In this document: positions 1 to 64,000 of the stretch, one piece after another | Layout of the letters: every line of letters begins with the position of its first letter | Numbering within the stretch: position 1 is the stretch's first letter | Source: Pseudomonas sp. MYb118 | GTDB taxonomy: Bacteria; Pseudomonadota; Gammaproteobacteria; Pseudomonadales; Pseudomonadaceae | Direction of reading: 5' to 3' | Assembly (NCBI RefSeq): GCF_040947875.1 | Contig: NZ_JBFRXN010000003.1 | Span: 558,001-622,000 of the forward strand | DNA: 64,000 nucleotides | Program-made: the position numbers and the translations under genes | The notes under the pieces: generated by a model | What the model was told of the DNA's origin: nothing | The model's database searches: none | Seen by the model: only the letters and a program-made list of their open reading frames with translations

Positions 1-1
1 C

Positions 2-373
2 GCGATGCAGGCCTACACCGAGGCCGGCCAGGTGCCGGGCAAGGACGTGCTGTTCAGCGCGGTCAACACCTCAAAGGAGGCCTTGCAGGCGAAGGTGCAG
101 GGGCGCCTGACTGCGCTGATCGGCGGGCACTTCACCCTCGGCGGCTGGGCGCTGGTGCAGTTGCATGACATCGACCGTGGCGTGGACATCAGCCGTTACG
201 GCGGTCGGGACCGGCAGATCCCGCTGCTGCAACTGATCGACACGGCCACCGCCAGGCGCATGCTGGCCATGGGCGAGGCGCCGGACTACGGCGTGGACTT
301 CCGCAAGATGTCTGCCAAGGGCCGACCCGCCGGCTATCGCTACCCGTTCACCCTGCAAACCCTGATGCGCTAG
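2..373 (+). CDS. Periplasmic sugar-type binding protein, C-terminal fragment
   Basis: The reading frame is open at the left edge and stops with TAG at 371-373, so only about 123 C-terminal residues are present and the start lies outside the window. The fragment has the look of the second lobe of a type-1 periplasmic binding protein. It contains an 'ALIGGHFTLGGWALVQLHD' stretch, where such proteins name the effective location of a returned ligand, and a tail with PLLQLIDTATA. The likely role is capture of a small solute for an ABC transporter or a sensor. The ligand cannot be told from this part. The assignment to the family is an inference from pattern. Confidence 0.55.
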   Translation, partial: AMQAYTEAGQVPGKDVLFSAVNTSKEALQAKVQGRLTALIGGHFTLGGWALVQLHDIDRGVDISRYGGRDRQIPLLQLIDTATARRMLAMGEAPDYGVDFRKMSAKGRPAGYRYPFTLQTLMR

Positions 374-588
374 ACCCCGGCCAGCAACAGCACCAGTTGC
401 ACGATGCCGTACAGCGACAGGGCGAACACCACCGTGAAGAGGATCCCCAGGATCACGAAGTGACTGGGCTTGCCATGGGTGAAGTCCCGGGCCCGGTTTT
501 TCCCGCTCTGCACCCCGAACGCCGCCGCCATCACGCTGTGCAACATTTGCCAGAAGGTTGGCGGTTTGTTGTCGATTGGATCGTCCAT
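370..588 (-). CDS. DUF2970 family small membrane protein
   Basis: A 72-residue protein with a polar N-terminal half, including 'TFWQMLHSVMAAAFGVQS', and one hydrophobic C-terminal helix (about residues 45-70, GILFTVVFALSLYGIVQLVL). This matches the usual size and layout of DUF2970 proteins in Pseudomonas, whose function is unknown. It overlaps the end of the preceding binding-protein gene tail to tail by 4 bp. It is probably a single-pass inner-membrane protein. The family call rests on recognition of the conserved N-terminal segment. Confidence 0.75.
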   Translation of the reverse strand: MDDPIDNKPPTFWQMLHSVMAAAFGVQSGKNRARDFTHGKPSHFVILGILFTVVFALSLYGIVQLVLLLAGV

Positions 589-650
589 AAACCCCTCGTC
601 TCGAAGTAGGCGTGTTGAGCATAGACAATGCCTGTAAACACCGCCCCCCC

Positions 651-754
651 CTGTAGGAGCGAGCTTGCTCGCGATGGTAGATCAGGCAACGCTGGCGTCC
701 TGACACCCCGCGTCATCGTTAGCGACCATCGCGAGCAAGCTCGCTCCTACAGGG
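651..754. repeat. REP inverted pair
   Basis: Two REP units face each other: CTGTAGGAGCGAGCTTGCTC at 651-670 and its reverse complement ending near 754. About 45 bp of loop separates them. It lies between the DUF2970 gene and the DUF6543 gene. Confidence 0.9.
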
Positions 755-839
755 TAAAGGGGAAGGGGAGATAACTATCTACCACCTGCCACTCAGCCGC
801 CCATGATGTGCTGTCGCTCCCACCCAAAGGAGCGCCCAC

Positions 840-2003
840 ATGCCCCATCCCCACGTCACCCACAGCATCCACGCGCCATTGCTCGAACAGTCCATCCCAG
901 ATTGGCTGACCCAGGCCACGCCGCAACATCGTGAGGCACTGAGGAACGCCAACGCGCCGCTACCAGCCTGGTATCGCCAAGCCCCAAGACAACAACGCAA
1001 GGCGCTTGACGATAGCCTGGTCGCCCATTTCAAGGCGCAGAATCAACTGGGCGAGGCCCTGGCCGGGTTGCAGGACATCCACACCTTCGCCGAACCGCTG
1101 CTGCGGCAATGCCTCAAGACCCGGTTCGGGGTCGAGCTGGACGTCAACCAGACCTTCCTGCACCTGCTGCAAACGGTCGGGGTGGGCGCGGTGCTGCCGA
1201 TTGAAATCGGTGCCTTCGAGGTGTCGAAGATGTCATTGCTGCAAGCCGCGCTGCACAACTTCGAAGAAGCCGAGTTCGAACCCGATGCCTTTCATCGCGC
1301 GTCCGGATTTGCCGTTCAATCGGCGCAATCCGCCACGCTGGAGCCCGTCGCGACATCCATGAGCGTGCCGGATTTCATCCAGGCCTGCCGGGCGCTGGAT
1401 CTCGGCGACCAATACCAGCAGCACCTCAAGGGCGTGCTGTACCCCGACGATCCTGCGGCCCTGTACACCCTGCGCGAGCGATTCGACGCCGCGCAGAAAA
1501 CCGCCCTGCGTGCCGCCGCCGAACGGGCGTTGCTGCAAAACGATATCGTGCCGGCCGACCACACTTCGATCCTGGCGATCATCGACGGTGACCGGCAGCC
1601 CCGGCAGGGGGGAAAGCCGATCCGCTTCTGTGAAATGACCCTGATGGACCGCCCGTTGAACGGCTGCATTGGCTTCACCTTCGGCGATCCCGCAGAGGAT
1701 CCCGACGACCTGTTGCTGTACATCCCCGACGACCCTCATCACCCGCTCAAGCGCTACAAGACCTCGCAACTGGAAACAGCCCTCAGGCAGCAGTTCACGG
1801 CCAGGGATGAAGCCGCGCCGGACGACGGCCACCCTACGGCTTATCAGCGCTTCTTTAGCCGCTTTTTGGCCTATTCCGACCGCCCGTACTACTTCAGCCA
1901 GTTCACCGTCGACACCCCCGATGCCAGCTTCACCGACCGGCTGGCCACGCATTTTTCCCTGCTTCACGAAATGGGCTCAGGCCATGGCCGAGCACGAAAC
2001 TGA
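840..2003 (+). CDS. DUF6543 (dermonecrotic-toxin-like) protein, N-terminal part of a split gene
   Basis: A 387-residue frame opened by ATG at 840 behind AAGGAG at good spacing. It begins like the DUF6543 domain of Pseudomonas LRR effector-type proteins ('LEQSIPDWLTQATPQHREAL'). It ends abruptly at TGA 2001-2003 with an unnatural tail (GSGHGRARN). The continuation of the same protein is in another frame from 2036. Dropping one G from the GGG at 1973-1975 gives a natural reading (HEMAQAMAEHETESP). Dropping one base near 2032-2035 then leads into the downstream frame. The pair therefore looks like one gene of about 1,600 codons broken by two single-base insertions, or by sequencing errors. Secretion and target are unknown. 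Confidence 0.7.
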   Translation: MPHPHVTHSIHAPLLEQSIPDWLTQATPQHREALRNANAPLPAWYRQAPRQQRKALDDSLVAHFKAQNQLGEALAGLQDIHTFAEPLLRQCLKTRFGVELDVNQTFLHLLQTVGVGAVLPIEIGAFEVSKMSLLQAALHNFEEAEFEPDAFHRASGFAVQSAQSATLEPVATSMSVPDFIQACRALDLGDQYQQHLKGVLYPDDPAALYTLRERFDAAQKTALRAAAERALLQNDIVPADHTSILAIIDGDRQPRQGGKPIRFCEMTLMDRPLNGCIGFTFGDPAEDPDDLLLYIPDDPHHPLKRYKTSQLETALRQQFTARDEAAPDDGHPTAYQRFFSRFLAYSDRPYYFSQFTVDTPDASFTDRLATHFSLLHEMGSGHGRARN

Positions 2004-2035
2004 GTCACCTTCCACCGCCGCCCACGATCCGCCAA

Positions 2036-5000
2036 GTGGCTAATCCACAACCGTTTCTCGCCCCATTATTCGTGCCGCTGGACAAGGATCGCGAAGACAA
2101 CGTCGATCTCTGGAGCTGCCTGTTCGATCGCTATCGCGAGCGAATGATGGCGGACGCGCGCAGTTACGCCGTGCCCTCGGCCGAGATTGACGCGCGGGTG
2201 CGCAAGCAACTGTTCGCCCGCCTGCTCGACATCGGCATGCTGGTGCTGGGGGCGGTGTCGATGTTCGTGCCGGTGCTGGGTGAAGTGACGATGACGCTGG
2301 TGGCGTGTCAGTTGCTGGAGGAGTCGATTGCCGGGGTGGTCGAGTGGGGCGAGGGCGACCGTATGGCGGCCAAGGCGCATTTGCTCGATGTTGCGCAGAA
2401 CCTGGTGTTGATGGGCGTCACGGCCGGCGTCGGCAAGGGACTGGCGAAGCTGTCCGTGGCACCCGCGCCGGCTGTGATCGAGGACTTGCACCCGGTCACC
2501 TTGCCCGACGGCAACACCCGCCTGAGCCGGGCGGACCTGGCGGGTTATGAAACGCCCGATTTTGCCGCTCCGGCCACCTTCGAACCCGACAGCGGACCGG
2601 ATGCCATGGGCCGCTACGAGTTGGACGACAAGACCTATATCCGCATCGACGGCAAGGTCTTTGAGCAGACCTACGACCGCGACCTCAAGCGCTGGCGGAT
2701 CCGGCACCCCAAAGACCCGCAGGCCTATCAACCCGTGCTGACCCACAACCGGGCGGGCGCCTGGCGCCATGTGCTGGAAAACCCGTTGGCCTGGAACCGC
2801 TTGAAGCTGTTGCGGCGCATCGGCCACCTGAGCGACGCCTGGTCCGACGAGCAATTGCTGCAGATCGCCGACATCAGCGAGACCAGCGACAACGCCTTGC
2901 GCCGCATGCATATGGACAATGGTCTGCCGCCCCCTGAGCTGGTGGATACTTTGCGGCTGTTCACTGCCGAGCGGGATGTCACTCATGTGATCGAGCAGGT
3001 GGTGAGCGGAGCACACATTGACGAGCGTTGCCTGCACGTACTGCCCCTGGTCCCCGAGTTGCCGGGCTGGCCCGTCGGGCGCACCCTGCAAATCTTCGAT
3101 TCCCCTGGGTTGACCGGGGTGCGAGTCGAATACGGCCGTGCAAGCCAGCCGCCGAAACCGGCGATTCGCCTGAGCCGTTTCGACGTGTTGAGCGGACAGA
3201 TGCCGGCGCGCGTTCTCGAGGCCTTGGACGACAGCGAGCGCGCTGAGTTGCTGGGGGCCGATGCCGCGCGGGAGCGGGTCTGGCATCCGCAGGTTTTGCG
3301 TGAGCAGATTGCCGCGGCTGTCCGCGCTCGACGACCGTCGTTGTTCAATCAGTTTTATCGCCACCGTACCCAGGGCTTGCCTCTGATCGACAAGCTGCAA
3401 CGGTTCCACCCCGGGCTGAGCGACGCTGCGGCGCAGGACATACTGGCCCATGCCTCCGGCGGAGACATAACCACACTCAAAAGCACTGACCGGGTGCCGC
3501 GTGCCCTGCACAAGGAGGCTCGCTGCTATGTTCGACGTGGGCGCGCGAGCGGGGCGCGGGCGCGCCAGGCACTCGGCCTGGCCGACGGCGCAGCGGTATC
3601 GGCGCCCCAAGGACCCGGAAAACGTCGCTTCCAGCCACCGCGTCGAATCCGCAAGAACCTGCTGGGTTATCCCGCCAGTGGCGAAGGGATGCTCGGCTCC
3701 TCCGGACTGAACATTGCGTTGGTGCTGCGCTTGCAGCATTTGTATCCGGACCTGGAAATGGCCGAGGCCAACGGTATCGTCCTGGCCTTGATCAGGTCCG
3801 GGCAGAGCGACGCGCAGATCCTGCAGATGCTTGAACAGTTGCGCGAGCAATGGCTGGCGCTCGAGCAAACCCTGGAGAGTTGGGTGACGCAGGGCGGCAA
3901 CGTAGAGCAGAAGGCCGAGGTGGCGCTGAGTTTGCGCAATACCTGGCGCGGCCGGCCTTTCGCCGAAGAAAACGCCGCTTACCGGCAGCTTGAACTGGTG
4001 TGTGACGAGCCATTGCCCACGCTCACCGCAGATTTTTCCCATGTGACGACGTTGCGCTTGCGCGTACCGAGCTCCACCGACCAGCAGATTCGTACGCTGC
4101 TGCGCAATTTTTCCGGGGTGATCAACCTCGACTTGCGCAGCAACCGATTGATCACCAACCCGATTGCCCGTGAAAACGCGGGCCACCTGCTGAACCTCGA
4201 CCTGTCGGATAACCCGCTGTACCAGCTCGATGTCAGCGCCATGACCCAGCTTGAAGTGCTGATCCTGAAGGGCACGCAGTTGCAGGAGTGGCCAACCGGG
4301 GCGGACACCCTGTGGCACCTGGACTGGCTCGACCTGCGTGCCACGCGCATTCGCGAACTGCCTCCCGAGGCCCTGGCGCGTGATGAACTGCTGATCAACA
4401 CCAACCTGAGCGGCGCGCCGTTGTCGGAAACCGCCCGGCAACAATTGCAGTTGGCCTGGCAGCGCTGCGAATCGACGTTGGGCTTGCCCGACGCGACGCT
4501 GGCGCGGTTTTTCCGCGAACCGGTGCCGGAACACACCATACGCCCCTTTGAAAACGGCACGTTGCTCGCCAGTCGATTGCTGCTGTTGCCGCCCAGGCTG
4601 CCTGCCGAACAAAGTACGGCGTCGTTTGTCCGGCGCCTGCGCAGGGTTGATCCCGCGTTGACCGAGGGCGAGGCCATGGCCGTGATCGAGGGGTGGCGTG
4701 TGGGCGTGACGGACGCCTGGGTCAATGCGCATATCGAAGCCTGGGGGCAACGTTTCGAAGCCGTCACCCGCCAATTGAATGGCTGGATTTTCTCCAGGCG
4801 CACGGGCCATCCGCTTTACGGCGGACGCTGGAGTTCCTCGCAGCGGCGCAGTGAGGCGGCAGAGAAAATCCTGGCGTGCTGGAAAAGGGGCTTGCGCGAA
4901 GCGGCTGGCGAGAATGCGAATACGCTGGACTTATCCAACATCGACGGGTTGGGGGAGTTGCCCCAATTGCCTGCCGGGTTCGATCACGTGCAGTCGCTGA

Positions 5001-5659
5001 ACCTGCGCGGCAATGGATTGCAGGAGAATGACCTGGGTGGCTTTCTGCCGGCGTTCAGCCAACTGTGTTCGCTGGACTTGGGCCTCAACCGCTTGGAGCG
5101 CCTGCCCCAGGCCGCTGCTGGCCTGACCCGCCTGCAAGCGCTGGGCTTGTCCAGCAACCGCTTCAGCGACCTGGCGATCCTTGCGCAGGATTTGGGGGCA
5201 AAGCCCCGGCTGGAGACTCTGCGCCTGAGCTACAACCGCATCAAGGCATTCAACGGCACCGACCTTGAGAGCTTGCCTGGCCTGCGTCACCTGGAGCTGA
5301 ATTTCAATCAGTTGAACCGTTTCGACGGCCCCATTCCACCGCTGCTGAACAGCCTGCACCTGAATGGCAACGACCTGCACCAATGGCCCGACGGCGTGTT
5401 ACAGGCACCGAGCCTCGAGGTGCTGAACCTGGCGGGCAATCCGATCAACGAGATACCGGTCGAAGCCTTCGATGGCAGCCACGATCAACTGCTGGTGGGC
5501 ACGCAGTTGTTCGGCATCATGCGCTATCTCTCGACCGACACCCTCAACCGCCTCCTGGGCCACCTCGACCGGGTGGGCAGCAACAGCGCCCTGGGCATTT
5601 CGCGAGACAACATCGAACGATGGCTCGCCAATCCCGAGTGGGTGGCGATGGAGGAATAA
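2036..5659 (+). CDS. DUF6543/leucine-rich-repeat protein, C-terminal part of a split gene
   Basis: A frame of 1,207 codons. The nominal start is GTG at 2036 with no ribosome-binding site, and the frame stays open upstream, so it is the continuation of the gene at 840. In order it has: a hydrophobic segment near residues 60-95 (LDIGMLVLGAVSMFVPVLGE); a long DUF6543 middle; an LRR block near 655-770 (LDLRSNRL, LDLSDNPL, LDLRATRI); a spacer; and a second LRR block near 960-1165 (LNLRGNG, LDLGLNRL, LNLAGNPI). The protein ends soon after the repeats, so the NEL-type ubiquitin-ligase domain found in related effector-like proteins appears absent. The Arg/Ala-rich stretch near codons 490-545 looks like the scar of an internal deletion. 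Confidence 0.65.
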   Translation: MANPQPFLAPLFVPLDKDREDNVDLWSCLFDRYRERMMADARSYAVPSAEIDARVRKQLFARLLDIGMLVLGAVSMFVPVLGEVTMTLVACQLLEESIAGVVEWGEGDRMAAKAHLLDVAQNLVLMGVTAGVGKGLAKLSVAPAPAVIEDLHPVTLPDGNTRLSRADLAGYETPDFAAPATFEPDSGPDAMGRYELDDKTYIRIDGKVFEQTYDRDLKRWRIRHPKDPQAYQPVLTHNRAGAWRHVLENPLAWNRLKLLRRIGHLSDAWSDEQLLQIADISETSDNALRRMHMDNGLPPPELVDTLRLFTAERDVTHVIEQVVSGAHIDERCLHVLPLVPELPGWPVGRTLQIFDSPGLTGVRVEYGRASQPPKPAIRLSRFDVLSGQMPARVLEALDDSERAELLGADAARERVWHPQVLREQIAAAVRARRPSLFNQFYRHRTQGLPLIDKLQRFHPGLSDAAAQDILAHASGGDITTLKSTDRVPRALHKEARCYVRRGRASGARARQALGLADGAAVSAPQGPGKRRFQPPRRIRKNLLGYPASGEGMLGSSGLNIALVLRLQHLYPDLEMAEANGIVLALIRSGQSDAQILQMLEQLREQWLALEQTLESWVTQGGNVEQKAEVALSLRNTWRGRPFAEENAAYRQLELVCDEPLPTLTADFSHVTTLRLRVPSSTDQQIRTLLRNFSGVINLDLRSNRLITNPIARENAGHLLNLDLSDNPLYQLDVSAMTQLEVLILKGTQLQEWPTGADTLWHLDWLDLRATRIRELPPEALARDELLINTNLSGAPLSETARQQLQLAWQRCESTLGLPDATLARFFREPVPEHTIRPFENGTLLASRLLLLPPRLPAEQSTASFVRRLRRVDPALTEGEAMAVIEGWRVGVTDAWVNAHIEAWGQRFEAVTRQLNGWIFSRRTGHPLYGGRWSSSQRRSEAAEKILACWKRGLREAAGENANTLDLSNIDGLGELPQLPAGFDHVQSLNLRGNGLQENDLGGFLPAFSQLCSLDLGLNRLERLPQAAAGLTRLQALGLSSNRFSDLAILAQDLGAKPRLETLRLSYNRIKAFNGTDLESLPGLRHLELNFNQLNRFDGPIPPLLNSLHLNGNDLHQWPDGVLQAPSLEVLNLAGNPINEIPVEAFDGSHDQLLVGTQLFGIMRYLSTDTLNRLLGHLDRVGSNSALGISRDNIERWLANPEWVAMEE

Positions 5660-5690
5660 GCCCCAACCCATTCCTGGGGGAATAACGGAC

Positions 5691-5783
5691 CTGTGGGAGC
5701 GGGCTTGCCCGCGATGGCGGTGTGTCATCCAACAGAGAGGGTGACTGACACGGCCTCATCGCGAGCAAGCTCGCTCCTACAGG
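5691..5783. repeat. REP inverted pair
   Basis: CTGTGGGAGCGGGCTTGCCC at 5691 pairs with the inverted unit ending in CTCCTACAG at 5783. It sits between the convergent LRR gene and metH. Confidence 0.9.
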
Positions 5784-5803
5784 ACGGATTGCAGATCAAG
5801 CAA

Positions 5804-8800
5804 TCAATCGTCATAACCCAGGTTCGGCGCCAGCCAGCGTTCGGTCACGCTCAGCTCCTGGCCCTTGCGCGAGGTGTAGCTCTGCACCTGGTCCTTGTCG
5901 ATCTTGCCGACGGCGAAGTATTGCGCCTGCGGGTGGGCGAAGTACCAGCCGCTGACGGCGGCCGCCGGGAACATGGCGTAGTGTTCGGTGAGGAACACGC
6001 CGCTGCGGCCGGCGCGCATTTCGGCGGCTTCGGGGTCGAGCAGGGCGAACAGGGTGGCTTTCTCGGTGTGATCCGGGCAGGCCGGGTAGCCGGGAGCAGG
6101 GCGGATGCCGCTGTATTGCTCCTTGATCAGGGCCTCGTTGTCCAGGGCCTCGTCCTTGGCGTAACCCCAGTGCTCCTTGCGCACCTGCTGGTGCAGCCAC
6201 TCGGCGCAGGCTTCGGCCAGGCGGTCGGCGAGGGCCTTGACCATGATCGAGTTGTAGTCGTCGCCAGCGTCCTGATAAGCCTTGGCCACTTCTTCGGCGC
6301 CGATACCAGCGGTGGTGATGAAACCACCCACGTAGTCGGTCAGCTCGCTGTCCTTGGGTGCGACGAAGTCAGCCAGGGAGAAGTTCGGCTTGCCGTCGGT
6401 CTTGATGATCTGCTGGCGCAGGTGATGCAGCTTGGCCAATGGCTTGCCGTCATCGCCATACAGCTCGATGTCATCATCACGCACCTGGTTGGCCGGCCAG
6501 AAACCGAACACCGCACGGGCGCTGATCAGTTTCTCGTCGATCAGCTTGGCGAGCATTTCCTGGGCGTCGGCGTACAGCGCGGTGGCCGCTTCGCCCACCA
6601 CCTCGTCCTGGAGGATGCGCGGGAATTTGCCGGCCAGGTCCCAGGAGATGAAGAACGGCGTCCAGTCGATGTACTCGGCCAGCACCTTGAGGTCGATGTT
6701 ATCCAGCACCTTGGTACCGGTAAACGTCGGTTTGACCGGGGTGTAGGTGCTCCAGTCGAACTGCGGTTTCTTCGCGATCGAGGCGGCGTAGCTCAGGCGC
6801 TCGGTACGGGCGCTGCGGTTGGCGGTACGCTCGCGCACCTCAACGTATTCCTCACGGGTCTTCTCGACGAAACCGGCCTTCAGCTCCTTGGACAACAACT
6901 GCGTGGCCACGCCGACGGCGCGGGAGGCGTCGGTGACATACACCACCGCATCGTTGCTGTACTTGGGCTCGATCTTCACCGCCGTGTGCGCCTTGGAGGT
7001 GGTCGCACCGCCAATCATCAACGGCAGGTGGAAGTCCTGGCGCTGCATCTCACGCGCCACGTGGACCATTTCGTCCAGCGACGGGGTGATCAGGCCGGAC
7101 AGGCCAATGATGTCGCATTTCTCTTCCTTGGCCACCTGCAGAATCTTCTCCGCCGGCACCATCACGCCCAGGTCGACGATGTCATAGCCGTTGCAGCCCA
7201 GCACCACGCCAACGATGTTCTTGCCGATGTCATGCACGTCGCCCTTGACCGTCGCCATGAGGATCTTGCCCTTGGCCTCCGGCTTGTCGCCTTTCTCCAG
7301 TTCGATGAACGGGATCAGGTGCGCCACCGCCTGCTTCATCACGCGGGCGGATTTCACCACCTGCGGCAGGAACATCTTGCCGGCGCCGAACAGGTCACCG
7401 ACGATGTTCATGCCCGCCATCAGCGGCCCCTCGATCACTTCGATCGGACGGGCGAACGACAGACGCGACTCTTCGGTGTCTTCGACGATGTGGGTGGTGA
7501 TGCCCTTGACCAAGGCATGCTCCAGGCGCTTGTTGACGTCCCAGTTGCGCCACTCTTCGGTCTCGGCTTCCTTGGTGCTGCCGTCGCCCTTGTACTTGTC
7601 GGCGATGGCGAGGAGGGCGTCCGTGCCTTCCGGGGTGCGGTTGAGGATCACGTCTTCCACGGCGTCGCGCAGTTCCACCGGGATCTGGTCGTAGATCTCC
7701 AGCTGGCCGGCGTTGACGATACCCATCGACAGGCCGTTGCGGATCGCATACAGCAGGAACACCGAGTGGATCGCCTCGCGCACCGGGTTGTTGCCGCGGA
7801 ACGAGAACGACACGTTGGACACGCCGCCCGAGGTCAGCGCGTAGGGCAGCTCGTCACGGATGTAGGCACAGGCGTTGATGAAGTCCACGGCATAGTTGTT
7901 GTGCTCTTCGATGCCGGTGGCCACGGCGAAGATGTTCGGGTCGAAGATGATGTCTTCCGGAGGGAAGCCGACTTCGTTGACCAGGATGTCGTAGGAGCGT
8001 TTGCAGATTTCTTTCTTGCGCGCTTCGGTGTCGGCCTGGCCGACTTCGTCGAACGCCATCACCACCACCGCCGCGCCGTAGCGCTTGCACAGCTTGGCGT
8101 GGTGAATGAACTGCTCGACGCCTTCCTTCATGCTGATCGAGTTGACGATGCCCTTGCCCTGGATGCACTTGAGGCCGGCTTCGATCACCTCCCACTTCGA
8201 GGAGTCGATCATGATCGGCACGCGGGAGATGTCCGGCTCGCCGGCAATCAGGTTGAGGAAGGTCACCATGGCCTTCTTCGAGTCGAGCATGCCTTCGTCC
8301 ATGTTGATGTCGATCACCTGGGCGCCGGCTTCGACCTGTTGCAGGGCGACTTCCAGGGCTTCGGTGTAGTTGTCTTCACGGATCAGGCGGGCGAACTTGG
8401 CGGAACCGGTGATGTTGGTGCGCTCGCCGACGTTGACGAACAGCGACTGGCGATCAATGGTGAACGGCTCCAGGCCCGACAGACGGCAGGCCTTGGGAAT
8501 ATCCGGGATCTGGCGCGGGGCATAACCGGCCACGGCCTTGGCGATGGCTTCGATATGGCCCGGCGTGGTGCCGCAGCAGCCGCCGACGATGTTGAGGAAA
8601 CCGCTCTGGGCGAATTCCTCGATGACCTTGGCGGTTTGCGCGGGCAGTTCGTCGTACTCGCCGAACTCGTTCGGCAGGCCGGCGTTCGGGTGGGCGGAAA
8701 CGTGGGTGCTGGCCTTGGTCGACAGCTCTTCCAGATACGGGCGCAGCTCACTGGCGCCCAGCGCACAGTTGAGGCCGACCGAGATCGGCTTGGCGTGGGC

Positions 8801-9514
8801 CACCGAGTTCCAGAACGCTTCGGTGGTCTGCCCGGACAGGGTGCGGCCGGAGGCATCGGTGATGGTGCCGGAAATCATGATCGGCAATTCGATGCCCAGC
8901 TCTTCGAACACGCCCTGCACGGCGAAGATCGCCGCCTTGGCGTTGAGGGTGTCGAAGATGGTTTCGATCAGGATCAGGTCGGCGCCGCCTTCGATCAGGC
9001 CCTTGGTCGACTCGGTGTAGTTCTCCACCAGTTCGTCGAAGGTCACGTTGCGGTAGCCGGGGTTGTTCACGTCCGGAGACAGCGAGCAGGTGCGGCTGGT
9101 AGGGCCGAGCACGCCGGCGACGAAGCGCGGCTTGTCCGGCGTCTCCAGGGTTTTCGCGTCGGCGACCTTGCGCGCCAGGCGAGCGCCTTCTACGTTCAGT
9201 TCGTAGGTCAGGCCTTCCATGCCATAGTCGGCCATGGAAATGCGCGTGGCGTTGAAGGTGTTGGTTTCCAGGATGTCGGCGCCGGCATCCAGATAGGCTT
9301 TCTCGATGCCGCCGATCACGTCCGGACGGGTCAGCACCAGCAGGTCGTTGTTACCCTTGACGTCGCTCGGCCAGTCGGCGAAGCGTTTGCCACGGTAATC
9401 CTGTTCTTCGAGCTTGTAGCTCTGGATCATCGTGCCCATGCCGCCATCGAGAATCAGGATGCGCTCTTTGAGGGCGTGCTTGAGAGCTTGAAGGCGAAGG
9501 CTGCGATCGGACAT
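5804..9514 (-). CDS. metH: Cobalamin-dependent methionine synthase
   Basis: A 1,236-residue protein, the full length expected of MetH. It transfers a methyl group from 5-methyltetrahydrofolate through cobalamin to homocysteine in the cytosol. Domains in order: the homocysteine-binding barrel starting at [10 protein letters not shown], with zinc cysteines in [11 protein letters not shown]; the pterin-binding domain; the cobalamin domain with the DxHxxG signature ([21 protein letters not shown]); and the C-terminal SAM-dependent reactivation domain. It starts with ATG at 9514. It is transcribed divergently from cti and is monocistronic. A cobalamin biosynthesis cluster lies about 4.5 kb away. 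No cobalamin or SAM riboswitch is visible in its short leader. Confidence 0.98.
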
Positions 9515-9669
9515 TAGAACTACTCGGAAAGACCATTACGAAGGAGCGGGATCATAGCAAACCTGCGTGCTTTTAGAGCATGTGCGGCTTTTTCATGAAT
9601 ATCACTCATGTTGGTGGGGCGGCCGGATCTGTACAATCGCGGCGTTTTTTCAAGGATCGGGAACAGACC

Positions 9670-11967
9670 ATGTCGTATCGCGTCGTCATCGGCAGTGTAT
9701 TGCTGCTTTTAAGCTGGGGCGCCGTGGCGCAGGGCCTGCCGGCCTCGCCGGGAATTTCCTATACCCGCGATATCCAACCGATCTTCACCGAGAAGTGCGT
9801 GGCCTGCCATGCCTGCTACGACTCCGCCTGCCAGCTCAACCTGGGCAGTGGCGAAGGTGCGGCACGGGGCGCGAGCAAATCGCCGGTCTACGACGGTGAG
9901 CGCACCCAGGCAGCGACGCCTACCCGGCTGTTTTATGACGCCACCGGCAAGCGTGCCTGGCAGCAGAAGGGCTTCTATTCAGTGCTTGATGCCCAGGGCA
10001 GCCAGGCAGCACTGATGGCGCGGATGCTCGAATTCGGCCACAAAACGCCGTTGCAGCCCAATGCCAAGCTGCCGGAAGACATCGTCCTGGGCCTGAACCG
10101 CGAAAACACCTGCGCCATGCCGACCGAGTTCGACACCTACGCCAGCAGCCATCCGGGGCAAGGCATGCCGCTGGCTGTCACCGGCCTGACCGACCAACAG
10201 TACCAGACGCTGCAACGCTGGCTGGCGTCCGGTGCACCTATTGATGAAAAGGGCCTGGTGCCCAGCGCCAAGGAAGCCATGCAGGTGGTGCAGTGGGAGA
10301 ACCTGCTCAACGCCCCAGGTGCCCGCGAGAGCCTCGTGGGCCGCTGGTTGTACGAGCACTGGTTCCTTGCGCATATCTATTTCAAGGACGGCGAGCCCGG
10401 GCATTTCTTCCAGTGGGTGCGTTCGCGCACGCCGACCGGCCAGCCCATCGACGTGATCAACACTCGTCGCCCCAACGACGATCCCGGTACGGTGTTCTAC
10501 TACCGGCTGTGGCCGGTGCAGGGCGTGATCGTGCACAAGACCCACATCACCTATCCGCTGAGCGCGGCGAAGATGGCGCGGGTCAAGAGCCTGTTCTACA
10601 ACGGCCACTGGCAGGTCAATGCCTTGCCGGGCTATGGGCCGGAGCGTCGGGCCAACCCGTTCGCCACCTTCGAGGCCATCCCGGCCCAGGCGCGCTACCA
10701 GTTCATGCTCGATAACGCCGAATACTTCGTGGATACCTTCATTCGTGGCCCGGTGTGCCGCGGGCAGATTGCCACGGACGTGATTCGCGACAACTTCTGG
10801 GCCCTGTTCCAGGCACCGGAGCACGACCTGTACATCACTGACCCGAATTATCGCGGCCAGGCCACGCCTTTGTTGGCGATGCCGGGACAGAACGACGATG
10901 TCGGCAGCGTCCTGAGCCTGTGGCACGACTACCGCGACAAACGCAACGAATACGAAGCCCTGCGCCGTGACAGCTACGCCGACCTGCCGGCGCCGAGCTG
11001 GTCGACCCTGTGGGCAGGCAACGACAACGCGCTGTTGAGCATCTTCCGCCATTTCGACAGCGCCGCCGTGACCAAGGGCCTGATCGGCGAAGTGCCACAG
11101 ACGATGTGGTTGTTCGACTATCCGCTGCTGGAGCGCACCTATTACCAGCTGGCGGTGAACTTCGACGTGTTCGGCAACGTGTCCCACCAGGCGCAGACGC
11201 GCCTGTACTTCGATTTGATCCGAAACGGCGCCGAGCTGAACTTCCTGCGTCTGATGCCGGCCGATTCGCGCGAGGGTTACCTCGACGACTGGTACCAGAA
11301 CAGCGGCAAGATCAAGATGTGGATGGACTACGAGGACATCGACGACGACAAGCCCACGGCGCTGAAACTCGATGCCAAGGACCCCAAGTACGATTTCGCC
11401 CAGCAATTGCTGGTGCGTTATGGCGAGCTGAACGCTAAGCCGGACCCGATCAACCGCTGCGACGGCGCCTATTGCTCGCGTCCCAACATCGACCCCGAGC
11501 TGCAGAGTGCCGAACAGGTATTGAGCCGCCTGACCTCGCGTCCGGCCGCCGGGCTGAAAGTCATCGACCAGTTGCCGGAAGCCACCATGCTGCGCATCGA
11601 GACCAGTCATGGCAAACGCGAGGTCTACAGCCTGCTGCGCAACCGCGCCCATAGCAACGTGGCGTTCCTGCTCGGCGAGTCGCTGCGCTATCAGCCGGGC
11701 CTGGATACCCTGACGATCTTCCCGGGCGTGCTCAGCAGCTACCCGAACTTCATGTTCAACATTCCCGCCGCCCAGGTGCCGGCATTTGTCGAGGCCATGG
11801 AAAACGCCAAGGACGCCAATCGTTTCGAGAAAATCGTCGAACGTTGGGGCATCCGCCGCAGTCATCCGCAATTCTGGTTCTATTTCCATGATCTGAGCCA
11901 GTACCTGCACGAGACCGACCCGGTGGAAGAGGGCGTGCTGGACATGAATCGCTACGAGAATCTTTGA
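9670..11967 (+). CDS. cti: Fatty acid cis/trans isomerase
   Basis: A 765-residue protein. It starts at ATG 9670 because the product then opens with a clean signal peptide (VVIGSVLLLLSWGAVAQG); the frame extends upstream to 9580 without a secretion signal. Soon after cleavage comes the c-type haem motif CVACH in 'EKCVACHACYDSAC', characteristic of Cti. This periplasmic enzyme converts cis-unsaturated membrane fatty acids to trans under solvent or heat stress in Pseudomonas and Vibrio. It is divergent from metH. A possible promoter (TTGGTG, 15 bp, TACAAT at about 9613-9638) lies just upstream. The length fits the family. Confidence 0.95.
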   Translation: MSYRVVIGSVLLLLSWGAVAQGLPASPGISYTRDIQPIFTEKCVACHACYDSACQLNLGSGEGAARGASKSPVYDGERTQAATPTRLFYDATGKRAWQQKGFYSVLDAQGSQAALMARMLEFGHKTPLQPNAKLPEDIVLGLNRENTCAMPTEFDTYASSHPGQGMPLAVTGLTDQQYQTLQRWLASGAPIDEKGLVPSAKEAMQVVQWENLLNAPGARESLVGRWLYEHWFLAHIYFKDGEPGHFFQWVRSRTPTGQPIDVINTRRPNDDPGTVFYYRLWPVQGVIVHKTHITYPLSAAKMARVKSLFYNGHWQVNALPGYGPERRANPFATFEAIPAQARYQFMLDNAEYFVDTFIRGPVCRGQIATDVIRDNFWALFQAPEHDLYITDPNYRGQATPLLAMPGQNDDVGSVLSLWHDYRDKRNEYEALRRDSYADLPAPSWSTLWAGNDNALLSIFRHFDSAAVTKGLIGEVPQTMWLFDYPLLERTYYQLAVNFDVFGNVSHQAQTRLYFDLIRNGAELNFLRLMPADSREGYLDDWYQNSGKIKMWMDYEDIDDDKPTALKLDAKDPKYDFAQQLLVRYGELNAKPDPINRCDGAYCSRPNIDPELQSAEQVLSRLTSRPAAGLKVIDQLPEATMLRIETSHGKREVYSLLRNRAHSNVAFLLGESLRYQPGLDTLTIFPGVLSSYPNFMFNIPAAQVPAFVEAMENAKDANRFEKIVERWGIRRSHPQFWFYFHDLSQYLHETDPVEEGVLDMNRYENL

Positions 11968-12018
11968 TCGACTTTTGCCGGGGCGGTGGTGTCGGATTTC
12001 ATAGACACTGCCAAACCT

Positions 12019-12104
12019 CTGTGGGAGCGAGCCTGCTCGCGATGGGTTATCTGTGACATCGGTGTCGACTGACACACCATCGCGAGCAGGCTCGCTCCCA
12101 CAGA
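12019..12104. repeat. REP inverted pair
   Basis: CTGTGGGAGCGAGCCTGCTC at 12019 and its inverted copy ending at about 12104, between cti and the acyltransferase gene. Confidence 0.9.
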
Positions 12105-12126
12105 GGCTCAGCCGGAGAGCCCATCA

Positions 12127-13162
12127 ATGTTGATTTCGGTACAGGCCCTGCGCGCCCTCGCGGCCTGGATGGTGGTCTGCCACCACTTCATGCAGATTTT
12201 CTTCGACTTCAAGGCCCGAGGCCCGATTGGCCAGTTGTTCATCGACAAGGGCGCGGTGGGTGTCGATGTGTTCTTTGTCATCAGCGGCCTGGTGATCTTC
12301 CTGTCCACCCAGGGCAAGTCGCTGCCGCCGGGGCGTTTCCTGCTGTATTCGATTGTTTCGCATCGTGCCGGCGTACTGGCTGTACACGGCGCTGATGGCG
12401 CTGCTGGTGGTGTTCGCCCAGCCGGTGTTGCCGGACCAGACGGTCGACTGGTCGCATTTCCTCTTGTCCCTGCTGTTTATCCCGACGCAGAACCCCGGCG
12501 GCTACGGGATCTATCCGACGCTGAACGTTGGCTGGACACTCAACTACGAAATGCTGTTCTACCTGCTGTTCGCCTGGGCGCTGCTGTTCCGCCGGCAATG
12601 GCGGCTGCTGATCGTCGCCGCGCTGCTGTTCGCCGTGTGCCAGGCATGGACCGGCTACGGCTGGATCAGCGGGTTCTACCGCTCGGACATCGTCTACGAG
12701 TTCCTGCTGGGCATGGCCATCGGCATGATGTACCGCAGGGGCTGGATCAAGCCGGGCTTGAGTCTGCCGCTGCTGGGCATCGGCGTTGCGCTGCTGGCGA
12801 TCTACTACCTGCCACCGAACCCGCGGTTTTTCGCCTGGGGCCTGCCCAGTGCGGTGCTGGTCATGGCGTGCATGGCGCTGGAACGCTTCTTCGAGAAGCG
12901 TCGGTTGCTGAAATGGCTCGGCGACTGTTCCTACTCGGTGTACCTGATGCACGTGCTGGTGTTGTCAGCGGGAGGTTTTATCGCACAACGTTACGGGGTA
13001 AACCCCTACGTGATGTTCGCGGTGTGCGTGGCAGCGATTGCCGTGGGGTCGTGGGCAAGTTACGAATGGGTGGAAAAATGCAGCTATCGGTGGCTAAAAC
13101 AGCGGATCGACGGCCTACAGCGAGAGGAAAATGACGGTAGTCTTTCCCGACAAAAATACTAG
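12127..13162 (+). pseudogene. Acyltransferase-3 family membrane protein, frameshifted
   Basis: The first frame (ATG 12127, after GGAGA) gives the start of an acyltransferase-3/OafA-type protein: 'LRALAAWMVVCHHFMQIFF' with the conserved HH, then 'VFFVISGLVIF'. It loses sense after GRFLLYS. The second frame resumes with RLFRIVPAYWLYT at 12350 and runs to TAA at 13160-13162 with several membrane helices and YSVYLMHVLVL near the end. Removing one T from the TT at 12348-12349 restores a continuous protein of about 345 residues. Such proteins O-acylate cell-surface sugars from the inner membrane. I cannot tell a true mutation from a read error. Confidence 0.8.
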
Positions 13163-13166
13163 GACT

Positions 13167-13194
13167 TTGTACGGCGCGATGATTGGCGTAAACT
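13167..13194 (+). promoter_or_regulatory. Candidate sigma-70 promoter for nfuA
   Basis: TTGTAC (13167-13172) and TAAACT (13189-13194) are separated by 16 bp and lie 26 bp before the nfuA start. This is a plausible promoter by eye only. Confidence 0.35.
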
Positions 13195-13210
13195 GCGCCC
13201 AAGCCTGTGA

Positions 13211-13804
<594 letters not shown>

Positions 13805-13822
13805 GGTGTTCGCTGCGGCATG

Positions 13823-13855
13823 AAAAAACGGCGCCCCGTGAGCGCCGTTTTTTTA
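13823..13855 (+). terminator. Rho-independent terminator of nfuA
   Basis: The stem AACGGCG...CGCCGTT, with a short loop, is followed by seven T. It lies 18 bp past the nfuA stop. The A-run on its left side makes it potentially bidirectional. Confidence 0.9.
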
Positions 13856-13874
13856 TGGGTGAAATTCGAGGGCC

Positions 13875-13948
13875 CCATCGCGGGCAAGCCCGCTCCCACA
13901 TTGGATGGGTGAACGCAGGCCTATTGTGGGAGCGAGCCTGCTCGCGAG
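13875..13948. repeat. REP inverted pair (opposite arrangement)
   Basis: A unit ending in CTCCCACA (13875-13900) is followed by a unit starting TGTGGGAG (to 13948), the reverse order of most pairs here. It lies just past the cobM stop. Confidence 0.85.
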
Positions 13949-13954
13949 ATGTTC

Positions 13955-14701
13955 TCAAGGGCGATACAAATGCGCATGCCCAGCCCGATACAACGACGAC
14001 TCACTGAACTGCTCACTGCCCAGCACCCGCCCAACCAGGATCAACGCCGTACGCCGAAACCCCTTGGCCTCGACCTTCGCCGCGATGTCCTCGATCGTCC
14101 CCACCACCCAGTCCTGATCCGGCCAGGTCGCCCGGTGAACCACCGCAATCGGACAATCTGCGCCGTAGTGCGGTAACAGCTCGGCGAGGATCTTCGGCAA
14201 ATGCTTGACCCCCAGATGAATCGCCATGGTCGCCCCATGCTGTGCCAGGCTGGCCAGTTCCTCACCGGCGGGCATTGCCGTCTTGTCGGCGTAGCGGGTC
14301 AGGATCACGCTCTGCGACACATCCGGCAGGGTCAGTTCGGCGCCCAGCAAGGCCGCGCAGGCCGCCGTCGCGGTTACGCCAGGAACGATCTCGAACGGGA
14401 TATCCAGCTCACGCAGGTAGCGAATCTGCTCGCCAATCGCGCCATACAGCGAAGGATCGCCAGAGTGCACCCGCGCCACGTCCTGGCCCTCGGCATGGGC
14501 GGCCTTGATCAGCTCGATGATCTGTTCCAGGTGCAGTTCGGCGCTGTTGACCACCTGTTCGGCGCTGTGGCCCTCCAGCACGGCGGCGGGCACCAGGGAG
14601 CCGGCGTAGATGATCACCGGGCAGCTGCGGATCAGCCGCTGGCCTTTGACGGTGATCAGTTCCGGGTCGCCGGGGCCGGCGCCAATGAAGTAGACGGTCA
14701 T
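13955..14701 (-). CDS. cobM: Precorrin-4 C11-methyltransferase
   Basis: A 248-residue tetrapyrrole methylase with the SAM-binding glycine signature VYFIGAGPGDPELIT at the N-terminus and the second conserved block ARVHSGDPSLYGA. The body matches CobM/CbiF, which methylates precorrin-4 at C11 in the aerobic cobalamin pathway. It is the last gene of the leftward cbtB-cbtA-cobE-cobM arm, 82 bp after cobE, and is probably controlled by the cobalamin riboswitch upstream of cbtB. An REP pair sits just after its stop. Confidence 0.95.
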   Translation of the reverse strand: MTVYFIGAGPGDPELITVKGQRLIRSCPVIIYAGSLVPAAVLEGHSAEQVVNSAELHLEQIIELIKAAHAEGQDVARVHSGDPSLYGAIGEQIRYLRELDIPFEIVPGVTATAACAALLGAELTLPDVSQSVILTRYADKTAMPAGEELASLAQHGATMAIHLGVKHLPKILAELLPHYGADCPIAVVHRATWPDQDWVVGTIEDIAAKVEAKGFRRTALILVGRVLGSEQFSESSLYRAGHAHLYRP

Positions 14702-14783
14702 CGTCGTTTCCTGTCAGAAAAGGGAGCAGGGCAACGCTTCAGATGAAGATTGCTCATGATCGAGGGTGGGGATTATCGGGGTT

Positions 14784-15197
14784 TTACGTGGTACAGGCCA
14801 ATGCCAGGGTGGCCTGGGCGTATTTTTGTCGCGTGATCAGCAGGGAGGCGGGCGTGCCGGCCAGTCGTTCGGCGAGGGCCAGAGCGGCGCTTTCGGCGAC
14901 GCCGTAGCAGCCGGTGCGTTCGAACGCGATTTGCGAATGATGACTGAGCCTGGGCTCAAAGACCGCCAATTGTTCGCTGCTGAAATACGTCAGCGGCAGT
15001 TGCAGCTGCGCGGCCAATTCGAGCAGGCCCGGTTCTTCACGCTTGAGGTCGATGCTGGCCAGGGCCTTGACCTGCCCGAGGCCGATCTGATGCGCCTGGA
15101 GCGCCTGGTCGAGCAGGGCCCGCAGCGTGCTGGCCGGGCAGCCGCGCTGACAGCCCAGGCCGACCACCAGGGTCGGCGCTGTGCTTGGATCGGTCAT
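14784..15197 (-). CDS. cobE: Cobalamin biosynthesis protein CobE
   Basis: A 137-residue protein beginning 'LVVGLGCQRGCPASTLRALL'. This corresponds to the C-terminal domain of CbiG and is the usual form of CobE in Pseudomonas. Its precise role in the aerobic pathway is poorly defined. The start is ATG 15197, which overlaps the cbtA stop by 3 bp (translational coupling). The longer open frame upstream is noncoding overlap with cbtA. The gene lies between cbtA and cobM in the riboswitch-controlled arm. Confidence 0.9.
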   Translation of the reverse strand: MTDPSTAPTLVVGLGCQRGCPASTLRALLDQALQAHQIGLGQVKALASIDLKREEPGLLELAAQLQLPLTYFSSEQLAVFEPRLSHHSQIAFERTGCYGVAESAALALAERLAGTPASLLITRQKYAQATLALACTT

Positions 15198-15898
15198 GCG
15201 TGGTATTGGCCATCGCTCTTGCGGCGGAACAACCAGGCGCTGATCAGGCCCAGGGCCAGCCAGAACGCCACGTTGGTCAGTTGCGAAGCGATCTTGAACT
15301 GCGCTTCCAGGGCTTCTGGTGCGAGCATCGAATGCACTTCCGGCTGCGGCGCGCCAATCACATGCGGCACAGCGATGATTGCCAGGCCCAGCAGCTTCAT
15401 CAGCCAATGCCGACCAAATGCGACCAGGGCAATACCGACGGCGGTGGAGGCGGCTGTGCCGATCCACCACATTTGCCGCTGCGCCAGATCCGCTGCAGCG
15501 GTGCCTGGCAATTCCGGCGGCAAACCGAGGGTCGGGGCGAGGACGAAGGTGGCATAACCGGCCAGGCCCCAGAGCAGGCCCTGGGAAGTCTTGGTCGGTG
15601 CGCGCAGGGTGTAGAGGCCCGCGAGCATCAGGGCGAAACCGACTGCAACCACCAGATTGCCACCGGTGGTGGACAGCACGCGCTGCCAGCCGTCTTCGGG
15701 CTCCCAGGCTTCGGCATCGTGGCTGTGGGCGGCGGTGCCGGCGGCGTGTTCGTGGACTTCGACGGCGGCAGGTTCGGATTTTTCGTAGGTCTCGGCCTGC
15801 AGAATCAGCGGCGAAACCCAAAAGCTTTGCAGCAGGGTCAGCAGCAGGGCGGCCAGCAGGCCGGAAAACCCTGCGGTTTGCGCGATACGCTTGATCAT
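15194..15898 (-). CDS. cbtA: Cobalt transporter subunit CbtA
   Basis: A 234-residue membrane protein starting at ATG 15898 (MIKRIAQTAGFSGLLAALLL). About five hydrophobic helices are visible, with a His-rich periplasmic-type stretch after the first (EVHEHAAGTAAHSHDAE). CbtA with CbtB forms a predicted B12-regulated cobalt importer. It lies 11 bp after cbtB and overlaps cobE. Supplying cobalt to the chelatase encoded by the divergent arm fits the context. Confidence 0.93.
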   Translation of the reverse strand: MIKRIAQTAGFSGLLAALLLTLLQSFWVSPLILQAETYEKSEPAAVEVHEHAAGTAAHSHDAEAWEPEDGWQRVLSTTGGNLVVAVGFALMLAGLYTLRAPTKTSQGLLWGLAGYATFVLAPTLGLPPELPGTAAADLAQRQMWWIGTAASTAVGIALVAFGRHWLMKLLGLAIIAVPHVIGAPQPEVHSMLAPEALEAQFKIASQLTNVAFWLALGLISAWLFRRKSDGQYHA

Positions 15899-15909
15899 GT
15901 CGTCAGGTC

Positions 15910-16104
15910 TCAATGGCACGGGAACGCGGCGCTGTGACGGGTATCGTGGGCAGCGTTGTGCACCGCCTCGATGTGCGAGAAACCGGCGAAGTAGACCAGG
16001 CACGCGCCCAGGATCGACGCGCAGACGGCGGCGGTCAGGCGTTGGGTCAGGGTGGTCGTGGTGGTGCTGGCGGATGTGTGGCCGGTGCTGCTGATGATCG
16101 ACAT
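15910..16104 (-). CDS. cbtB: Cobalt transporter subunit CbtB
   Basis: A 64-residue protein with one transmembrane helix (AAVCASILGACLVYFAGF) and the C-terminal histidine cluster (HIEAVHNAAHDTRHSAAFPCH) that marks CbtB as a metal-binding partner of CbtA. It starts at ATG 16104. It is first in its operon, directly downstream of the minus-strand cobalamin riboswitch. Confidence 0.93.
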   Translation of the reverse strand: MSIISSTGHTSASTTTTTLTQRLTAAVCASILGACLVYFAGFSHIEAVHNAAHDTRHSAAFPCH

Positions 16105-16235
16105 GGCGCTTCCCTCTGTTCTGTCAGGGTGACGGGAGCGCATGCAGGGACCCTGCGTATCGGGCACGCAGAGGTTCGAACAGCGCCCGCCCACCGCGGG
16201 TTTGTTGTTTTCGTGATCGTAACGTCACGTTGTGT

Positions 16236-16432
16236 TGCGGGCCGGTCTCCGGGCTCACGAGGGGCTTGGACCAGAGCCCGAACCTGCAAGAATCGCCTTC
16301 CCATGCCGGTGGCCGGCACAGTGGCTGTGATTCTTCGCTCGCTTACCGTTGCGGGGGCAGCACCGGACTGACATGGCCTTGAGTAAAGCACATGATTCAC
16401 CGGTTTCCCGTTTCACCCTGTGAAGGGCACCC
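16236..16432 (-). ncRNA. Cobalamin riboswitch upstream of cbtB
   Basis: Read on the minus strand, the leader shows the hallmarks of the AdoCbl riboswitch in order: a GGTGAA-type 5' element; GCTGCCCCCGCAACGGTAAG (from 16370 down); the B12-box heart GCCACTG; GGGAAGGCG; and the closing GAGCCCGGAGACCGGCC. It ends about 130 nt before the cbtB start. It is expected to switch off the cobalt-transport/cobE/cobM arm when cobalamin is plentiful. Confidence 0.93.
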
Positions 16433-16493
16433 GTAACAAAGTGTGTAGGAGAGCATGGGGCGGCTTTGCCGTCAATCGAGACCGCGTAGACCC

Positions 16494-16567
16494 CATCGCG
16501 GGCAAGCCCGCTCCTACAGTGGGTCTGCGTTCACCTCCCCCTGTAGGAGCGAGCTTGCTCGCGATGG
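16494..16567. repeat. REP inverted pair between the two riboswitches
   Basis: A unit ending in CTCCTACAG (16494-16519) is followed by CTGTAGGAGCGAGCTTGCTC (from 16551). It lies between the two divergent cobalamin riboswitch leaders. The rest of the 16105-16925 gap is riboswitch leader sequence. Confidence 0.88.
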
Positions 16568-16628
16568 CGTCCGACCTGCCAGCACAAGAATTTGACCCGC
16601 CCCAACACGATGCGTAGCCTTGTCCCCA

Positions 16629-16816
16629 CGAGGTTCTTCGCCATTGGCGAAGCTAAGAAGGGAACGCGGTCGATGCCGCGGCTGCCCCCGCAACTGTGAA
16701 CGGTGATGTTCGCTGCCACGCCACTGCAAACCCTGCACAACGGGTTCGCGGGAAGGCGCAGCGAATGCCGGGCCCATCGCCCGGCACACTGTCAGCCAGG
16801 AGACCTGCCTCGAAAC
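16629..16816 (+). ncRNA. Cobalamin riboswitch upstream of cobW
   Basis: The plus strand carries a GAGGTTC 5' element, AAGAAGGGAACGCGGT, GCGGCTGCCCCCGCAACTGT, the GCCACTGC box, GGGAAGGCG, and the 3' GTCAGCCAGGAGACCTGCC. All are in canonical order, ending about 110 nt before cobW. It should repress the cobW-cobN-chelatase operon in response to adenosylcobalamin. Confidence 0.95.
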
Positions 16817-16925
16817 AGATTCTCACTACAACCGGGCGGGGTGATCCGGTGGCGAAATGCTTGCGCGCACTTGGATTGCAGCGCTCGTCGTCCCGTATGC
16901 CCGCCACCTTGCCAAAGGGCATCCG

Positions 16926-17987
16926 ATGAAAACACTGGCCAAACTCCCCGTCACCATCGTCACCGGCTTCCTCGGCTCGGGCAAGACCACCTTGCTGCGG
17001 CACATGCTCGACAACGCCGAAGGCCGGCGCATCGCGGTGATCGTTAACGAATTCGGCGAGCTGGGCATTGATGGCGAAATCCTCAAGCAATGCTCCATCG
17101 GCTGCACCGAGGAAGAAGCCGTGGGCCGCGTGTTCGAACTGGCCAACGGTTGCCTGTGCTGTACCGTCCAGGAGGAGTTCTTCCCGGTGATGCGCGAACT
17201 GGTAGCGCGCCGTGGCGATCTGGACCACATCCTCATCGAAACCAGCGGCCTGGCCTTGCCCAAACCGCTGGTGCAAGCCTTCCAGTGGCCGGAAATCCGC
17301 AGCGCCTGCACAGTTGATGCGGTGATCACCGTAGTCGACAGTCCGGCCGTGGCCGCCGGCACCTTTGCCGCATTCCCCGATCAAGTGGACGCCCAGCGCA
17401 AGCTCGATCCGAACCTGGATCACGAGTCGCCGCTGCACGAACTGTTCGCCGACCAACTGGCCAGCGCCGACCTGGTGATCCTCAACAAGGCTGACCTGAT
17501 CAACGCCGAAGACCTGGCTCGTGTGCGCCAGGAAGTCGCCGAGGAACTGCCGCCAGCGGTGAAGATCATCGAAGCCAGCAGCGGTCGTCTGCCGCTGGAT
17601 GTGCTGATCGGCCTGGGCGCCGGTTCTGAGGAGCACATCGACAGCCGCCACAGCCACCACGATCACCACCACGAAGGTGAGGACGATCACGACCACGACG
17701 CGTTCGACTCCATCTCCATCGAGCTGCCCCAGGCCGACGAAAGCCTGTTGCTCGATGCGCTGACCCAGTTGGTGGTGCAGCACGACATCCTGCGGGTCAA
17801 GGGTTTCGCGGCGATCCCGAACAAGCCGATGCGCCTGCTGATCCAGGGCGTGGGCACGCGTTTCGACAAGCACTTCGACCGTAAGTGGAACAGCGACGAA
17901 GCGCGCACCACGCGCCTGGTGCTGATCGGCCAGGAGCTGGACGCGGCGAAACTCGAAGCGCAGCTGCGCGCCGCGCTCAGCGTTTAA
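16926..17987 (+). CDS. cobW: Cobalamin biosynthesis GTPase CobW (COG0523)
   Basis: A 353-residue metallochaperone-type GTPase. It has the P-loop [11 protein letters not shown] near residues 13-23, the metal-binding CLCC motif in 'ANGCLCCTVQEEF', NKADL as the guanine-specificity motif, and a His/Asp-rich loop (SHHDHHHEGEDDHDHD) before the CobW C-terminal domain. I chose ATG 16926 because it gives the family N-terminus 'LAKLPVTIVTGFLGSGK'. An upstream in-frame ATG at 16857 would add 23 atypical residues. CobW is thought to deliver cobalt to the CobN chelatase, which is encoded 3 bp downstream. The riboswitch above probably controls it. Confidence 0.95.
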   Translation: MKTLAKLPVTIVTGFLGSGKTTLLRHMLDNAEGRRIAVIVNEFGELGIDGEILKQCSIGCTEEEAVGRVFELANGCLCCTVQEEFFPVMRELVARRGDLDHILIETSGLALPKPLVQAFQWPEIRSACTVDAVITVVDSPAVAAGTFAAFPDQVDAQRKLDPNLDHESPLHELFADQLASADLVILNKADLINAEDLARVRQEVAEELPPAVKIIEASSGRLPLDVLIGLGAGSEEHIDSRHSHHDHHHEGEDDHDHDAFDSISIELPQADESLLLDALTQLVVQHDILRVKGFAAIPNKPMRLLIQGVGTRFDKHFDRKWNSDEARTTRLVLIGQELDAAKLEAQLRAALSV

Positions 17988-17990
17988 CCC

Positions 17991-20900
17991 ATGCACCTGC
18001 TCAGGACCCAGCCCGGCGGTTTCGTGTCGGATGACAACATTGCCGACCTTGGACAAACCCCCGCTGAGCTGGTGATCCTGTGCAGCGGCGACTCGAGCCT
18101 GGCCTTGCTCGCCGAAGCAGCGCAGCAACTGCCCGACGACTACCCCAGCGTGCGCCTGGCCAACCCGATGCAGGTGCAGAATCACGCCTCGGTCGACCTG
18201 TATGTCGACGAGGTGCTGCGCCATGCCAAGGTCATCCTGATCTCGTTGCATGGTGGCATTGCCTATTGGCGCTATGGCGTCGAGCAAATGATCGAGCTGT
18301 CGCGCCGGGGCGTGCAATTGATTCTGGTGCCAGGCGATGACCGTCCCGATCCCGAACTCAGTGACCTGAGCACGGTTGCTGCTCCAGACCGAGACCGGCT
18401 CTGGCATTACCTGCGCCAGGGCGGCATGGCCAACGCGCTGGACCTGTTTCGCTGCCTGGCCAATCGCTGGCTGGGCCGTGATTACGCGTGGGGCGAGCCG
18501 CAAACCCTGCCACGTACGGCGATCTACCACCCACGTAAAAGCCCGGCGGCCCTGAGCGACTGGCAAGCCGACTGGCAGGGCGGTCAGCCAGTGGCGGCGG
18601 TGCTGTTCTACCGCTCGCACTTGCAGGCGGCCAACACCGGGTTCATCGACGTGTTTTGCCAGCGCCTGCAAGCGGCGGGGCTCAATCCCTTGCCGGTGGC
18701 GCTGGCCAGCCTGAAGGAGCCCGGTTGCCTGGCGGTGGTCGAGGACTGGCTGGACGAGGTCCAGGCGTCGGTCATTCTCAACACCACCGGCTTTGCCCAA
18801 TCCAGCCCGGAGGCGCCGCACCTGCGTCCGTTCCGGCGCAACATCCCGGTGATCCAGGCCATCTGCGCCCAGGACAACGAACCGGGCTGGCGCGACAGCG
18901 AGCAAGGTCTCGGCCCGCGGGACCTGGCGATGCACATCGCGCTGCCGGAACTGGACGGGCGCATCATCAGCCGGCCGATCAGCTTCAAGGACCTGGCCTG
19001 GCGCAGCGAGCGCAGCCAGTCCGACGTGGTGTGTTACCGGGCGGCTCCGGAGCGCATGGATTTTGTCGCCGAACTGGCGCGACGCTGGGTCGAACTGGCG
19101 CGGGTGCCCAACGGCGACAAGCGCATTGCCCTGGTCCTGGCCAATTACCCGACCCGGGATGGGCGCATTGGCAATGGCGTCGGCCTCGACACCCCGGCGG
19201 CGGCGCTGAACATCCTGCGCGCCCTGCGTGAGCAGGGTTATCCGCTGCCGGCCGAGCTGCCGGACAGCGGCACGGCGCTGATCCAGCAACTGCTCGGCGG
19301 CGTCAGCAATGATCTGGACAGCCTCGATCAGCGGCCCTGCCAGCAAAGCCTGGCGCTGGATGACTACCAGCGCCTGTTCGACGCCTTGCCCGAGGCCAAC
19401 CGCCAGGCGGTGCTGGAGCGCTGGGGCACGCCCGAGCAAGACCCGATGTACCGCGGCGGGCGAATGATGGTCGCCGGGCTGCGCCTGGGCCTGACCTTCG
19501 TCGGCATCCAGCCGGCACGGGGTTATCAGGTTGACCCGAGCGCGGTCTATCACGACCCCGACCTGGTGCCGCCACACGGTTACCTGGCGTTCTATTTCTG
19601 GTTGCGCCAGGCCTACGGCGCCCATGGCGTGATCCACGTCGGCAAGCACGGCAACCTGGAATGGCTGCCGGGCAAGGGCGTCGGCCTGTCAGAAAACTGC
19701 TGGCCGGACGCGCTGCTCGGCCCGCTGCCGAACATCTACCCGTTCATCGTCAACGACCCGGGCGAGGGCGCCCAGGCCAAGCGGCGTACGCAGGCGGTGA
19801 TCATCGACCACCTGATGCCGCCGCTGACCCGCGCAGAAACCTACGGCCCGCTGCGCAACCTGGAGCTGTTGGCCGACGAGTATTACGAAGCGCAACTGCT
19901 CGATCCACGGCGCGCCCGGGAATTGCAGCGCGACATCCTGCAACTGGTGCGCGACAGCCACATCGACCGCGAACTGCAACTGGACGAACCCCTGGACAGC
20001 GACGCCGACGCGGCGATCTGGCTGCCCCGGCTGGACACCTACCTGTGCGACTTGAAGGAATCGCAGATCCGCGATGGCCTGCACATCTTCGGCGAATCAC
20101 CGAGCGGACGCCTGCGCATCGACACACTGCTGGCGCTGCTGCGCATTCCCCGCGGCGACGGGCGCGGGGCGCAGTCGAGCCTGTTGCGGGCGTTGGCCAA
20201 GGCGCTGGAGTTGGGTTTCGACCCGCTCGATTGCGCACTGGCCGAAGCCTGGACCGGGCCGCGGCCGGAGGCGTTGCTGGCGGTCAGTGCGGAGCTGTGG
20301 CGCACGGCGGGGGATACCCGTGAGCGGTTGGAGTTGTTCGCCGCGCAACTGATCTCACAAACGCTGAACGCACCCCTTCACTGTGGGAGCGAGCCTGCTC
20401 GCGATGGTGTATCAGACACATTGGAGGTAACTGACAGACCATCGCGAGCAGGCTCGCTCCCACAGAATCCAAACCCAAATCAGGGGTCGGGTTGGGCAGA
20501 GGTCGAAGCCATCCTCGACCACCTGCACGAAGTCGTCGCCCCACGCCTCGACGCCTGCGGCCCCGCTGAAATGCGCGGTCTGCTCGATGCCCTCAGCGGT
20601 CGCTTCGTCCCCGCCGGCCCCAGCGGCGCCCCCAGCCGTGGTCGCCTCGATGTGCTGCCCACCGGGCGCAATTTCTACTCGGTGGACGTGCGCAACCTGC
20701 CCACCACCACCGCGTGGCGTATCGGCTTCCAGTCGGCCAACCTGATTCTCGAACGGCACCTGCAGGACCATGGCGATCACCTGCGTCAGCTCGGTCTGTC
20801 GGTGTGGGGCACCGCGACCATGCGCACCGGCGGCGACGACATCGCCCAGGCCATGGCCCTGATGGGCGTGCGGCCGGTCTGGGCCACGGGCAGCCAGCGG

Positions 20901-21857
20901 GTCGACGACTTCGAGATCCTGCCGTTGAGCCTGCTCGATCGGCCGCGGGTGGATGTGACCTTGCGCGTGTCCGGGTTCTTCCGTGATGCGTTCGCCAACC
21001 TGATCCGCCTGTTCGATGCGGCAGTGCAGGCAGTGGCCGCGCTCGACGAACCGGACGACCTCAACCCGCTGGCAGCCAAGGTCCGTGCCGAGCGCGCAAG
21101 CCTGGTGCAGGCGGGGCTGGATGAAGATGCCGCAAGGCGCCAGGCCGGCTGGCGGATTTTCGGTGCCAAACCGGGGGCCTATGGCGCCGGGGTGCAGGGC
21201 GCCATCGACGGTCGCCTGTGGCAAAGCCGCGAAGACCTGGCCGAGGTGTACCTGAATTGGGGCGGCTATGCGTACGGCGGTGCCGACGAGGGCACCGCCG
21301 CCCGCGAGCAGTTCGCCCAGCGCCTGAGCCAGGTGCAGGCGGTGTTGCAGAACCAGGACAACCGCGAGCACGACCTGCTCGATTCCAATGACTATTACCA
21401 GTTCCAGGGCGGCATGCTCGCCGCCGTGGAAAGCCTCGGCGGAGCAGCGGCGGCCAGTTACCATGGCGATCACAGCCAGCCGGACCTGCCGAAGATCCGC
21501 ACGCTCAAGGAAGAACTGAACCGGGTGATCCGTTCGCGAGCGGCCAACCCGAAGTGGCTCGAGGGCGTCAAGCGCCACGGCTACAAGGGCGCGTTCGAGA
21601 TGGCAGCGACGGTCGACAACCTGTTCGCCTTCGACGCGACCACCCAGTTGATCGACGATCACCACTACGCCTTGCTGGCCGACGCCTACCTGCTCGACCC
21701 GGCGACCCGGGATTTCGTGCGCGAGCACAACCCCCACGCCCTGCGCGACATGACCGAGCGCCTGCTCGAAGCGCAGCAGCGGGGCATGTGGCAGGAACCG
21801 GGCGAGTACCGCGAGGCGCTGGAAAACCTGTTGCTGGATATAGAAGAAGATGGCTGA
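17991..21857 (+). CDS. cobN: Cobaltochelatase large subunit CobN
   Basis: A 1,288-residue CobN/BchH-type subunit, which binds hydrogenobyrinate a,c-diamide and inserts cobalt with the AAA+ subunits. Recognisable stretches are GGIAYWRYGVEQM early on, 'IHVGKHGNLEWLPGKG' in the middle (the typical HGNLEWLPGK block), and LNWGGYAYGG near the C-terminus. It starts 3 bp after cobW. An REP pair at 20381-20465 lies inside the coding region. It is translated in frame as about 28 foreign residues near 797-825 (CGSEPARDG...SRAGSLPQ), between two normal CobN blocks. That insert lengthens the protein compared with what I expect for the genus. Confidence 0.96.
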   Translation: MHLLRTQPGGFVSDDNIADLGQTPAELVILCSGDSSLALLAEAAQQLPDDYPSVRLANPMQVQNHASVDLYVDEVLRHAKVILISLHGGIAYWRYGVEQMIELSRRGVQLILVPGDDRPDPELSDLSTVAAPDRDRLWHYLRQGGMANALDLFRCLANRWLGRDYAWGEPQTLPRTAIYHPRKSPAALSDWQADWQGGQPVAAVLFYRSHLQAANTGFIDVFCQRLQAAGLNPLPVALASLKEPGCLAVVEDWLDEVQASVILNTTGFAQSSPEAPHLRPFRRNIPVIQAICAQDNEPGWRDSEQGLGPRDLAMHIALPELDGRIISRPISFKDLAWRSERSQSDVVCYRAAPERMDFVAELARRWVELARVPNGDKRIALVLANYPTRDGRIGNGVGLDTPAAALNILRALREQGYPLPAELPDSGTALIQQLLGGVSNDLDSLDQRPCQQSLALDDYQRLFDALPEANRQAVLERWGTPEQDPMYRGGRMMVAGLRLGLTFVGIQPARGYQVDPSAVYHDPDLVPPHGYLAFYFWLRQAYGAHGVIHVGKHGNLEWLPGKGVGLSENCWPDALLGPLPNIYPFIVNDPGEGAQAKRRTQAVIIDHLMPPLTRAETYGPLRNLELLADEYYEAQLLDPRRARELQRDILQLVRDSHIDRELQLDEPLDSDADAAIWLPRLDTYLCDLKESQIRDGLHIFGESPSGRLRIDTLLALLRIPRGDGRGAQSSLLRALAKALELGFDPLDCALAEAWTGPRPEALLAVSAELWRTAGDTRERLELFAAQLISQTLNAPLHCGSEPARDGVSDTLEVTDRPSRAGSLPQNPNPNQGSGWAEVEAILDHLHEVVAPRLDACGPAEMRGLLDALSGRFVPAGPSGAPSRGRLDVLPTGRNFYSVDVRNLPTTTAWRIGFQSANLILERHLQDHGDHLRQLGLSVWGTATMRTGGDDIAQAMALMGVRPVWATGSQRVDDFEILPLSLLDRPRVDVTLRVSGFFRDAFANLIRLFDAAVQAVAALDEPDDLNPLAAKVRAERASLVQAGLDEDAARRQAGWRIFGAKPGAYGAGVQGAIDGRLWQSREDLAEVYLNWGGYAYGGADEGTAAREQFAQRLSQVQAVLQNQDNREHDLLDSNDYYQFQGGMLAAVESLGGAAAASYHGDHSQPDLPKIRTLKEELNRVIRSRAANPKWLEGVKRHGYKGAFEMAATVDNLFAFDATTQLIDDHHYALLADAYLLDPATRDFVREHNPHALRDMTERLLEAQQRGMWQEPGEYREALENLLLDIEEDG
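20381..20465. repeat. REP inverted pair inside the cobN coding sequence
   Basis: A complete pair: CTGTGGGAGCGAGCCTGCTC from 20381 and its inverted partner ending CCCACAG at 20465. It sits within the open reading frame of cobN without a stop or frameshift. Confidence 0.95.
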
Positions 21858-21876
21858 CCAGTCCTCATCCCATGCC

Positions 21877-21962
21877 CTGTGGGAGCGAGCCTGCTCGCGA
21901 TGGACTGTCAGCCGGCTCCGATGTGACTGACACTCCATCGCGAGCAGGCTCGCTCCCACAGG
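21877..21962. repeat. REP inverted pair
   Basis: A pair between cobN and the chelatase ATPase gene, with CTGTGGGAGC at 21877 and the inverse ending at 21962. It is nearly the same as the copy inside cobN. Confidence 0.9.
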
Positions 21963-22005
21963 TATTTCATCTTCACCAGTTACCGACCATGACCGAGATT
22001 GAACC

Positions 22006-23007
22006 ATGACCCACACCCCCCATTTCCCCCTCTCCGCCGTGGTCGGCGCCGACGACTTGAAACTCGCCCTGTACCTGACCGCCATCGACCCGAAAATCGG
22101 CGGTGTGCTGATCGAAGGCCCGCGGGGCATGGCCAAGTCCACTCTGGCCCGCGGCCTGGCGGACCTGTTGGCCAGCGGCCAGTTCGTCACCTTGCCCCTG
22201 GGCGCCACCGAAGAGCGTCTGGTCGGTACCCTCGACCTTGACGCCGCCCTGAGCGAAGGGCGTGCGCAGTTCTCGCCCGGCGTGCTGGCCAAGGCCGATG
22301 GCGGCGTGCTGTATGTCGATGAGGTCAATCTGCTGCCGGATCACCTGGTTGACCTGCTGCTCGACGTGGCGGCCAGTGGCACCAACCTGATCGAGCGGGA
22401 CGGCATTTCCCATCGCCACCCGGCCCGGTTCGTGCTGATCGGCACGATGAACCCGGAGGAGGGCGAGTTGCGCCCGCAACTGCTCGACCGCTTCGGCCTC
22501 AACGTCGCCCTCGGGGGGCATACGGCGCCGGCGCAACGGGGCCAGATCATCCGCCGCCGCCTGGATTTCGACAGCGACCCACAGGGTTTCTGTGCGCACT
22601 GGGAGGCGCAGCAACAGGCGCTGCGTGAGCGCTGCGAGCAGGCGCGGCGGCAGTTGGCGAACATCCCGCTGGACGACGAAGCCCTGGCGCAGATCACCGA
22701 GCGTTGCTTTGCTGCAGGTGTCGACGGCCTGCGTGCCGACCTGGTCTGGCTGCGGGCGGCCCGGGCCCACGCGGCGTGGCGCGGGGCGGACGCGATTGCC
22801 GGGGAAGACATCAATGCGGTGGCTGATTTCGCCTTGCGCCACCGGCGTCGCGAACCATCGCCGCCAGCACCGGAGCAACCCGCCCAGGCGCCTTCCCGGC
22901 AAGACAACCAGCCTGGCACCGGCCAGGGCCAATGGGGCGAAATGCCGCCCCAGGCCCTGCCGGTCGGTGCTCGGCGTGAAGTGCCGAGCTGGCCAAAAAA
23001 GCCCTAG
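22006..23007 (+). CDS. AAA+ chelatase small subunit (ChlI/CobS-like), zero-frame product
   Basis: A 333-residue magnesium/cobalt-chelatase ATPase. It has Walker A GPRGMAKST (about residues 38-46), Walker B VLYVDEVNLLP, the arginine-containing ELRPQLLDRFGL sensor region, and the C-terminal helical lid, followed by a Pro/Gln-rich linker (PPAPEQPAQAPSRQDNQPG). It starts at ATG 22006, 43 bp after an REP pair and downstream of cobN. The frame ends PSWPKKP-stop at TAG 23005-23007, immediately after the slippery heptamer. Normal termination would yield this small subunit, which powers cobalt insertion with CobN. The gene also appears to encode a longer frameshift product, listed separately. Confidence 0.9.
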   Translation: MTHTPHFPLSAVVGADDLKLALYLTAIDPKIGGVLIEGPRGMAKSTLARGLADLLASGQFVTLPLGATEERLVGTLDLDAALSEGRAQFSPGVLAKADGGVLYVDEVNLLPDHLVDLLLDVAASGTNLIERDGISHRHPARFVLIGTMNPEEGELRPQLLDRFGLNVALGGHTAPAQRGQIIRRRLDFDSDPQGFCAHWEAQQQALRERCEQARRQLANIPLDDEALAQITERCFAAGVDGLRADLVWLRAARAHAAWRGADAIAGEDINAVADFALRHRRREPSPPAPEQPAQAPSRQDNQPGTGQGQWGEMPPQALPVGARREVPSWPKKP

Positions 23008-23666
23008 GCATTCGCCCCCGGTCACACGCGGGGGCGAATGCCAGACCCCGCGCCGGGCACCTGGAGCACGGCAAACAAGGCAAACGACGGGCCGCGCGTG
23101 AAGGCTCGGTCAACTGGCCAGGCACCTTGCTCAAGGGCCGACCGCGTCAACGCCAGGACCTTGAGTTCCAGTTGCGCACCCGTTCGCCTCATGAGGTGTG
23201 GCTGGTGATCGTCGACGCCTCGGCCTCGACCCGTCGCCATCGGGCGCTGAGTGATGCCAAGGGGCTATTGGCGCAACTGTTCGATGACGCGTACCGCCAG
23301 CGCGCACGCCTGGCGCTGTTGACGGCCAGCGGCGCCGCGCCGAAATGGCAGGTGCAGGGGCTGAAGGCCTCACGCGGCCTGGGCCACTGGCTCGACAACC
23401 TCGGCGCCGGTGGCGGCACGCCGTTGCTGGCGGCGTTGCACGAAGCCGAGCGTTGGATGAGCGTGCGCAAAAAACGCTTTCCGGCCGAGCAACAGCGACT
23501 GCTGGTGGTCACCGATGGACGTTTGAAGGATGGCCCGACCCTGGCCCCGCTGGATTGCCCGGCCTTGCTGATCGACATCGAGCGCGGCCCGATCCGCCTG
23601 GGCCGCAGCAAACGCCTGGCGCAGCAGTTGCAGGCCGAGTATCGGCACATCGACGAACCCCTGTGA
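22006..23666 (+). CDS. chlD: Chelatase medium subunit (ChlD/CobT-like) made by -1 frameshift
   Basis: A -1 slip at AAAAAAG (22995-23001) joins the AAA+ part to a VWA domain, predicting 553 residues. The -1 frame continues with a basic linker (GKQGKRRAAREGSVNWPGTL), typical of ChlD-type proteins, then a VWA domain. The VWA has a full MIDAS: DASAS in LVIVDASASTRR, GGGTPLLAAL, and VTDGRLKDGP. This frame has a stop at 22977-22979 and no ATG or GTG start before the VWA domain. The first possible initiator is TTG 23127, which would discard the linker. The fused protein matches the I-VWA architecture of a medium subunit. No separate cobS or cobT gene is present in the window. Confidence 0.82.
22995..23042 (+). 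promoter_or_regulatory. Programmed -1 ribosomal frameshift signal
   Basis: The heptamer A-AAA-AAG (22995-23001) is in register with the zero frame (CCA AAA AAG CCC TAG). After 5 nt comes a perfect 14-bp hairpin: arms GGCATTCGCCCCCG (23007-23020) and CGGGGGCGAATGCC (23029-23042), with an 8-nt loop. The heptamer, spacer and stem resemble the dnaX signal of E. coli. There is no T-tract, so it is not a terminator. No clear Shine-Dalgarno-like stimulator is seen upstream. Confidence 0.88.
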
Positions 23667-23719
23667 ACACCGCCCCATTGTGGGGGCTGCGAACACCAAA
23701 CCGATGTGGGAGTGCATTC

Positions 23720-24103
23720 CCCTGTGGGAGCGGGCTTGCTCGCGATGGTCGTCAACGGTGACGCGGGTCGTCTGATACCCAGCGGTGTCTGGGCTTGCAT
23801 CGCGGGCAAGCCCGCTCCCACAGTTGACCGCATTCCCCTGTGGGAGCGAGCCTGCTCGCGATGGTCTTCAACGATGACGCGGGCTGCCTGACGCCCAGCG
23901 GTGTCCCGGCCAACATCGCGGGCAAGCCCGCTCCCACAGTTGACCGCATTCCCCTGTGGGAGCGAGCCTGCTCGCGATGGTCTTCAACGATGACGGGGGC
24001 TGCCTGATGCCCAGGGGCGTCCCGGCCACCATCGCGAGCAGGCTCGCTCCCACAGTGGGCAGTGAACACCGGGCCTTTGTGGGAGCGGGCTTGCCCGCGA
24101 TGG
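23720..24103. repeat. Tandem array of three REP pairs plus a single REP
   Basis: Three inverted pairs (about 23722-23823, 23838-23939, 23955-24055) repeat with a period near 116 bp. They share the inner sequence as well as the ends (ATGGTCTTCAACGATGACG in copies 2 and 3). A fourth, unpaired unit lies at 24078-24103. The array fills the gap between the chelatase and the OYE reductase. I see nothing else in it. Confidence 0.93.
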
Positions 24104-24106
24104 TCG

Positions 24107-25354
24107 CTAACGATGACGCGGGCTGCCTGTCACCCCACCCATCGCACTTCGATACTGCCGGGTCCGCCGGGCGAGATACACCTGGTCCAGCACCAACGCC
24201 AACCACGCGGCCACCTGGGGCTTGGGCTTGCGCCCGCGGCTCAAGCGGCGAATCTGGAATTTCACCACCGCCATGTTCGCCAACGCCGCCAGTGGCTTGC
24301 GCTTCCAGCGAATCGGCGGCAATTGCGGGTGGCTGTCCTGGCCTTCGCGCCAGCGCTTGACCAGATGCGGTTCCACCGCCAACGCGGTGCCGATGCCGGC
24401 CATGGCGATGCCGCTGTCGAGGACCTGCTCGACCACCGCCAGGCGACGGATCCCGCCGGTGACCATCACCGGCATGCGCGCCACGTTGGCCAATTCGCCG
24501 GCCATGTCCAAAAAGTACGCCTCGCGCGCCAGCGTCCGACCGTCCCGGGCTTCGCCCTGCATGGCCGGTGCCTCGTAACTGCCGCCCGACAACTCCAGCA
24601 GGTCGATCGGCTTGTCGTTGAGCCACTCGATCACCTGGCGCGCATCGTCGGCATCGAAGCCACCACGCTGGAAATCCGCCGAGTTGAGCTTCACCGCCAC
24701 GCAAAAACCGGGCGACACCGCCTGGCGCACGGCGTCGATCACCTTGAGCAGCAAGCGCGCACGGTTTTCCAGCGTGCCGCCCCATTGATCAGTACGGCGG
24801 TTGGTCAACGGCGACAGAAACTGGCTGAGCAAGTAACCGTGGGCGGCATGAATCTGCACGCCACTGAAACCGGCTTTTTCCGCGAGCGCCGCGCTGGTGG
24901 CGAAACGCTGGATCACCTCGTCGATGTCCGCTTCGCTCATCGGGATGGGCTCGGCGAACATCTTCGAAAACTTGCCCAAGTCCAGGGCCACTGCCGACGG
25001 CGCGAGCGCCGGCTGTCCGAGGTTGGCCATGGTCTGCCGGCCCGGATGATTGAGCTGCATCCAGAAGTGCGCACCCCCGGAGCGGCCGATGCGTGCCCAC
25101 TCGCGGAACCGCTCTAGATTGCGCTCATCCTCCAGCACCACACCGGCCGGCCCGGTCATGGCGCGGCGGTCGATCATCACGTTACCGGTCAGCAGCAGCC
25201 CGGCCTCGCCCTCAGCCCAGGCCTGGTACAGGCGAAACAGCGCGCGGTCCGGCGCCTGCGTGGCGTCCGCGAGGTTTTCTTCCATCGCCGCCTTGGCGAT
25301 GCGGTTGCCGACGGTCTGGCCGTTGGGCAGGTTCAGGGTTTGGAAGGGCGACAT
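24107..25354 (-). CDS. NADH:flavin oxidoreductase, Old Yellow Enzyme family
   Basis: A 415-residue FMN barrel protein of the OYE/2,4-dienoyl-CoA reductase N-domain type. It has FWMQLNHPGRQ, GVQIHAAHGYLLSQFLSP (the conserved H-A-AHGYL substrate/FMN block), 'RRTDQWGGTLENRARLL' and VMVTGGIR (FMN phosphate). It likely reduces an activated alkene using NAD(P)H, substrate unknown. The start is ATG 25354. It is transcribed divergently from a MerR regulator that probably controls it. The last residues (GVTGSPRHR) run into sequence resembling the inner part of the adjacent REP array, so the natural C-terminus may have been altered. Confidence 0.9.
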   Translation of the reverse strand: MSPFQTLNLPNGQTVGNRIAKAAMEENLADATQAPDRALFRLYQAWAEGEAGLLLTGNVMIDRRAMTGPAGVVLEDERNLERFREWARIGRSGGAHFWMQLNHPGRQTMANLGQPALAPSAVALDLGKFSKMFAEPIPMSEADIDEVIQRFATSAALAEKAGFSGVQIHAAHGYLLSQFLSPLTNRRTDQWGGTLENRARLLLKVIDAVRQAVSPGFCVAVKLNSADFQRGGFDADDARQVIEWLNDKPIDLLELSGGSYEAPAMQGEARDGRTLAREAYFLDMAGELANVARMPVMVTGGIRRLAVVEQVLDSGIAMAGIGTALAVEPHLVKRWREGQDSHPQLPPIRWKRKPLAALANMAVVKFQIRRLSRGRKPKPQVAAWLALVLDQVYLARRTRQYRSAMGGVTGSPRHR

Positions 25355-25390
25355 GCTTGACTCCTCAGCAGTGATGGGAGGAGGCTAAGC

Positions 25391-25406
25391 TTAAAGTTAA
25401 CTTTAA
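25391..25406. promoter_or_regulatory. Palindromic operator between the OYE gene and the merR-type gene
   Basis: A perfect 16-bp palindrome, TTAAAGTTAACTTTAA, is centred in the 77-bp divergent intergenic region. MerR-family regulators bind such dyads inside the target promoter. The neighbouring regulator is the obvious candidate. Confidence 0.7.
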
Positions 25407-25431
25407 TGTCAAGCAGGCAAATGAGGTCGCA

Positions 25432-25839
25432 ATGAAAATCGGCGAGTTGGCGCAAAGAAGTGGCCTGAGTGCGTCGCGCATTCGTTTTTACGAGGCGCAG
25501 GGCCTGATCCGCCAGGTGGAACGCCAGGCCAACGGTTACCGCCGTTACCCGTCGCAAGTCCTGCGAACGCTGCAGATCATCCAGTGCGCCCAGCAGTCCG
25601 GCTTTACCCTGGATGAATTGAAGCGTTTGCTGCCGGACGCGACAACCGGGGCGGTCGATCACGACGAAGTGGTGGGCAGCCTGCAACGCAAGATCGAGCA
25701 GATCGAAACCATGCAGCGGCACCTGGCGCAGAACAAGGCGCAGTTGCTGGAGCTGATCGACAACATCGGCGCGCGCCCCGACGGCATGGGCTGCGAGGCC
25801 AATGCCGAACGGGTGCTGGCCTCGCTCAAGAGTTCGTAA
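25432..25839 (+). CDS. MerR-family transcriptional regulator
   Basis: A 135-residue protein with the MerR winged helix at the N-terminus (KIGELAQRSGLSASRIRFYE, then GYRRYP), the coiled dimerisation helix (about 75-110), and a short C-terminal effector part containing a single Cys (GMGCEAN). It starts at ATG 25432. It is divergent from the OYE reductase with a shared palindrome between them, so it probably senses the substrate or stress relieved by that enzyme. Its 3' end overlaps the convergent MFS gene by 14 bp. Confidence 0.9.
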   Translation: MKIGELAQRSGLSASRIRFYEAQGLIRQVERQANGYRRYPSQVLRTLQIIQCAQQSGFTLDELKRLLPDATTGAVDHDEVVGSLQRKIEQIETMQRHLAQNKAQLLELIDNIGARPDGMGCEANAERVLASLKSS

Positions 25840-27376
25840 CGGCCGCCTGCGGTTGGCTGACGGGGTGAGTCGGGATCGGATTGCGCATCAATGTTCCGAC
25901 CACCAGCGCACCGAGCAGGCCGAGCAAGCCCGCGACCGCGAGCAACAGGCTGAAACCGCCGACGAAGGCCTGGCGGGCCAGCGGTTCGACCAGCGCCTGG
26001 GCACTGTCCGGCAGCAGGCCCAGCGCCGCGGCCATGTCACCGGCCACCACCCGCGAAGCGATACCCTGCGTCTGTTCGAGCCACTGCGTGCCCTGTGCCG
26101 ACAAGCTCGAGCGCAGCAATTGTTCTGTGTGACTGGACAGCAATGCGCCGTACACGCCCACCGCCAGCACGATGGCGCTGAAGCGCATGGTGGTGCTCAT
26201 GCCCGAGGCCATGCCGGTGCGCTCCCGTGGCACGCAGGCCATGATGTTTTTCTGCGTGTCGCCGTTGAGCAGTCCGGCTCCGGCACCGGTCACCGCAATC
26301 GCCAGGGCGAAGGGCAGGTAGCCGCCGCTGCTGACGGCCCAGGCGCTGAGCAGGTTGCCTGCACCCACCAGCGTCAGGCCGCTGGCCATCATGGTCGCCG
26401 GGGCAAAACGGCTGGCCAGGCGCACTCCGATGCGCGGGCAGATCAACATGGTCAGGGCGAACGGCAACATGCCCAGGCCCGAGGCGATCGCCGAGAAACC
26501 CAGGCCGTTTTGCAGGTAGAACGGCAGCAGCGTCATCATCACCTGGGCGCAGCCGGCGTAGGCGAACATGCCCAGCAAGGCGCCGATGAAACGCGGGTGG
26601 CGGAACAGTTTCAGGTCAACCATGGGCCGCTGTTGCAGACGCTCGATCACCACGAACAGGCCCAGCAGCAGCGCGCCGCCGATCAGCCGGGCGTAGGTGG
26701 CGGGGTTGCCCCAGCCGATCCGGTTGGCTTCGATCAGGCCCCAGATCAGGCACAGCAGGCTGCCACTGAAGGCCAGGCTGCCCCAGGGGTCCAGGCGCGC
26801 CGATTGCGAGTCGCGGGATTCCGGCACGGCGCGCCAGACCATGACCATCAGCAGCAGGCCCACCGGCAGGTTGAGGTAAAAGATCCAGCGCCAGCCAATG
26901 TACTCGGTGATCAAGCCGCCTATGGTCGGCGCGGCGGTCATCGCCACCCCCATGCACGCGCCCCAGAATGCCCAGGCCTTGGCCCGTTCCACTTCATCGT
27001 GGAAGGTGTGGCCGATCGACGCCAGCGCCGAGGTCAGCAGCAACGCCGCGCCGACGCCCTTGATCGCCCGGGCGATGTCGAGAAACAGCGCATTGGGTGC
27101 CGCGCCACAGCCGATGGAGGCGAGGATGAACAGGCCCAGGCCACACAACAGGGTTTTCTGCCGGCCAAAACGGTCGGCGATGCTGCCGGCGGGCAGCAGC
27201 AGGGCGGCGAACGCCAGCATGTAGGCGCTGACCACCCATTCGATATCGGCGAAGTTCGCTCCCAGGTCCCGGGCAATGGTCGGCAGGGTGACGGCGACGA
27301 TGTTGGTGTCGAGGACGATCAGCGAACAGACACCGGAGGCGGTCAGCAGCGTCAGGCGGGGATTGACCGGGCTCAT
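25826..27376 (-). CDS. MFS drug transporter, DHA2 (14-TMS) family
   Basis: A 516-residue membrane protein with about 14 hydrophobic helices. It has the MFS motif A in 'LLLPAGSIADRFGRQKTLL' and a motif-C-like stretch in helix 5 (GGLITEYIGWRWIFYLNLPVG), as in EmrB/QacA-type multidrug antiporters. I chose ATG 27376 (MSPVNPRLTLLTASG), which follows an AAGG site. The frame is open further upstream. It is an inner-membrane, proton-coupled exporter of unknown substrate, divergent from a LysR regulator that likely controls it. Confidence 0.9.
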   Translation of the reverse strand: MSPVNPRLTLLTASGVCSLIVLDTNIVAVTLPTIARDLGANFADIEWVVSAYMLAFAALLLPAGSIADRFGRQKTLLCGLGLFILASIGCGAAPNALFLDIARAIKGVGAALLLTSALASIGHTFHDEVERAKAWAFWGACMGVAMTAAPTIGGLITEYIGWRWIFYLNLPVGLLLMVMVWRAVPESRDSQSARLDPWGSLAFSGSLLCLIWGLIEANRIGWGNPATYARLIGGALLLGLFVVIERLQQRPMVDLKLFRHPRFIGALLGMFAYAGCAQVMMTLLPFYLQNGLGFSAIASGLGMLPFALTMLICPRIGVRLASRFAPATMMASGLTLVGAGNLLSAWAVSSGGYLPFALAIAVTGAGAGLLNGDTQKNIMACVPRERTGMASGMSTTMRFSAIVLAVGVYGALLSSHTEQLLRSSLSAQGTQWLEQTQGIASRVVAGDMAAALGLLPDSAQALVEPLARQAFVGGFSLLLAVAGLLGLLGALVVGTLMRNPIPTHPVSQPQAAVTNS

Positions 27377-27541
27377 GGTGTGATTGCCTTTTGAGCAAGG
27401 TCGCACCGGTTGGTCATGTTTTTGTGTTTGACGCACATGGCATGGGCTCTCTACTGTGATTGCCAGATGAGCTTATCGCGGCCGTCGGGTGGCTTTATTA
27501 GCCTGTGATCGGCATTTCATTACCTTTGAGCTAATGCGCTT

Positions 27542-28408
27542 ATGGACATCCGTCATTTCCGCTACTTCCTGGCCGTTGCGCGGCAGGGCAACTTCACCCG
27601 CGCCGCCGAACAGCTCGGCATCGCGCCGCCGACCCTGACCCGGCAAATCCAGGACATGGAAAACGAACTCGGCACGCGGCTGTTCATTCGCCAGACCCGC
27701 GAAGTCAGCCTGACCGAAGCGGGCGCCGCGTTGGTCATTGAGGCCGAGGCCACCGTGCGCCAGTTCGAATACGCCCAGCAAAATGCCCAGCGCGCCGGGC
27801 GTGGCGAGATCGGCCATATCGAGTTGGGTTATGTGGCGTCGGCGGTGTACTCGGGGTTGCTGCAAAAGCAGGTGCAGGCGTTCAGCCGCGAATGCCCGGA
27901 CGTCAGCCTCAACGTGCGCGAATACCCCATGGCCTCATTGCCGGCGATGGTGGTCGAGGGGCGCTTCGACATCGGATATGTGCGCTCGCCGATGACCTTA
28001 CCCGAAGACCTGGAAGCCATCCGCCTGGATGCCGAGGGTTTTGTCCTGGCGCTGCCGAGCGAATCCTGGCTGTGCCGCCTGGGCGAGATCGGGCCTGAGC
28101 ATTTGCAGGGCGAGACGTTCATCCTGCCGGAGCAGATCAGCGGCACCCTGCAAGTCGCCGCCCAGGGCGGATTCGCGCCGAAACTGGGGGCGCAGCCGGG
28201 CGGGCTGGTGGCGGTGCTGGCGCTGGTGTCGCTGGGGCAGGGGGTGGCGGTAGTGCCGGAGTCGGTGGTCGGGCATGTGGGGTTGCCGGGGGTGGTGTAC
28301 CGGTCGATCAAGGGCAACGAGGCGAATTCGTGGCTGTCGTTGATTCACCGGCGGTTCGAGAAGTCGGCGGCGGTGATGCGCTATATTGAGCGGGTGCGTA
28401 ATGGCTGA
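27542..28408 (+). CDS. LysR-family transcriptional regulator
   Basis: A 288-residue LTTR. The N-terminal helix-turn-helix (DIRHFRYFLAVARQGNFTRA, then AEQLGIAPPTLTRQIQDME) is followed by the effector-binding domain (GHIELGYVASAVYSGLL; GQGVAVVPESVV). It is oriented away from the DHA2 transporter across a 165-bp gap, the standard arrangement for a LysR regulator and its target. The inducer is unknown. It starts with ATG 27542. An REP pair follows. Confidence 0.93.
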   Translation: MDIRHFRYFLAVARQGNFTRAAEQLGIAPPTLTRQIQDMENELGTRLFIRQTREVSLTEAGAALVIEAEATVRQFEYAQQNAQRAGRGEIGHIELGYVASAVYSGLLQKQVQAFSRECPDVSLNVREYPMASLPAMVVEGRFDIGYVRSPMTLPEDLEAIRLDAEGFVLALPSESWLCRLGEIGPEHLQGETFILPEQISGTLQVAAQGGFAPKLGAQPGGLVAVLALVSLGQGVAVVPESVVGHVGLPGVVYRSIKGNEANSWLSLIHRRFEKSAAVMRYIERVRNG

Positions 28409-28415
28409 ATTTCCC

Positions 28416-28506
28416 CTGTAGGAGCGAGCTTGCTCGCGATAGCGGCGGCACATCCAACATCTTCGTCACAGGCACACCGCTATCGCGAGCAAGCTCGCTC
28501 CTACAG
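28416..28506. repeat. REP inverted pair
   Basis: CTGTAGGAGCGAGCTTGCTC from 28416 with the inverse ending CTCCTACAG at about 28506, downstream of the LysR gene. Confidence 0.9.
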
Positions 28507-28538
28507 GTCCACGCCATACCTCTACAGATTTTGTAATG

Positions 28539-28557
28539 ATTTCCCACTGTGGGAAAT
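28539..28557. promoter_or_regulatory. Inverted repeat upstream of the TerC-type gene
   Basis: ATTTCCCAC and GTGGGAAAT form a perfect 9-bp inverted repeat with a 1-bp spacer. It is about 50 bp before the leader ORF and 230 bp before the TerC gene. It could be an operator; the regulator is unknown. Confidence 0.5.
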
Positions 28558-28605
28558 ATCCCTTTCCCCTGTACGCTCCAAGACCTTTTTTCTTTCAGGA
28601 TTTGC

Positions 28606-28761
28606 ATGAACACCCTCTCGGAGCCCCCCAGTTATCCTTCCTCCTCGCGCTGCCGCGCGCGCTTCACGCACGCGAAACATCCGGTCTTTCGACGCCTGAA
28701 TTCCTTTGACATTGCAACCCCACGGCCTCTGCGCCGCGCCTTGCCGTGCCCGGCATTCTGA
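28606..28761 (+). CDS. Possible 51-residue leader ORF before the TerC-type gene
   Basis: ATG 28606 follows CAGGA at good spacing and the frame ends at TGA 28759-28761, 26 bp before the TerC gene. The predicted peptide (MNTLSEPPSYPSSSRCRARF...) is rich in Arg, Pro and Ser, has no hydrophobic segment, and belongs to no family I recognise. It may be a regulatory leader peptide whose translation affects the downstream gene, or chance coding within an untranslated leader. I looked for yybP-ykoY manganese-riboswitch signatures here and did not find them. Confidence 0.35.
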   Translation: MNTLSEPPSYPSSSRCRARFTHAKHPVFRRLNSFDIATPRPLRRALPCPAF

Positions 28762-28787
28762 ATTAACGAAGAGATCGAGACTTTCAT

Positions 28788-30347
28788 ATGGAATGGATAG
28801 CTGACCCCACCGCCTGGCTGGGCCTGTTGACATTGATCGTGCTGGAGCTGGTGCTCGGCATCGACAACCTGGTGTTTATCGCCATCCTCGCCGACAAGCT
28901 GCCGCCTGAGCAGCGTGACCGTGCGCGCATCATCGGCCTGTCCCTGGCCCTGATCATGCGCCTGGGCCTGCTGGCGAGTATTTCCTGGTTGGTGACCCTG
29001 ACCCAGCCGCTGTTCGAAGTGTTCGACAAGAGCTTCTCCGGACGCGACCTGATCATGCTGTTCGGTGGTGTGTTCCTGCTGTTCAAGGCCACCATGGAAT
29101 TGCACGAGCGCCTCGAAGGCCATGTCGGCGAGCGCACGGCCAATACCACCTATGCGCTGTTCTGGCCTATCGTTGCGCAGATCGTCGTGCTGGACGCGGT
29201 GTTCTCCCTGGACGCGGTGATCACGGCCGTGGGCATGGTCGATGAACTGGCGGTGATGATGATCGCCGTGATCATTTCCATCGGTCTGATGATCGTGGCC
29301 AGCAAGCCGTTGACCCGCTTCGTCAACGCGCACCCGACAGTGATCATGCTGTGTCTGGGCTTCCTGATGATGATCGGCTTCGCGCTGACCGCCGAAGGCC
29401 TGGGCTTCCACATTCCAAAAGGCTACCTGTACGCGGCCATCGGTTTCTCGATCCTGATCGAGGTGTTCAACCAGATCGCCCGTGCCAAGCGCAAGCGATT
29501 GATGCAGGGCCTGCGGCCAATGCGCGAACGCACCGCCCATGCGGTGATGCGTTTGCTCGGCGGGCGCAAGCTGGCGGTGGAAGAGGTGGGTGAAGAGATC
29601 GTCGACATGCTCGACAACGGCGAGGCGCCGAGCGAAGAGCTGTTCGACCGTCGTGAACGGGTGATGATCAGCGGCGTGCTACAACTGGCCGAACGACCGA
29701 TCCGCACCTTGATGACCGTGCGCGCCGATGTCGATTATATCGACCTGGCCGATGACGCCGAGACGATTCGCACGCGTTTGATGCATTCGTCCTATTCGCG
29801 CCTGCCGCTGATCCGTGGCGGCGCGGTGGATGAACCGCTGGGCTTCGTGCACAAGAAGGAGCTGCTCAAGGAGTACCTGAGTGGCAACGAGCCGGACCTG
29901 GCACACCTGGCGCGTCAGGCCATCAACCTGCTGGACAGCTACTCGATCCTCAATGCCCTGGAGCAGATGCGCAAGGCCTCGACCCACATTGCCTTCGTGG
30001 TTAATGAATTCGGTGACTTCGTGGGTGTGCTGACCATGACCGACATCCTCGAGTCGATTGCCGGCGAGCTGCCCGACGCCAGCGAGATCGAGGGCCCGGA
30101 CGTGATCGAGGAGAAGGGCGGTTTCGTGGTCAGCGGCGCGCTGAACCTGGCGCGGGTACGCCAACGCACCGGCTTCGCCGCCGAACCGACCGACGACTAC
30201 CAGACCCTCGCCGGGCTGGTGGTGAGCCTGCTGGACCGCTTGCCGATGATTGGCGACAGCCATGAGTGGGAAGGCTGGCGGATGACCGTGATGTCGGTGG
30301 AAGAGCGGCGGGTGACGCGGGTGTTCCTGGCACGTATAGACGCCTGA
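28788..30347 (+). CDS. TerC-family membrane protein with CBS and CorC domains
   Basis: A 519-residue protein of the YoaE/YegH type. The N-terminal TerC membrane domain (about 1-235) has seven hydrophobic helices and acidic motifs in helices ([31 protein letters not shown]) thought to bind metal ions. A CBS pair follows (about 300-420; [34 protein letters not shown]). It ends with a CorC/HlyC-type transporter-associated domain (about 430-519). The likely role is metal export or metal loading at the inner membrane, by analogy with the family. It starts at ATG 28788. It is preceded by a leader ORF and an inverted repeat. Confidence 0.9.
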
Positions 30348-30354
30348 TCCACCG

Positions 30355-30452
30355 CTTTCGCGAGCAAGCTCGCTCCTACAGGGGAACGCATTCCCAATGT
30401 GGGAGCGAGCCTGCTCGCGATGGAGGCCCCGCGGGCGGGCTCGCTCCCACAG
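30355..30452. repeat. Cluster of three REP units
   Basis: An inverted unit at 30355-30383, a direct unit at 30398-30423 and a partial inverted unit ending CTCCCACAG at 30452. The remainder of the 30348-30689 gap shows no gene, only the operator-like repeat before the ABC transporter. Confidence 0.85.
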
Positions 30453-30627
30453 ATATTTCCCGGTCCAATGTGGTGCAAATACCCGCCCTCTGTAGCCAAC
30501 GGTAGCGCTACGCCATCTCTCCCTCGGGTAACACCCATCTCTCACCTTCACCCATCTCCCTGATTCAAAACACTTTTCAAATCCCCCTCCCGGCACGCCA
30601 CAACCTGTGGCACACTTTCTGCTGTCT

Positions 30628-30665
30628 ATTCCGCTGTTACATACTACATTCCGGTATAGCGGAAT
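30628..30665 (+). promoter_or_regulatory. Candidate IclR-type operator of the ABC transporter operon
   Basis: The inverted repeat ATTCCG-GTATAG-CGGAAT lies at 30648-30665. A further ATTCCG half-site at 30628 is one helical step pair (20 bp) upstream. It is 24 bp before the first transporter gene. IclR-family operators often take this TTCCG/CGGAA form, and an IclR gene lies in the cluster at 34289. Confidence 0.6.
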
Positions 30666-30689
30666 ACACATCATCCAGGAGTGCTTGCC

Positions 30690-31538
30690 ATGCATCGCCG
30701 ACCTTCCTTGTTCAAAGCGTGTGTTTTTCTTTTTGCAGCTTCGGCTGCCGCCATGGGTGTGGCCCAGGCGGCGGACAGCAAGCTCGACAGCGTGCTGGCT
30801 CGCGGCAAGCTGATCGTCGGCACTGGCAGCACCAACGCGCCGTGGCACTTCCAAGGCGCGGATGGCAAGTTGCAGGGTTTTGATATCGACATCGGGCACA
30901 TCATTGCCAAGGGCCTGTTCAATGACCCTGAGAAAGTCGAGTACGTGGTGCAGTCTTCCGATGCGCGGATTCCCAACCTGCTGACCGACAAGGTCGACAT
31001 CAGTTGCCAGTTCATCACCGTGACCGCCAGCCGTGCCCAGCAGGTGGCGTTCACCTTGCCGTACTACCGCGAAGGCGTCGGCCTGCTGCTGCCTGCCAAC
31101 AGCAAATACAAGGAAATAGACGACCTCAAGGCCGCCGGCGACAGCGTCACCGTGGCCGTGCTGCAGAACGTCTACGCCGAAGAACTGGTGCACCAGGCGC
31201 TGCCCAAGGCCAAGGTCGACCAGTACGACAGCGTCGACCTGATGTACCAGGCCGTGAACTCCGGCCGCGCCGATGCCGCGGCCACCGACCAGTCCTCGGT
31301 CAAGTACCTGATGGTGCAGAACCCAGGCCGCTACCGCAGCCCGGCGTACGCCTGGAGCCCGCAAACCTATGCCTGCGCGGTCAAGCGTGGCGACCAGGAC
31401 TGGCTGAACTTCGTCAACACCGCCCTGCATGAAGCCATGACCGGTGTGGAGTTCCCGATGTACGCCGAGTCGTTCAAGAAGTGGTTTGGCGTCGAGCTGC
31501 CGACTCCAGCGATCGGTTTCCCCGTCGAATATAAATGA
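30690..31538 (+). CDS. Amino-acid-type ABC transporter, periplasmic binding protein
   Basis: A 282-residue PAAT-family binding protein with a signal peptide (FKACVFLFAASAAAMGVAQA, cleavage near ADS). It then has the typical lobe-1 start 'LIVGTGSTNAPWHFQGADGK', followed by GFDIDIGHIIAKGL. ATG 30690 is preferred: AGGAG lies 8 nt upstream, while the in-frame GTG at 30681 has none. It is the first gene of an operon with two permeases and an ATPase. With the downstream lyase and KDG-type kinase, the ligand is inferred to be D-glucosaminate or a similar amino-sugar acid. Confidence 0.9.
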   Translation: MHRRPSLFKACVFLFAASAAAMGVAQAADSKLDSVLARGKLIVGTGSTNAPWHFQGADGKLQGFDIDIGHIIAKGLFNDPEKVEYVVQSSDARIPNLLTDKVDISCQFITVTASRAQQVAFTLPYYREGVGLLLPANSKYKEIDDLKAAGDSVTVAVLQNVYAEELVHQALPKAKVDQYDSVDLMYQAVNSGRADAAATDQSSVKYLMVQNPGRYRSPAYAWSPQTYACAVKRGDQDWLNFVNTALHEAMTGVEFPMYAESFKKWFGVELPTPAIGFPVEYK

Positions 31539-31590
31539 CCCCGTGGGAGTGGGGCGGTGACCAGCCGCCCCGCTCAAGGTACTGCTGACC

Positions 31591-32253
31591 ATGAACTATC
31601 AGTTGAACTTTGCCGCCGTGTGGCGCGATTTCGACACCTTGCTGGTGGGGCTCGGCCTGGGCCTGCAACTGGCGCTGGTGTCGATCGCCATCGGCTGCGT
31701 GATCGGCCTGATGATGGCGTTTGCCCTGCTGTCCAAGCACCGTACGCTGCGGGTACTGGCGTCGGTGTACGTGACGGTGATCCGCAATACGCCGATCCTG
31801 GTGCTGATCCTGTTGATCTACTTCGCCTTGCCGAGCCTGGGTATACGCCTGGACAAGATCCCGTCGTTCATCATCACTCTGTCGCTGTATGCCGGAGCGT
31901 ACCTGACCGAGGTGTTTCGTGGCGGCTTGCTGAGCATTCCCAAGGGCCAGCGCGAAGCGGGCCTGGCCATCGGCCTGGGTGAATGGCAGGTCAAGGCCTA
32001 CGTCACCGTGCCGGTGATGCTGCGCAATGTGCTGCCGGCGTTGTCGAACAACTTCATTTCGCTGTTCAAGGACACCTCGCTGGCGGCGGCGATCGCTGTG
32101 CCTGAGCTGACCTATTACGCGCGCAAGATCAATGTCGAGAGCTACCGGGTGATCGAGACCTGGCTGGTGACCACAGCGCTCTATGTTGCGGCCTGTTACC
32201 TCATTGCCATGCTGCTGCGTTACCTCGAGCAGCGTCTGGCGATCCGCCGATAG
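31591..32253 (+). CDS. Amino-acid-type ABC transporter permease 1
   Basis: A 220-residue HisM/GlnP-type inner-membrane permease with about five helices. The conserved EAA loop is 'GQREAGLAIGLGEWQ', which docks to the ATPase. VIRNTPILVLILLIYFALP is typical of PAAT permeases. It starts at ATG 31591, 52 bp after the binding-protein gene and 8 bp before the second permease, so it is co-transcribed. It acts as half of the heterodimeric channel. Confidence 0.93.
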   Translation: MNYQLNFAAVWRDFDTLLVGLGLGLQLALVSIAIGCVIGLMMAFALLSKHRTLRVLASVYVTVIRNTPILVLILLIYFALPSLGIRLDKIPSFIITLSLYAGAYLTEVFRGGLLSIPKGQREAGLAIGLGEWQVKAYVTVPVMLRNVLPALSNNFISLFKDTSLAAAIAVPELTYYARKINVESYRVIETWLVTTALYVAACYLIAMLLRYLEQRLAIRR

Positions 32254-32261
32254 GAGGCCCC

Positions 32262-32924
32262 ATGTACGAATCACCCAGTTGGTTGCATGAGTTGTGGGTT
32301 GCCCGCGAACCGCTGTGGCAGGGTTTTCTCACCAGTGTGCAGGTGTCGGCGCTGGCGATCCTGTTGGGCACGATGGTCGGCATCGTCGCCGGCCTGGTGC
32401 TGACCTACGGCAAGTTCTGGATGCGTGCGCCGTTTCGTTTCTACGTCGACCTGATTCGCGGCACACCGGTGTTCGTGCTGGTGCTGGCCTGCTTCTACAT
32501 GGCGCCGGCCCTGGGCTGGAAGATTAGCGCGTTCCAGGCCGGTGCCCTGGGGCTGACGCTGTTCTGCGGCTCCCACGTCGCCGAGATCGTGCGCGGTGCG
32601 TTGCAGGCCTTGCCCAGCGGCCAGATGGAGGCGAGCAAAGCCATCGGCCTGACGTTCTACCAGGCGTTGGGCTACGTGCTGTTGCCCCAGGCCTTGCGGC
32701 AGATCCTGCCGACCTGGGTCAATTCCTCGACCGAGATCGTCAAGGCCTCGACCCTGTTGTCGGTGATCGGCGTGGCCGAGCTGCTGCTCAGCACCCAGCA
32801 GATCATCGCCCGGACCTTCATGACCCTGGAGTTCTACCTGTTCGCCGGATTTCTGTTCTTCGTCATCAACTACGCCATCGAATTACTCGGCCGGCACATT
32901 GAAAAGCGGGTGGCCTTGCCATGA
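32262..32924 (+). CDS. Amino-acid-type ABC transporter permease 2
   Basis: A 220-residue partner permease with the same fold. It has [19 protein letters not shown] and the EAA loop '[20 protein letters not shown]'. It starts at ATG 32262 behind AGGAGG and overlaps the start of the ATPase gene by 4 bp, indicating translational coupling. It forms the transport channel with permease 1. Confidence 0.93.
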
Positions 32925-33715
32925 ACCAGACTCAAACCAACCCACAAAACGGCCAGCCGCTGCTGGACATTCGTGGCCTGCACAAGCAGTACGGCAAGCT
33001 CGAAGTGCTCAAGGGCGTCGACCTGACCATGCAGCGTGGCAACGTCGTCACGCTGATCGGCTCCAGCGGCTCGGGCAAGACCACGCTGCTGCGCTGCGTG
33101 AACATGCTCGAAGAGTTCCAGGGCGGGCAGATCCTGCTCGACGGCGAGTCCATCGGCTATGACGAGGTCGACGGCAAGCGCGTGCGCCACGCCGAAAAAG
33201 TCATCGCCCGCCATCGCGCCATGACCGGCATGGCCTTCCAGCAGTTCAACCTGTTCCCGCACCTCACCGCGTTGCAGAACGTCACGCTGGGCTTGCTCAA
33301 GGTCAAGAAGCTGCACAAGGACGAAGCGGTGGCCCTGGCCGAGAAGTGGCTGGATCGCGTCGGCCTGCTGGAGCGGCGCAATCATTTCCCTGGCCAATTG
33401 TCTGGCGGCCAGCAGCAGCGCGTGGCGATTGCCCGCGCCATCGCCATGAACCCGAGCCTGATGCTGTTCGACGAAGTCACCTCGGCCCTCGACCCGGAAC
33501 TGGTCGGCGAGGTGCTGAACGTGATCAAGGGCCTGGCCGACGAAGGCATGACCATGTTGCTGGTGACCCACGAAATGCGTTTCGCCTTCGAGGTCTCGGA
33601 CAAGATCGTTTTCATGAACCAGGGGCGCATCGAAGAGCAGGGGCCACCCAAGGAACTGTTCGAACGCCCGCAATCACCGCGCTTGGCCGAGTTTCTCAAG
33701 AGCACGCGGTTTTAA
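32921..33715 (+). CDS. Amino-acid-type ABC transporter ATPase
   Basis: A 264-residue GlnQ/HisP-type ATPase. It has Walker [12 protein letters not shown], the Q-loop in [14 protein letters not shown], signature [14 protein letters not shown], Walker [15 protein letters not shown], and the H-loop in [10 protein letters not shown]. All catalytic motifs are intact. It overlaps the upstream permease gene by 4 bp. It energises import of the cluster's substrate. Confidence 0.95.
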
Positions 33716-33744
33716 ACACTCAATTTCAATCAGGAGAAACACTC

Positions 33745-34134
33745 ATGAGCATTACTCGTTACGGCACCGGCAGCAGCGCGGCAGGCGGTACGCCTCGCCC
33801 TTTTGCGCGCGCCGTTGAAGCCGATGGCTGGCTGCATGTTTCCGGGCAGGTGCCGGCGCTGAATGGCGAGATCATCAGTGGCGGCATCGTCGAGCAGACC
33901 CACCAGACCATGAAGAACCTGATCGCGATTCTCCAGGAGGCCGGTTACGGCCTGGAAGACGTGGTACGCGCTGGCGTGTGGCTGGATGACCCGCGGGATT
34001 TCACCAGTTTCAACAAGGTCTTCGCCGAATACTTCAAACCCGAACACGCCCCGGCGCGGGCCTGTGTGCAGGCGAGCATGATGGTTGATTGCAAGGTTGA
34101 GATCGACTGTATTGCCTACAAGAAGAAGGCTTGA
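33745..34134 (+). CDS. RidA-family enamine/imine deaminase
   Basis: A 129-residue RidA/YjgF protein. It has WLHVSGQVPALNGEIISGG, QTHQTMKNLIAIL, and the conserved C-terminal 'PARACVQASMMVDCKVEIDC', whose Arg is the family's substrate-binding residue. It starts at ATG 33745 after AGGAG; the longer frame upstream overlaps the ATPase gene. RidA proteins hydrolyse 2-aminoacrylate-like enamines. In this cluster the PLP ammonia-lyase encoded at 35094 would produce exactly such an intermediate. It probably belongs to the same transcription unit as the transporter. Confidence 0.93.
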   Translation: MSITRYGTGSSAAGGTPRPFARAVEADGWLHVSGQVPALNGEIISGGIVEQTHQTMKNLIAILQEAGYGLEDVVRAGVWLDDPRDFTSFNKVFAEYFKPEHAPARACVQASMMVDCKVEIDCIAYKKKA

Positions 34135-34149
34135 GAATTGTGGTGCGCC

Positions 34150-34226
34150 TATCGCGAGCAGGCTCGCTCCCACATTGGATTTCAGCGGTCACAAAATCCT
34201 GTGGGAGCGAGCCTGCTCGCGATAGC
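34150..34226. repeat. REP inverted pair (opposite arrangement)
   Basis: A unit ending CTCCCACA, then a unit beginning TGTGGGAGCGAGCCTGCTC, between the RidA and IclR genes. Confidence 0.88.
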
Positions 34227-34288
34227 GGCCTCACGGTCGCCACTGCACTCTGGTTAAAATCCCGGCATTATCAAGGGGAACCACAGAC

Positions 34289-35053
34289 ATGACCGAAGAC
34301 ACCATCAAACGCCGGGCCCGCGGCCTGGACCGGGCGTTCGATATTCTCGATTTCCTCAAGGAAATCGGCCAGCCACTGCGCCCCAATGACATCGCCAGCG
34401 GCATCGGCAGCCCCAAGTCCACGGTCTACGAACTGGTGGCCTCGCTGCTGGAGCGACGCATTCTGGAACCTGTGGGCAAGGAAGGTCACGTCTACCTCGG
34501 TCGTCAGCTGTACTTCCTCGGCCAGGCGCACCTGCGCCATTTCGACCTGACCCGCGAAGCCGACCACGCCTTGCAGGAGATCGTCAGCCAGACCCGCGAA
34601 ACCGCGCAGATGTGCCTGCTCAACGGGCGCAAATACACGGTGGCGCTGATGAAGGAGGGCGAGCGGCATTTTCGTATCTCGTCGGACATCGGTGAAAACG
34701 CGCCGATCCCCTGGACGGCTTCGGGGCGCCTGCTGCTGGCGCACCTGAGCGACCAGGCCATCGTCGACCTGATCGACCCCGACGACTTCATCCTGCCCGA
34801 TGGCGAACGCCTGCCGCTGGAGCAGTTTCTCGGTGAGATACGCCAGGCCGGCGTCGATGGCTTTTTCTCCTTCGACAGCGTCGCCGACACCTTCACCCAC
34901 TGCTTTGCCGCACCGGTCAAGGACAACAACGGCGTCGCCATTGCGACCCTGTGCATCGTCGCCCCCAGGGCTGATGCGAAAAACAACTACAACGACTATC
35001 GCCGGGTGCTGATCGACAGCGCCAACAGCCTCGCCCGGCGTATCAACGAATAA
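34289..35053 (+). CDS. IclR-family transcriptional regulator
   Basis: A 254-residue IclR protein. The N-terminal winged helix (RAFDILDFLKEIGQPLRPND, then IGSPKSTVYELVASLLER) is followed by the IclR effector domain from about residue 90 (ETAQMCLLNGRKYTVAL; the C-terminal ITATLCIVAP-like block reads GVAIATLCIVAPRADAK). It lies between the transporter/RidA genes and the ammonia-lyase. It is the natural candidate to bind the ATTCCG/CGGAAT repeat at 30648. Confidence 0.93.
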   Translation: MTEDTIKRRARGLDRAFDILDFLKEIGQPLRPNDIASGIGSPKSTVYELVASLLERRILEPVGKEGHVYLGRQLYFLGQAHLRHFDLTREADHALQEIVSQTRETAQMCLLNGRKYTVALMKEGERHFRISSDIGENAPIPWTASGRLLLAHLSDQAIVDLIDPDDFILPDGERLPLEQFLGEIRQAGVDGFFSFDSVADTFTHCFAAPVKDNNGVAIATLCIVAPRADAKNNYNDYRRVLIDSANSLARRINE

Positions 35054-35093
35054 CCGCGGCTGCCCTGCGGCCGCGACAGTGAGGAGTTCGACC

Positions 35094-36311
35094 ATGTCTA
35101 CTGCCCAAAATACCGACGCCGTGGCCAAAGGTGATGCCGCCATCGGCGCTCAACTGGTGCGCGACGTCAGCCTGCCGGCGCTGGTGCTGCACCGCGAGGC
35201 GCTGGAACACAACATTCGCTGGATGCAGGCATTCGTCAGCAACAGCGGCGCCGAGCTCGCGCCCCACGGCAAGACCAGCATGACCCCGGCGCTGTTCCGG
35301 CGCCAACTGGACGCCGGCGCCTGGGGCATCACCCTGGCCAGCGCCACGCAAACCCGCGCAGCGTATGCCCACGGCGTGCGTCGGGTGTTGATGGCCAACC
35401 AGTTGGTGGGCACGCCGAACATGGCACTGATCGCCGACCTGCTGGCGGATCCGACGTTCGACTTTTACTGCATGGTCGATCACCCGGACAACGTCGCTGA
35501 CCTGGGCGCGTACTTCGCCTCTCGCGGGGTGCGCCTGAACGTAATGATCGAGTACGGCGTGGTCGGCGGCCGTTGCGGTTGCCGCAGCGAAGCCGAAGTG
35601 CTGGCCCTGGCCAAGGCCATCGACGCCCAGCCGGCACTGGCGCTGACCGGTATCGAAGGCTACGAAGGGGTGATCCACGGTGACCATGCCATCGCCGGCA
35701 TCCGCGAGTTCGCCGCGTCGCTGGTGCGTCTGGCGGTGCAATTGCAGGACAGCGGCGCCTTCGCCATCGCCAAGCCGATCATCACCGCCTCGGGCTCGGC
35801 CTGGTACGACCTGATCGCCGAGTCCTTCGAGGCGCAGAACGCCGCCGGGCGTTTCCTCAGCGTGCTGCGTCCGGGCAGCTACGTGGCGCACGACCATGGC
35901 ATCTACAAGGAAGCGCAGTGCTGCGTGCTCGACCGACGCAGCGACCTGCACGAAGGCCTGCGCCCGGCGCTGGAAGTCTGGGCGCACGTGCAGTCGTTGC
36001 CGGAACCGGGCTTTGCGGTGATTGCCCTGGGCAAGCGCGACGTGGCGTACGACGCCGGGCTGCCGGTGCCGTTGCTGCGCTACAAGGCCGGCGTGGTGCC
36101 GGCGGTCGGCGATGATGTCGGCGCCTGCAAGGTCACGGCGGTAATGGACCAGCACGCGTTCATGACCGTGGCGCCGGGGGTTGAGCTGCGGGTGGGGGAT
36201 ATCATTTCCTTCGGCACTTCGCACCCGTGCCTGACGTTCGACAAGTGGCGGGTTGGGGTGTTGGTGGATGAACAGTTGGGGGTGATCGAGACCATGGAGA
36301 CTTGTTTCTAA
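35094..36311 (+). CDS. DSD-type PLP-dependent ammonia-lyase (candidate D-glucosaminate dehydratase)
   Basis: A 405-residue fold-type III PLP enzyme related to eukaryotic-type D-serine dehydratase and D-threonine aldolase. The PLP lysine is K60 in APHGKTSMTP. The alanine-racemase-like barrel is followed by the C-terminal D-ser_dehydrat domain with zinc ligands H377 and C379 in TSHPCLTFDKW. ATG 35094 follows GAGGAG. Family members deaminate D-amino acids to 2-keto acids. Because the next gene is a KDG-type sugar-acid kinase, I infer D-glucosaminate to 2-keto-3-deoxygluconate plus ammonia, a reaction reported for P. fluorescens. D-serine or another D-amino acid remains possible. Confidence 0.75.
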   Translation: MSTAQNTDAVAKGDAAIGAQLVRDVSLPALVLHREALEHNIRWMQAFVSNSGAELAPHGKTSMTPALFRRQLDAGAWGITLASATQTRAAYAHGVRRVLMANQLVGTPNMALIADLLADPTFDFYCMVDHPDNVADLGAYFASRGVRLNVMIEYGVVGGRCGCRSEAEVLALAKAIDAQPALALTGIEGYEGVIHGDHAIAGIREFAASLVRLAVQLQDSGAFAIAKPIITASGSAWYDLIAESFEAQNAAGRFLSVLRPGSYVAHDHGIYKEAQCCVLDRRSDLHEGLRPALEVWAHVQSLPEPGFAVIALGKRDVAYDAGLPVPLLRYKAGVVPAVGDDVGACKVTAVMDQHAFMTVAPGVELRVGDIISFGTSHPCLTFDKWRVGVLVDEQLGVIETMETCF

Positions 36312-36331
36312 GGCTTTAGACCGAGTTGCGG

Positions 36332-36410
36332 CCATCGCGGGCAAGCCCGCTCCTACAGGGGTTTTGTGAACACTGCAAATCCACTGTAGGAGCGGGCTTG
36401 CCCGCGATGA
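36332..36410. repeat. REP inverted pair (opposite arrangement)
   Basis: An inverted unit ending CTCCTACAG, then CTGTAGGAGCGGGCTTGCCC, between the lyase and the kinase genes. Confidence 0.88.
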
Positions 36411-36449
36411 GGCCCTACCAGACAACACAAAACCAGGGACCCAACCCCC

Positions 36450-37367
36450 ATGACCACCCCCAACACCCCCCGCATCGCCCTCATCGGCGAATGCATGATC
36501 GAACTGCAACACCACGCCGACGGCAGCCTGCAACAAAGCTTCGGCGGCGACACCCTCAACACCGCCGTGTACCTGTCCCGCGAACTGGGCGAGCACGGTC
36601 AGGTGGATTACGTCACCGCCCTGGGCGACGACAGTTTCAGTGACGCCATGTGCCGCAGCTGGGCCGAGGAAAACATCGGCCTGGGCATGGTCCAGCGCCT
36701 GCCCGGTCGCCTGCCGGGCCTGTATTGCATCCAGACCGATGACAACGGCGAGCGGCGCTTCCTGTACTGGCGCAACGAAGCGGCGGTGCGCGAGTGTTTC
36801 ACCACCCCGGCCGCCACGCCGATCCTCAAAGCCCTGCCGGATTACGATGTGCTGTATTTCAGTGGCATCACCCTGGCGGTGCTCGGTGCCCAGGGCCGGG
36901 CCAAATTGGTGGAAGCCTTGATCGACGCCCGTTTACGCAGCGCCAAGGTGGTTTTCGACAACAATTACCGGCCGCGCCTGTGGGCGTCGGTCGAGGAAGC
37001 TCGAGCGGCGTATCGTAGCGTGCTGCCGTATATCGACGTGGCGCTGCTGACTGTCGACGATGAGCAGGCGCTGTTTCATTTTGCCGACTGCGAGGCGGTG
37101 TTCGCGGCCTACGAGCAGATCGGCACGCCGGAGGTGGTGCTCAAGCGCGGTGCCGAGCCATGCCTGATTCGTTGCAACGGCGAGTCGTTCGAGGTGCCGG
37201 CGCAGAAGGTCGAGCGGGTGGTCGATACCACGGCGGCGGGGGATTCGTTCAGCGCGGCGTACCTGGCCAGGCGGCTGATGGGTGGTAGCCCGGTGGAGGC
37301 GGCGCAGGCGGGGCATGGGTTGGCGAGTCGGGTGATTCAGGTGCGGGGGGCTTTGATTGCGCGGTGA
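36450..37367 (+). CDS. kdgK: PfkB-family sugar-acid kinase (2-keto-3-deoxygluconate kinase-like)
   Basis: A 305-residue PfkB kinase. It starts IALIGECMIELQ, as KDG kinases do, has the substrate-side SFGGDTLNTAVYL (signature 1 region), and ends with signature 2 'VVDTTAAGDSFSAAYLA', whose GD is the catalytic base. It would phosphorylate 2-keto-3-deoxygluconate to KDPG for the Entner-Doudoroff aldolase. Its position after the ammonia-lyase supports that substrate. It is separated from the lyase by an REP pair, yet is in the same orientation. Confidence 0.85.
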   Translation: MTTPNTPRIALIGECMIELQHHADGSLQQSFGGDTLNTAVYLSRELGEHGQVDYVTALGDDSFSDAMCRSWAEENIGLGMVQRLPGRLPGLYCIQTDDNGERRFLYWRNEAAVRECFTTPAATPILKALPDYDVLYFSGITLAVLGAQGRAKLVEALIDARLRSAKVVFDNNYRPRLWASVEEARAAYRSVLPYIDVALLTVDDEQALFHFADCEAVFAAYEQIGTPEVVLKRGAEPCLIRCNGESFEVPAQKVERVVDTTAAGDSFSAAYLARRLMGGSPVEAAQAGHGLASRVIQVRGALIAR

Positions 37368-37389
37368 ATGGCCGCTGGCGATGCCAGCG

Positions 37390-37467
37390 GATCGCGAGCA
37401 GGCTCGCTCCCACATTTGATCTTCAGTGTTTGCGTGATCTTTGTGGGAGCGAGCCTGCTCGCGATAG
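37390..37467. repeat. REP inverted pair (opposite arrangement)
   Basis: A unit ending CTCCCACA, then TGTGGGAGCGAGCCTGCTC, between the convergent kinase and parvulin genes. Confidence 0.88.
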
Positions 37468-37486
37468 GGCCCTAGAGGCCACCCCA

Positions 37487-37762
37487 TCAATCCCTGAAAA
37501 ACACCTGCACCAGGTGATAGCCGAACTTGCTCTTGATCGGCCCATGCACCACTCGCAGCGGTTTCTTGAAAATCACTGCGTCGATGGCCCCGACCATCTG
37601 TCCCGGGCGCACTTCGCCGAGATCGCCACCGCGCTTGCCGGACGGGCAGGTGGAGTATTTCTTGGCCAGCACGTCGAACGCTTCGCCCTTGGCGATGCGT
37701 TGCTTGAGCTGTTCGGCTTCTTCCGAGGTTTTCACCAGGATGTGGCGGGCTTGGGCTTTCAT
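37487..37762 (-). CDS. ppiC: Parvulin-type peptidyl-prolyl isomerase
   Basis: A 91-residue single-domain parvulin. It has ARHILVKTSEEAEQL at the start, CPSGKRGGDLGEVRPGQMV in the middle, and KSKFGYHLVQV at the end, covering the whole PpiC domain without a signal peptide. It is therefore a cytoplasmic cis/trans prolyl isomerase like E. coli PpiC. Length is exact for the family. It starts at ATG 37762. Confidence 0.95.
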   Translation of the reverse strand: MKAQARHILVKTSEEAEQLKQRIAKGEAFDVLAKKYSTCPSGKRGGDLGEVRPGQMVGAIDAVIFKKPLRVVHGPIKSKFGYHLVQVFFRD

Positions 37763-37811
37763 GATGCAGGTACCTGGGTGGTGACAGCGGGGCGCGCGAT
37801 TATGCCTGAAC

Positions 37812-40349
37812 TCACGGCGCTTGGCCGATCATCTGGCGAATCTTGTTGGCCAGCAGGTCAATGGAAAACGGTTTGGACACCATGTCCATGCCTTCTTCGA
37901 GGAAGCCCTGGCGTTCGGCGGCTTTCTCCGCGTAACCGGTGATGAACAGCACTTTCAGGCCCGGCCGATACTGACGGGCGATTTCCGCCAGTTGCCGGCC
38001 GTTCATGCCCGGCAGCCCGACATCGGTGACCAGCAGGTCGACGCGCCTGTCGGACTCCAGCAAGGGCAGGGCGGTCTTCGCATCTTCGGCCTCGAAGGCC
38101 TGATAGCCCAGCTCCTTGAGCAGGTCGAACACCAGCATGCGCACCGCCGGGTCATCTTCCACCAGCACCACGCTTTCACCGGCAATCGCCGCCGGCGCTG
38201 CGCCACTGAAAGGCAACAGGGTGTTTTCCGGCTCCGGATCATGCAGCCGTGGCAGGTACAGGCGCACGCAGGTGCCCTGGTCCGGCAGGCTGTCGAGGCT
38301 GACGTGGCCGCCTGATTGCTGGGCAAACCCGTAAATCATCGAAAGCCCCAGGCCGGTGCCCTGGCCGATCGGCTTGGTGGTGAAGAACGGATCGAACGCC
38401 TTGGCCCGCACCGACGGCGTCATGCCGGTGCCGTTGTCGCTGACGGCGATCATCACGTAGTCACCGGCCGTGACCGATTCCAGGGGCACGATGTCGTGGG
38501 CGTCGAGGTGCACGTTGGCGGTCTTGATCAACAGCTCGCCGCCGTCGGGCATGGCATCGCGGGCGTTGATCACCAGGTTGAGCAGGGCGTTCTCCAGCTG
38601 GCTGACGTCGGTGCTCACTGACCAGATGTCCTCGGCCAGGTCCAGCTTCAACTCGATGTGATCGCCCTTGGTGCGGCTGAACAAGTCTTCGAGTGAGTGA
38701 ATCAGCTTGTTGGCAATGATCGGCTTGCGATCCAGCGATTGGCGCCGGGAGAACGCGAGCAGGCGATGGGTGAGGGCGGCCGCGCGGTTGGCCGAGGACA
38801 CCGCCGCTTCGGTGAAACGGCCAATGTCGGCGGCGCGCCCCTCGGCGATGTAGCGCTGCATCATGTCGAGGCTGCCGATGATGCCGGTGAGCATGTTGTT
38901 GAAGTCGTGGGCGATACCGCCGGTGAGCTGGCCGACCGCTTCCATCTTCTGCGCATGGCGCAGGGCGTCTTCGGCGCGCTCGCGCTCGAACATCTCGTTT
39001 TGCAGGCGCTGGTTGGCCTCGGCCAGTTGCTGGGTGCGCGAGGCGACGCGCTCTTCCAGGGTTTCATTGAGGTTACGCAGGGCCTCTTCGGTCTGTTTGC
39101 GCTCGGTTTCGTCGATCACGAAGATGTAGAAACCATTGACCGCGCCATCGGCACCGTGACGGGGCAGGTAGTTCATCAGCGCCTGGCGGGTACTGCCATC
39201 GCCATGGGAGGTGCTGATGCTGAAACAACAGGGTCGGCCTGCCAGGGCTTCGGCGATGTATTGGGCGCGTTTGGCGTAGGCATGTTCACCGAGCACCTCG
39301 CGAATGGTCCGACCGTACAGCTCCTGCGGCGTCAGGCCATACCAGTTCAGGTACGCCGAATTGTTCAGGCGAAAGCGTTCCTCGCTGTCGACATAACTGA
39401 TCAGGATCGGCATGGCGTTGATGATCAGTTGCAGCTCGGTCTGGCTCTGGCGTAGCGCCTGTTCGGTCTGCTTGCGTTCGGTCAGGTCCAGAGCGGCGCC
39501 GAGAAAGCGCATCGGCCGGCCATGGTGATCCTTGTAGCAACGGCCGCGGGCGAACACCCAGCGCACCTGGCCGTCGGCGAGCAGCAGGCGATACTCCACG
39601 GCGTATTCGCTGCCGTGGGTGATGCAGTGCTTGATGCTGCGGGTGATCATCGCGCGATCTTCGGGGTGCACGCCTTCGAGGTAGTCGCTGATCGGCAGTT
39701 GGCTGGCGAGCTTGGGATTGACGCCGTGCAATTGGGCGAAGTGGCTGTCGACGATGAAGCGGTCTTCGCTGATGTCCCAGTCCCAGGTGCCGACCGCGTC
39801 CGTGGCGGCCAGCGCCAGTTGCAAGCGTTCCTCGGTTTCGCGCTGGGCCTTGAGACTGGCAGCCGAGCGTTGTTCGAGTTCGAGGGCGATGCGCCGGCGT
39901 TCGTTGGTTTCGATGGCGGTCACCAGGATCCCGGCGACCTCGGCGCTTTCGTCGCGGATCGGGCTGTAGGTCAGGTCCAGCCAGAGGTCGGAGTCCTTGC
40001 CATCGCGGTGCAGGGTGAAACGCTGTTCGCTGTAGGTTCGCACCTGGCCCTGTAGGACCGCGCTGTAAATCGGGCCGGTAAAGTCGCGCAGTTCCGGCCA
40101 CATCTGGTAGGTCGGTTGTCCGAAAGCGTGCGGATGCTGGTTGCCGGCGAGCAGGGCAAACCCGTCGTTGTAGATCTGCGTCAGTTGCGGCCCCCACAGC
40201 AACAGCATCGGCATGGGCGAGTGAATCACGATGTCCACCGCCGTGCGCAGGCTCTGCGGCCAGTCACTGGCGGCGCCCAGCGGGGTGCGTGTCCAGTCCA
40301 GTCGGGCAATCAGGGCCTGGGCATCGCTGCCGATGGTCGATGGGTTCAT
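37812..40349 (-). CDS. Hybrid sensor histidine kinase with PAS domains and receiver
   Basis: An 845-residue protein with no transmembrane segments. In order: an N-terminal PAS-like sensor (about 20-150, '[20 protein letters not shown]'); two more PAS/PAC units (about 180-310 and 315-440); a coiled coil ([20 protein letters not shown]); an HisKA domain with the phospho-acceptor H in [13 protein letters not shown]; an HATPase ([26 protein letters not shown]); and a C-terminal receiver with phospho-acceptor D in [16 protein letters not shown] 40349 follows AGGA. It is a cytosolic sensor kinase, perhaps responding to redox or light through PAS cofactors. No partner regulator is adjacent. Confidence 0.92.
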
Positions 40350-40466
40350 CAAAATGTCCTGCACGTCTGGCAACTGTCGCGGTCTACTATGCTGGAATCG
40401 CCTGGGGTGTGTGGCCCCTGGTCGGGCCATTTCCGTTCATTGAATGCTTCGCGGGTGCTTTTTGCC

Positions 40467-41576
40467 ATGGAAATCGATGCGCTGTTGAAGATCCTGGCCA
40501 GCCAGGATGGATCCGATTTGTACCTGTCCACTGGTGCACCTCCGTGCGCACGGTTCGACGGCGTACTCAAGCCCTTGACCCACCAGCCGTTCAAACCGGG
40601 GGAAATCGCCGCCCTTGCCCTGTCCATCATGGACGCCGAGCAACGACTGGAGTTCGATCGGGAACTGGAGATGAACCTGGCGATCTCGTTGGTGGGTGTC
40701 GGGCGCTTCCGGGTCAATATTTTCAAGCAACGCAACGATGTGTCGATGGTGGCGCGTAACATCAAACTCGACATTCCGCGCTTCGAAGACCTGAAGCTGC
40801 CGCCGGTGCTGCTGGACATGGTCATGCTCAAGCAAGGCATGATCCTGGTCGTCGGCGCCACCGGGTCGGGCAAGTCTACCTCACTGGCGGCGTTGATCGA
40901 CTACCGCAACCGTCACAGCAGTGGCCACATCATTACCATTGAAGATCCGGTGGAGTTCATCCATCGGCACAAGAAGTCGATCGTCAACCAGCGCGAGGTT
41001 GGCGTCGATACCCGCAGTTTCCATGCCGCGCTGAAAAACACCCTGCGCCAGGCGCCGGATGTGGTGCTGATCGGCGAGATCCGCGACCGTGAAACCATGG
41101 AACATGCGCTGGCCTTTGCCGATACCGGGCACCTGGTGATCAGCACCTTGCACGCCCACAACGCCCACCAGGCGCTGGACCGCATCGTCAATTTCTTCCC
41201 CGAGGAACGGCGCACGCAGTTGCTCAACGACCTGGGCAACAACCTCAGGGCCTGTGTTTCCCAGCGCCTGGTGCGCACCCGTGAAGGCGGACGCCGGGCG
41301 GCGGTGGAAGTGCTGATCGGCACCCCGACCGTCGGCGACCTGATCCGGCGCAGCGAGGTCGGCGAGCTCAAGGGCCTCATGGAGAAATCCGCCGAGGCGG
41401 GGATGCAGACCTACGACGGGGCGTTGTTCGATCTGGTGGTGGAGGGGGCGATCAGCGAGGAAGAAGCGCTGAAACATGCCGATTCGGTGAACAATTTGCG
41501 GCTGCGGTTGAAGTTGCATTCCGAGTCGAACCCTGGGGCCGGGAGTGGTTCGGGGGATTGGGGGTTGGTGGATTAA
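40467..41576 (+). CDS. PilT/PilU-family type IV pilus retraction ATPase, orphan
   Basis: A 369-residue hexameric motor ATPase. It starts MEIDALLKILASQDGSDLYL, closest to PilU, and has Walker A GATGSGKSTSLAAL, an Asp-box (ITIEDPVEFIH), Walker B VVLIGEIRDRETM, and a His-box ISTLHAHNAHQAL. The length and C-terminal HADSVNNLRLRLKL also favour PilU. ATG 40467 gives the family N-terminus; the frame upstream is shadow of the divergent kinase gene. The usual pilT neighbour is absent, so this may be an extra PilU-like paralogue. It is divergent from the hybrid kinase. Confidence 0.88.
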   Translation: MEIDALLKILASQDGSDLYLSTGAPPCARFDGVLKPLTHQPFKPGEIAALALSIMDAEQRLEFDRELEMNLAISLVGVGRFRVNIFKQRNDVSMVARNIKLDIPRFEDLKLPPVLLDMVMLKQGMILVVGATGSGKSTSLAALIDYRNRHSSGHIITIEDPVEFIHRHKKSIVNQREVGVDTRSFHAALKNTLRQAPDVVLIGEIRDRETMEHALAFADTGHLVISTLHAHNAHQALDRIVNFFPEERRTQLLNDLGNNLRACVSQRLVRTREGGRRAAVEVLIGTPTVGDLIRRSEVGELKGLMEKSAEAGMQTYDGALFDLVVEGAISEEEALKHADSVNNLRLRLKLHSESNPGAGSGSGDWGLVD

Positions 41577-41607
41577 CTGCCAGATGGGTCTTTGCCTGTG
41601 CCGGCCT

Positions 41608-41679
41608 CATCGCGGGCAAGCCCGCTCCCACAGGGGGAACGCATTCCAAACTGTGGGAGCGGGCTTGCCCGCGATGAGG
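41608..41679. repeat. REP inverted pair (opposite arrangement)
   Basis: CATCGCGGGCAAGCCCGCTC, then an inverse unit from CTGTGGGAGC at 41651, in the gap between the pilus ATPase and the efflux trio. Confidence 0.88.
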
Positions 41680-41762
41680 CCAGTTGCCCCAACATCATCT
41701 TTGAATGTGTCACCCGACAACACTGACTACGCTTGCTTGATCGACCCCAACGAGCCGTTTCC

Positions 41763-43898
41763 ATGCAAGCGCTGTTGCAGTACTTCAAGGCAATCGTGCA
41801 TCCCGGCCCCGGTGTGGTGCTGTTCGGCCTGCGTACCATCGCCGCCGGGCTGTTGACCCTGTATCTCGCCTTTGTGTTCGACCTCGACCAGCCCAAGTGG
41901 TCGATCATGGCCGTGGTCATTGTCAGCCAGCCGTCGGCGGGGATGACCCTGGCCCGCAGTTTCGGCCAGGTGATCGGCACCACCATTGGCGCGGTGGTGG
42001 CCGTGGTGTTCATGGCCCTGTTTCCCCAGGCGCCGCTGCCGTTCCTGGTCACGCTGGCCCTTTGGCTGGCGTTGTGCACGGCCGGCGGCACGCTGTTGCG
42101 TTACACCAGTTCCGGGGCGTTCGTGCTCAGCGGCTACACGGCGGTGGTGGTCGGGCTGCTGGCGGTGCCGGATCAGGACGGCACCTTCATGCTCGCCGTG
42201 ACCCGCGTCACCGAAACCCTGCTCGCGGTGGCCTGCGTGTGCGTGGTCAGCCTGTTGACGGCGCGTCCGGAAAACGTCGCCCGTGACTATTTCAACAGGA
42301 TTGATCAAATCACCCGCTTGCTGGCCACCCACGCCATTGCGGTGATCCGCACCGAGGAAAGCGAGGTGCAATTCCAGCAACGGCAGATGCAGTTGCTCGG
42401 GCAGATCGGTGCGCTGGAAGGCGTTCGCCGGCATTTGTATTACGACGCGCCGCGCCTGCGCAGTGCCGACGACCTGGTGCAGTTGCTCGGCAATCAACTG
42501 ATGCTGTTGGCCGCCAGGCTGACGGCGCTGCGCCATCAGCGCCAACTGCTGCTCGAGCGCTGGGAAGGCGATCTGCCGGTTGAAATCCAGCGCCTGCTCG
42601 ACGAAGAAGTCGCGTTGCTTGAAGAACTGGCCCGGCTGGGGCGCACGCTGCCCAATGAGCAACGGCGGCAGTTCGCGGCGCTGCAACAGCGTTTCGACGA
42701 ATTGGCCTATCGCTCCGAGCAACTGGTGGAGCCACTGTCGGCGACCCTGCGTTCGTTGTCATGGTCGTTGCGCTGGGAACAGGCGCGGCTGGTGCAGCAG
42801 TTCGAGACGATCCTCGAATTGAGCGATGCGATCCAGAGCGGGCGCCGGGCCAGCAGCCTGTATCGCGGGCAGAAAAACACCCTGCACATGGATTACACAC
42901 TCGCCGCGATGAACGCGACGCGGGCCTTTTGTGCGCTGATGGTCGCCGGCCTGATCTGGATCGAGACCGGTTGGGATGGCGCCCGTGGCGGCATGATCGT
43001 CACCGGCATTCTCTGTTCGCTGATGGCCACGTTTCCCAGGCCGCTGCTGGCGGCCCAGGGGTTCGCCAGGGGGCTTGGTCTGGCGCTGGTGGTGTCGGCG
43101 GTACTGCAATTCGCCCTGGTGCCGATGGTCAGCGACTTCGAGATGCTGGCGCTGCTGTTGGCGCCGGTGCTGTATGCGGTGGCGGTGGGCTTGTCGAGCC
43201 CGCCGACCACCGGCACCGGGATTGCCCTCGGGCTGATCACCTTGTTGATGTTGGGGCCGCAGAACACCGGCCTTGGACAAAACAGCGCGATCCAGTGGTT
43301 CGAGTTCGCCGGTGCCTATGTCTGCGCCGCGTCTCTGGCCTTGAGCGTGTATGCGCTGATCTTTCCTTTCAGGCCGGTGCTGCGCATCCAGCGCCTGCAC
43401 AAGGAGAACCGCGAGCAGGTGCATGCCTTGATGAAAATCCCGGCCACCGATGAAAACCAGTTCGCCTTCGAGAGCCATATGGTCGACCGCCTGACCGCCA
43501 TGCTCGGCTTGTTGCCAGCGATACAGGACCCGTCTGCGCGAAACCTGTTCGACGTCAGCCTCGGTTGCATGGCGGTGGGCATCGCGTTGAATCAGCTGCG
43601 CCAACAGGGGCAGAGCAACACCTTGCTCAGCCTGGAAATGCAGGGACGGCTGTTCGCCACGGTGCGCGAAACCGGGCGCCTGGTCGCCGGTCGTCCCGAC
43701 GTTGACCTGGACGGGGTGCTCGAGCGCCTGCAAACCCTGGGCGATGAACTCGATGCGCTGCATTGCAACGTGCATGAACAACTGTGGTCGGTGTTCCGCA
43801 TGCGCGTGGCGTTGTTGATCGTGGTGTCGTTCCTGCAACGCCACCGCGAGCATTTTCAACCGATCGTTAGCCAAGGAGTCACTGCACTTGCCCATTGA
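41763..43898 (+). CDS. FUSC-family efflux permease (AaeB-like)
   Basis: A 711-residue membrane protein with the duplicated FUSC layout. A first bundle of about six helices (residues 15-165, FGLRTIAAGLLTLYLAFVF) is followed by a long cytoplasmic coiled region (about 190-370), a second helix bundle (about 380-535) and a soluble tail. Such proteins pair with an HlyD-type adaptor and a DUF1656 protein to export aromatic acids or drugs (aaeXAB in E. coli). Both partners follow here. I chose ATG 41763. An in-frame TTG at 41733 would add ten residues. Confidence 0.9.
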   Translation: MQALLQYFKAIVHPGPGVVLFGLRTIAAGLLTLYLAFVFDLDQPKWSIMAVVIVSQPSAGMTLARSFGQVIGTTIGAVVAVVFMALFPQAPLPFLVTLALWLALCTAGGTLLRYTSSGAFVLSGYTAVVVGLLAVPDQDGTFMLAVTRVTETLLAVACVCVVSLLTARPENVARDYFNRIDQITRLLATHAIAVIRTEESEVQFQQRQMQLLGQIGALEGVRRHLYYDAPRLRSADDLVQLLGNQLMLLAARLTALRHQRQLLLERWEGDLPVEIQRLLDEEVALLEELARLGRTLPNEQRRQFAALQQRFDELAYRSEQLVEPLSATLRSLSWSLRWEQARLVQQFETILELSDAIQSGRRASSLYRGQKNTLHMDYTLAAMNATRAFCALMVAGLIWIETGWDGARGGMIVTGILCSLMATFPRPLLAAQGFARGLGLALVVSAVLQFALVPMVSDFEMLALLLAPVLYAVAVGLSSPPTTGTGIALGLITLLMLGPQNTGLGQNSAIQWFEFAGAYVCAASLALSVYALIFPFRPVLRIQRLHKENREQVHALMKIPATDENQFAFESHMVDRLTAMLGLLPAIQDPSARNLFDVSLGCMAVGIALNQLRQQGQSNTLLSLEMQGRLFATVRETGRLVAGRPDVDLDGVLERLQTLGDELDALHCNVHEQLWSVFRMRVALLIVVSFLQRHREHFQPIVSQGVTALAH

Positions 43899-44088
43899 TC
43901 TGGAATTGGGCGGCGTCTACCTGCCGCCGATCGCTCAGGCGCTGTTGCTGGGCCTGCCGGTTTTCCTGGTGCTGGACTGGATACTGCGCCGCCTTGGCGT
44001 GTTGCAGTTCGTCTGGCACGAGGCGTTGTTCGAAGGCGCGTTGTACGCCTGCGTGTGTGCCACATTGATACTGGTGATGGGAGCGTGA
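43888..44088 (+). CDS. DUF1656 (AaeX-like) small membrane protein
   Basis: A 66-residue protein with two hydrophobic helices (PIAQALLLGLPVFLVLDWIL and LYACVCATLILVMGA), matching DUF1656/AaeX. It starts with TTG 43888 preceded by AAGGAG, and overlaps the end of the FUSC gene by 11 bp, so it is translationally coupled. It is an accessory subunit of the efflux system, function unclear. Confidence 0.9.
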   Translation: MPIDLELGGVYLPPIAQALLLGLPVFLVLDWILRRLGVLQFVWHEALFEGALYACVCATLILVMGA

Positions 44089-44092
44089 TGCC

Positions 44093-45040
44093 TTGAAGAA
44101 GATCCTTGCCCGACTCACGACCGTGGTCATGGTGGTGCTGGCCTTTGTGCTGGGCTGGTTCGCCTGGGAGCATTACACCCGTGCACCCTGGACCCGCGAC
44201 GCACGGGTGCGGGCCGATGTGGTGACCTTGTCTGCCGACGTCGCCGGTCGCATCGTCAACCTCACCGTGCAGGACAACCAGCACGTGCAGAAGGGCCAGT
44301 TACTGCTGGAAATCGACCCGTCGCGCTACGCCCTGGCGGTGGAGCATGCCAAGCGTTCGGTGGAAGTGGCGAAGGCGTCGCTGGGCCAGTCCGAAGCCAC
44401 CATCGCCTCCAGCCAGGCCCTGCTCAAGCAACGCCAGAGTGAAGAGCGCCGGCGCAGGACGCTCAAGGAACGCGCGGCGATTTCCGGCGAAGAGTGGGAA
44501 AAGTCCAGCACCGACGTTTCAGTGGCCCAGGCCGATCTGCTGCGCAACCAGGCCAACCTGAGTTTCGCCCAGGCCAATGTGCAACTGGCTATCGCCGCGT
44601 TGGCCGAGGCCGAACATGACCTGGAACGCACCCGGGTCGAGTCGCCGGTGACCGGCTACGTCACTAACCTGCTGACCCGCCAGGGCGACTACGCCACGGC
44701 CGGCGGGCCGCTGGTGGCGCTGGTCGACAGCGATTCGTTCTACGTCAGTGGTTATTTCGAAGAGACCAAGCTGCCGCGCATCGCCGAGGGCGACCGGGTC
44801 GATATCGAATTGATGAGCGGCGAGCGGTTTGGCGGCACCGTGCAAAGCATCGCCTTCGCCATCGCCGACCGCGAGAACCTGCCCGGCGGGCGCCTGCTGG
44901 CCAACATCAACCCCAGCTACACCTGGGTCAAGCTGGCGCAGCGAGTGCCGGTGCGGATCGGCATCGACGCCGATTATGCCGGCAAGGACCAGTTGCGGGC
45001 GGGAACCACGGCGACGGTGACGGTCGAGGAAAAGCACTGA
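44093..45040 (+). CDS. HlyD-family periplasmic adaptor of the efflux system (AaeA-like)
   Basis: A 315-residue membrane-fusion protein. It has an N-terminal anchor helix (LTTVVMVVLAFVLGWFAW), a biotinyl-lipoyl-like start 'VRADVVTLSADVAGRIVNL', a coiled-coil hairpin (about 80-165), a returning lipoyl half (RVESPVTGYVTNL), and a beta-barrel. It starts with TTG 44093 after GGGAG, 5 bp past the DUF1656 gene, completing an aaeX/A/B-like operon in the order B-X-A. It links the FUSC permease to an outer-membrane channel. Confidence 0.92.
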   Translation: MKKILARLTTVVMVVLAFVLGWFAWEHYTRAPWTRDARVRADVVTLSADVAGRIVNLTVQDNQHVQKGQLLLEIDPSRYALAVEHAKRSVEVAKASLGQSEATIASSQALLKQRQSEERRRRTLKERAAISGEEWEKSSTDVSVAQADLLRNQANLSFAQANVQLAIAALAEAEHDLERTRVESPVTGYVTNLLTRQGDYATAGGPLVALVDSDSFYVSGYFEETKLPRIAEGDRVDIELMSGERFGGTVQSIAFAIADRENLPGGRLLANINPSYTWVKLAQRVPVRIGIDADYAGKDQLRAGTTATVTVEEKH

Positions 45041-45043
45041 TCC

Positions 45044-45138
45044 CCTGTAGGAGCGAGCTTGCTCGCGATGGCGGTGTGTCAGGCACCAAAGATGTTGGAT
45101 GTGACGGCCTCATCGCGGGCAAGCCCGCTCCTACAGGG
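45044..45138. repeat. REP inverted pair
   Basis: CTGTAGGAGCGAGCTTGCTC from 45044 with the inverse ending CTCCTACAG at about 45138. It starts 4 bp after the adaptor stop. Confidence 0.9.
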
Positions 45139-45176
45139 AGCAGGGGTGTTCATGACATCAGGGTGAAACTGATAAC

Positions 45177-45269
45177 TGTGGGAGCGAGCCTGCTCGCGAT
45201 AGCAGTGTGTCAGGCGCCAATGATGCTGGATATGACGGCCTTATCGCGAGCAGGCTCGCTCCCACAGGG
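45177..45269. repeat. REP inverted pair
   Basis: A second pair, with a different end type (TGTGGGAGCGAGCCTGCTC) but a similar inner loop (GTGTGTCAGGC...ATGACGGCC). It lies in tandem with the previous one. Confidence 0.9.
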
Positions 45270-45292
45270 AATTGCGCAGGGTCCGGGGCGGA

Positions 45293-46675
45293 TTACTCCG
45301 CCGCCTTCAACGTACTGCTCTGCACGATCAGCGCCGAGCTGTCGAGGGTCTGCACGAACAGGTCGTAGTCCTCCAGGAACACATGGGTGCTTTTGGACTT
45401 CAGGCCTTCGAGCTGGGCGCAGCTGACCAGGCGCGCTTCACCCTTGAGGGACGCCAGTTGCTGGGCCGCCGGGAAAGACGGGCCCACCTTGCACTCGATA
45501 TTCTGGGTGAATTCTTTGCCCTCGCTGCTTTTGCTGACTTTGCTGTAACTGAGGGTCGAACCGGCCGGCACGGTTTTCCAGTCACCGGCCAGGTGAATGC
45601 TTTCGGGGCTGGGGCGCTGTTCCATTTTGCCGTTGCGTCCGATGCGGTTGATCGTGGCGAGGTCGATCAGGCCACGCCAGCGGATGCTTACGCCTTCGCT
45701 GGAGAGGGCACCGACTGTCTGCATGCGCCACAGGCCAGGTGCTGGACCGGTTTGCAGGTACACGTCCAGCGGGTTGTCATTGATTTGCGCGCCGGGCACC
45801 AGTGGCGAATGGGCGCTGTAGGCCAGTTGCAGGTGACTGAGGCTGTTGGCCGGCGTCCCGTGCGGCAATGAGCGGACCTGGGTCAACAGCGCGTCCGGCA
45901 CTTGCGGTGTCGCCAGGTTCGGCGGCAGCTTTTTACGCATGAGCACAGTCGGCAGCTTCGCCAGATCGGCGCTGGACGTGCAAAGGGCGCCGATCAGGTG
46001 GTTGCGTTGATCGGCGCTGAGCAGGCTGGCAAACGGCTGCGCGGGCGGCTTGATCAGCGTGTCAGTGGCCCCGCGCAGGGACAGGCGGCTGTTGATCTGA
46101 CGGGCAGCGCAGTCGATCTCGACGCGCTCAAATTGGCGATCGAAGACGAAGGTGTCGTCTTCACTCTGGCGCGAACGCTCATAGTCGATACCGACCCATG
46201 CCCACTGTCGGCCTTCGATGGTGGTGAGGCTGTCCGGGTTCACGAGCAGCCAGTCTGCACCGTCCGCGGCCAGTTGCCGCCATTCGCCGCCTTTGGCGGC
46301 CTGGCACAACTGTTCGGCGGCGTTGCGCGCGGCGGGTGTCTGATCGGCCAGGGCGGACGTGTAGGTCCAGTCCCGGGTGTCTCGATAATCCATGCTCAAG
46401 GCCAGGGTATCGCACTGGGCGAAAAGCCGAGCCTGGGTGGCGGGCTCGGTGCCCTGGGCCGGCACGTCGATCAGGGTCATGGCGACTTTGGGCGCAATCT
46501 TGATCGCGGTATTCAACGGCAACGGCTGGGCCAGGACCCGCGTGGCCATGGCGCTGCGTTCGGCCTTGAGGCGGGCGACGATGCTGTCTCTGTAATCGCT
46601 GTTCATGCCACCTGAACCAGCACAGCCCGTCAGGGCCACCACACAAGCAAAACCTGCGAAACGGGAAAATGACAT
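45293..46675 (-). CDS. Lipoprotein of unknown function
   Basis: A 460-residue protein starting at ATG 46675 with a lipoprotein signal (FAGFACVVALTGCAG, lipobox LTGC), so it is probably anchored in an outer or inner membrane leaflet facing the periplasm. I recognise no domain. Visible features are a mixed, non-repetitive sequence, six to seven further cysteines that could form disulfides, and no further membrane helix. An alternative ATG at 46693 adds six residues. It lies alone between the efflux trio and mexEF-oprN, flanked by REP pairs. Family membership would need a profile search. Confidence 0.7.
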   Translation of the reverse strand: MSFSRFAGFACVVALTGCAGSGGMNSDYRDSIVARLKAERSAMATRVLAQPLPLNTAIKIAPKVAMTLIDVPAQGTEPATQARLFAQCDTLALSMDYRDTRDWTYTSALADQTPAARNAAEQLCQAAKGGEWRQLAADGADWLLVNPDSLTTIEGRQWAWVGIDYERSRQSEDDTFVFDRQFERVEIDCAARQINSRLSLRGATDTLIKPPAQPFASLLSADQRNHLIGALCTSSADLAKLPTVLMRKKLPPNLATPQVPDALLTQVRSLPHGTPANSLSHLQLAYSAHSPLVPGAQINDNPLDVYLQTGPAPGLWRMQTVGALSSEGVSIRWRGLIDLATINRIGRNGKMEQRPSPESIHLAGDWKTVPAGSTLSYSKVSKSSEGKEFTQNIECKVGPSFPAAQQLASLKGEARLVSCAQLEGLKSKSTHVFLEDYDLFVQTLDSSALIVQSSTLKAAE

Positions 46676-46764
46676 TGCGTACAACCACTCCATCAAACGC
46701 CCGGCATCCATTGGCGAGCGGGCGCGGATTTTAGCAGGAGTTAGTGGCACATTGACACTCACCC

Positions 46765-46858
46765 TGTGGGAGCGGGCTTGCTCGCGATAGCGGAGTGTTA
46801 GGCGCCAAATTTGTTGGATGTTACGGCCCCATCGCGGGCAAGCCCGCTCCTACAGGGG
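46765..46858. repeat. REP inverted pair
   Basis: CTGTGGGAGCGGGCTTGCTC from 46765 with the inverse ending CTCCTACAG at 46858, between the lipoprotein gene and the oprN terminator. Confidence 0.9.
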
Positions 46859-46875
46859 ATGGTGGTGTGTCAGGC

Positions 46876-46903
46876 AAAAAAAAGCCCCACGACCGAATGG
46901 GGC
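46876..46903 (-). terminator. Rho-independent terminator of mexEF-oprN
   Basis: Read leftward, the stem GCCCCA...TGGGGC has an 8-nt loop and is followed by eight T. It lies about 50 bp past the oprN stop. Confidence 0.9.
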
Positions 46904-46955
46904 GCGGGGCAAAAATTTGGTTGGTGTTGCCAACCAAAAGAGCTCGTTGATGGCG

Positions 46956-48377
46956 TTACTTGCTGGCCACGGTTTCCGGTTGCCAGCCACCGCCCAGGGC
47001 CTTGTAGATCGCGACAATGCCGCGATACAGGTCGATTTCCGCCTGGGCCTGGCTGTCTTCCGCTGCCAGGCGCTCGCGCTGTGCGTCGAGCAGGACGAGG
47101 AAGTCGGCCGTGCCTTCGCGGTAGCGAATCTGCGCAAGGTCAGCTGCGGCGCGGCTCGATTCACTCTGACGAATCAGCGAAATCAGGCGTTGCTGGCGTT
47201 TGCCGTAGTCGCTGAAGGCGTTTTCCGACTCTTCCAGGGCCAGCAGCACTTGCTGCTCGTAGGTGGCCAGGGCGCCTTCGGCCTCGGCATCGGCGCCGCG
47301 CAAACGGGCGCGCACGCTGCCCAGGTCGAACGCTGCCCAGGTGATGCTCGGGCCCAGTGCCCAGGCGTTGGCCGCCGAGGAACCGATCTGCGAACCACGC
47401 CCGGCCGTCCAGCCGAGGAAGCCGCTGAGGCTCACCCGCGGGAACAGGTCGGCCTTGGCCACGCCGATGCGCGCCGTGGCCGAAGCCAGTTTGCGTTCGG
47501 CGCTGAGGATGTCCGGGCGACGTTGCAGCAGTTCACCCGGATCACCGATCGGCAAGGCCTTGGCAATCGCCGGCAGGTCCTTGGGGCTCAGGTCCACGGC
47601 CAGTTTTTCCGGACGCTGACCGAGCAGGGTGGCGATGCGGTTTTTCTGCCGCACCTGTTCCGCCTGCAATTGCGGCACGCTGGCTTCGACCGCTGCCAGG
47701 CGCGCATCGGCGCGCTCGACATCCAGTTGATCGCCAACCCCGGCGTCACGCAGGGCGATGGTGATCTTGCGCGACTCCTGCTGGTTGTTCAGGTTGGCCA
47801 GGGCGATCTTCTCGCGCAGTTGCGCGCCGCGCAGTTGACCGTAGGCGTCCACCAGCTCGGCAATCATGGTGACTTGCAGTTGGTACAGATCGGCTTCGGC
47901 CGCCTGCTGTTCGGCGTCGCTGGATTCCAGGTTGCGCTGGATGCGTCCGAACAGGTCCAGTTCCCAAGCCATGTCCAGCCCCAGGTCGTAGCGCTCGCTG
48001 TTGACCCGGTCGGTGGTCTGGCCAGGGATCTGGCCTTTGCCCAGGTTACTGCTGGCGCGGCTGGTGATGGTCGGCATGGCGTCATTGCTGACGTCGTCGC
48101 GAATCGCCCGGGCCGCTTTCCAGCGGGCGAAGGCGACGCGCAGGTCACGGTTGCCTTGCAGCGACTGCGTCACCAACTGGTTGAGGGTCGGGTCGTCGAA
48201 CTGCTGCCACCAGATGCCTTCGAAACGCGAGCGGTCGAAGTTCTTCTGACCGGCGGCGCCATCGGTGGCGGCGGTGATGTTGGCGCGTTCAGTGGCCGGG
48301 GTCTGATAGTCCGGGCCTACGGCACAGGCGCTCAGGGCCAGTACCAGAAGGCTTGGCAGGAAGACTTTCAGGCTCAT
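46956..48377 (-). CDS. oprN: RND efflux outer-membrane channel OprN
   Basis: A 473-residue OprM/NodT-family lipoprotein. The signal VFLPSLLVLALSACAVGPDY has the lipobox and the conserved CAVGPDY. It is followed by two repeats of the TolC-type helical/beta unit and LGWTAGRGSQIG in the middle. It overlaps the mexF stop by 4 bp and is the last gene of the operon, before a strong terminator. It forms the outer-membrane exit duct for MexEF. Confidence 0.93.
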   Translation of the reverse strand: MSLKVFLPSLLVLALSACAVGPDYQTPATERANITAATDGAAGQKNFDRSRFEGIWWQQFDDPTLNQLVTQSLQGNRDLRVAFARWKAARAIRDDVSNDAMPTITSRASSNLGKGQIPGQTTDRVNSERYDLGLDMAWELDLFGRIQRNLESSDAEQQAAEADLYQLQVTMIAELVDAYGQLRGAQLREKIALANLNNQQESRKITIALRDAGVGDQLDVERADARLAAVEASVPQLQAEQVRQKNRIATLLGQRPEKLAVDLSPKDLPAIAKALPIGDPGELLQRRPDILSAERKLASATARIGVAKADLFPRVSLSGFLGWTAGRGSQIGSSAANAWALGPSITWAAFDLGSVRARLRGADAEAEGALATYEQQVLLALEESENAFSDYGKRQQRLISLIRQSESSRAAADLAQIRYREGTADFLVLLDAQRERLAAEDSQAQAEIDLYRGIVAIYKALGGGWQPETVASK

Positions 48378-51300
48378 TGGTGCGCCTCCAGGGGCTTGTC
48401 GAGTTTCGGCGCTTTCGCCGCTTTGCGGGCTTCGCCACGCTCCACGAAATTACGGATCAACACGTAGAACACCGGTGTCAGCAACAGGCCGAAGAAGGTC
48501 ACCCCGAGCATCCCGGAGAACACCGCCACACCCATGGCGTGACGCATTTCGGCACCGGCACCGCTGGAGAACACCAGTGGCACCACACCCATGATGAACG
48601 CGAAGGAGGTCATCAGGATCGGACGCAGACGCAGGCGGCACGCTTCCAGTACAGCCGCCAGGGGGTTGAGGCCTTCAAGCTGTTTGTCCTTGGCGAACTC
48701 GACGATCAGGATCGCGTTCTTACAGGCAAGCCCCACCAGTACGATCAAGCCGATCTGGGTAAAGATGTTGTTGTCGCCGCCCGAGGCAATCACACCGGTG
48801 ATGGCTGACAGCAGGGTCATCGGTACGATCAGGATCACCGCCAGTGGCAGGCTCCAGCTTTCGTATTGGGCGGCGAGCACCAGGAACGCCAGCAATACGC
48901 AGAGCGGGAACACGAACAGCGCGGTGTTGCCGGACAGAATCTGCTGGTAGGTCAGGTCGGTCCACTCGTAGGTCATGCCGTTGGGCAGTTCTTCCTTGAG
49001 CAGTTTCTCGATGGCAGCCTCGGCCTGGCCGGAGCTGTAGCCTGGGGCAGCAGCGCCGTTGATTTCAGCAGTGATGAAGCCGTTGTAGTGCATCACGCGG
49101 TCCGGCCCCGAGGTGTCGCTGACCTTGATGAAGGTCGCCAGCGGGATCATCTCGCCCTTGTTGTTACGCACTTTCAGTTGGCCGATCTGGTCGGACTCGA
49201 GGCGGAACTGCTGCTCGGCCTGGACGTTGACCTGATAGGTGCGACCGAAGCGGTTGAAGTCGTTGGCATACAGCGAACCCAGGTAGATCTGCAGGGTGTC
49301 GAAGATGTCGCTGACGGCCACGCCGTGGGTCTTGGCCTTTTCCCGGTCGATGGCGGCATCGACCTGCGGCACGTTTACGGTGTAGCTGGTGAACAGCCCG
49401 GCCAGTTCCGGAACGTTATGGCTCTTGGCGATGACGTTCATGGTCTGCTTGTACAGCTCTTCGTAACCCAGGTTGCCCCGGTCTTCGACTTGCAGGCGGA
49501 AGCCACCAATGGTGCCCAGGCCTTGTACCGGCGGCGGCGGGAAGATAGCCATGTAGGCTTCCTGGATCCCGGCAAACTGGCCGTTCAAGGCACCGGCAAT
49601 GGCACCGGCGGACATGCTTGGATCCTTGCGCTCATCGAACGGCTTCAAGGTCACGAACACGATGCCGGAGTTCGGGCTGTTGGTGAAACCATTGATCGAC
49701 AGGCCCGGGAATGCCACGGCACTGTCGACGCCAGGCTGTTTCAGCGCCAGGTCGGACATGCGCTTGATCACGTCTTCGGTACGGTCCAGGCTCGCGGCGT
49801 CCGGCAGTTGCGCGAAGGCCACCAGGTATTGTTTGTCCTGGCCAGGCACGAAACCGGTTGGCGTGCTGGAGAAACCGAAGAAGGTCAGCACCATCAGGCC
49901 TGCGTACAGCAGCAGGGCGATACCGCTGCTGCGGATGACCCGGCGTACGGTGCCGACATAACCATGGCTGGCTTTTTCAAAGAAGCGGTTGAACGGACGG
50001 AACAGCCAGCCACCGAAGATCTTGTCGAGGATTTTCGAGAAGCGGTCTTTCGGCGCGTCGTGGCCCTTGAGCAATACGGCAGCCAGTGCCGGCGACAGGG
50101 TCAGCGAGTTGAAGGCCGAGATCACCGTGGAAATCGCGATGGTCAGGGCGAACTGCTTGTAGAACTGGCCGGTCAGGCCAGAAATGAACGCCGCCGGTAC
50201 GAACACCGCACACAGCACCAGCGCCGTGGCAATGATCGGGCCCGTCACTTCGCTCATGGCCTTCTTGGTCGCTTCGAACGGCTCCAGGCCCAGCTCGATG
50301 TTACGCTCGACGTTCTCCACCACCACGATGGCGTCGTCCACCACGATACCGATGGCCAATACCAGGCCGAACAGCGACAGGGCGTTGAGCGAGAAGCCGA
50401 ACAGGTGCATCACCGCAAACGTACCGATCAACGATACCGGCACCGCCACCAACGGAATGATCGAGGCACGCCAGGTCTGCAGGAACAGGATCACCACCAG
50501 TACCACGAGGATCAGCGCTTCGAACAGGGTGTGCACCACCGCTTCGATGGAGCCGCGCACGAAGATCGTCGGGTCATAGACGATGCTGTAATCCATACCC
50601 TGCGGGAAGCCTTTCTTCAGCTCGTCCATCTTCGCCCGAACCTCGTTGGAGATTTCGATGGCGTTGGAACCTGGACGCTGGAAGATCGGGATGGCCACGG
50701 CCGGCTGGTTGTTGAGCAATGAACGCAGGGCGTACTGGCTGGAACCCAGCTCGACCCGGGCGATGTCCTTCAGTCGGGTGATTTCACCGTTGTCGCCAGC
50801 GCGAATGATGATGTTCTCGAACTCTTCCTCGGTGACCAGACGGCCCTGGGTGTTGATCGACAGCTGGAAGCTCTGGGCGCTCGGGGAGGGCGGCGCACCC
50901 AGTTGGCCGGCGGCCACCTGGCGGTTCTGCTCGCGAATGGCGGTGACCACGTCGGTGGCGGTCAGGTTGCGCGAAGCGGTCTTGTTCGGATCGAGCCAGA
51001 CCCGCAGCGAGTAGTCGCCCATGCCGAACAGTTGCACGTCACCGACACCGCCCAGGCGCGCCAGCTCATCCTTGATGTTGAGGATGGCGTAGTTGGACAG
51101 GTAAAGCATGTCGTAGCGTTTGTCCGGCGAGGTCAAGTGCACGACCATGGTCAGGTCGGGCGAGGCCTTGTCCACGGTGATACCGATGCGCGTCACTTCC
51201 TCGGGAAGCTTGGGCTCGGTACGGGTCACGCGGTTCTGCACCTGCACCTGCGCGTTGTCCAGGTCAGTGCCCAGGGCGAAGGTGATGGTCAGGGTGATCT

Positions 51301-51565
51301 TGCCGTCGGCGGTCGACTGCGAAGACATGTACAGCATGTTCTCGACGCCGGTGATGGCTTGCTCCAGGGGAGCGGCCACGGTTTCACCGATGACTTTCGG
51401 GTTGGCGCCAGGGAAGTTGGCACGCACCACCACGGTGGGTGGGACCACTTCCGGGTATTCGCTGATCGGCAACTGGAACAGCGAGATGGCACCGGCGATC
51501 AGGATCAGCAGCGACAGCACTGCGGCGAAGATCGGCCGTGTAATGAAGAACTTGGAAAAATTCAT
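48374..51565 (-). CDS. mexF: RND multidrug efflux permease MexF
   Basis: A 1,063-residue HAE1-type RND pump: NFSKFFITRPIFAAVLSLLI at the N-terminus, 12 helices, two large periplasmic loops, and the proton-relay aspartates in VLAIGIVVDDAIVVVENVER. The sequence follows P. aeruginosa MexF closely throughout (for example AYMAIFPPPPVQGLGTIGG). It exports chloramphenicol, fluoroquinolones, trimethoprim and related compounds in that species. It lies 15 bp after mexE and overlaps oprN. Confidence 0.97.
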   Translation of the reverse strand: MNFSKFFITRPIFAAVLSLLILIAGAISLFQLPISEYPEVVPPTVVVRANFPGANPKVIGETVAAPLEQAITGVENMLYMSSQSTADGKITLTITFALGTDLDNAQVQVQNRVTRTEPKLPEEVTRIGITVDKASPDLTMVVHLTSPDKRYDMLYLSNYAILNIKDELARLGGVGDVQLFGMGDYSLRVWLDPNKTASRNLTATDVVTAIREQNRQVAAGQLGAPPSPSAQSFQLSINTQGRLVTEEEFENIIIRAGDNGEITRLKDIARVELGSSQYALRSLLNNQPAVAIPIFQRPGSNAIEISNEVRAKMDELKKGFPQGMDYSIVYDPTIFVRGSIEAVVHTLFEALILVVLVVILFLQTWRASIIPLVAVPVSLIGTFAVMHLFGFSLNALSLFGLVLAIGIVVDDAIVVVENVERNIELGLEPFEATKKAMSEVTGPIIATALVLCAVFVPAAFISGLTGQFYKQFALTIAISTVISAFNSLTLSPALAAVLLKGHDAPKDRFSKILDKIFGGWLFRPFNRFFEKASHGYVGTVRRVIRSSGIALLLYAGLMVLTFFGFSSTPTGFVPGQDKQYLVAFAQLPDAASLDRTEDVIKRMSDLALKQPGVDSAVAFPGLSINGFTNSPNSGIVFVTLKPFDERKDPSMSAGAIAGALNGQFAGIQEAYMAIFPPPPVQGLGTIGGFRLQVEDRGNLGYEELYKQTMNVIAKSHNVPELAGLFTSYTVNVPQVDAAIDREKAKTHGVAVSDIFDTLQIYLGSLYANDFNRFGRTYQVNVQAEQQFRLESDQIGQLKVRNNKGEMIPLATFIKVSDTSGPDRVMHYNGFITAEINGAAAPGYSSGQAEAAIEKLLKEELPNGMTYEWTDLTYQQILSGNTALFVFPLCVLLAFLVLAAQYESWSLPLAVILIVPMTLLSAITGVIASGGDNNIFTQIGLIVLVGLACKNAILIVEFAKDKQLEGLNPLAAVLEACRLRLRPILMTSFAFIMGVVPLVFSSGAGAEMRHAMGVAVFSGMLGVTFFGLLLTPVFYVLIRNFVERGEARKAAKAPKLDKPLEAHQ

Positions 51566-51580
51566 CGGAGTCGTTATCCC

Positions 51581-52834
51581 TTAACCGCGTGGGGACGCAG
51601 CAGCGAGCTTCACAGCCGTGCCCGGCGCGACCTTGGCAGGTGCGACTTGGGGCAGGTTGCTGGCTTCCAGCGCTTGTCGTTGTTGGGCGAGGGCCGCCAG
51701 GGTCTGTTCACTGGCCATCGGCACCACTTCAGGGGTGACCGGCGAGCCAGGACGTACGCGCTGCAGGCCCTTGACGATAATGGTGTCGTCCTTGTTCAGG
51801 CCGCTGCGCACGATGCGCAAACCTTCGATTTTCGGACCCAGCTCAACGGCGCGGTAGGCGGTCTTGTTCTCGCCATCCATCACCAGCACGAACTTCTTGC
51901 CCAGGTCGGTGCCGACGGCTTCGTCGTTGATCAGCATGGCGTTGTAGGTGCCGCTGCCCACCAGTTTCAGGCGTGCATAAAGACCAGGGGTGTAGTTGCC
52001 ATCGGCATTGTCGAATACGGCGCGGCCACGGATGGTGCCGGTTTTCGGGTTGACCTGGTTGTCGACGAAGTTCATCTGGCCCAGGTGCGGGTTGCCGTCT
52101 TCGTTGGACAGGCCCAGGTAAACCGGAGTGGTGGCGCCGCGTTTGCCCTGGCGGGCGAGCTGGGTGTACTTGAGGAACACGCGCTCGTCGGCGTCGAAGT
52201 AGGCGTAGACCTTGTCGGTGGAGACCACGCTGGTCAGCGCAGTGGTGTCGGCGGTCACCAGGTTGCCGGCGGTGATTTCTGCACGGCTGACGCGGCCGCT
52301 GATCGGCGCGGTGACGCGGGTGAAGCTCAGGTTCAGCTTGGCCAGGTCCAGTTGCGCTTGCAGGGCGCCGACGGCGGCGCGGGCTTCCTGGGCAGCGCTG
52401 GTGCGCGAGTCGGCCAGTTCGGCGGAAATCGCGTTGCTGGTGCGCAGGCGTTCACCGCGCTGGGCTTCGTTTTCACTGCGGGTGGCGTTGGCGCGCGACT
52501 GGGCTACCAGTGCTTCGAGGCGGCGGACCTCGGCCTGGAACGGACGCGGGTCGATCTGGAACAGCAGGTCGCCTTTCTTGACCAGCGCGCCTTCGGTGAA
52601 GGCCACTTCGTCGATCTGGCCGGAGACCCGTGGACGGATTTCAACGGTTTCCGGCGCTTCGAGGCGGCCGGTGAACTCGTCCCACTCGTTGACGGGTTGT
52701 TCCAGGACCTTGGCAACGCTGACCGAAGCGGCCGGCATGGTCGCTGCCGTTTCGGGTGCCTTGCCGCAGGCACTCATGACCACAACGGCCAATACGGCCA
52801 GTGGGAAGCGCAAATGTTTGAGTGATTGTTCCAT
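51581..52834 (-). CDS. mexE: RND efflux periplasmic adaptor MexE
   Basis: A 417-residue membrane-fusion lipoprotein. The signal FPLAVLAVVVMSACGKAPET has a lipobox (MSAC). It then has the lipoyl start (VEIRPRVSGQIDEVAF), a coiled-coil hairpin, and 'LNLSFTRVTAPISGRVSRA', all as in MexE. I chose ATG 52834, which gives the MexE-like N-terminus MEQSLKH. It is first in mexEF-oprN. The usual regulator genes mexT and mexS are not adjacent in this window. Confidence 0.95.
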   Translation of the reverse strand: MEQSLKHLRFPLAVLAVVVMSACGKAPETAATMPAASVSVAKVLEQPVNEWDEFTGRLEAPETVEIRPRVSGQIDEVAFTEGALVKKGDLLFQIDPRPFQAEVRRLEALVAQSRANATRSENEAQRGERLRTSNAISAELADSRTSAAQEARAAVGALQAQLDLAKLNLSFTRVTAPISGRVSRAEITAGNLVTADTTALTSVVSTDKVYAYFDADERVFLKYTQLARQGKRGATTPVYLGLSNEDGNPHLGQMNFVDNQVNPKTGTIRGRAVFDNADGNYTPGLYARLKLVGSGTYNAMLINDEAVGTDLGKKFVLVMDGENKTAYRAVELGPKIEGLRIVRSGLNKDDTIIVKGLQRVRPGSPVTPEVVPMASEQTLAALAQQRQALEASNLPQVAPAKVAPGTAVKLAAASPRG

Positions 52835-52917
52835 GGATGCATCCGCCAATGTATTGAGAATGGGCGGATGATGCTCGGCGGCGGGGCTATCGCACGAATC
52901 GAACGAAGCGAAGGTAA

Positions 52918-52936
52918 ATATCATTCGGAATGATAT
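52918..52936. promoter_or_regulatory. Inverted repeat upstream of mexE
   Basis: ATATCATTC and GAATGATAT form a perfect 9-bp inverted repeat around one G, 84 bp before the mexE start. It is a likely operator for the efflux operon or for the divergent unit. The 52835-53152 gap otherwise holds only the MocR operator listed next. Confidence 0.6.
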
Positions 52937-53061
52937 AAGAATGCAGCCAGCCCTCTAGCATGCACCTGACGCTGCAAAGCGATCAATGCACTGCATGTAA
53001 ATACTGTATTGCACGAACAGCAAAGACCGAAGACACCGACATCGGGCCAGCGAAGCGGAAG

Positions 53062-53105
53062 TGGATCAGTGAGAAATCGGCGCAATGGATCAATACTTTG
53101 GTCCA
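53062..53105 (+). promoter_or_regulatory. MocR-type bipartite operator, copy 1
   Basis: TGGATCA at 53062 and TGGATCAATACTTTGGTCCA at 53086-53105, with starts exactly 24 bp apart. They lie 48 bp before the membrane-protein gene. The same layout recurs at 55778-55821 beside the MocR gene itself. Confidence 0.75.
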
Positions 53106-53152
53106 CTGCGCAGGGATTATCCGGGCTCACTCAATCTTCAAGGATCATTCCA

Positions 53153-54217
53153 ATGTCTGTGTCCAGTTCCCCGGGGTTAAACGACCTGATGGAAGACAGG
53201 ATCGCTCGTCGAGACTGGTATGTTGCGCCCATCATCGCACTTCTGTATCCGTACCTGCTGATGGGTTACGACACCATGCGTGTGTCGATCACCCAGGGCG
53301 GCGGTGTACTCAGCTGGCTGGGTGCCGGCCTGATGCTGTTAATCGCCATCGTCCTGCCGCTGTCGGGACTGCTGACGGCCACCCGGCTTGGCAGGCTCGC
53401 CAACCCCAGTGCTGCCGATGTGCTGGCGCGGCGGGTCGCGTTTCTCGGTGTGGCCGTTGCGCCGATGTTTACCCTGACCGGTGTCGTGTTTCTGCTATTG
53501 GGCAAACCCACCTGGGATGTCGGCTTCCTGACGTTCCTGTGGGCCGCGTTGATCGTGATGATCTCCTTCGCCGACCGCACGCCGTTGTCCCGTCAACCGG
53601 AGCGGCAACAGTGCCACGCCAACATGCGCCGCTGGCATGGCGTCGCGGCACTGGTGGCGGTGGTGTACCTGTGTTTTCACTTCAGCAACCACCTGTTCGG
53701 CCTGATCGGCGCCGATGCCCACATGGCGGTGATGAAAGTGCTGCGGGTGGTTTACCGGTCCCCGTTGATCGAGCCAGCGCTCATCGCCAGTTTCCTGTTC
53801 CTGGTCGGTAGCGGCGCCTACATGGCCTGGCGCATGACCCGCCGCCCGGCGGACGCGATTCGTTCCTTCCAGATCGCCGGCGGGGTGTTCCTGATTTTCG
53901 CGGTGATCAGTCATATCAACGCCGTGCTTTATCTGGCGCGTGTGTATTTCAACATTGATACCGACTGGGGCTTTGCCGTGGGTGCGCCCGCTGGCCTGTT
54001 GCACGATGCCTGGAACATTCGTCTGCTGCCGTACTACCTGCTGGCGGTGTTCTTTGTCATCGCCCACGCCTTCTGCGGGTTGCGCGGCGTCATGCTCGCG
54101 CACCGGGTCAGTGAACGGACAGCCACTCGGGTACTGGTCGGCGGAATTGTGTTTTCGGCCGTGGTGGCCGTGACCATCATTCTTGCCATGGCCGGGCTGC
54201 GTATCCATTTCGTGTAA
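53153..54217 (+). CDS. Integral membrane protein, possible b-type cytochrome, unknown function
   Basis: A 354-residue protein starting at ATG 53153 (AAGG 8 nt upstream), with about eight or nine hydrophobic helices. Histidines sit in or at the edge of helices: H162 (RRWHGVAAL), H176 and H180 (CFHFSNHLFGL), H254 (AVISHINAVL) and H305 (VIAHAFCGLRG). This spacing resembles haem-b-binding four-helix cytochromes such as succinate-dehydrogenase anchors, but I cannot assign a family. The operator at 53062 suggests control by the neighbouring MocR regulator. It ends convergently with that regulator gene, at a shared hairpin. Confidence 0.75.
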   Translation: MSVSSSPGLNDLMEDRIARRDWYVAPIIALLYPYLLMGYDTMRVSITQGGGVLSWLGAGLMLLIAIVLPLSGLLTATRLGRLANPSAADVLARRVAFLGVAVAPMFTLTGVVFLLLGKPTWDVGFLTFLWAALIVMISFADRTPLSRQPERQQCHANMRRWHGVAALVAVVYLCFHFSNHLFGLIGADAHMAVMKVLRVVYRSPLIEPALIASFLFLVGSGAYMAWRMTRRPADAIRSFQIAGGVFLIFAVISHINAVLYLARVYFNIDTDWGFAVGAPAGLLHDAWNIRLLPYYLLAVFFVIAHAFCGLRGVMLAHRVSERTATRVLVGGIVFSAVVAVTIILAMAGLRIHFV

Positions 54218-54222
54218 CGGCA

Positions 54223-54250
54223 AGCGCCGGGAGGAGGGACTCCCGGCGCT
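54223..54250. terminator. Hairpin between convergent genes
   Basis: AGCGCCGGGAG and CTCCCGGCGCT form a perfect 11-bp stem with a 6-nt loop in the 44-bp gap between two converging genes. It has no T-tract, so termination is inferred from position and strength. Confidence 0.6.
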
Positions 54251-54261
54251 GCCAGCTATGG

Positions 54262-55785
54262 TCAGTGCTTCAATTGCTGCGCGATGGCGATCATCCGTTC
54301 GGTGATCTGTTCTTCGGTGCAGGCGGCGAACCCCATCACCAGCCCCGGTGACACCTGCGGGCCTCGGCCATAGCGCCCGAGAGGAAACGCGCCGACATTC
54401 GCCGCTCGAGTGACCTCCAGTGCCTGGGCTTCGGACAGTGATTTGAGGCGCGTGGCGACATCCAGCCCGGCGAGAATCGGCGGGACCTCAATGAAGTCAT
54501 GCAGGTGTTGCCGGGCCATGTCCTCGAACACCCTGGCCCGCGCAGCGTAGACCTTGCGCATGCGGCGGATATGCCGACCGAAGTGCCCCTCGGACATGAA
54601 GTCCGCCAATACCGCCTGGGCCAGCCCGTTGGCACTGCGCGAGGTCAACGACATCGCCCGCTGGAAAGCTTCGACCAACGGCGGCGGCAACACCACATAC
54701 GCCAGCCCCGTCGCCGGAAACAGCAGCTTGCTGAAGGTGCCGGTCATGATCACGTGGCTGTCAGCCTGGGGCATGCTTTTCAGCGCCGGGATCGGCTTGG
54801 CGATGAAGCGATACTCGCTGTCGTAGTCATCCTCGAACAGGTAGGCGCCGGCTTCCCTGGCCCAGCTCAACAGCATGAGGCGCCGTTCCGCGGACAAGGC
54901 CACGCCCATCGGAGCCTGGCGACAAGGCGTGACGTACGCCAGCCGGGCGTGGGCCGCGAGGCGGATGCCTTCGCTGACGTCCATGCCGGAGCCATCGACG
55001 GGCACATCGACGATATTTGCACCGACGCCCTGCATGATTTGCCGGGCACCGGGGTATCCCGGGTTTTCCATCCACACGCTATCGCCTGGGTTGATGATCA
55101 GCCGCAGGCAGATATCCAGCGCCTGCTGCACGCTGCTGACGATGACAATGTTGTCGGCAGAGGTGGCGACGCCTCGCGCAATCGCCAGGTGCTCGACGAT
55201 GGCCTGACGCAACGCCAGCAGCCCCTGTGCCGGACGACTCGACAGCACAGGCGGCAGCACCGAACCCAGGTGGCGCATGTGCAGACGCCGCCAGGTATCG
55301 ACCGGAAACTGCGCGACATCACACACATGGGGTGAAAAGGGCAGCTTTACCGTGGATGCCGAATTGGGAAAGGCCGGCTCCTGTTCGATGAGGTCGGTTG
55401 CCCAGCGCGTGAGCGGGATCGTGGAATCCGTCGAGGGCGGCGGGCTGTCTGGCGCCAGCGCAGTGGCCTTGACCAGTTGATCATCGGGCAACGTCAGGCT
55501 GACCTTGGTGCCGCTGCCTTGCGCGGTCACCAGATAACCTTCGGACAGCAATTGAGCATAGGCCGCTTGCACCGTACCCCGGGCCAGACCATATTGCGCG
55601 GCGAGAAAGCGCGTGCTGGGAAGCACGTAGTTGCGGGCCAGGCGGCCGTCGAGAATATCCTGGCGCAAGGTTCGGTACAGCCAGTCCTGCAGGGTTTCGT
55701 CAGGTTTACGGGCGGCGAGTGTCAGGGACCAGGTGACGGGCGCGCTGGCGGATTTCTTCAAGGGTGGTACTCGCAGGTGGATCAA
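54262..55785 (-). CDS. MocR/PdxR-family regulator (GntR domain fused to aminotransferase fold)
   Basis: A 507-codon frame. It has an N-terminal GntR winged helix (LQDWLYRTLRQDILDGRL, LPSTRFLAAQYGLARGTVQA) and a long linker. The fold-type I aminotransferase domain has the PLP lysine expected in MTGTFSKLLFPATGLAYVV and the Asp/Tyr region FEDDYDSEYRF. MocR proteins use PLP adducts as signals and bind direct repeats. No ATG is near the 5' end; TTG 55785 or TTG 55761 could initiate, and neither has a good ribosome-binding site. The operator at 55778-55821 covers the start region, so autoregulation is likely. Confidence 0.88.
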   Translation of the reverse strand: MIHLRVPPLKKSASAPVTWSLTLAARKPDETLQDWLYRTLRQDILDGRLARNYVLPSTRFLAAQYGLARGTVQAAYAQLLSEGYLVTAQGSGTKVSLTLPDDQLVKATALAPDSPPPSTDSTIPLTRWATDLIEQEPAFPNSASTVKLPFSPHVCDVAQFPVDTWRRLHMRHLGSVLPPVLSSRPAQGLLALRQAIVEHLAIARGVATSADNIVIVSSVQQALDICLRLIINPGDSVWMENPGYPGARQIMQGVGANIVDVPVDGSGMDVSEGIRLAAHARLAYVTPCRQAPMGVALSAERRLMLLSWAREAGAYLFEDDYDSEYRFIAKPIPALKSMPQADSHVIMTGTFSKLLFPATGLAYVVLPPPLVEAFQRAMSLTSRSANGLAQAVLADFMSEGHFGRHIRRMRKVYAARARVFEDMARQHLHDFIEVPPILAGLDVATRLKSLSEAQALEVTRAANVGAFPLGRYGRGPQVSPGLVMGFAACTEEQITERMIAIAQQLKH

Positions 55786-55821
55786 TCAGATAGTACGGAA
55801 ATGGATCAATACTTTGGTCCA
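55778..55821 (+). promoter_or_regulatory. MocR-type bipartite operator, copy 2
   Basis: TGGATCA at 55778 and TGGATCAATACTTTGGTCCA at 55802-55821, again 24 bp apart. It lies between the MocR gene and the divergent GNAT/azoreductase pair, so it can control both. Confidence 0.78.
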
Positions 55822-55867
55822 GTTCAGATCAAGAATAAAGCCTCTTCCAGCGCTTGAGGCTAAAAAC

Positions 55868-56335
55868 ATGCAGCAGTCCATCACCGGCTTTGATGGCGTC
55901 GACGGCGTCAGAGAGTTTTCCAGCGACGCAGCGATTCTGGCGGCCTTCAGCCTGATCCGGCAACTGCGACCACGCTTGACCAGCGCCGAGCTGTGGCTCA
56001 GTGCATTCAAGCGCCAGGCCAGCAGCGGTTACCGCGTGTTGCTGATCGTCAGTAACAACACGCCCACGGCGCTGGCAGGCTTTCGGCTCCAGGAAAACCT
56101 GATTCACGGCAAATTCCTGTACGTCGACGACCTGGTCACCGATGCCACGACTCGCAGCGCCGGGTTGGGCAGGCAATTGATGGACGCGCTGATGCAAGTG
56201 GCGAGGGATTGCGGGTGCGATCACCTGGTGCTCGACACCGGTCTTGCCAACCATGACGCGCAACGCTTTTACACACGCTGTGGCATGACCAACCTGGCCA
56301 CGCGCTTTGTCAAATCAGTAGGGGACCAGCAATGA
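55868..56335 (+). CDS. GNAT-family N-acetyltransferase
   Basis: A 155-residue GNAT protein starting at ATG 55868 (GAGG upstream). It has the acetyl-CoA loop in 'RSAGLGRQLMDALMQVARD' (form of R/Q-x-x-G-x-G/A), VDDLVTDATTRSAG before it, and the C-terminal LANHDAQRFYTRCGM typical of the fold. The substrate is unknown. It overlaps the next gene by 4 bp (ATGA) and lies 47 bp after the MocR operator, so the pair is likely MocR-controlled. A role in detoxifying or modifying a small amine is a guess. Confidence 0.88.
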   Translation: MQQSITGFDGVDGVREFSSDAAILAAFSLIRQLRPRLTSAELWLSAFKRQASSGYRVLLIVSNNTPTALAGFRLQENLIHGKFLYVDDLVTDATTRSAGLGRQLMDALMQVARDCGCDHLVLDTGLANHDAQRFYTRCGMTNLATRFVKSVGDQQ

Positions 56336-56952
56336 ACGCTTCCGGATACCTGTTGCATGTCGCGGCCAGCCCGAATGCCGAACAGTCGACCAGCACCGCC
56401 CTGGGGCGCCTGCTGACTGAGCAGCTCGCGCACAAAATGCGCAACGTCGCGGTGGTCGAGCGCGATATCGGGACCCACGCGCCGCCGGTGCCCAGCCGTC
56501 AGTTCGCGGCGGATAACCTGCTGCCGCTGGAGCAGCGCTCGGACAACCTAGAATCGGAAATACTCATCGAAGAACTGGAGGCGGCCAAGGCGCTCGTCAT
56601 CTCCACGCCCATGCATAACTTTGGTGTGCCGGCCGTGCTCAAGGCCTGGATTGATCAGATCCTGCGCCCGCAACGCACGTTTGCGCGCTCGAGCAAGGGC
56701 AAGCAAGGGCTGCTGGAGGATCGTCCGGTGTTCATCATCGTCACCTGTGGCGGCCCCGTGACCGGGCCTTACGCCCAGCAGGATTTCCTCACGCCTTATC
56801 TGGAATATGTTCTGCCAACCATCGGCCTGTCGAATATTCAGGTCATCCGGCTGGACAGCATGGTGCGCACGCCCGAGCACACTGCCTCGCAAATTGAACA
56901 GTGCAAAGCGTGGATCGCCGAGCAAGTAGCCAACCTCTGCGAAGTCGCCTGA
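56332..56952 (+). CDS. FMN-dependent NAD(P)H oxidoreductase (AzoR-like flavodoxin fold)
   Basis: A 206-residue flavodoxin-fold quinone/azo reductase. It has YLLHVAASPNAEQSTSTAL (phosphate loop), ISTPMHNFGVPAVLKAWIDQ (the P-M-x-N-F-x-x-P FMN motif of AzoR) and IIVTCGGPVTG (second FMN loop). It reduces quinones or azo compounds by two electrons in the cytosol. It is coupled to the GNAT gene by a 4-bp overlap, within the presumed MocR regulon. Confidence 0.92.
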   Translation: MNASGYLLHVAASPNAEQSTSTALGRLLTEQLAHKMRNVAVVERDIGTHAPPVPSRQFAADNLLPLEQRSDNLESEILIEELEAAKALVISTPMHNFGVPAVLKAWIDQILRPQRTFARSSKGKQGLLEDRPVFIIVTCGGPVTGPYAQQDFLTPYLEYVLPTIGLSNIQVIRLDSMVRTPEHTASQIEQCKAWIAEQVANLCEVA

Positions 56953-57045
56953 ACGGGTTGCCCGGTAATGATCTGTCAATAAAGCGAAAGTGCCTCGTTA
57001 GAACGCTCTGGTATGGTGGGTTTTTAATCATCCAGAGCATTTGAC

Positions 57046-57978
57046 ATGACATGTTTGAAGTTGCCGGAGCCGCTGAAAAGAGGCAGTAGAATAGCGATAG
57101 TTTCGCCCGCAGGTTATTTAACCAACCCTGCGTTCCTGGATCATGTGACACCCATGATCAAAGAACAGGGATATACGCCGGTATTGTCGAAAAATTGTTT
57201 TGAACGATATGACAATCATTATGCGTACGCGGGCACACCGCAACAAAGACTGGAAGATTTGCAATGGGCCTGCGACGACCCGGATATCGACGCGATCTGG
57301 GTCACGCGTGGCGGTTACGGCAGTGTGCAGTTATTGGCCGGGCTGGATATGCAGACCATTTGCAATAAGCCCAAATGGTTGATTGGTTATTCCGATATCA
57401 CCTATCTGCACAGCTTTTTCAACCGCCACGCCGTCGCCACGATCCATGGTCCCAATGTCGTGAGAACCCTGAGCATGGGCATCGCGCCGCCGCCCTCCAG
57501 TTATGGCAAAGTGTTCGATATCCTGCAGGGTCAATTGCCCAGCTATTCGATTACTTCCCATGCGCTGGATAAACCGGGCAGGGCCAGAGGACGACTGGTG
57601 GGCGGTAATCAAACGATCGTCGGCGCTCTTTCCGGAACACCCTATAACTTCAATTATGACGGCGCGATATTGTTTCTCGAAGATATTGGCGAGAGCGCTT
57701 ACTACCGGATTGACCGGCAAATGCAAACGCTGGAAACAGCGGGAATATTGGCCAGGTTAAAAGGCATCATCATAGGCTCGATGCGTGATGTCGGTGGAGT
57801 CAAGTCGGACTTCGACGAGGGCGCTTACAGTCTGATCAACAAGATCATGACCAAATACCGCATCCCCAAGATATTCGCTTTTCCCGCCGGCCATGTGCCT
57901 GACCATTATCCATTGATCATGGGCGTGGAAGTTGAGATCGAAGTGCAGGCCGGCCTCAGCAGTGTCAGGTATGTCTAA
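57046..57978 (+). CDS. S66-family LD-carboxypeptidase (LdcA/MccF-like)
   Basis: A 310-residue serine peptidase with the S66 triad: nucleophile S116 in LIGYSDITYLH, E212 in FLEDIGE, and H283 in PAGHVPDHYP. LdcA removes D-Ala from muramoyl tetrapeptides during wall recycling; MccF homologues cleave microcin-C-like toxins and give immunity. The start is ATG 57046 with a weak ribosome site. Its base composition is visibly richer in A/T than its neighbours', suggesting acquisition. It ends overlapping the convergent cyclase gene by 4 bp. No signal peptide, so it is cytoplasmic. Confidence 0.9.
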   Translation: MTCLKLPEPLKRGSRIAIVSPAGYLTNPAFLDHVTPMIKEQGYTPVLSKNCFERYDNHYAYAGTPQQRLEDLQWACDDPDIDAIWVTRGGYGSVQLLAGLDMQTICNKPKWLIGYSDITYLHSFFNRHAVATIHGPNVVRTLSMGIAPPPSSYGKVFDILQGQLPSYSITSHALDKPGRARGRLVGGNQTIVGALSGTPYNFNYDGAILFLEDIGESAYYRIDRQMQTLETAGILARLKGIIIGSMRDVGGVKSDFDEGAYSLINKIMTKYRIPKIFAFPAGHVPDHYPLIMGVEVEIEVQAGLSSVRYV

Positions 57979-59528
57979 CTGAACAGATGCAAGCCGTCGA
58001 GGCTGTACCAGCGATTGCGTCCGTTCTGTTTCGCCGAATACAGGCAGGCATCGGCGGATTTCAACAGCGAGGTCGGCGTGACATCCTCGATACCGGGCTG
58101 GCGCGTGGCGATGCCGGCGCTGGCCGTGACTTTGCCCAAGGGGTGCTCGGCGTGTTCGATGTTCAGTGAGCGGATCGCCCGCAGGATGTCTTCGGCGACC
58201 TGGGCCGCACCGGCGCTGTCGGTGTTGGGCAGCAGCACGGTGAATTCCTCGCCGCCGTACCTGACGGCCAGGTCGCCAGGTCGCTTGACCGCCTGCTGGA
58301 TGGCGCCGCCTACCGCGCTCAGGCAGTCATCGCCGCTGGCATGTCCATACCGGTCGTTGTAGCGCTTGAAGTAATCGACATCAATCATGATCAGTGAAAT
58401 CCAGCTGCCGTTACGCTGCGCCAGGCGAATTTCATCCGCCAGCGCAGCGTCCAGACGCCGCCGGTTGCCCAGGCCCGTGAGGCTGTCGGTGAGGGCCATC
58501 TCCTGCATGGCCTGATGGGCGCGGCGCAATTGCCGCGAAATCATCATTTTCTGCCGCAATTGACTGAGCACGATCAACCCGAAAGCGCTGAACACGGCCA
58601 GCAGGCAAAACAGCACCAGCCCGGTCTTGATCAGGTCGCGGCGCCAGGGCGCGATGATCGACTCACGGGACAGGCCGGCCTCCACGACCAAAGGGTAGGT
58701 GCTCAGTGCGCGGTAGCCGTACAGGCGTTCGGTGTCGTCCACCACGGCCTTGACCTCGGCGATGCCTTCATCGGAACTTGGCAGGTAACGCTTGTAGATT
58801 TCACTGTTGGCCAGGCTCTTGCCGACCACGGAGGCAATGAAAGGGCGGCGGACCAGGATGGTGCCGTCGCGCTTGGCCAATACCAGCGCGCCCTTGTCGT
58901 CGATCTTGAAATCGCCGTAGTAGTCGACGAAATAACTGACCTTGATCGTCCCCAGCAGCACACCGGCAAATGAACCGTCGGGGTTGTTCAGGCGCCGTGA
59001 GATCGGCACGATCAGGTCGTTGGTAGAACGACTCCTGACCACATCGCCGATGCGCACGTCGTGATCATCGTGGCTGCGGTGATACTGGAAATAGTCGCGG
59101 TCGGCATTGTTCGCAGGGTCCGGGGTGGTTTCCTTGTCCGTGACGATCCACTGGCCGTCCGGGCCATAAATGAACAGGCCGTGCAACTGCGGCATGATCT
59201 TCGACTGCTGCACCAGCAGGTTGTGGATGCGCGGCACGTCGATGCTTTGCAAACCATCGCCTTCGACACGCTCCGCGAGGGCGGCAGTCAGCACATCCAC
59301 CTGGCGAATGGCGTCTTCGGCATGTTGCGCGGTGGCACGCGCCAGGTTCGTCACCGAATCCCGCGCTTGAGCGAAGGCGGCACGATAGTCACGCCAGGTC
59401 CGCCAGCCTTCGACCACCACAAACGCCAGGAAAACCGCCAGCATGAAACTGACAATCAGGCGGAACGTGGCGCCGGCTCTCACCGGTTTCAACGGCGAGC
59501 CCCCAGCGGGTTTACTGCGTCCGAGCAT
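57975..59528 (-). CDS. Membrane diguanylate cyclase with periplasmic Cache sensor
   Basis: A 517-residue protein. It has an N-terminal helix (FRLIVSFMLAVFLAFVVVEGW), a periplasmic dCache-type sensor (about 55-295, with LHGLFIYGPDGQWIVTDKE), a second helix (TGLVLFCLLAVFSAFGLIVL), then a GGDEF domain. The active site is GGEEF in VRYGGEEFTVLLP, and the product-inhibition I-site RPGD lies five residues before it, so catalysis and feedback both look intact. It makes cyclic-di-GMP in response to an external ligand. It starts at ATG 59528. REP pairs lie upstream. Confidence 0.93.
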   Translation of the reverse strand: MLGRSKPAGGSPLKPVRAGATFRLIVSFMLAVFLAFVVVEGWRTWRDYRAAFAQARDSVTNLARATAQHAEDAIRQVDVLTAALAERVEGDGLQSIDVPRIHNLLVQQSKIMPQLHGLFIYGPDGQWIVTDKETTPDPANNADRDYFQYHRSHDDHDVRIGDVVRSRSTNDLIVPISRRLNNPDGSFAGVLLGTIKVSYFVDYYGDFKIDDKGALVLAKRDGTILVRRPFIASVVGKSLANSEIYKRYLPSSDEGIAEVKAVVDDTERLYGYRALSTYPLVVEAGLSRESIIAPWRRDLIKTGLVLFCLLAVFSAFGLIVLSQLRQKMMISRQLRRAHQAMQEMALTDSLTGLGNRRRLDAALADEIRLAQRNGSWISLIMIDVDYFKRYNDRYGHASGDDCLSAVGGAIQQAVKRPGDLAVRYGGEEFTVLLPNTDSAGAAQVAEDILRAIRSLNIEHAEHPLGKVTASAGIATRQPGIEDVTPTSLLKSADACLYSAKQNGRNRWYSLDGLHLFS

Positions 59529-59601
59529 CTACATGTCCTTTACGACGAATTCGCACACGCCTGATTCTAGATCACTCCCTGACAGCCTCCTACACAATCC
59601 C

Positions 59602-59694
59602 CCGTAGGAGCGAGCCTGCTCGCGATGACGGCGGAACATTCGATGTCGAGGTTGGCTGACACACCGCTATCGCGAGCATGCTCGCTCCTACAGT
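59602..59694. repeat. REP inverted pair
   Basis: CGTAGGAGCGAGCCTGCTCG from about 59602 with the inverse ending CTCCTACAG at 59694. The inner loop (GACGGCGGAACATTCGATG) recurs in the next pair. Confidence 0.9.
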
Positions 59695-59732
59695 GTTTTG
59701 GGGTGTTCATGGCATCGGGAGCACCTGAAAAA

Positions 59733-59825
59733 ACTGTGGGAGCGGGCTTGCCCGCGATGACGGCGGAACATTCGATGCTGAGGTTGGCTGACACACCGCT
59801 ATCGCGAGCAAGCTCGCTCCTACAG
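59733..59825. repeat. REP inverted pair, tandem copy
   Basis: The second pair shares nearly the whole inner loop with the one at 59602 (ATTCGATGCTGAGGTTGGC against ATTCGATGTCGAGGTTGGC), so it is a tandem duplication. Together they fill the 299-bp gap before the LysR gene. Confidence 0.9.
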
Positions 59826-59827
59826 TG

Positions 59828-60733
59828 TTAGAACCGGTAGGCCGCCGGGATTTCCTGGGTGATGAATTCCTGCATGTGCGCAAGGAACGCCACCTGCAGA
59901 TTCGACGCCGGGCCCTGGACCGGCAGCAGCATGCTGAAGTCCATCTCGATGGCTGGCTCGAACGCCCGGAACACTACGCCAGTGCCGCGGTATTCGACAG
60001 CGCTGATCGCGTCCACCAGCGCCACCCCCAGGCCCTGTTCGACGAAAGCGCACATGGGCAGCGACAGTTGGGTTTCCAGGCGCAGCTCGCGCTCGACCCC
60101 GTAAGCGGCAAAGATCGAGTCGATGTGCTGGCGCGAGCCGATGGACTGCGGGTAGGAAATGAACGCCTCGCCTTGCAGGTCTTCGGGGTGGATCGTGGGT
60201 TTGTCCCGCAGCCGATGATGGGCCGGCAAGGCGCAGAGCATGCGCGTGGCCAGCAGTTTTTCCGCGCGCGGGCTGGGGTAAGTGTTGGGCAACACGATGA
60301 TGCCCAGGTCGCAGCGCTGACCGACTACCAGGTCGACAACCTCGCGGGACGACAGCACCAGCAATGAAATCTGCACCTGCTCATGCCGGGCGGTGAACGC
60401 GGCGATGGCGCGCGGCAGGAACGACAGACCCATGGCCGGGGCACAGGCGATCTGCAGGGAGCCGCGCTTGAGGCTGCGGATCTCCTGGGCGGTGCGCGCA
60501 ATGCGTTCGACCCCGAGCAGCGAGCGCTGCACTTCCTGATACAGCGTCATGGCTTCGGCGGTGGGTTGCAGCCGGCCCTTGGCGCGCACGAACAGATTGA
60601 AACCGATGTCTTCCTCCAGGCTGGCGATCAGGCGCGTCGCGGCGGGCTGCGAGATGTGCAGCATTTCGGCGGCGCGGGTGACGGTCTGACCGAGAATGAC
60701 GGCGCGAAAGGCTTCCAGCTGGCGAAGATTCAT
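59828..60733 (-). CDS. LysR-family regulator (OccR/NocR-like)
   Basis: A 301-residue LTTR starting at ATG 60733 (NLRQLEAFRAVILGQTVTRA). The helix-turn-helix follows (AEMLHISQPAATRLIASLEE), then the effector domain (GSLQIACAPAMGLSFLP; GLGVALVDAISAVEY). The N-terminus is of the type seen in opine-catabolism regulators. It is divergent from a three-subunit FAD/Fe-S dehydrogenase operon across 166 bp, so it is the likely substrate-responsive activator. The stop lies 3 bp from a REP pair. Confidence 0.92.
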   Translation of the reverse strand: MNLRQLEAFRAVILGQTVTRAAEMLHISQPAATRLIASLEEDIGFNLFVRAKGRLQPTAEAMTLYQEVQRSLLGVERIARTAQEIRSLKRGSLQIACAPAMGLSFLPRAIAAFTARHEQVQISLLVLSSREVVDLVVGQRCDLGIIVLPNTYPSPRAEKLLATRMLCALPAHHRLRDKPTIHPEDLQGEAFISYPQSIGSRQHIDSIFAAYGVERELRLETQLSLPMCAFVEQGLGVALVDAISAVEYRGTGVVFRAFEPAIEMDFSMLLPVQGPASNLQVAFLAHMQEFITQEIPAAYRF

Positions 60734-60899
60734 CGGGACACCCTTCAGGACAAGCCATAACAAAAAGACATGGTCTTGCCAAAATAAAGCATTTTTCAAG
60801 CGCCTGTCAGCTCTTTAGCATCGAATTCATCAAGATCATCCAGGCATAAAGCCTGCGCCGTGGCGGGTCGGTCGGCGTCGGAAGGGCGACAGTGAGTTC

Positions 60900-62021
60900 A
60901 TGCAAAAAACTGATGTCATGATTGTGGGGGCGGGTCTGGTGGGGCTGTCCATTGCCTACGGACTGGCCTTGCTCGGTCGCCAGGTCAGCGTGCTGGACGA
61001 AGGCGACGACGCCTTGCGCGCCGCCCGTGGCAACTTCGGTTTGCTCTGGGTGCAGGGCAAGGGCTACGGGATGAGCCCCTACGCACAATGGACTCGTGAT
61101 GCGGTGGCGTTATGGCCGCGTTTCGCCGCATCGTTGCAGGCCGACACCGGCATCGACCTGCACCTGCGCCAGGCGGGCGGGTTTCAGTTGTGCCTGAGCG
61201 ACGAGGAAATGGCCGAGGAGAGCCGCCGGCTGTTGTGGCTGCGCGAGGCCCTCGGTGACTACCCGTTCGAACTGCTCGACGCCGGACAACTGCGCAGTCG
61301 CTTGCCGGGGGTAGGGCCGACGGTGGTGGGCGCGTGTTACTCGCCCATGGACGGACACGTCAACCCGTTGAAGCTGCTGCGTTCGCTGTATGCCGCCTGC
61401 CGGGCACGCGGGGTCAACATCATCAATGGCCATCGCGTCACCGCCATCGAACGACGCGCTGCGGGTTTCCAACTACAAGCCGGTGAACAGCACTGGCACG
61501 CCGATCGGCTGGTGCTCGCCGCGGGCCTGGGCAATCGCGAACTGGGCGCGCAGTTGGGTATCGACGTGCCCGTGAGTCCCAACCGTGGGCAGATCCTCGT
61601 CACCGAACGGCTCAAGCCGTTCCTGCATTACCCCACCACCTATGTGCGCCAGACCGACGAAGGCACCGTGCAACTGGGCGACTCCCATGAATCGGCGGGT
61701 TTCGACGACGGCACCGGCAGCCAGGTGATGGCGACCATCGCCGCACGCGCCGTGCGCTGCTTCCCGCGGTTGGGCGAGGTGCGCCTGGTGCGGGCCTGGG
61801 GCGCATTGCGGGTGATGAGCCAGGACGGTTATCCCATCTACGAAGCCTCCCAGGCGTGCCCGGGGGCGGTGGTGGTCAGTTGCCACAGCGGCGTGACCCT
61901 GGCGGCGATCCACGCACTGCGCCTGGCGCCGTGGATAGACGGCGAGTTCGACGATCCGGCGGTGGCCGCTTTCGGCCTGCAACGTTTTGCCCGCCCAAGT
62001 GAGGTGCGCCATGTCGGTTGA
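60900..62021 (+). CDS. FAD-dependent amine/opine dehydrogenase, DadA-like subunit
   Basis: A 373-residue DAO-family flavoprotein. The N-terminal Rossmann motif is MIVGAGLVGLSIAYGLALLG, followed by 'ARGNFGLLWVQGKGYGMSPY', RLVLAAGLGNRELG, and the C-terminal FAD segment CHSGVTLAAIHALRLAPWI. It corresponds to the catalytic small flavoprotein of OoxB/NoxB, HcnC or LhpB-type systems. It oxidises an amino acid, opine or amine to an imine. It starts at ATG 60900 and overlaps the next gene by 11 bp. It is first in an operon with the electron-transfer subunits. Confidence 0.9.
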   Translation: MQKTDVMIVGAGLVGLSIAYGLALLGRQVSVLDEGDDALRAARGNFGLLWVQGKGYGMSPYAQWTRDAVALWPRFAASLQADTGIDLHLRQAGGFQLCLSDEEMAEESRRLLWLREALGDYPFELLDAGQLRSRLPGVGPTVVGACYSPMDGHVNPLKLLRSLYAACRARGVNIINGHRVTAIERRAAGFQLQAGEQHWHADRLVLAAGLGNRELGAQLGIDVPVSPNRGQILVTERLKPFLHYPTTYVRQTDEGTVQLGDSHESAGFDDGTGSQVMATIAARAVRCFPRLGEVRLVRAWGALRVMSQDGYPIYEASQACPGAVVVSCHSGVTLAAIHALRLAPWIDGEFDDPAVAAFGLQRFARPSEVRHVG

Positions 62022-62337
62022 ACCCTTGTTCCAGGCGTTGAGCCCGGTGGAAAACAGCGTGCGCATCGAATTCGAAGGCGCGTCGCTGGCGGTGCCCGCC
62101 GGGGTGTCCCTGGCGGCGGCATTGCTGGCCAGCGGCGTCACCTACACCCGCGAAAGCGCGGTCAACGGCCGGCTCGGTGCACCGTTCTGCATGATGGGCG
62201 TGTGCTTCGAGTGCCTGGTGGAGGTTGACGGACAGGCGAACTGCCAGGCCTGCCTGCTGCCTGTGCGGGCCGGCATGCGCGTGCGGCGTCAACGCGGGGC
62301 CCGCGCGGTGGGCGATGAGGAGATGACGGATGAATGA
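62011..62337 (+). CDS. 2Fe-2S subunit of the dehydrogenase (HcnA/OoxX-like)
   Basis: A 108-residue ferredoxin-like subunit with the cysteine set APFCMMGVCFECLVEVDG...CQAC, typical of the small Fe-S proteins in HcnABC, D-hydroxyproline dehydrogenase and opine oxidases. It starts at ATG 62011 behind GAGG, and overlaps both neighbours (11 bp and 8 bp), so the three subunits are translationally coupled. It relays electrons between the two flavoproteins. Confidence 0.92.
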   Translation: MSVEPLFQALSPVENSVRIEFEGASLAVPAGVSLAAALLASGVTYTRESAVNGRLGAPFCMMGVCFECLVEVDGQANCQACLLPVRAGMRVRRQRGARAVGDEEMTDE

Positions 62338-63730
62338 GCAAACGGTCGACCTCGTCGTGATCGGCGCCGGTCCCGCCGGCATGAGCGCGGCGCTCGAGGC
62401 TACTCGCCATGGCTTGTCGGTGGTGGTGCTGGACGAGCAGGGCAGCCCGGGCGGGCAGATCTATCGCAACATCCAGCAGGCCGACGTGCGCAGCCGCCAG
62501 GTACTGGGCGCGGACTATGCCGCCGGCGCGCCATTGGCTGCACAGTTCATGCAGTGTGGCGCGCGCTATTTGCCGGGTGCTGCGGTGTGGCAGGTGACGC
62601 CGCAACGCCAGGTGCATTTTCTGCACGAGGGCCGTGCGCACATCCTCCAGGGGCGGCAGGTGTTGATCGCCACCGGTGCCTTCGAGCGGCCGATGCCGAT
62701 TCCGGGCTGGACCCTGCCGGGGGTGATGACCGCCGGTGCCGGGCAGATACTCCTGAAAAACGCTGCACTGGTGCCGCAAGGCCCGCTGGTGCTGGCCGGT
62801 TGCGGGCCGTTGTTGTACCTGCTGGCGCTGCAGTACTTGCGCGCCGGCGTCGCCATTGACGCGTTGGTCGATACCAGTGGCCCCGGCGACCTGCTGCGCG
62901 CCTGGCGTACCATTCCCGGTGCCTTGCGCGGTTGGCGCGACCTGTTCAAGGGCCTGCAGATGCTCGCCGAGTTGAAACGCGCCGGGATCCGTCATTACCG
63001 CAATGCGCGGAATTTACGCATCGAAGGCCAGGCCCGCGCCAGCGCCCTGAGCTTTGCCACTGGCGGGCGCACGTGGACCGTGCCGGCTGGATTGATCCTG
63101 CTGCACCAGGGCGTGGTGCCCAATACACAGATCAGTTGGTCGCTGAAATTGCAACACGACTGGAACGACCAGCAGTTGTGCTGGATCGCGCGCCGTGACC
63201 ACCAGGGCGAAACCAGCCAGCAGGGGATTTTCATTGCCGGTGACGGCGGAGCCATCGGCGGCGCGCAGGTCGCACGCGTCGAGGGGCGGGTGGTCGGCCT
63301 GGCGATTGCCGCACGGGCGGCAAAACTCGATGCGCAGCAGGCCCGGCGACTCAGCGAACCTTGCCACCGGGCCCTGCGGCGCCTGCGTGCGGCGCGGCCT
63401 TTGATCAATGCCTTGTACCGGCCGCAGCAGCAGAACCGCATCCCTGCTGACGAGGTGATCGTCTGCCGCTGCGAGGAGGTCAGCGCCGGTGCGATTCGCC
63501 AGTTTGTCCAACTGGGGTGCCTGGGACCCAACCAGGCCAAGGCGTTCGGACGCTGCGGCATGGGGCCGTGCCAGGGCCGCCAATGCGGCTTGAGCGTCAC
63601 CGAGATCATCGCCGAACAACGCCAGGTGCCCGCCGCCGAGGTGGGTTACTACCGCATTCGCTCACCGCTCAAACCCATCACCCTTGCCCAACTGTCCACC
63701 GAGACACCTTTGACCCAGGAGCCTGTATGA
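62330..63730 (+). CDS. NAD(P)/FAD-dependent large subunit with BFD-type Fe-S domain (HcnB/OoxA-like)
   Basis: A 466-residue protein. It has an N-terminal FAD motif (VVIGAGPAGMSAALEATRHG), GGQIYRNIQQ, a disulfide-reductase-like core (LIATGAFERPMPIPGWTLPG; GIFIAGDGGAIGGAQVA), and a C-terminal BFD-like cluster domain with cysteines in VIVCRCEEVSAGAIRQFV and GRCGMGPCQGRQCG. This is the architecture of HcnB, OoxA and the large subunit of D-hydroxyproline dehydrogenase. It starts at ATG 62330. It overlaps the RidA gene by 4 bp. Confidence 0.92.
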   Translation: MNEQTVDLVVIGAGPAGMSAALEATRHGLSVVVLDEQGSPGGQIYRNIQQADVRSRQVLGADYAAGAPLAAQFMQCGARYLPGAAVWQVTPQRQVHFLHEGRAHILQGRQVLIATGAFERPMPIPGWTLPGVMTAGAGQILLKNAALVPQGPLVLAGCGPLLYLLALQYLRAGVAIDALVDTSGPGDLLRAWRTIPGALRGWRDLFKGLQMLAELKRAGIRHYRNARNLRIEGQARASALSFATGGRTWTVPAGLILLHQGVVPNTQISWSLKLQHDWNDQQLCWIARRDHQGETSQQGIFIAGDGGAIGGAQVARVEGRVVGLAIAARAAKLDAQQARRLSEPCHRALRRLRAARPLINALYRPQQQNRIPADEVIVCRCEEVSAGAIRQFVQLGCLGPNQAKAFGRCGMGPCQGRQCGLSVTEIIAEQRQVPAAEVGYYRIRSPLKPITLAQLSTETPLTQEPV

Positions 63731-64000
63731 GCCTTATCCAACGCATCGAAAGCAACCCCCGCCTGAGCCGCAGCGTCGTGCACAACGGCGTGGCCTGGCT
63801 GAGCGGCATCGTCGCCGCCGATTGCAGCCAGGACATCCGCGGCCAGACCCGCCAGGTGCTGCAACGGGTCGACGAACTGCTGGCGCTGTCCGGCAGCGAC
63901 AAGAGCCGCCTGCTCAGCGTGCAGATCTGGATGAAGGACATGAGCGCCGACTTTGCCGGCATGAATGAAACCTGGAGTGCCTGGGTCGACGCCGCACAGA
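63727..64000 (+). CDS. RidA-family protein, partial at window end
   Basis: The first 91 residues of a RidA/YjgF protein (SRSVVHNGVAWLSGIVAADC, QTRQVLQRVDELLALSGSDK, LLSVQIWMKDMSADFAGMNE). The frame is open at the right edge. It starts at ATG 63727, overlapping the dehydrogenase large-subunit stop. Co-translation with an imine-forming dehydrogenase suggests that it speeds hydrolysis of the imine product. The conserved C-terminal Arg lies outside the window. Confidence 0.9.
   Translation, partial: MSLIQRIESNPRLSRSVVHNGVAWLSGIVAADCSQDIRGQTRQVLQRVDELLALSGSDKSRLLSVQIWMKDMSADFAGMNETWSAWVDAAQ

Follow-up and report, generated by a model that had tools for sequence, protein, structure and literature searches.

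Conservation of a probable programmed −1 frameshift in a chlD-type cobaltochelatase gene of Pseudomonas

Introduction

The CobNST scheme comprises a large, a medium, and a small subunit. For chlD-type genes, programmed frameshifting has been proposed in the literature, as a sequence-only reading of the locus studied here had noted, and the feature has already been described for Pseudomonas (PMC3711429, PMC5009743, PMC9227772). Antonov et al. 2013 reported a magnesium chelatase cluster of 23 frameshifted genes, Pseudomonas among them, and found that cassettes with 11, 9, and 7 A shifted frame in E. coli at 63, 40, and 10%, respectively (PMC3711429). A 2016 review names Pseudomonas together with an A_AAA_AAR site and a stem in P. 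protegens, and describes the sequence of the structure as not strongly conserved (PMC5009743). Kuznetsov et al. 2022, who place P. aeruginosa in stage 8 of their Table 1, proposed that one chlD makes both subunits (PMC9227772).

A second well-described system, dnaX, resembles the gene analyzed here in three respects, namely, the A_AAA_AAG heptamer (a likeness that the sequence-only reading had pointed out correctly), a downstream hairpin, and two products with a common N-terminus (PMC3711429). The outcome of the shift is reversed between the two, as frameshifting leads to the short product in dnaX and to the long product in chlD.

The locus described below clearly exemplifies a single bacterial gene from which ribosome slippage should give two enzyme subunits, and the genus that carries it is convenient for laboratory work. 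Genes of the fs-chlD type with programmed −1 frameshifting are reportedly treated in Antonov 2020 (Mol Biol Evol). Supplements and that article aside, we saw no experiment in the literature available to us that tests the A6G-plus-stem signal of Pseudomonas directly. Our own additions are modest, namely, how deeply the signal is conserved in the genus, the pairing kept in the stem, and single-frame relatives that have no recognizable small subunit, which together make the necessity of the short product directly testable.

Results

The window, a stretch of 64,000 nucleotides, carries on the + strand cobW, cobN, and then the chlD gene in two overlapping frames. A cobalamin riboswitch at 16614..16826 (+ strand; Rfam RF00174, 96.5 bits) precedes cobW-cobN-chlD, and a second cobalamin riboswitch at 16223..16449 (− strand; RF00174, 100.8 bits) faces divergent genes. 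The cobW gene (+ strand; scanned as 16920..17987, with the listed open frame starting at 16857) matches TIGR02475 at 541 bits, above cut-off. The cobN gene (17991..21857, + strand) encodes the large cobaltochelatase subunit of 1288 aa and matches TIGR02257 at 1738 bits, with a cut-off of 822. On the BchH model, the same protein reaches 681 bits, under the cut-off of that model; the gene adjoining chlD is accordingly CobN (1738 versus 681 bits) and not the BchH/ChlH large subunit that would stand next to it in a Mg-chelatase ChlIDH system. The gap between cobN and chlD contains a 36-nt REP-like inverted repeat (GTGGGAGCGAGCCTGCTCGCGATGG type; 21876-21962) with arms that are 97% complementary, and REP-like palindromic repeats of the GTGGGAGCGAGCCTGCTCGCGATGG type are also seen at ~23700-23900, downstream of chlD.

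The zero frame of chlD (22006..23007, + strand) is an open reading frame for a ChlI-like AAA+ protein of 333 aa, the short product, with matches to AAA_5, AAA_lid_2, TIGR02442, and TIGR02030, the two TIGR matches falling below their cut-offs. Its nearest solved chains are ChlI/BchI. A basic linker and a VWA domain make up the −1 frame (23001..23666, + strand), which would complete a long product of 553 aa. A VWA_2 match lies at ~23202-23519 of this frame, the nearest solved chain is the BchD VWA domain 2x31, and the letters of its MIDAS motif are DASAS / GGGTP / TDG. On the 641-position model TIGR02442 (putative cobaltochelatase), the two halves match collinearly, at 88-340 and 458-641. The joined 553-aa protein has its best match to this model at 481.5 bits, below the curated cut-off of 779 for membership.

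At the 3′ end of the AAA+ frame, the sequence reads CCA AAA AAG CCC TAG. The heptamer A_AAA_AAG (22995..23001, + strand) stands in the X-XXY-YYZ register for a −1 shift, and the zero-frame stop TAG follows at 23005..23007 (+ strand). The −1 frame is closed upstream by a stop at 22977..22979 (+ strand) and ends at 23664-23666. Five nucleotides past the heptamer, a stem-loop begins (23007..23042, + strand) that has a 14-bp stem with perfectly paired arms (23007-23020 and 23029-23042) and an 8-nt loop; a 69-nt stretch is predicted to fold at −37.5 kcal/mol (z −4.2), and none of 200 shuffles is equally stable. The sequence-only reading had described the heptamer in this register, a perfect 14-bp hairpin at this spacing, the stop at 22977-22979, a −1 frame made up of a basic linker and a VWA domain with MIDAS motif, and products of 333 and 553 aa, and all of these were recovered here. 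Its statement that the −1 frame has no ATG or GTG afterwards is literally wrong, as start-type codons in that frame include TTG at 23127, GTG at 23196 and 23205, and ATG at 23457, among others. The DASAS codons begin at ~23214; the ATG and the GTGs are thus located at or within the VWA core and are implausible starts for an intact domain, whereas TTG 23127 is a possible one. The heptamer AAAAAAG occurs in three copies in the 64-kb window (2.4 expected) and is not unusual by itself, so that the weight of the argument is carried by register, stop, stem, and conservation.

Conservation was read in 129 loci, one per genome (110 plus 19), drawn from the 234 gene-bearing genomes among 249 of the genus. 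These loci were chosen partly for divergence and partly for failure of a strict pattern and are therefore not a random sample; G133 and G173, cut by contig ends, were left out, and for the other gene-bearing genomes the evidence is the strict pattern and the protein match alone. A_AAA_AAG is intact in 125 of the 129 loci (108/110 and 17/19), with a run of exactly six A in 121 of these 125 and of seven in 4. The −1 relation holds over the whole gene in 122 of 129 loci (105/110 and 17/19), and in all 122 the −1 frame extends upstream past the heptamer without a stop. Three further genomes (G161, G163, and G244) keep the heptamer and have a frame break elsewhere in the gene. The heptamer is damaged in the remaining four, with five A in G034, G052, and G215 and AGAAAAG in G080; further frame breaks in chlD or cobN occur in G034, G052, and G080, and none were seen in either gene of G215. 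No locus among the 129 combines its whole AAA+ half with the VWA half in one frame. The closest to a fused gene is G034, in which a single frame stays open from midway through the AAA+ part as far as the end and residues 260-330 match in another frame.

The strict pattern (TGGNNAAAAAAGYYNYRRGC) is present in 220 of the 249 genus genomes, with the positions of some of the hits inspected. Five of these (G082, G184, G222, G223, and G241) are without chlD, and their matches are therefore off-target. Nineteen gene-bearing genomes are without the pattern; 18 of them were read, giving 14 with A6G in other flanks and four with damaged sites, and the nineteenth, G076, was left out as it is cut by a contig end. 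A named set consisting of the 80 best among 589 relatives yielded 76 readable loci that overlap partially with the genus loci. Within these best 80, all 63 readable loci of the Pseudomonas group show the −1 relation with A6G (two of them are labeled Paucimonas and Pantoea), and four more are cut by contig ends.

Synonymous change was analyzed in 104 of the 110 loci, leaving out the five that lack the whole-gene −1 relation and the truncated L044. Codons 325-333 form the 9-codon window with the fewest synonymous differences in these 104 orthologues, at 0.32 of expectation, and the next lowest window is at 0.71. The two lysine codons of the heptamer show 0.00 versus 0.36 expected, a value that arises partly by construction since the 104 genes were chosen with an intact heptamer. 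In the stem, single codons are low (335, 337, and 344-346), and the two 9-codon windows that cover it are ordinary (0.84 and 0.82).

Pairing in the stem was evaluated in an alignment, A1, in which the 108 loci are represented by their 83 distinct 42-nt sequences (the 19 later loci were left out). Stem cells are paired in 79.7% of cases, compared with 31-48% with one arm slid along the other; 11 of the 14 pairs have changed on both sides (46 such cells), and none of 500 shuffles reaches any of five stem-pairing measures; the paired structure was defined from the window sequence, and these counts lean toward it. With the arm slid by −3, 9 pairs and 37 cells still have changes on both sides (versus 11 and 46), so that the covariation carries less weight than the proportion of cells that are paired. 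In 46 of the 83 sequences, the two bases of the first stem pair (columns 25-60) do not pair. Most outer pairs hold one pair type in at least 71 of 83 sequences, and pair 30-55 and the inner pairs vary; that the outer pairs of this gene mostly keep one pair type differs from the 2016 review, in which the structure is said not to be strongly conserved in sequence (PMC5009743). The heptamer-stem spacer is 5 or 6 nt in orthologues.

RNAalifold did not find a consensus stem in the 83-sequence alignment (−0.15 kcal/mol, with two other pairs). When sequences were folded singly, the 46 nt downstream gave a median z of −3.97 over 90 distinct sequences versus 0.00 over 178 control windows, the latter taken, for a quarter of the 90, from the AAA+ part. 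A z below −2 was obtained for 87% of the downstream folds and 3% of the controls, and 6 of the 90 downstream sequences fold no better than z −1. A simple duplex-energy scan of 108 loci did not reveal a clear Shine-Dalgarno-like stimulator (median −3.0 versus −2.5 at controls). The sequence-only reading had named an alignment of orthologues as a check, and the outcome supports it: the heptamer, a spacer of 5 or 6 nt, and the stem are kept, changes occur on both sides of the stem, and synonymous change is lowest at the slip site. Orthologues with one uninterrupted frame, which it had listed as a sign of sequencing error, number 0 of 129 in the genus.

Presence and absence of cobN and chlD agree in 249 of 249 genus genomes, with 234 having both genes and 15 neither (thresholds, E ≤ 1e-30 for the AAA+ half and E ≤ 1e-150 for cobN). 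Three of the 15 genomes without both genes are only 73-78% complete, and a distant CobN-like protein is encoded in five of the 15. One such CobN-like protein of ~1450 aa is encoded at 5429-9772 of L126 (G060), with similar ones in G082, G179, G184, and G241; by eye, it has a signal peptide and a C-terminal membrane segment, and it is reminiscent of HmuS/BtuS-type proteins.

Separate chlI, cobS, and cobT genes, for which the sequence-only reading had called for a search, were not found in the window genome (G000), where CobT has no match and the best CobS match is 29 bits against a cut-off of 558. Above their cut-offs, CobT was found in 0 of 249 genus genomes and CobS in 0 of the 30 genus genomes searched. 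Replacement of fs-chlD by a cobS-cobT pair within the genus was also considered and is unsupported, as CobT-like matches occur in 12 of 249 genomes and all lie below the cut-off. Six of these 12 genomes are without both chlD and cobN and six keep both, so that the pair is not a simple substitute for fs-chlD. A CobS-like plus CobT-like pair, below the cut-offs, is seen at 4430-7158 of L136 (G060) and also in G041, G042, G184, G221, and G241, all six genomes being without canonical cobN and chlD; the neighbors in L136 show, by eye, likenesses to a TRAP transporter and thiC.

Beyond the genus, a close ChlI-like half (E ≤ 1e-40) is present in 19 of 321 genomes of the class, the window genome included. 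The 18 other loci comprise four with a −1 transition (A10 in L137, A7G in L140 and L141, and A6G in L142), nine with AAA+ and VWA parts in a single frame, one of which (L139) is apparently broken within the VWA part, and five with a separate ChlI, the VWA match lying further on. All 18 genomes have a PF02514 gene, a family match that cannot separate CobN from BchH. Two of the nine single-frame genomes have CobS above the cut-off (G299 and G543). In the seven others (G441, G304, G527, G520, G266, G276, and G274), no second ChlI was found and no CobS above the cut-off, which argues against a small subunit being strictly required; G441 and G274 have weak CobS-like matches (26-38 bits), and G274 also has a short ChlI-like fragment nearby. 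The PF02514 scores of these seven genomes are 1280-1386 in six and 1132 in G266, the last within the range of the five separate-ChlI genomes; the window CobN scores 1328.

The named set, again limited to the 80 best among 589 relatives, contains 13 readable loci from outside the Pseudomonas group. Four Caballeronia loci have A7 with a −1 relation, one Denitromonas locus has A6G with a −1 relation, and eight are single-frame genes from Neptuniibacter, Motiliproteus, Marinomonas, Psychromonas, and uncultured bacteria. In the Caballeronia loci (L245-L248), the A7 site is followed by different sequences in which stems look possible by eye. The single-frame chlD genes of Neptuniibacter, Marinomonas, and Psychromonas share the AAA+ and VWA parts, and their order, with the window gene; compared at the chlD locus alone, they differ in having one frame of 548-632 aa and no slip site near its end. 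One single-frame locus, L147, belongs to a 0.4-Mb genome (G266) that has a CobN/BchH-family gene and in which neither a second chlI nor a match for cobS was found; the linker of its chlD contains runs of 10 and 11 A, and slippage there might yield a short product.

Discussion

The anatomy of the site, its conservation, the pairing of the stem, the synonymous constraint, and the co-occurrence with cobN make it very probable that the gene is a cobaltochelatase gene of the chlD type, that it is expressed through a −1 programmed ribosomal frameshift, and that its products partner CobN. The joining of a ChlI-like and a ChlD-like part by such a shift is what the sequence-only reading had proposed, and the conservation of heptamer and stem and the constraint at the slip site support it. 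In the mechanism envisaged, ribosomes would translate the AAA+ frame, and some of them, paused by the stem-loop, would slip back by one nucleotide, from A AAA AAG to AAA AAA G, to continue through the linker and VWA domain to give the 553-aa protein, with the remaining ribosomes stopping at TAG to release the 333-aa AAA+ protein. The long protein would be the medium (ChlD/CobT-like) and the short protein the small (ChlI/CobS-like) partner of CobN, and the ratio of the two would be set by slip frequency. We infer slippage in the cell, its rate, a shared transcript, and the roles of both proteins from the features listed above, and an obligatory place for the 333-aa product as small subunit is likewise our interpretation.

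The gene has the features of described fs-chlD genes: a ChlI-like AAA+ domain in the zero frame and a VWA domain with MIDAS letters in the shifted frame, an A-rich slip site in −1 register ahead of the zero-frame stop, a downstream RNA structure (predicted; RNAalifold gave no consensus stem), orthologues that keep the frame transition (heptamer in 125 of 129 loci), and cobN, with a separate small-subunit gene not found. Gene type and shift direction are also alike. The difference lies in the length of the A run, since the cassettes tested in 2013 had 11, 9, and 7 A and the window gene has A6G (PMC3711429). Of the dnaX-type signal, the gene has A_AAA_AAG and the hairpin; dnaX additionally has an upstream Shine-Dalgarno-like stimulator (PMC3711429), whereas the simple scan of chlD gave no clear one. 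CobNST shares the division into large, medium, and small subunits (PMC9227772) and differs in having separate CobS and CobT, which in the genus rise above their cut-offs in 0 of 30 and 0 of 249 genomes, respectively.

The alternative that survives best shares the mechanism and departs from the preferred reading in the role of the short AAA+ product, which would be non-essential, either adjusting the amount of the long protein or arising as a by-product. This role is suggested by the seven genomes in which single-frame chlD and a CobN/BchH-family gene occur with no second chlI and no CobS above cut-off, although a weaker AAA+ relative could act as small subunit there. The genus, in contrast, keeps both stop and slip site when one indel would fuse the frames, and not one of 129 loci is fused, which argues for selection for both products; we regard a dispensable short product as unlikely.

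Slippage on the A run could instead occur in transcription and yield a −1 mRNA. The run is homopolymeric, poly-A runs can slip in transcription (PMC3711429), seven A are found in 4 of 125 intact loci, and the distant relative L137 has A10 at the equivalent place. The same paper cites runs of >7 for transcriptional slippage (PMC3711429), however, and the runs here are of six and rarely seven, with exactly six in 121 of 125 intact loci, which makes this origin of the shift very unlikely. The near-fixed spacing of the stem and the X-XXY-YYZ register are what ribosomal slippage predicts.

It is less likely still that the frames are never joined and the VWA part initiates by itself, for example at TTG 23127, which lies ahead of the complete VWA domain and has a weak AGG a few bases upstream. 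Independent initiation would leave the kept heptamer, the low synonymous change, and the stem unexplained, and it does not sit well with a −1 frame open back through the heptamer in 122 of 122 loci or with relatives outside the genus that carry both parts in one frame. A sequencing error or pseudogene in the window genome, brought to mind by the few genus assemblies with broken copies and by the fact that run-length changes are common assembly errors, is refuted by the orthologues, which show the −1 relation and the heptamer in 122 of 129 loci, with 3 more showing them locally, and its probability is negligible.

With a programmed ribosomal frameshift as the preferred reading, the single-frame relatives raise the tentative possibility of two motor designs: a mixed AAA+ ring built from short and long products in Pseudomonas, and, in some other gammaproteobacteria, a large subunit driven by a ring of the single-frame long protein alone. 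If this were true, the frameshift would set the composition of the ring and not merely save a gene.

A further arrangement of the chelatase parts is seen in L046 (G175), where at 543-5288 cobN runs without a stop into the AAA+ part, so that cobN and the ChlI-like half form one frame of 1582 aa. A −1 shift could put all three chelatase parts of L046 in one translation, and translation of the ChlI-like part may nevertheless begin separately, at a GTG at 4293.
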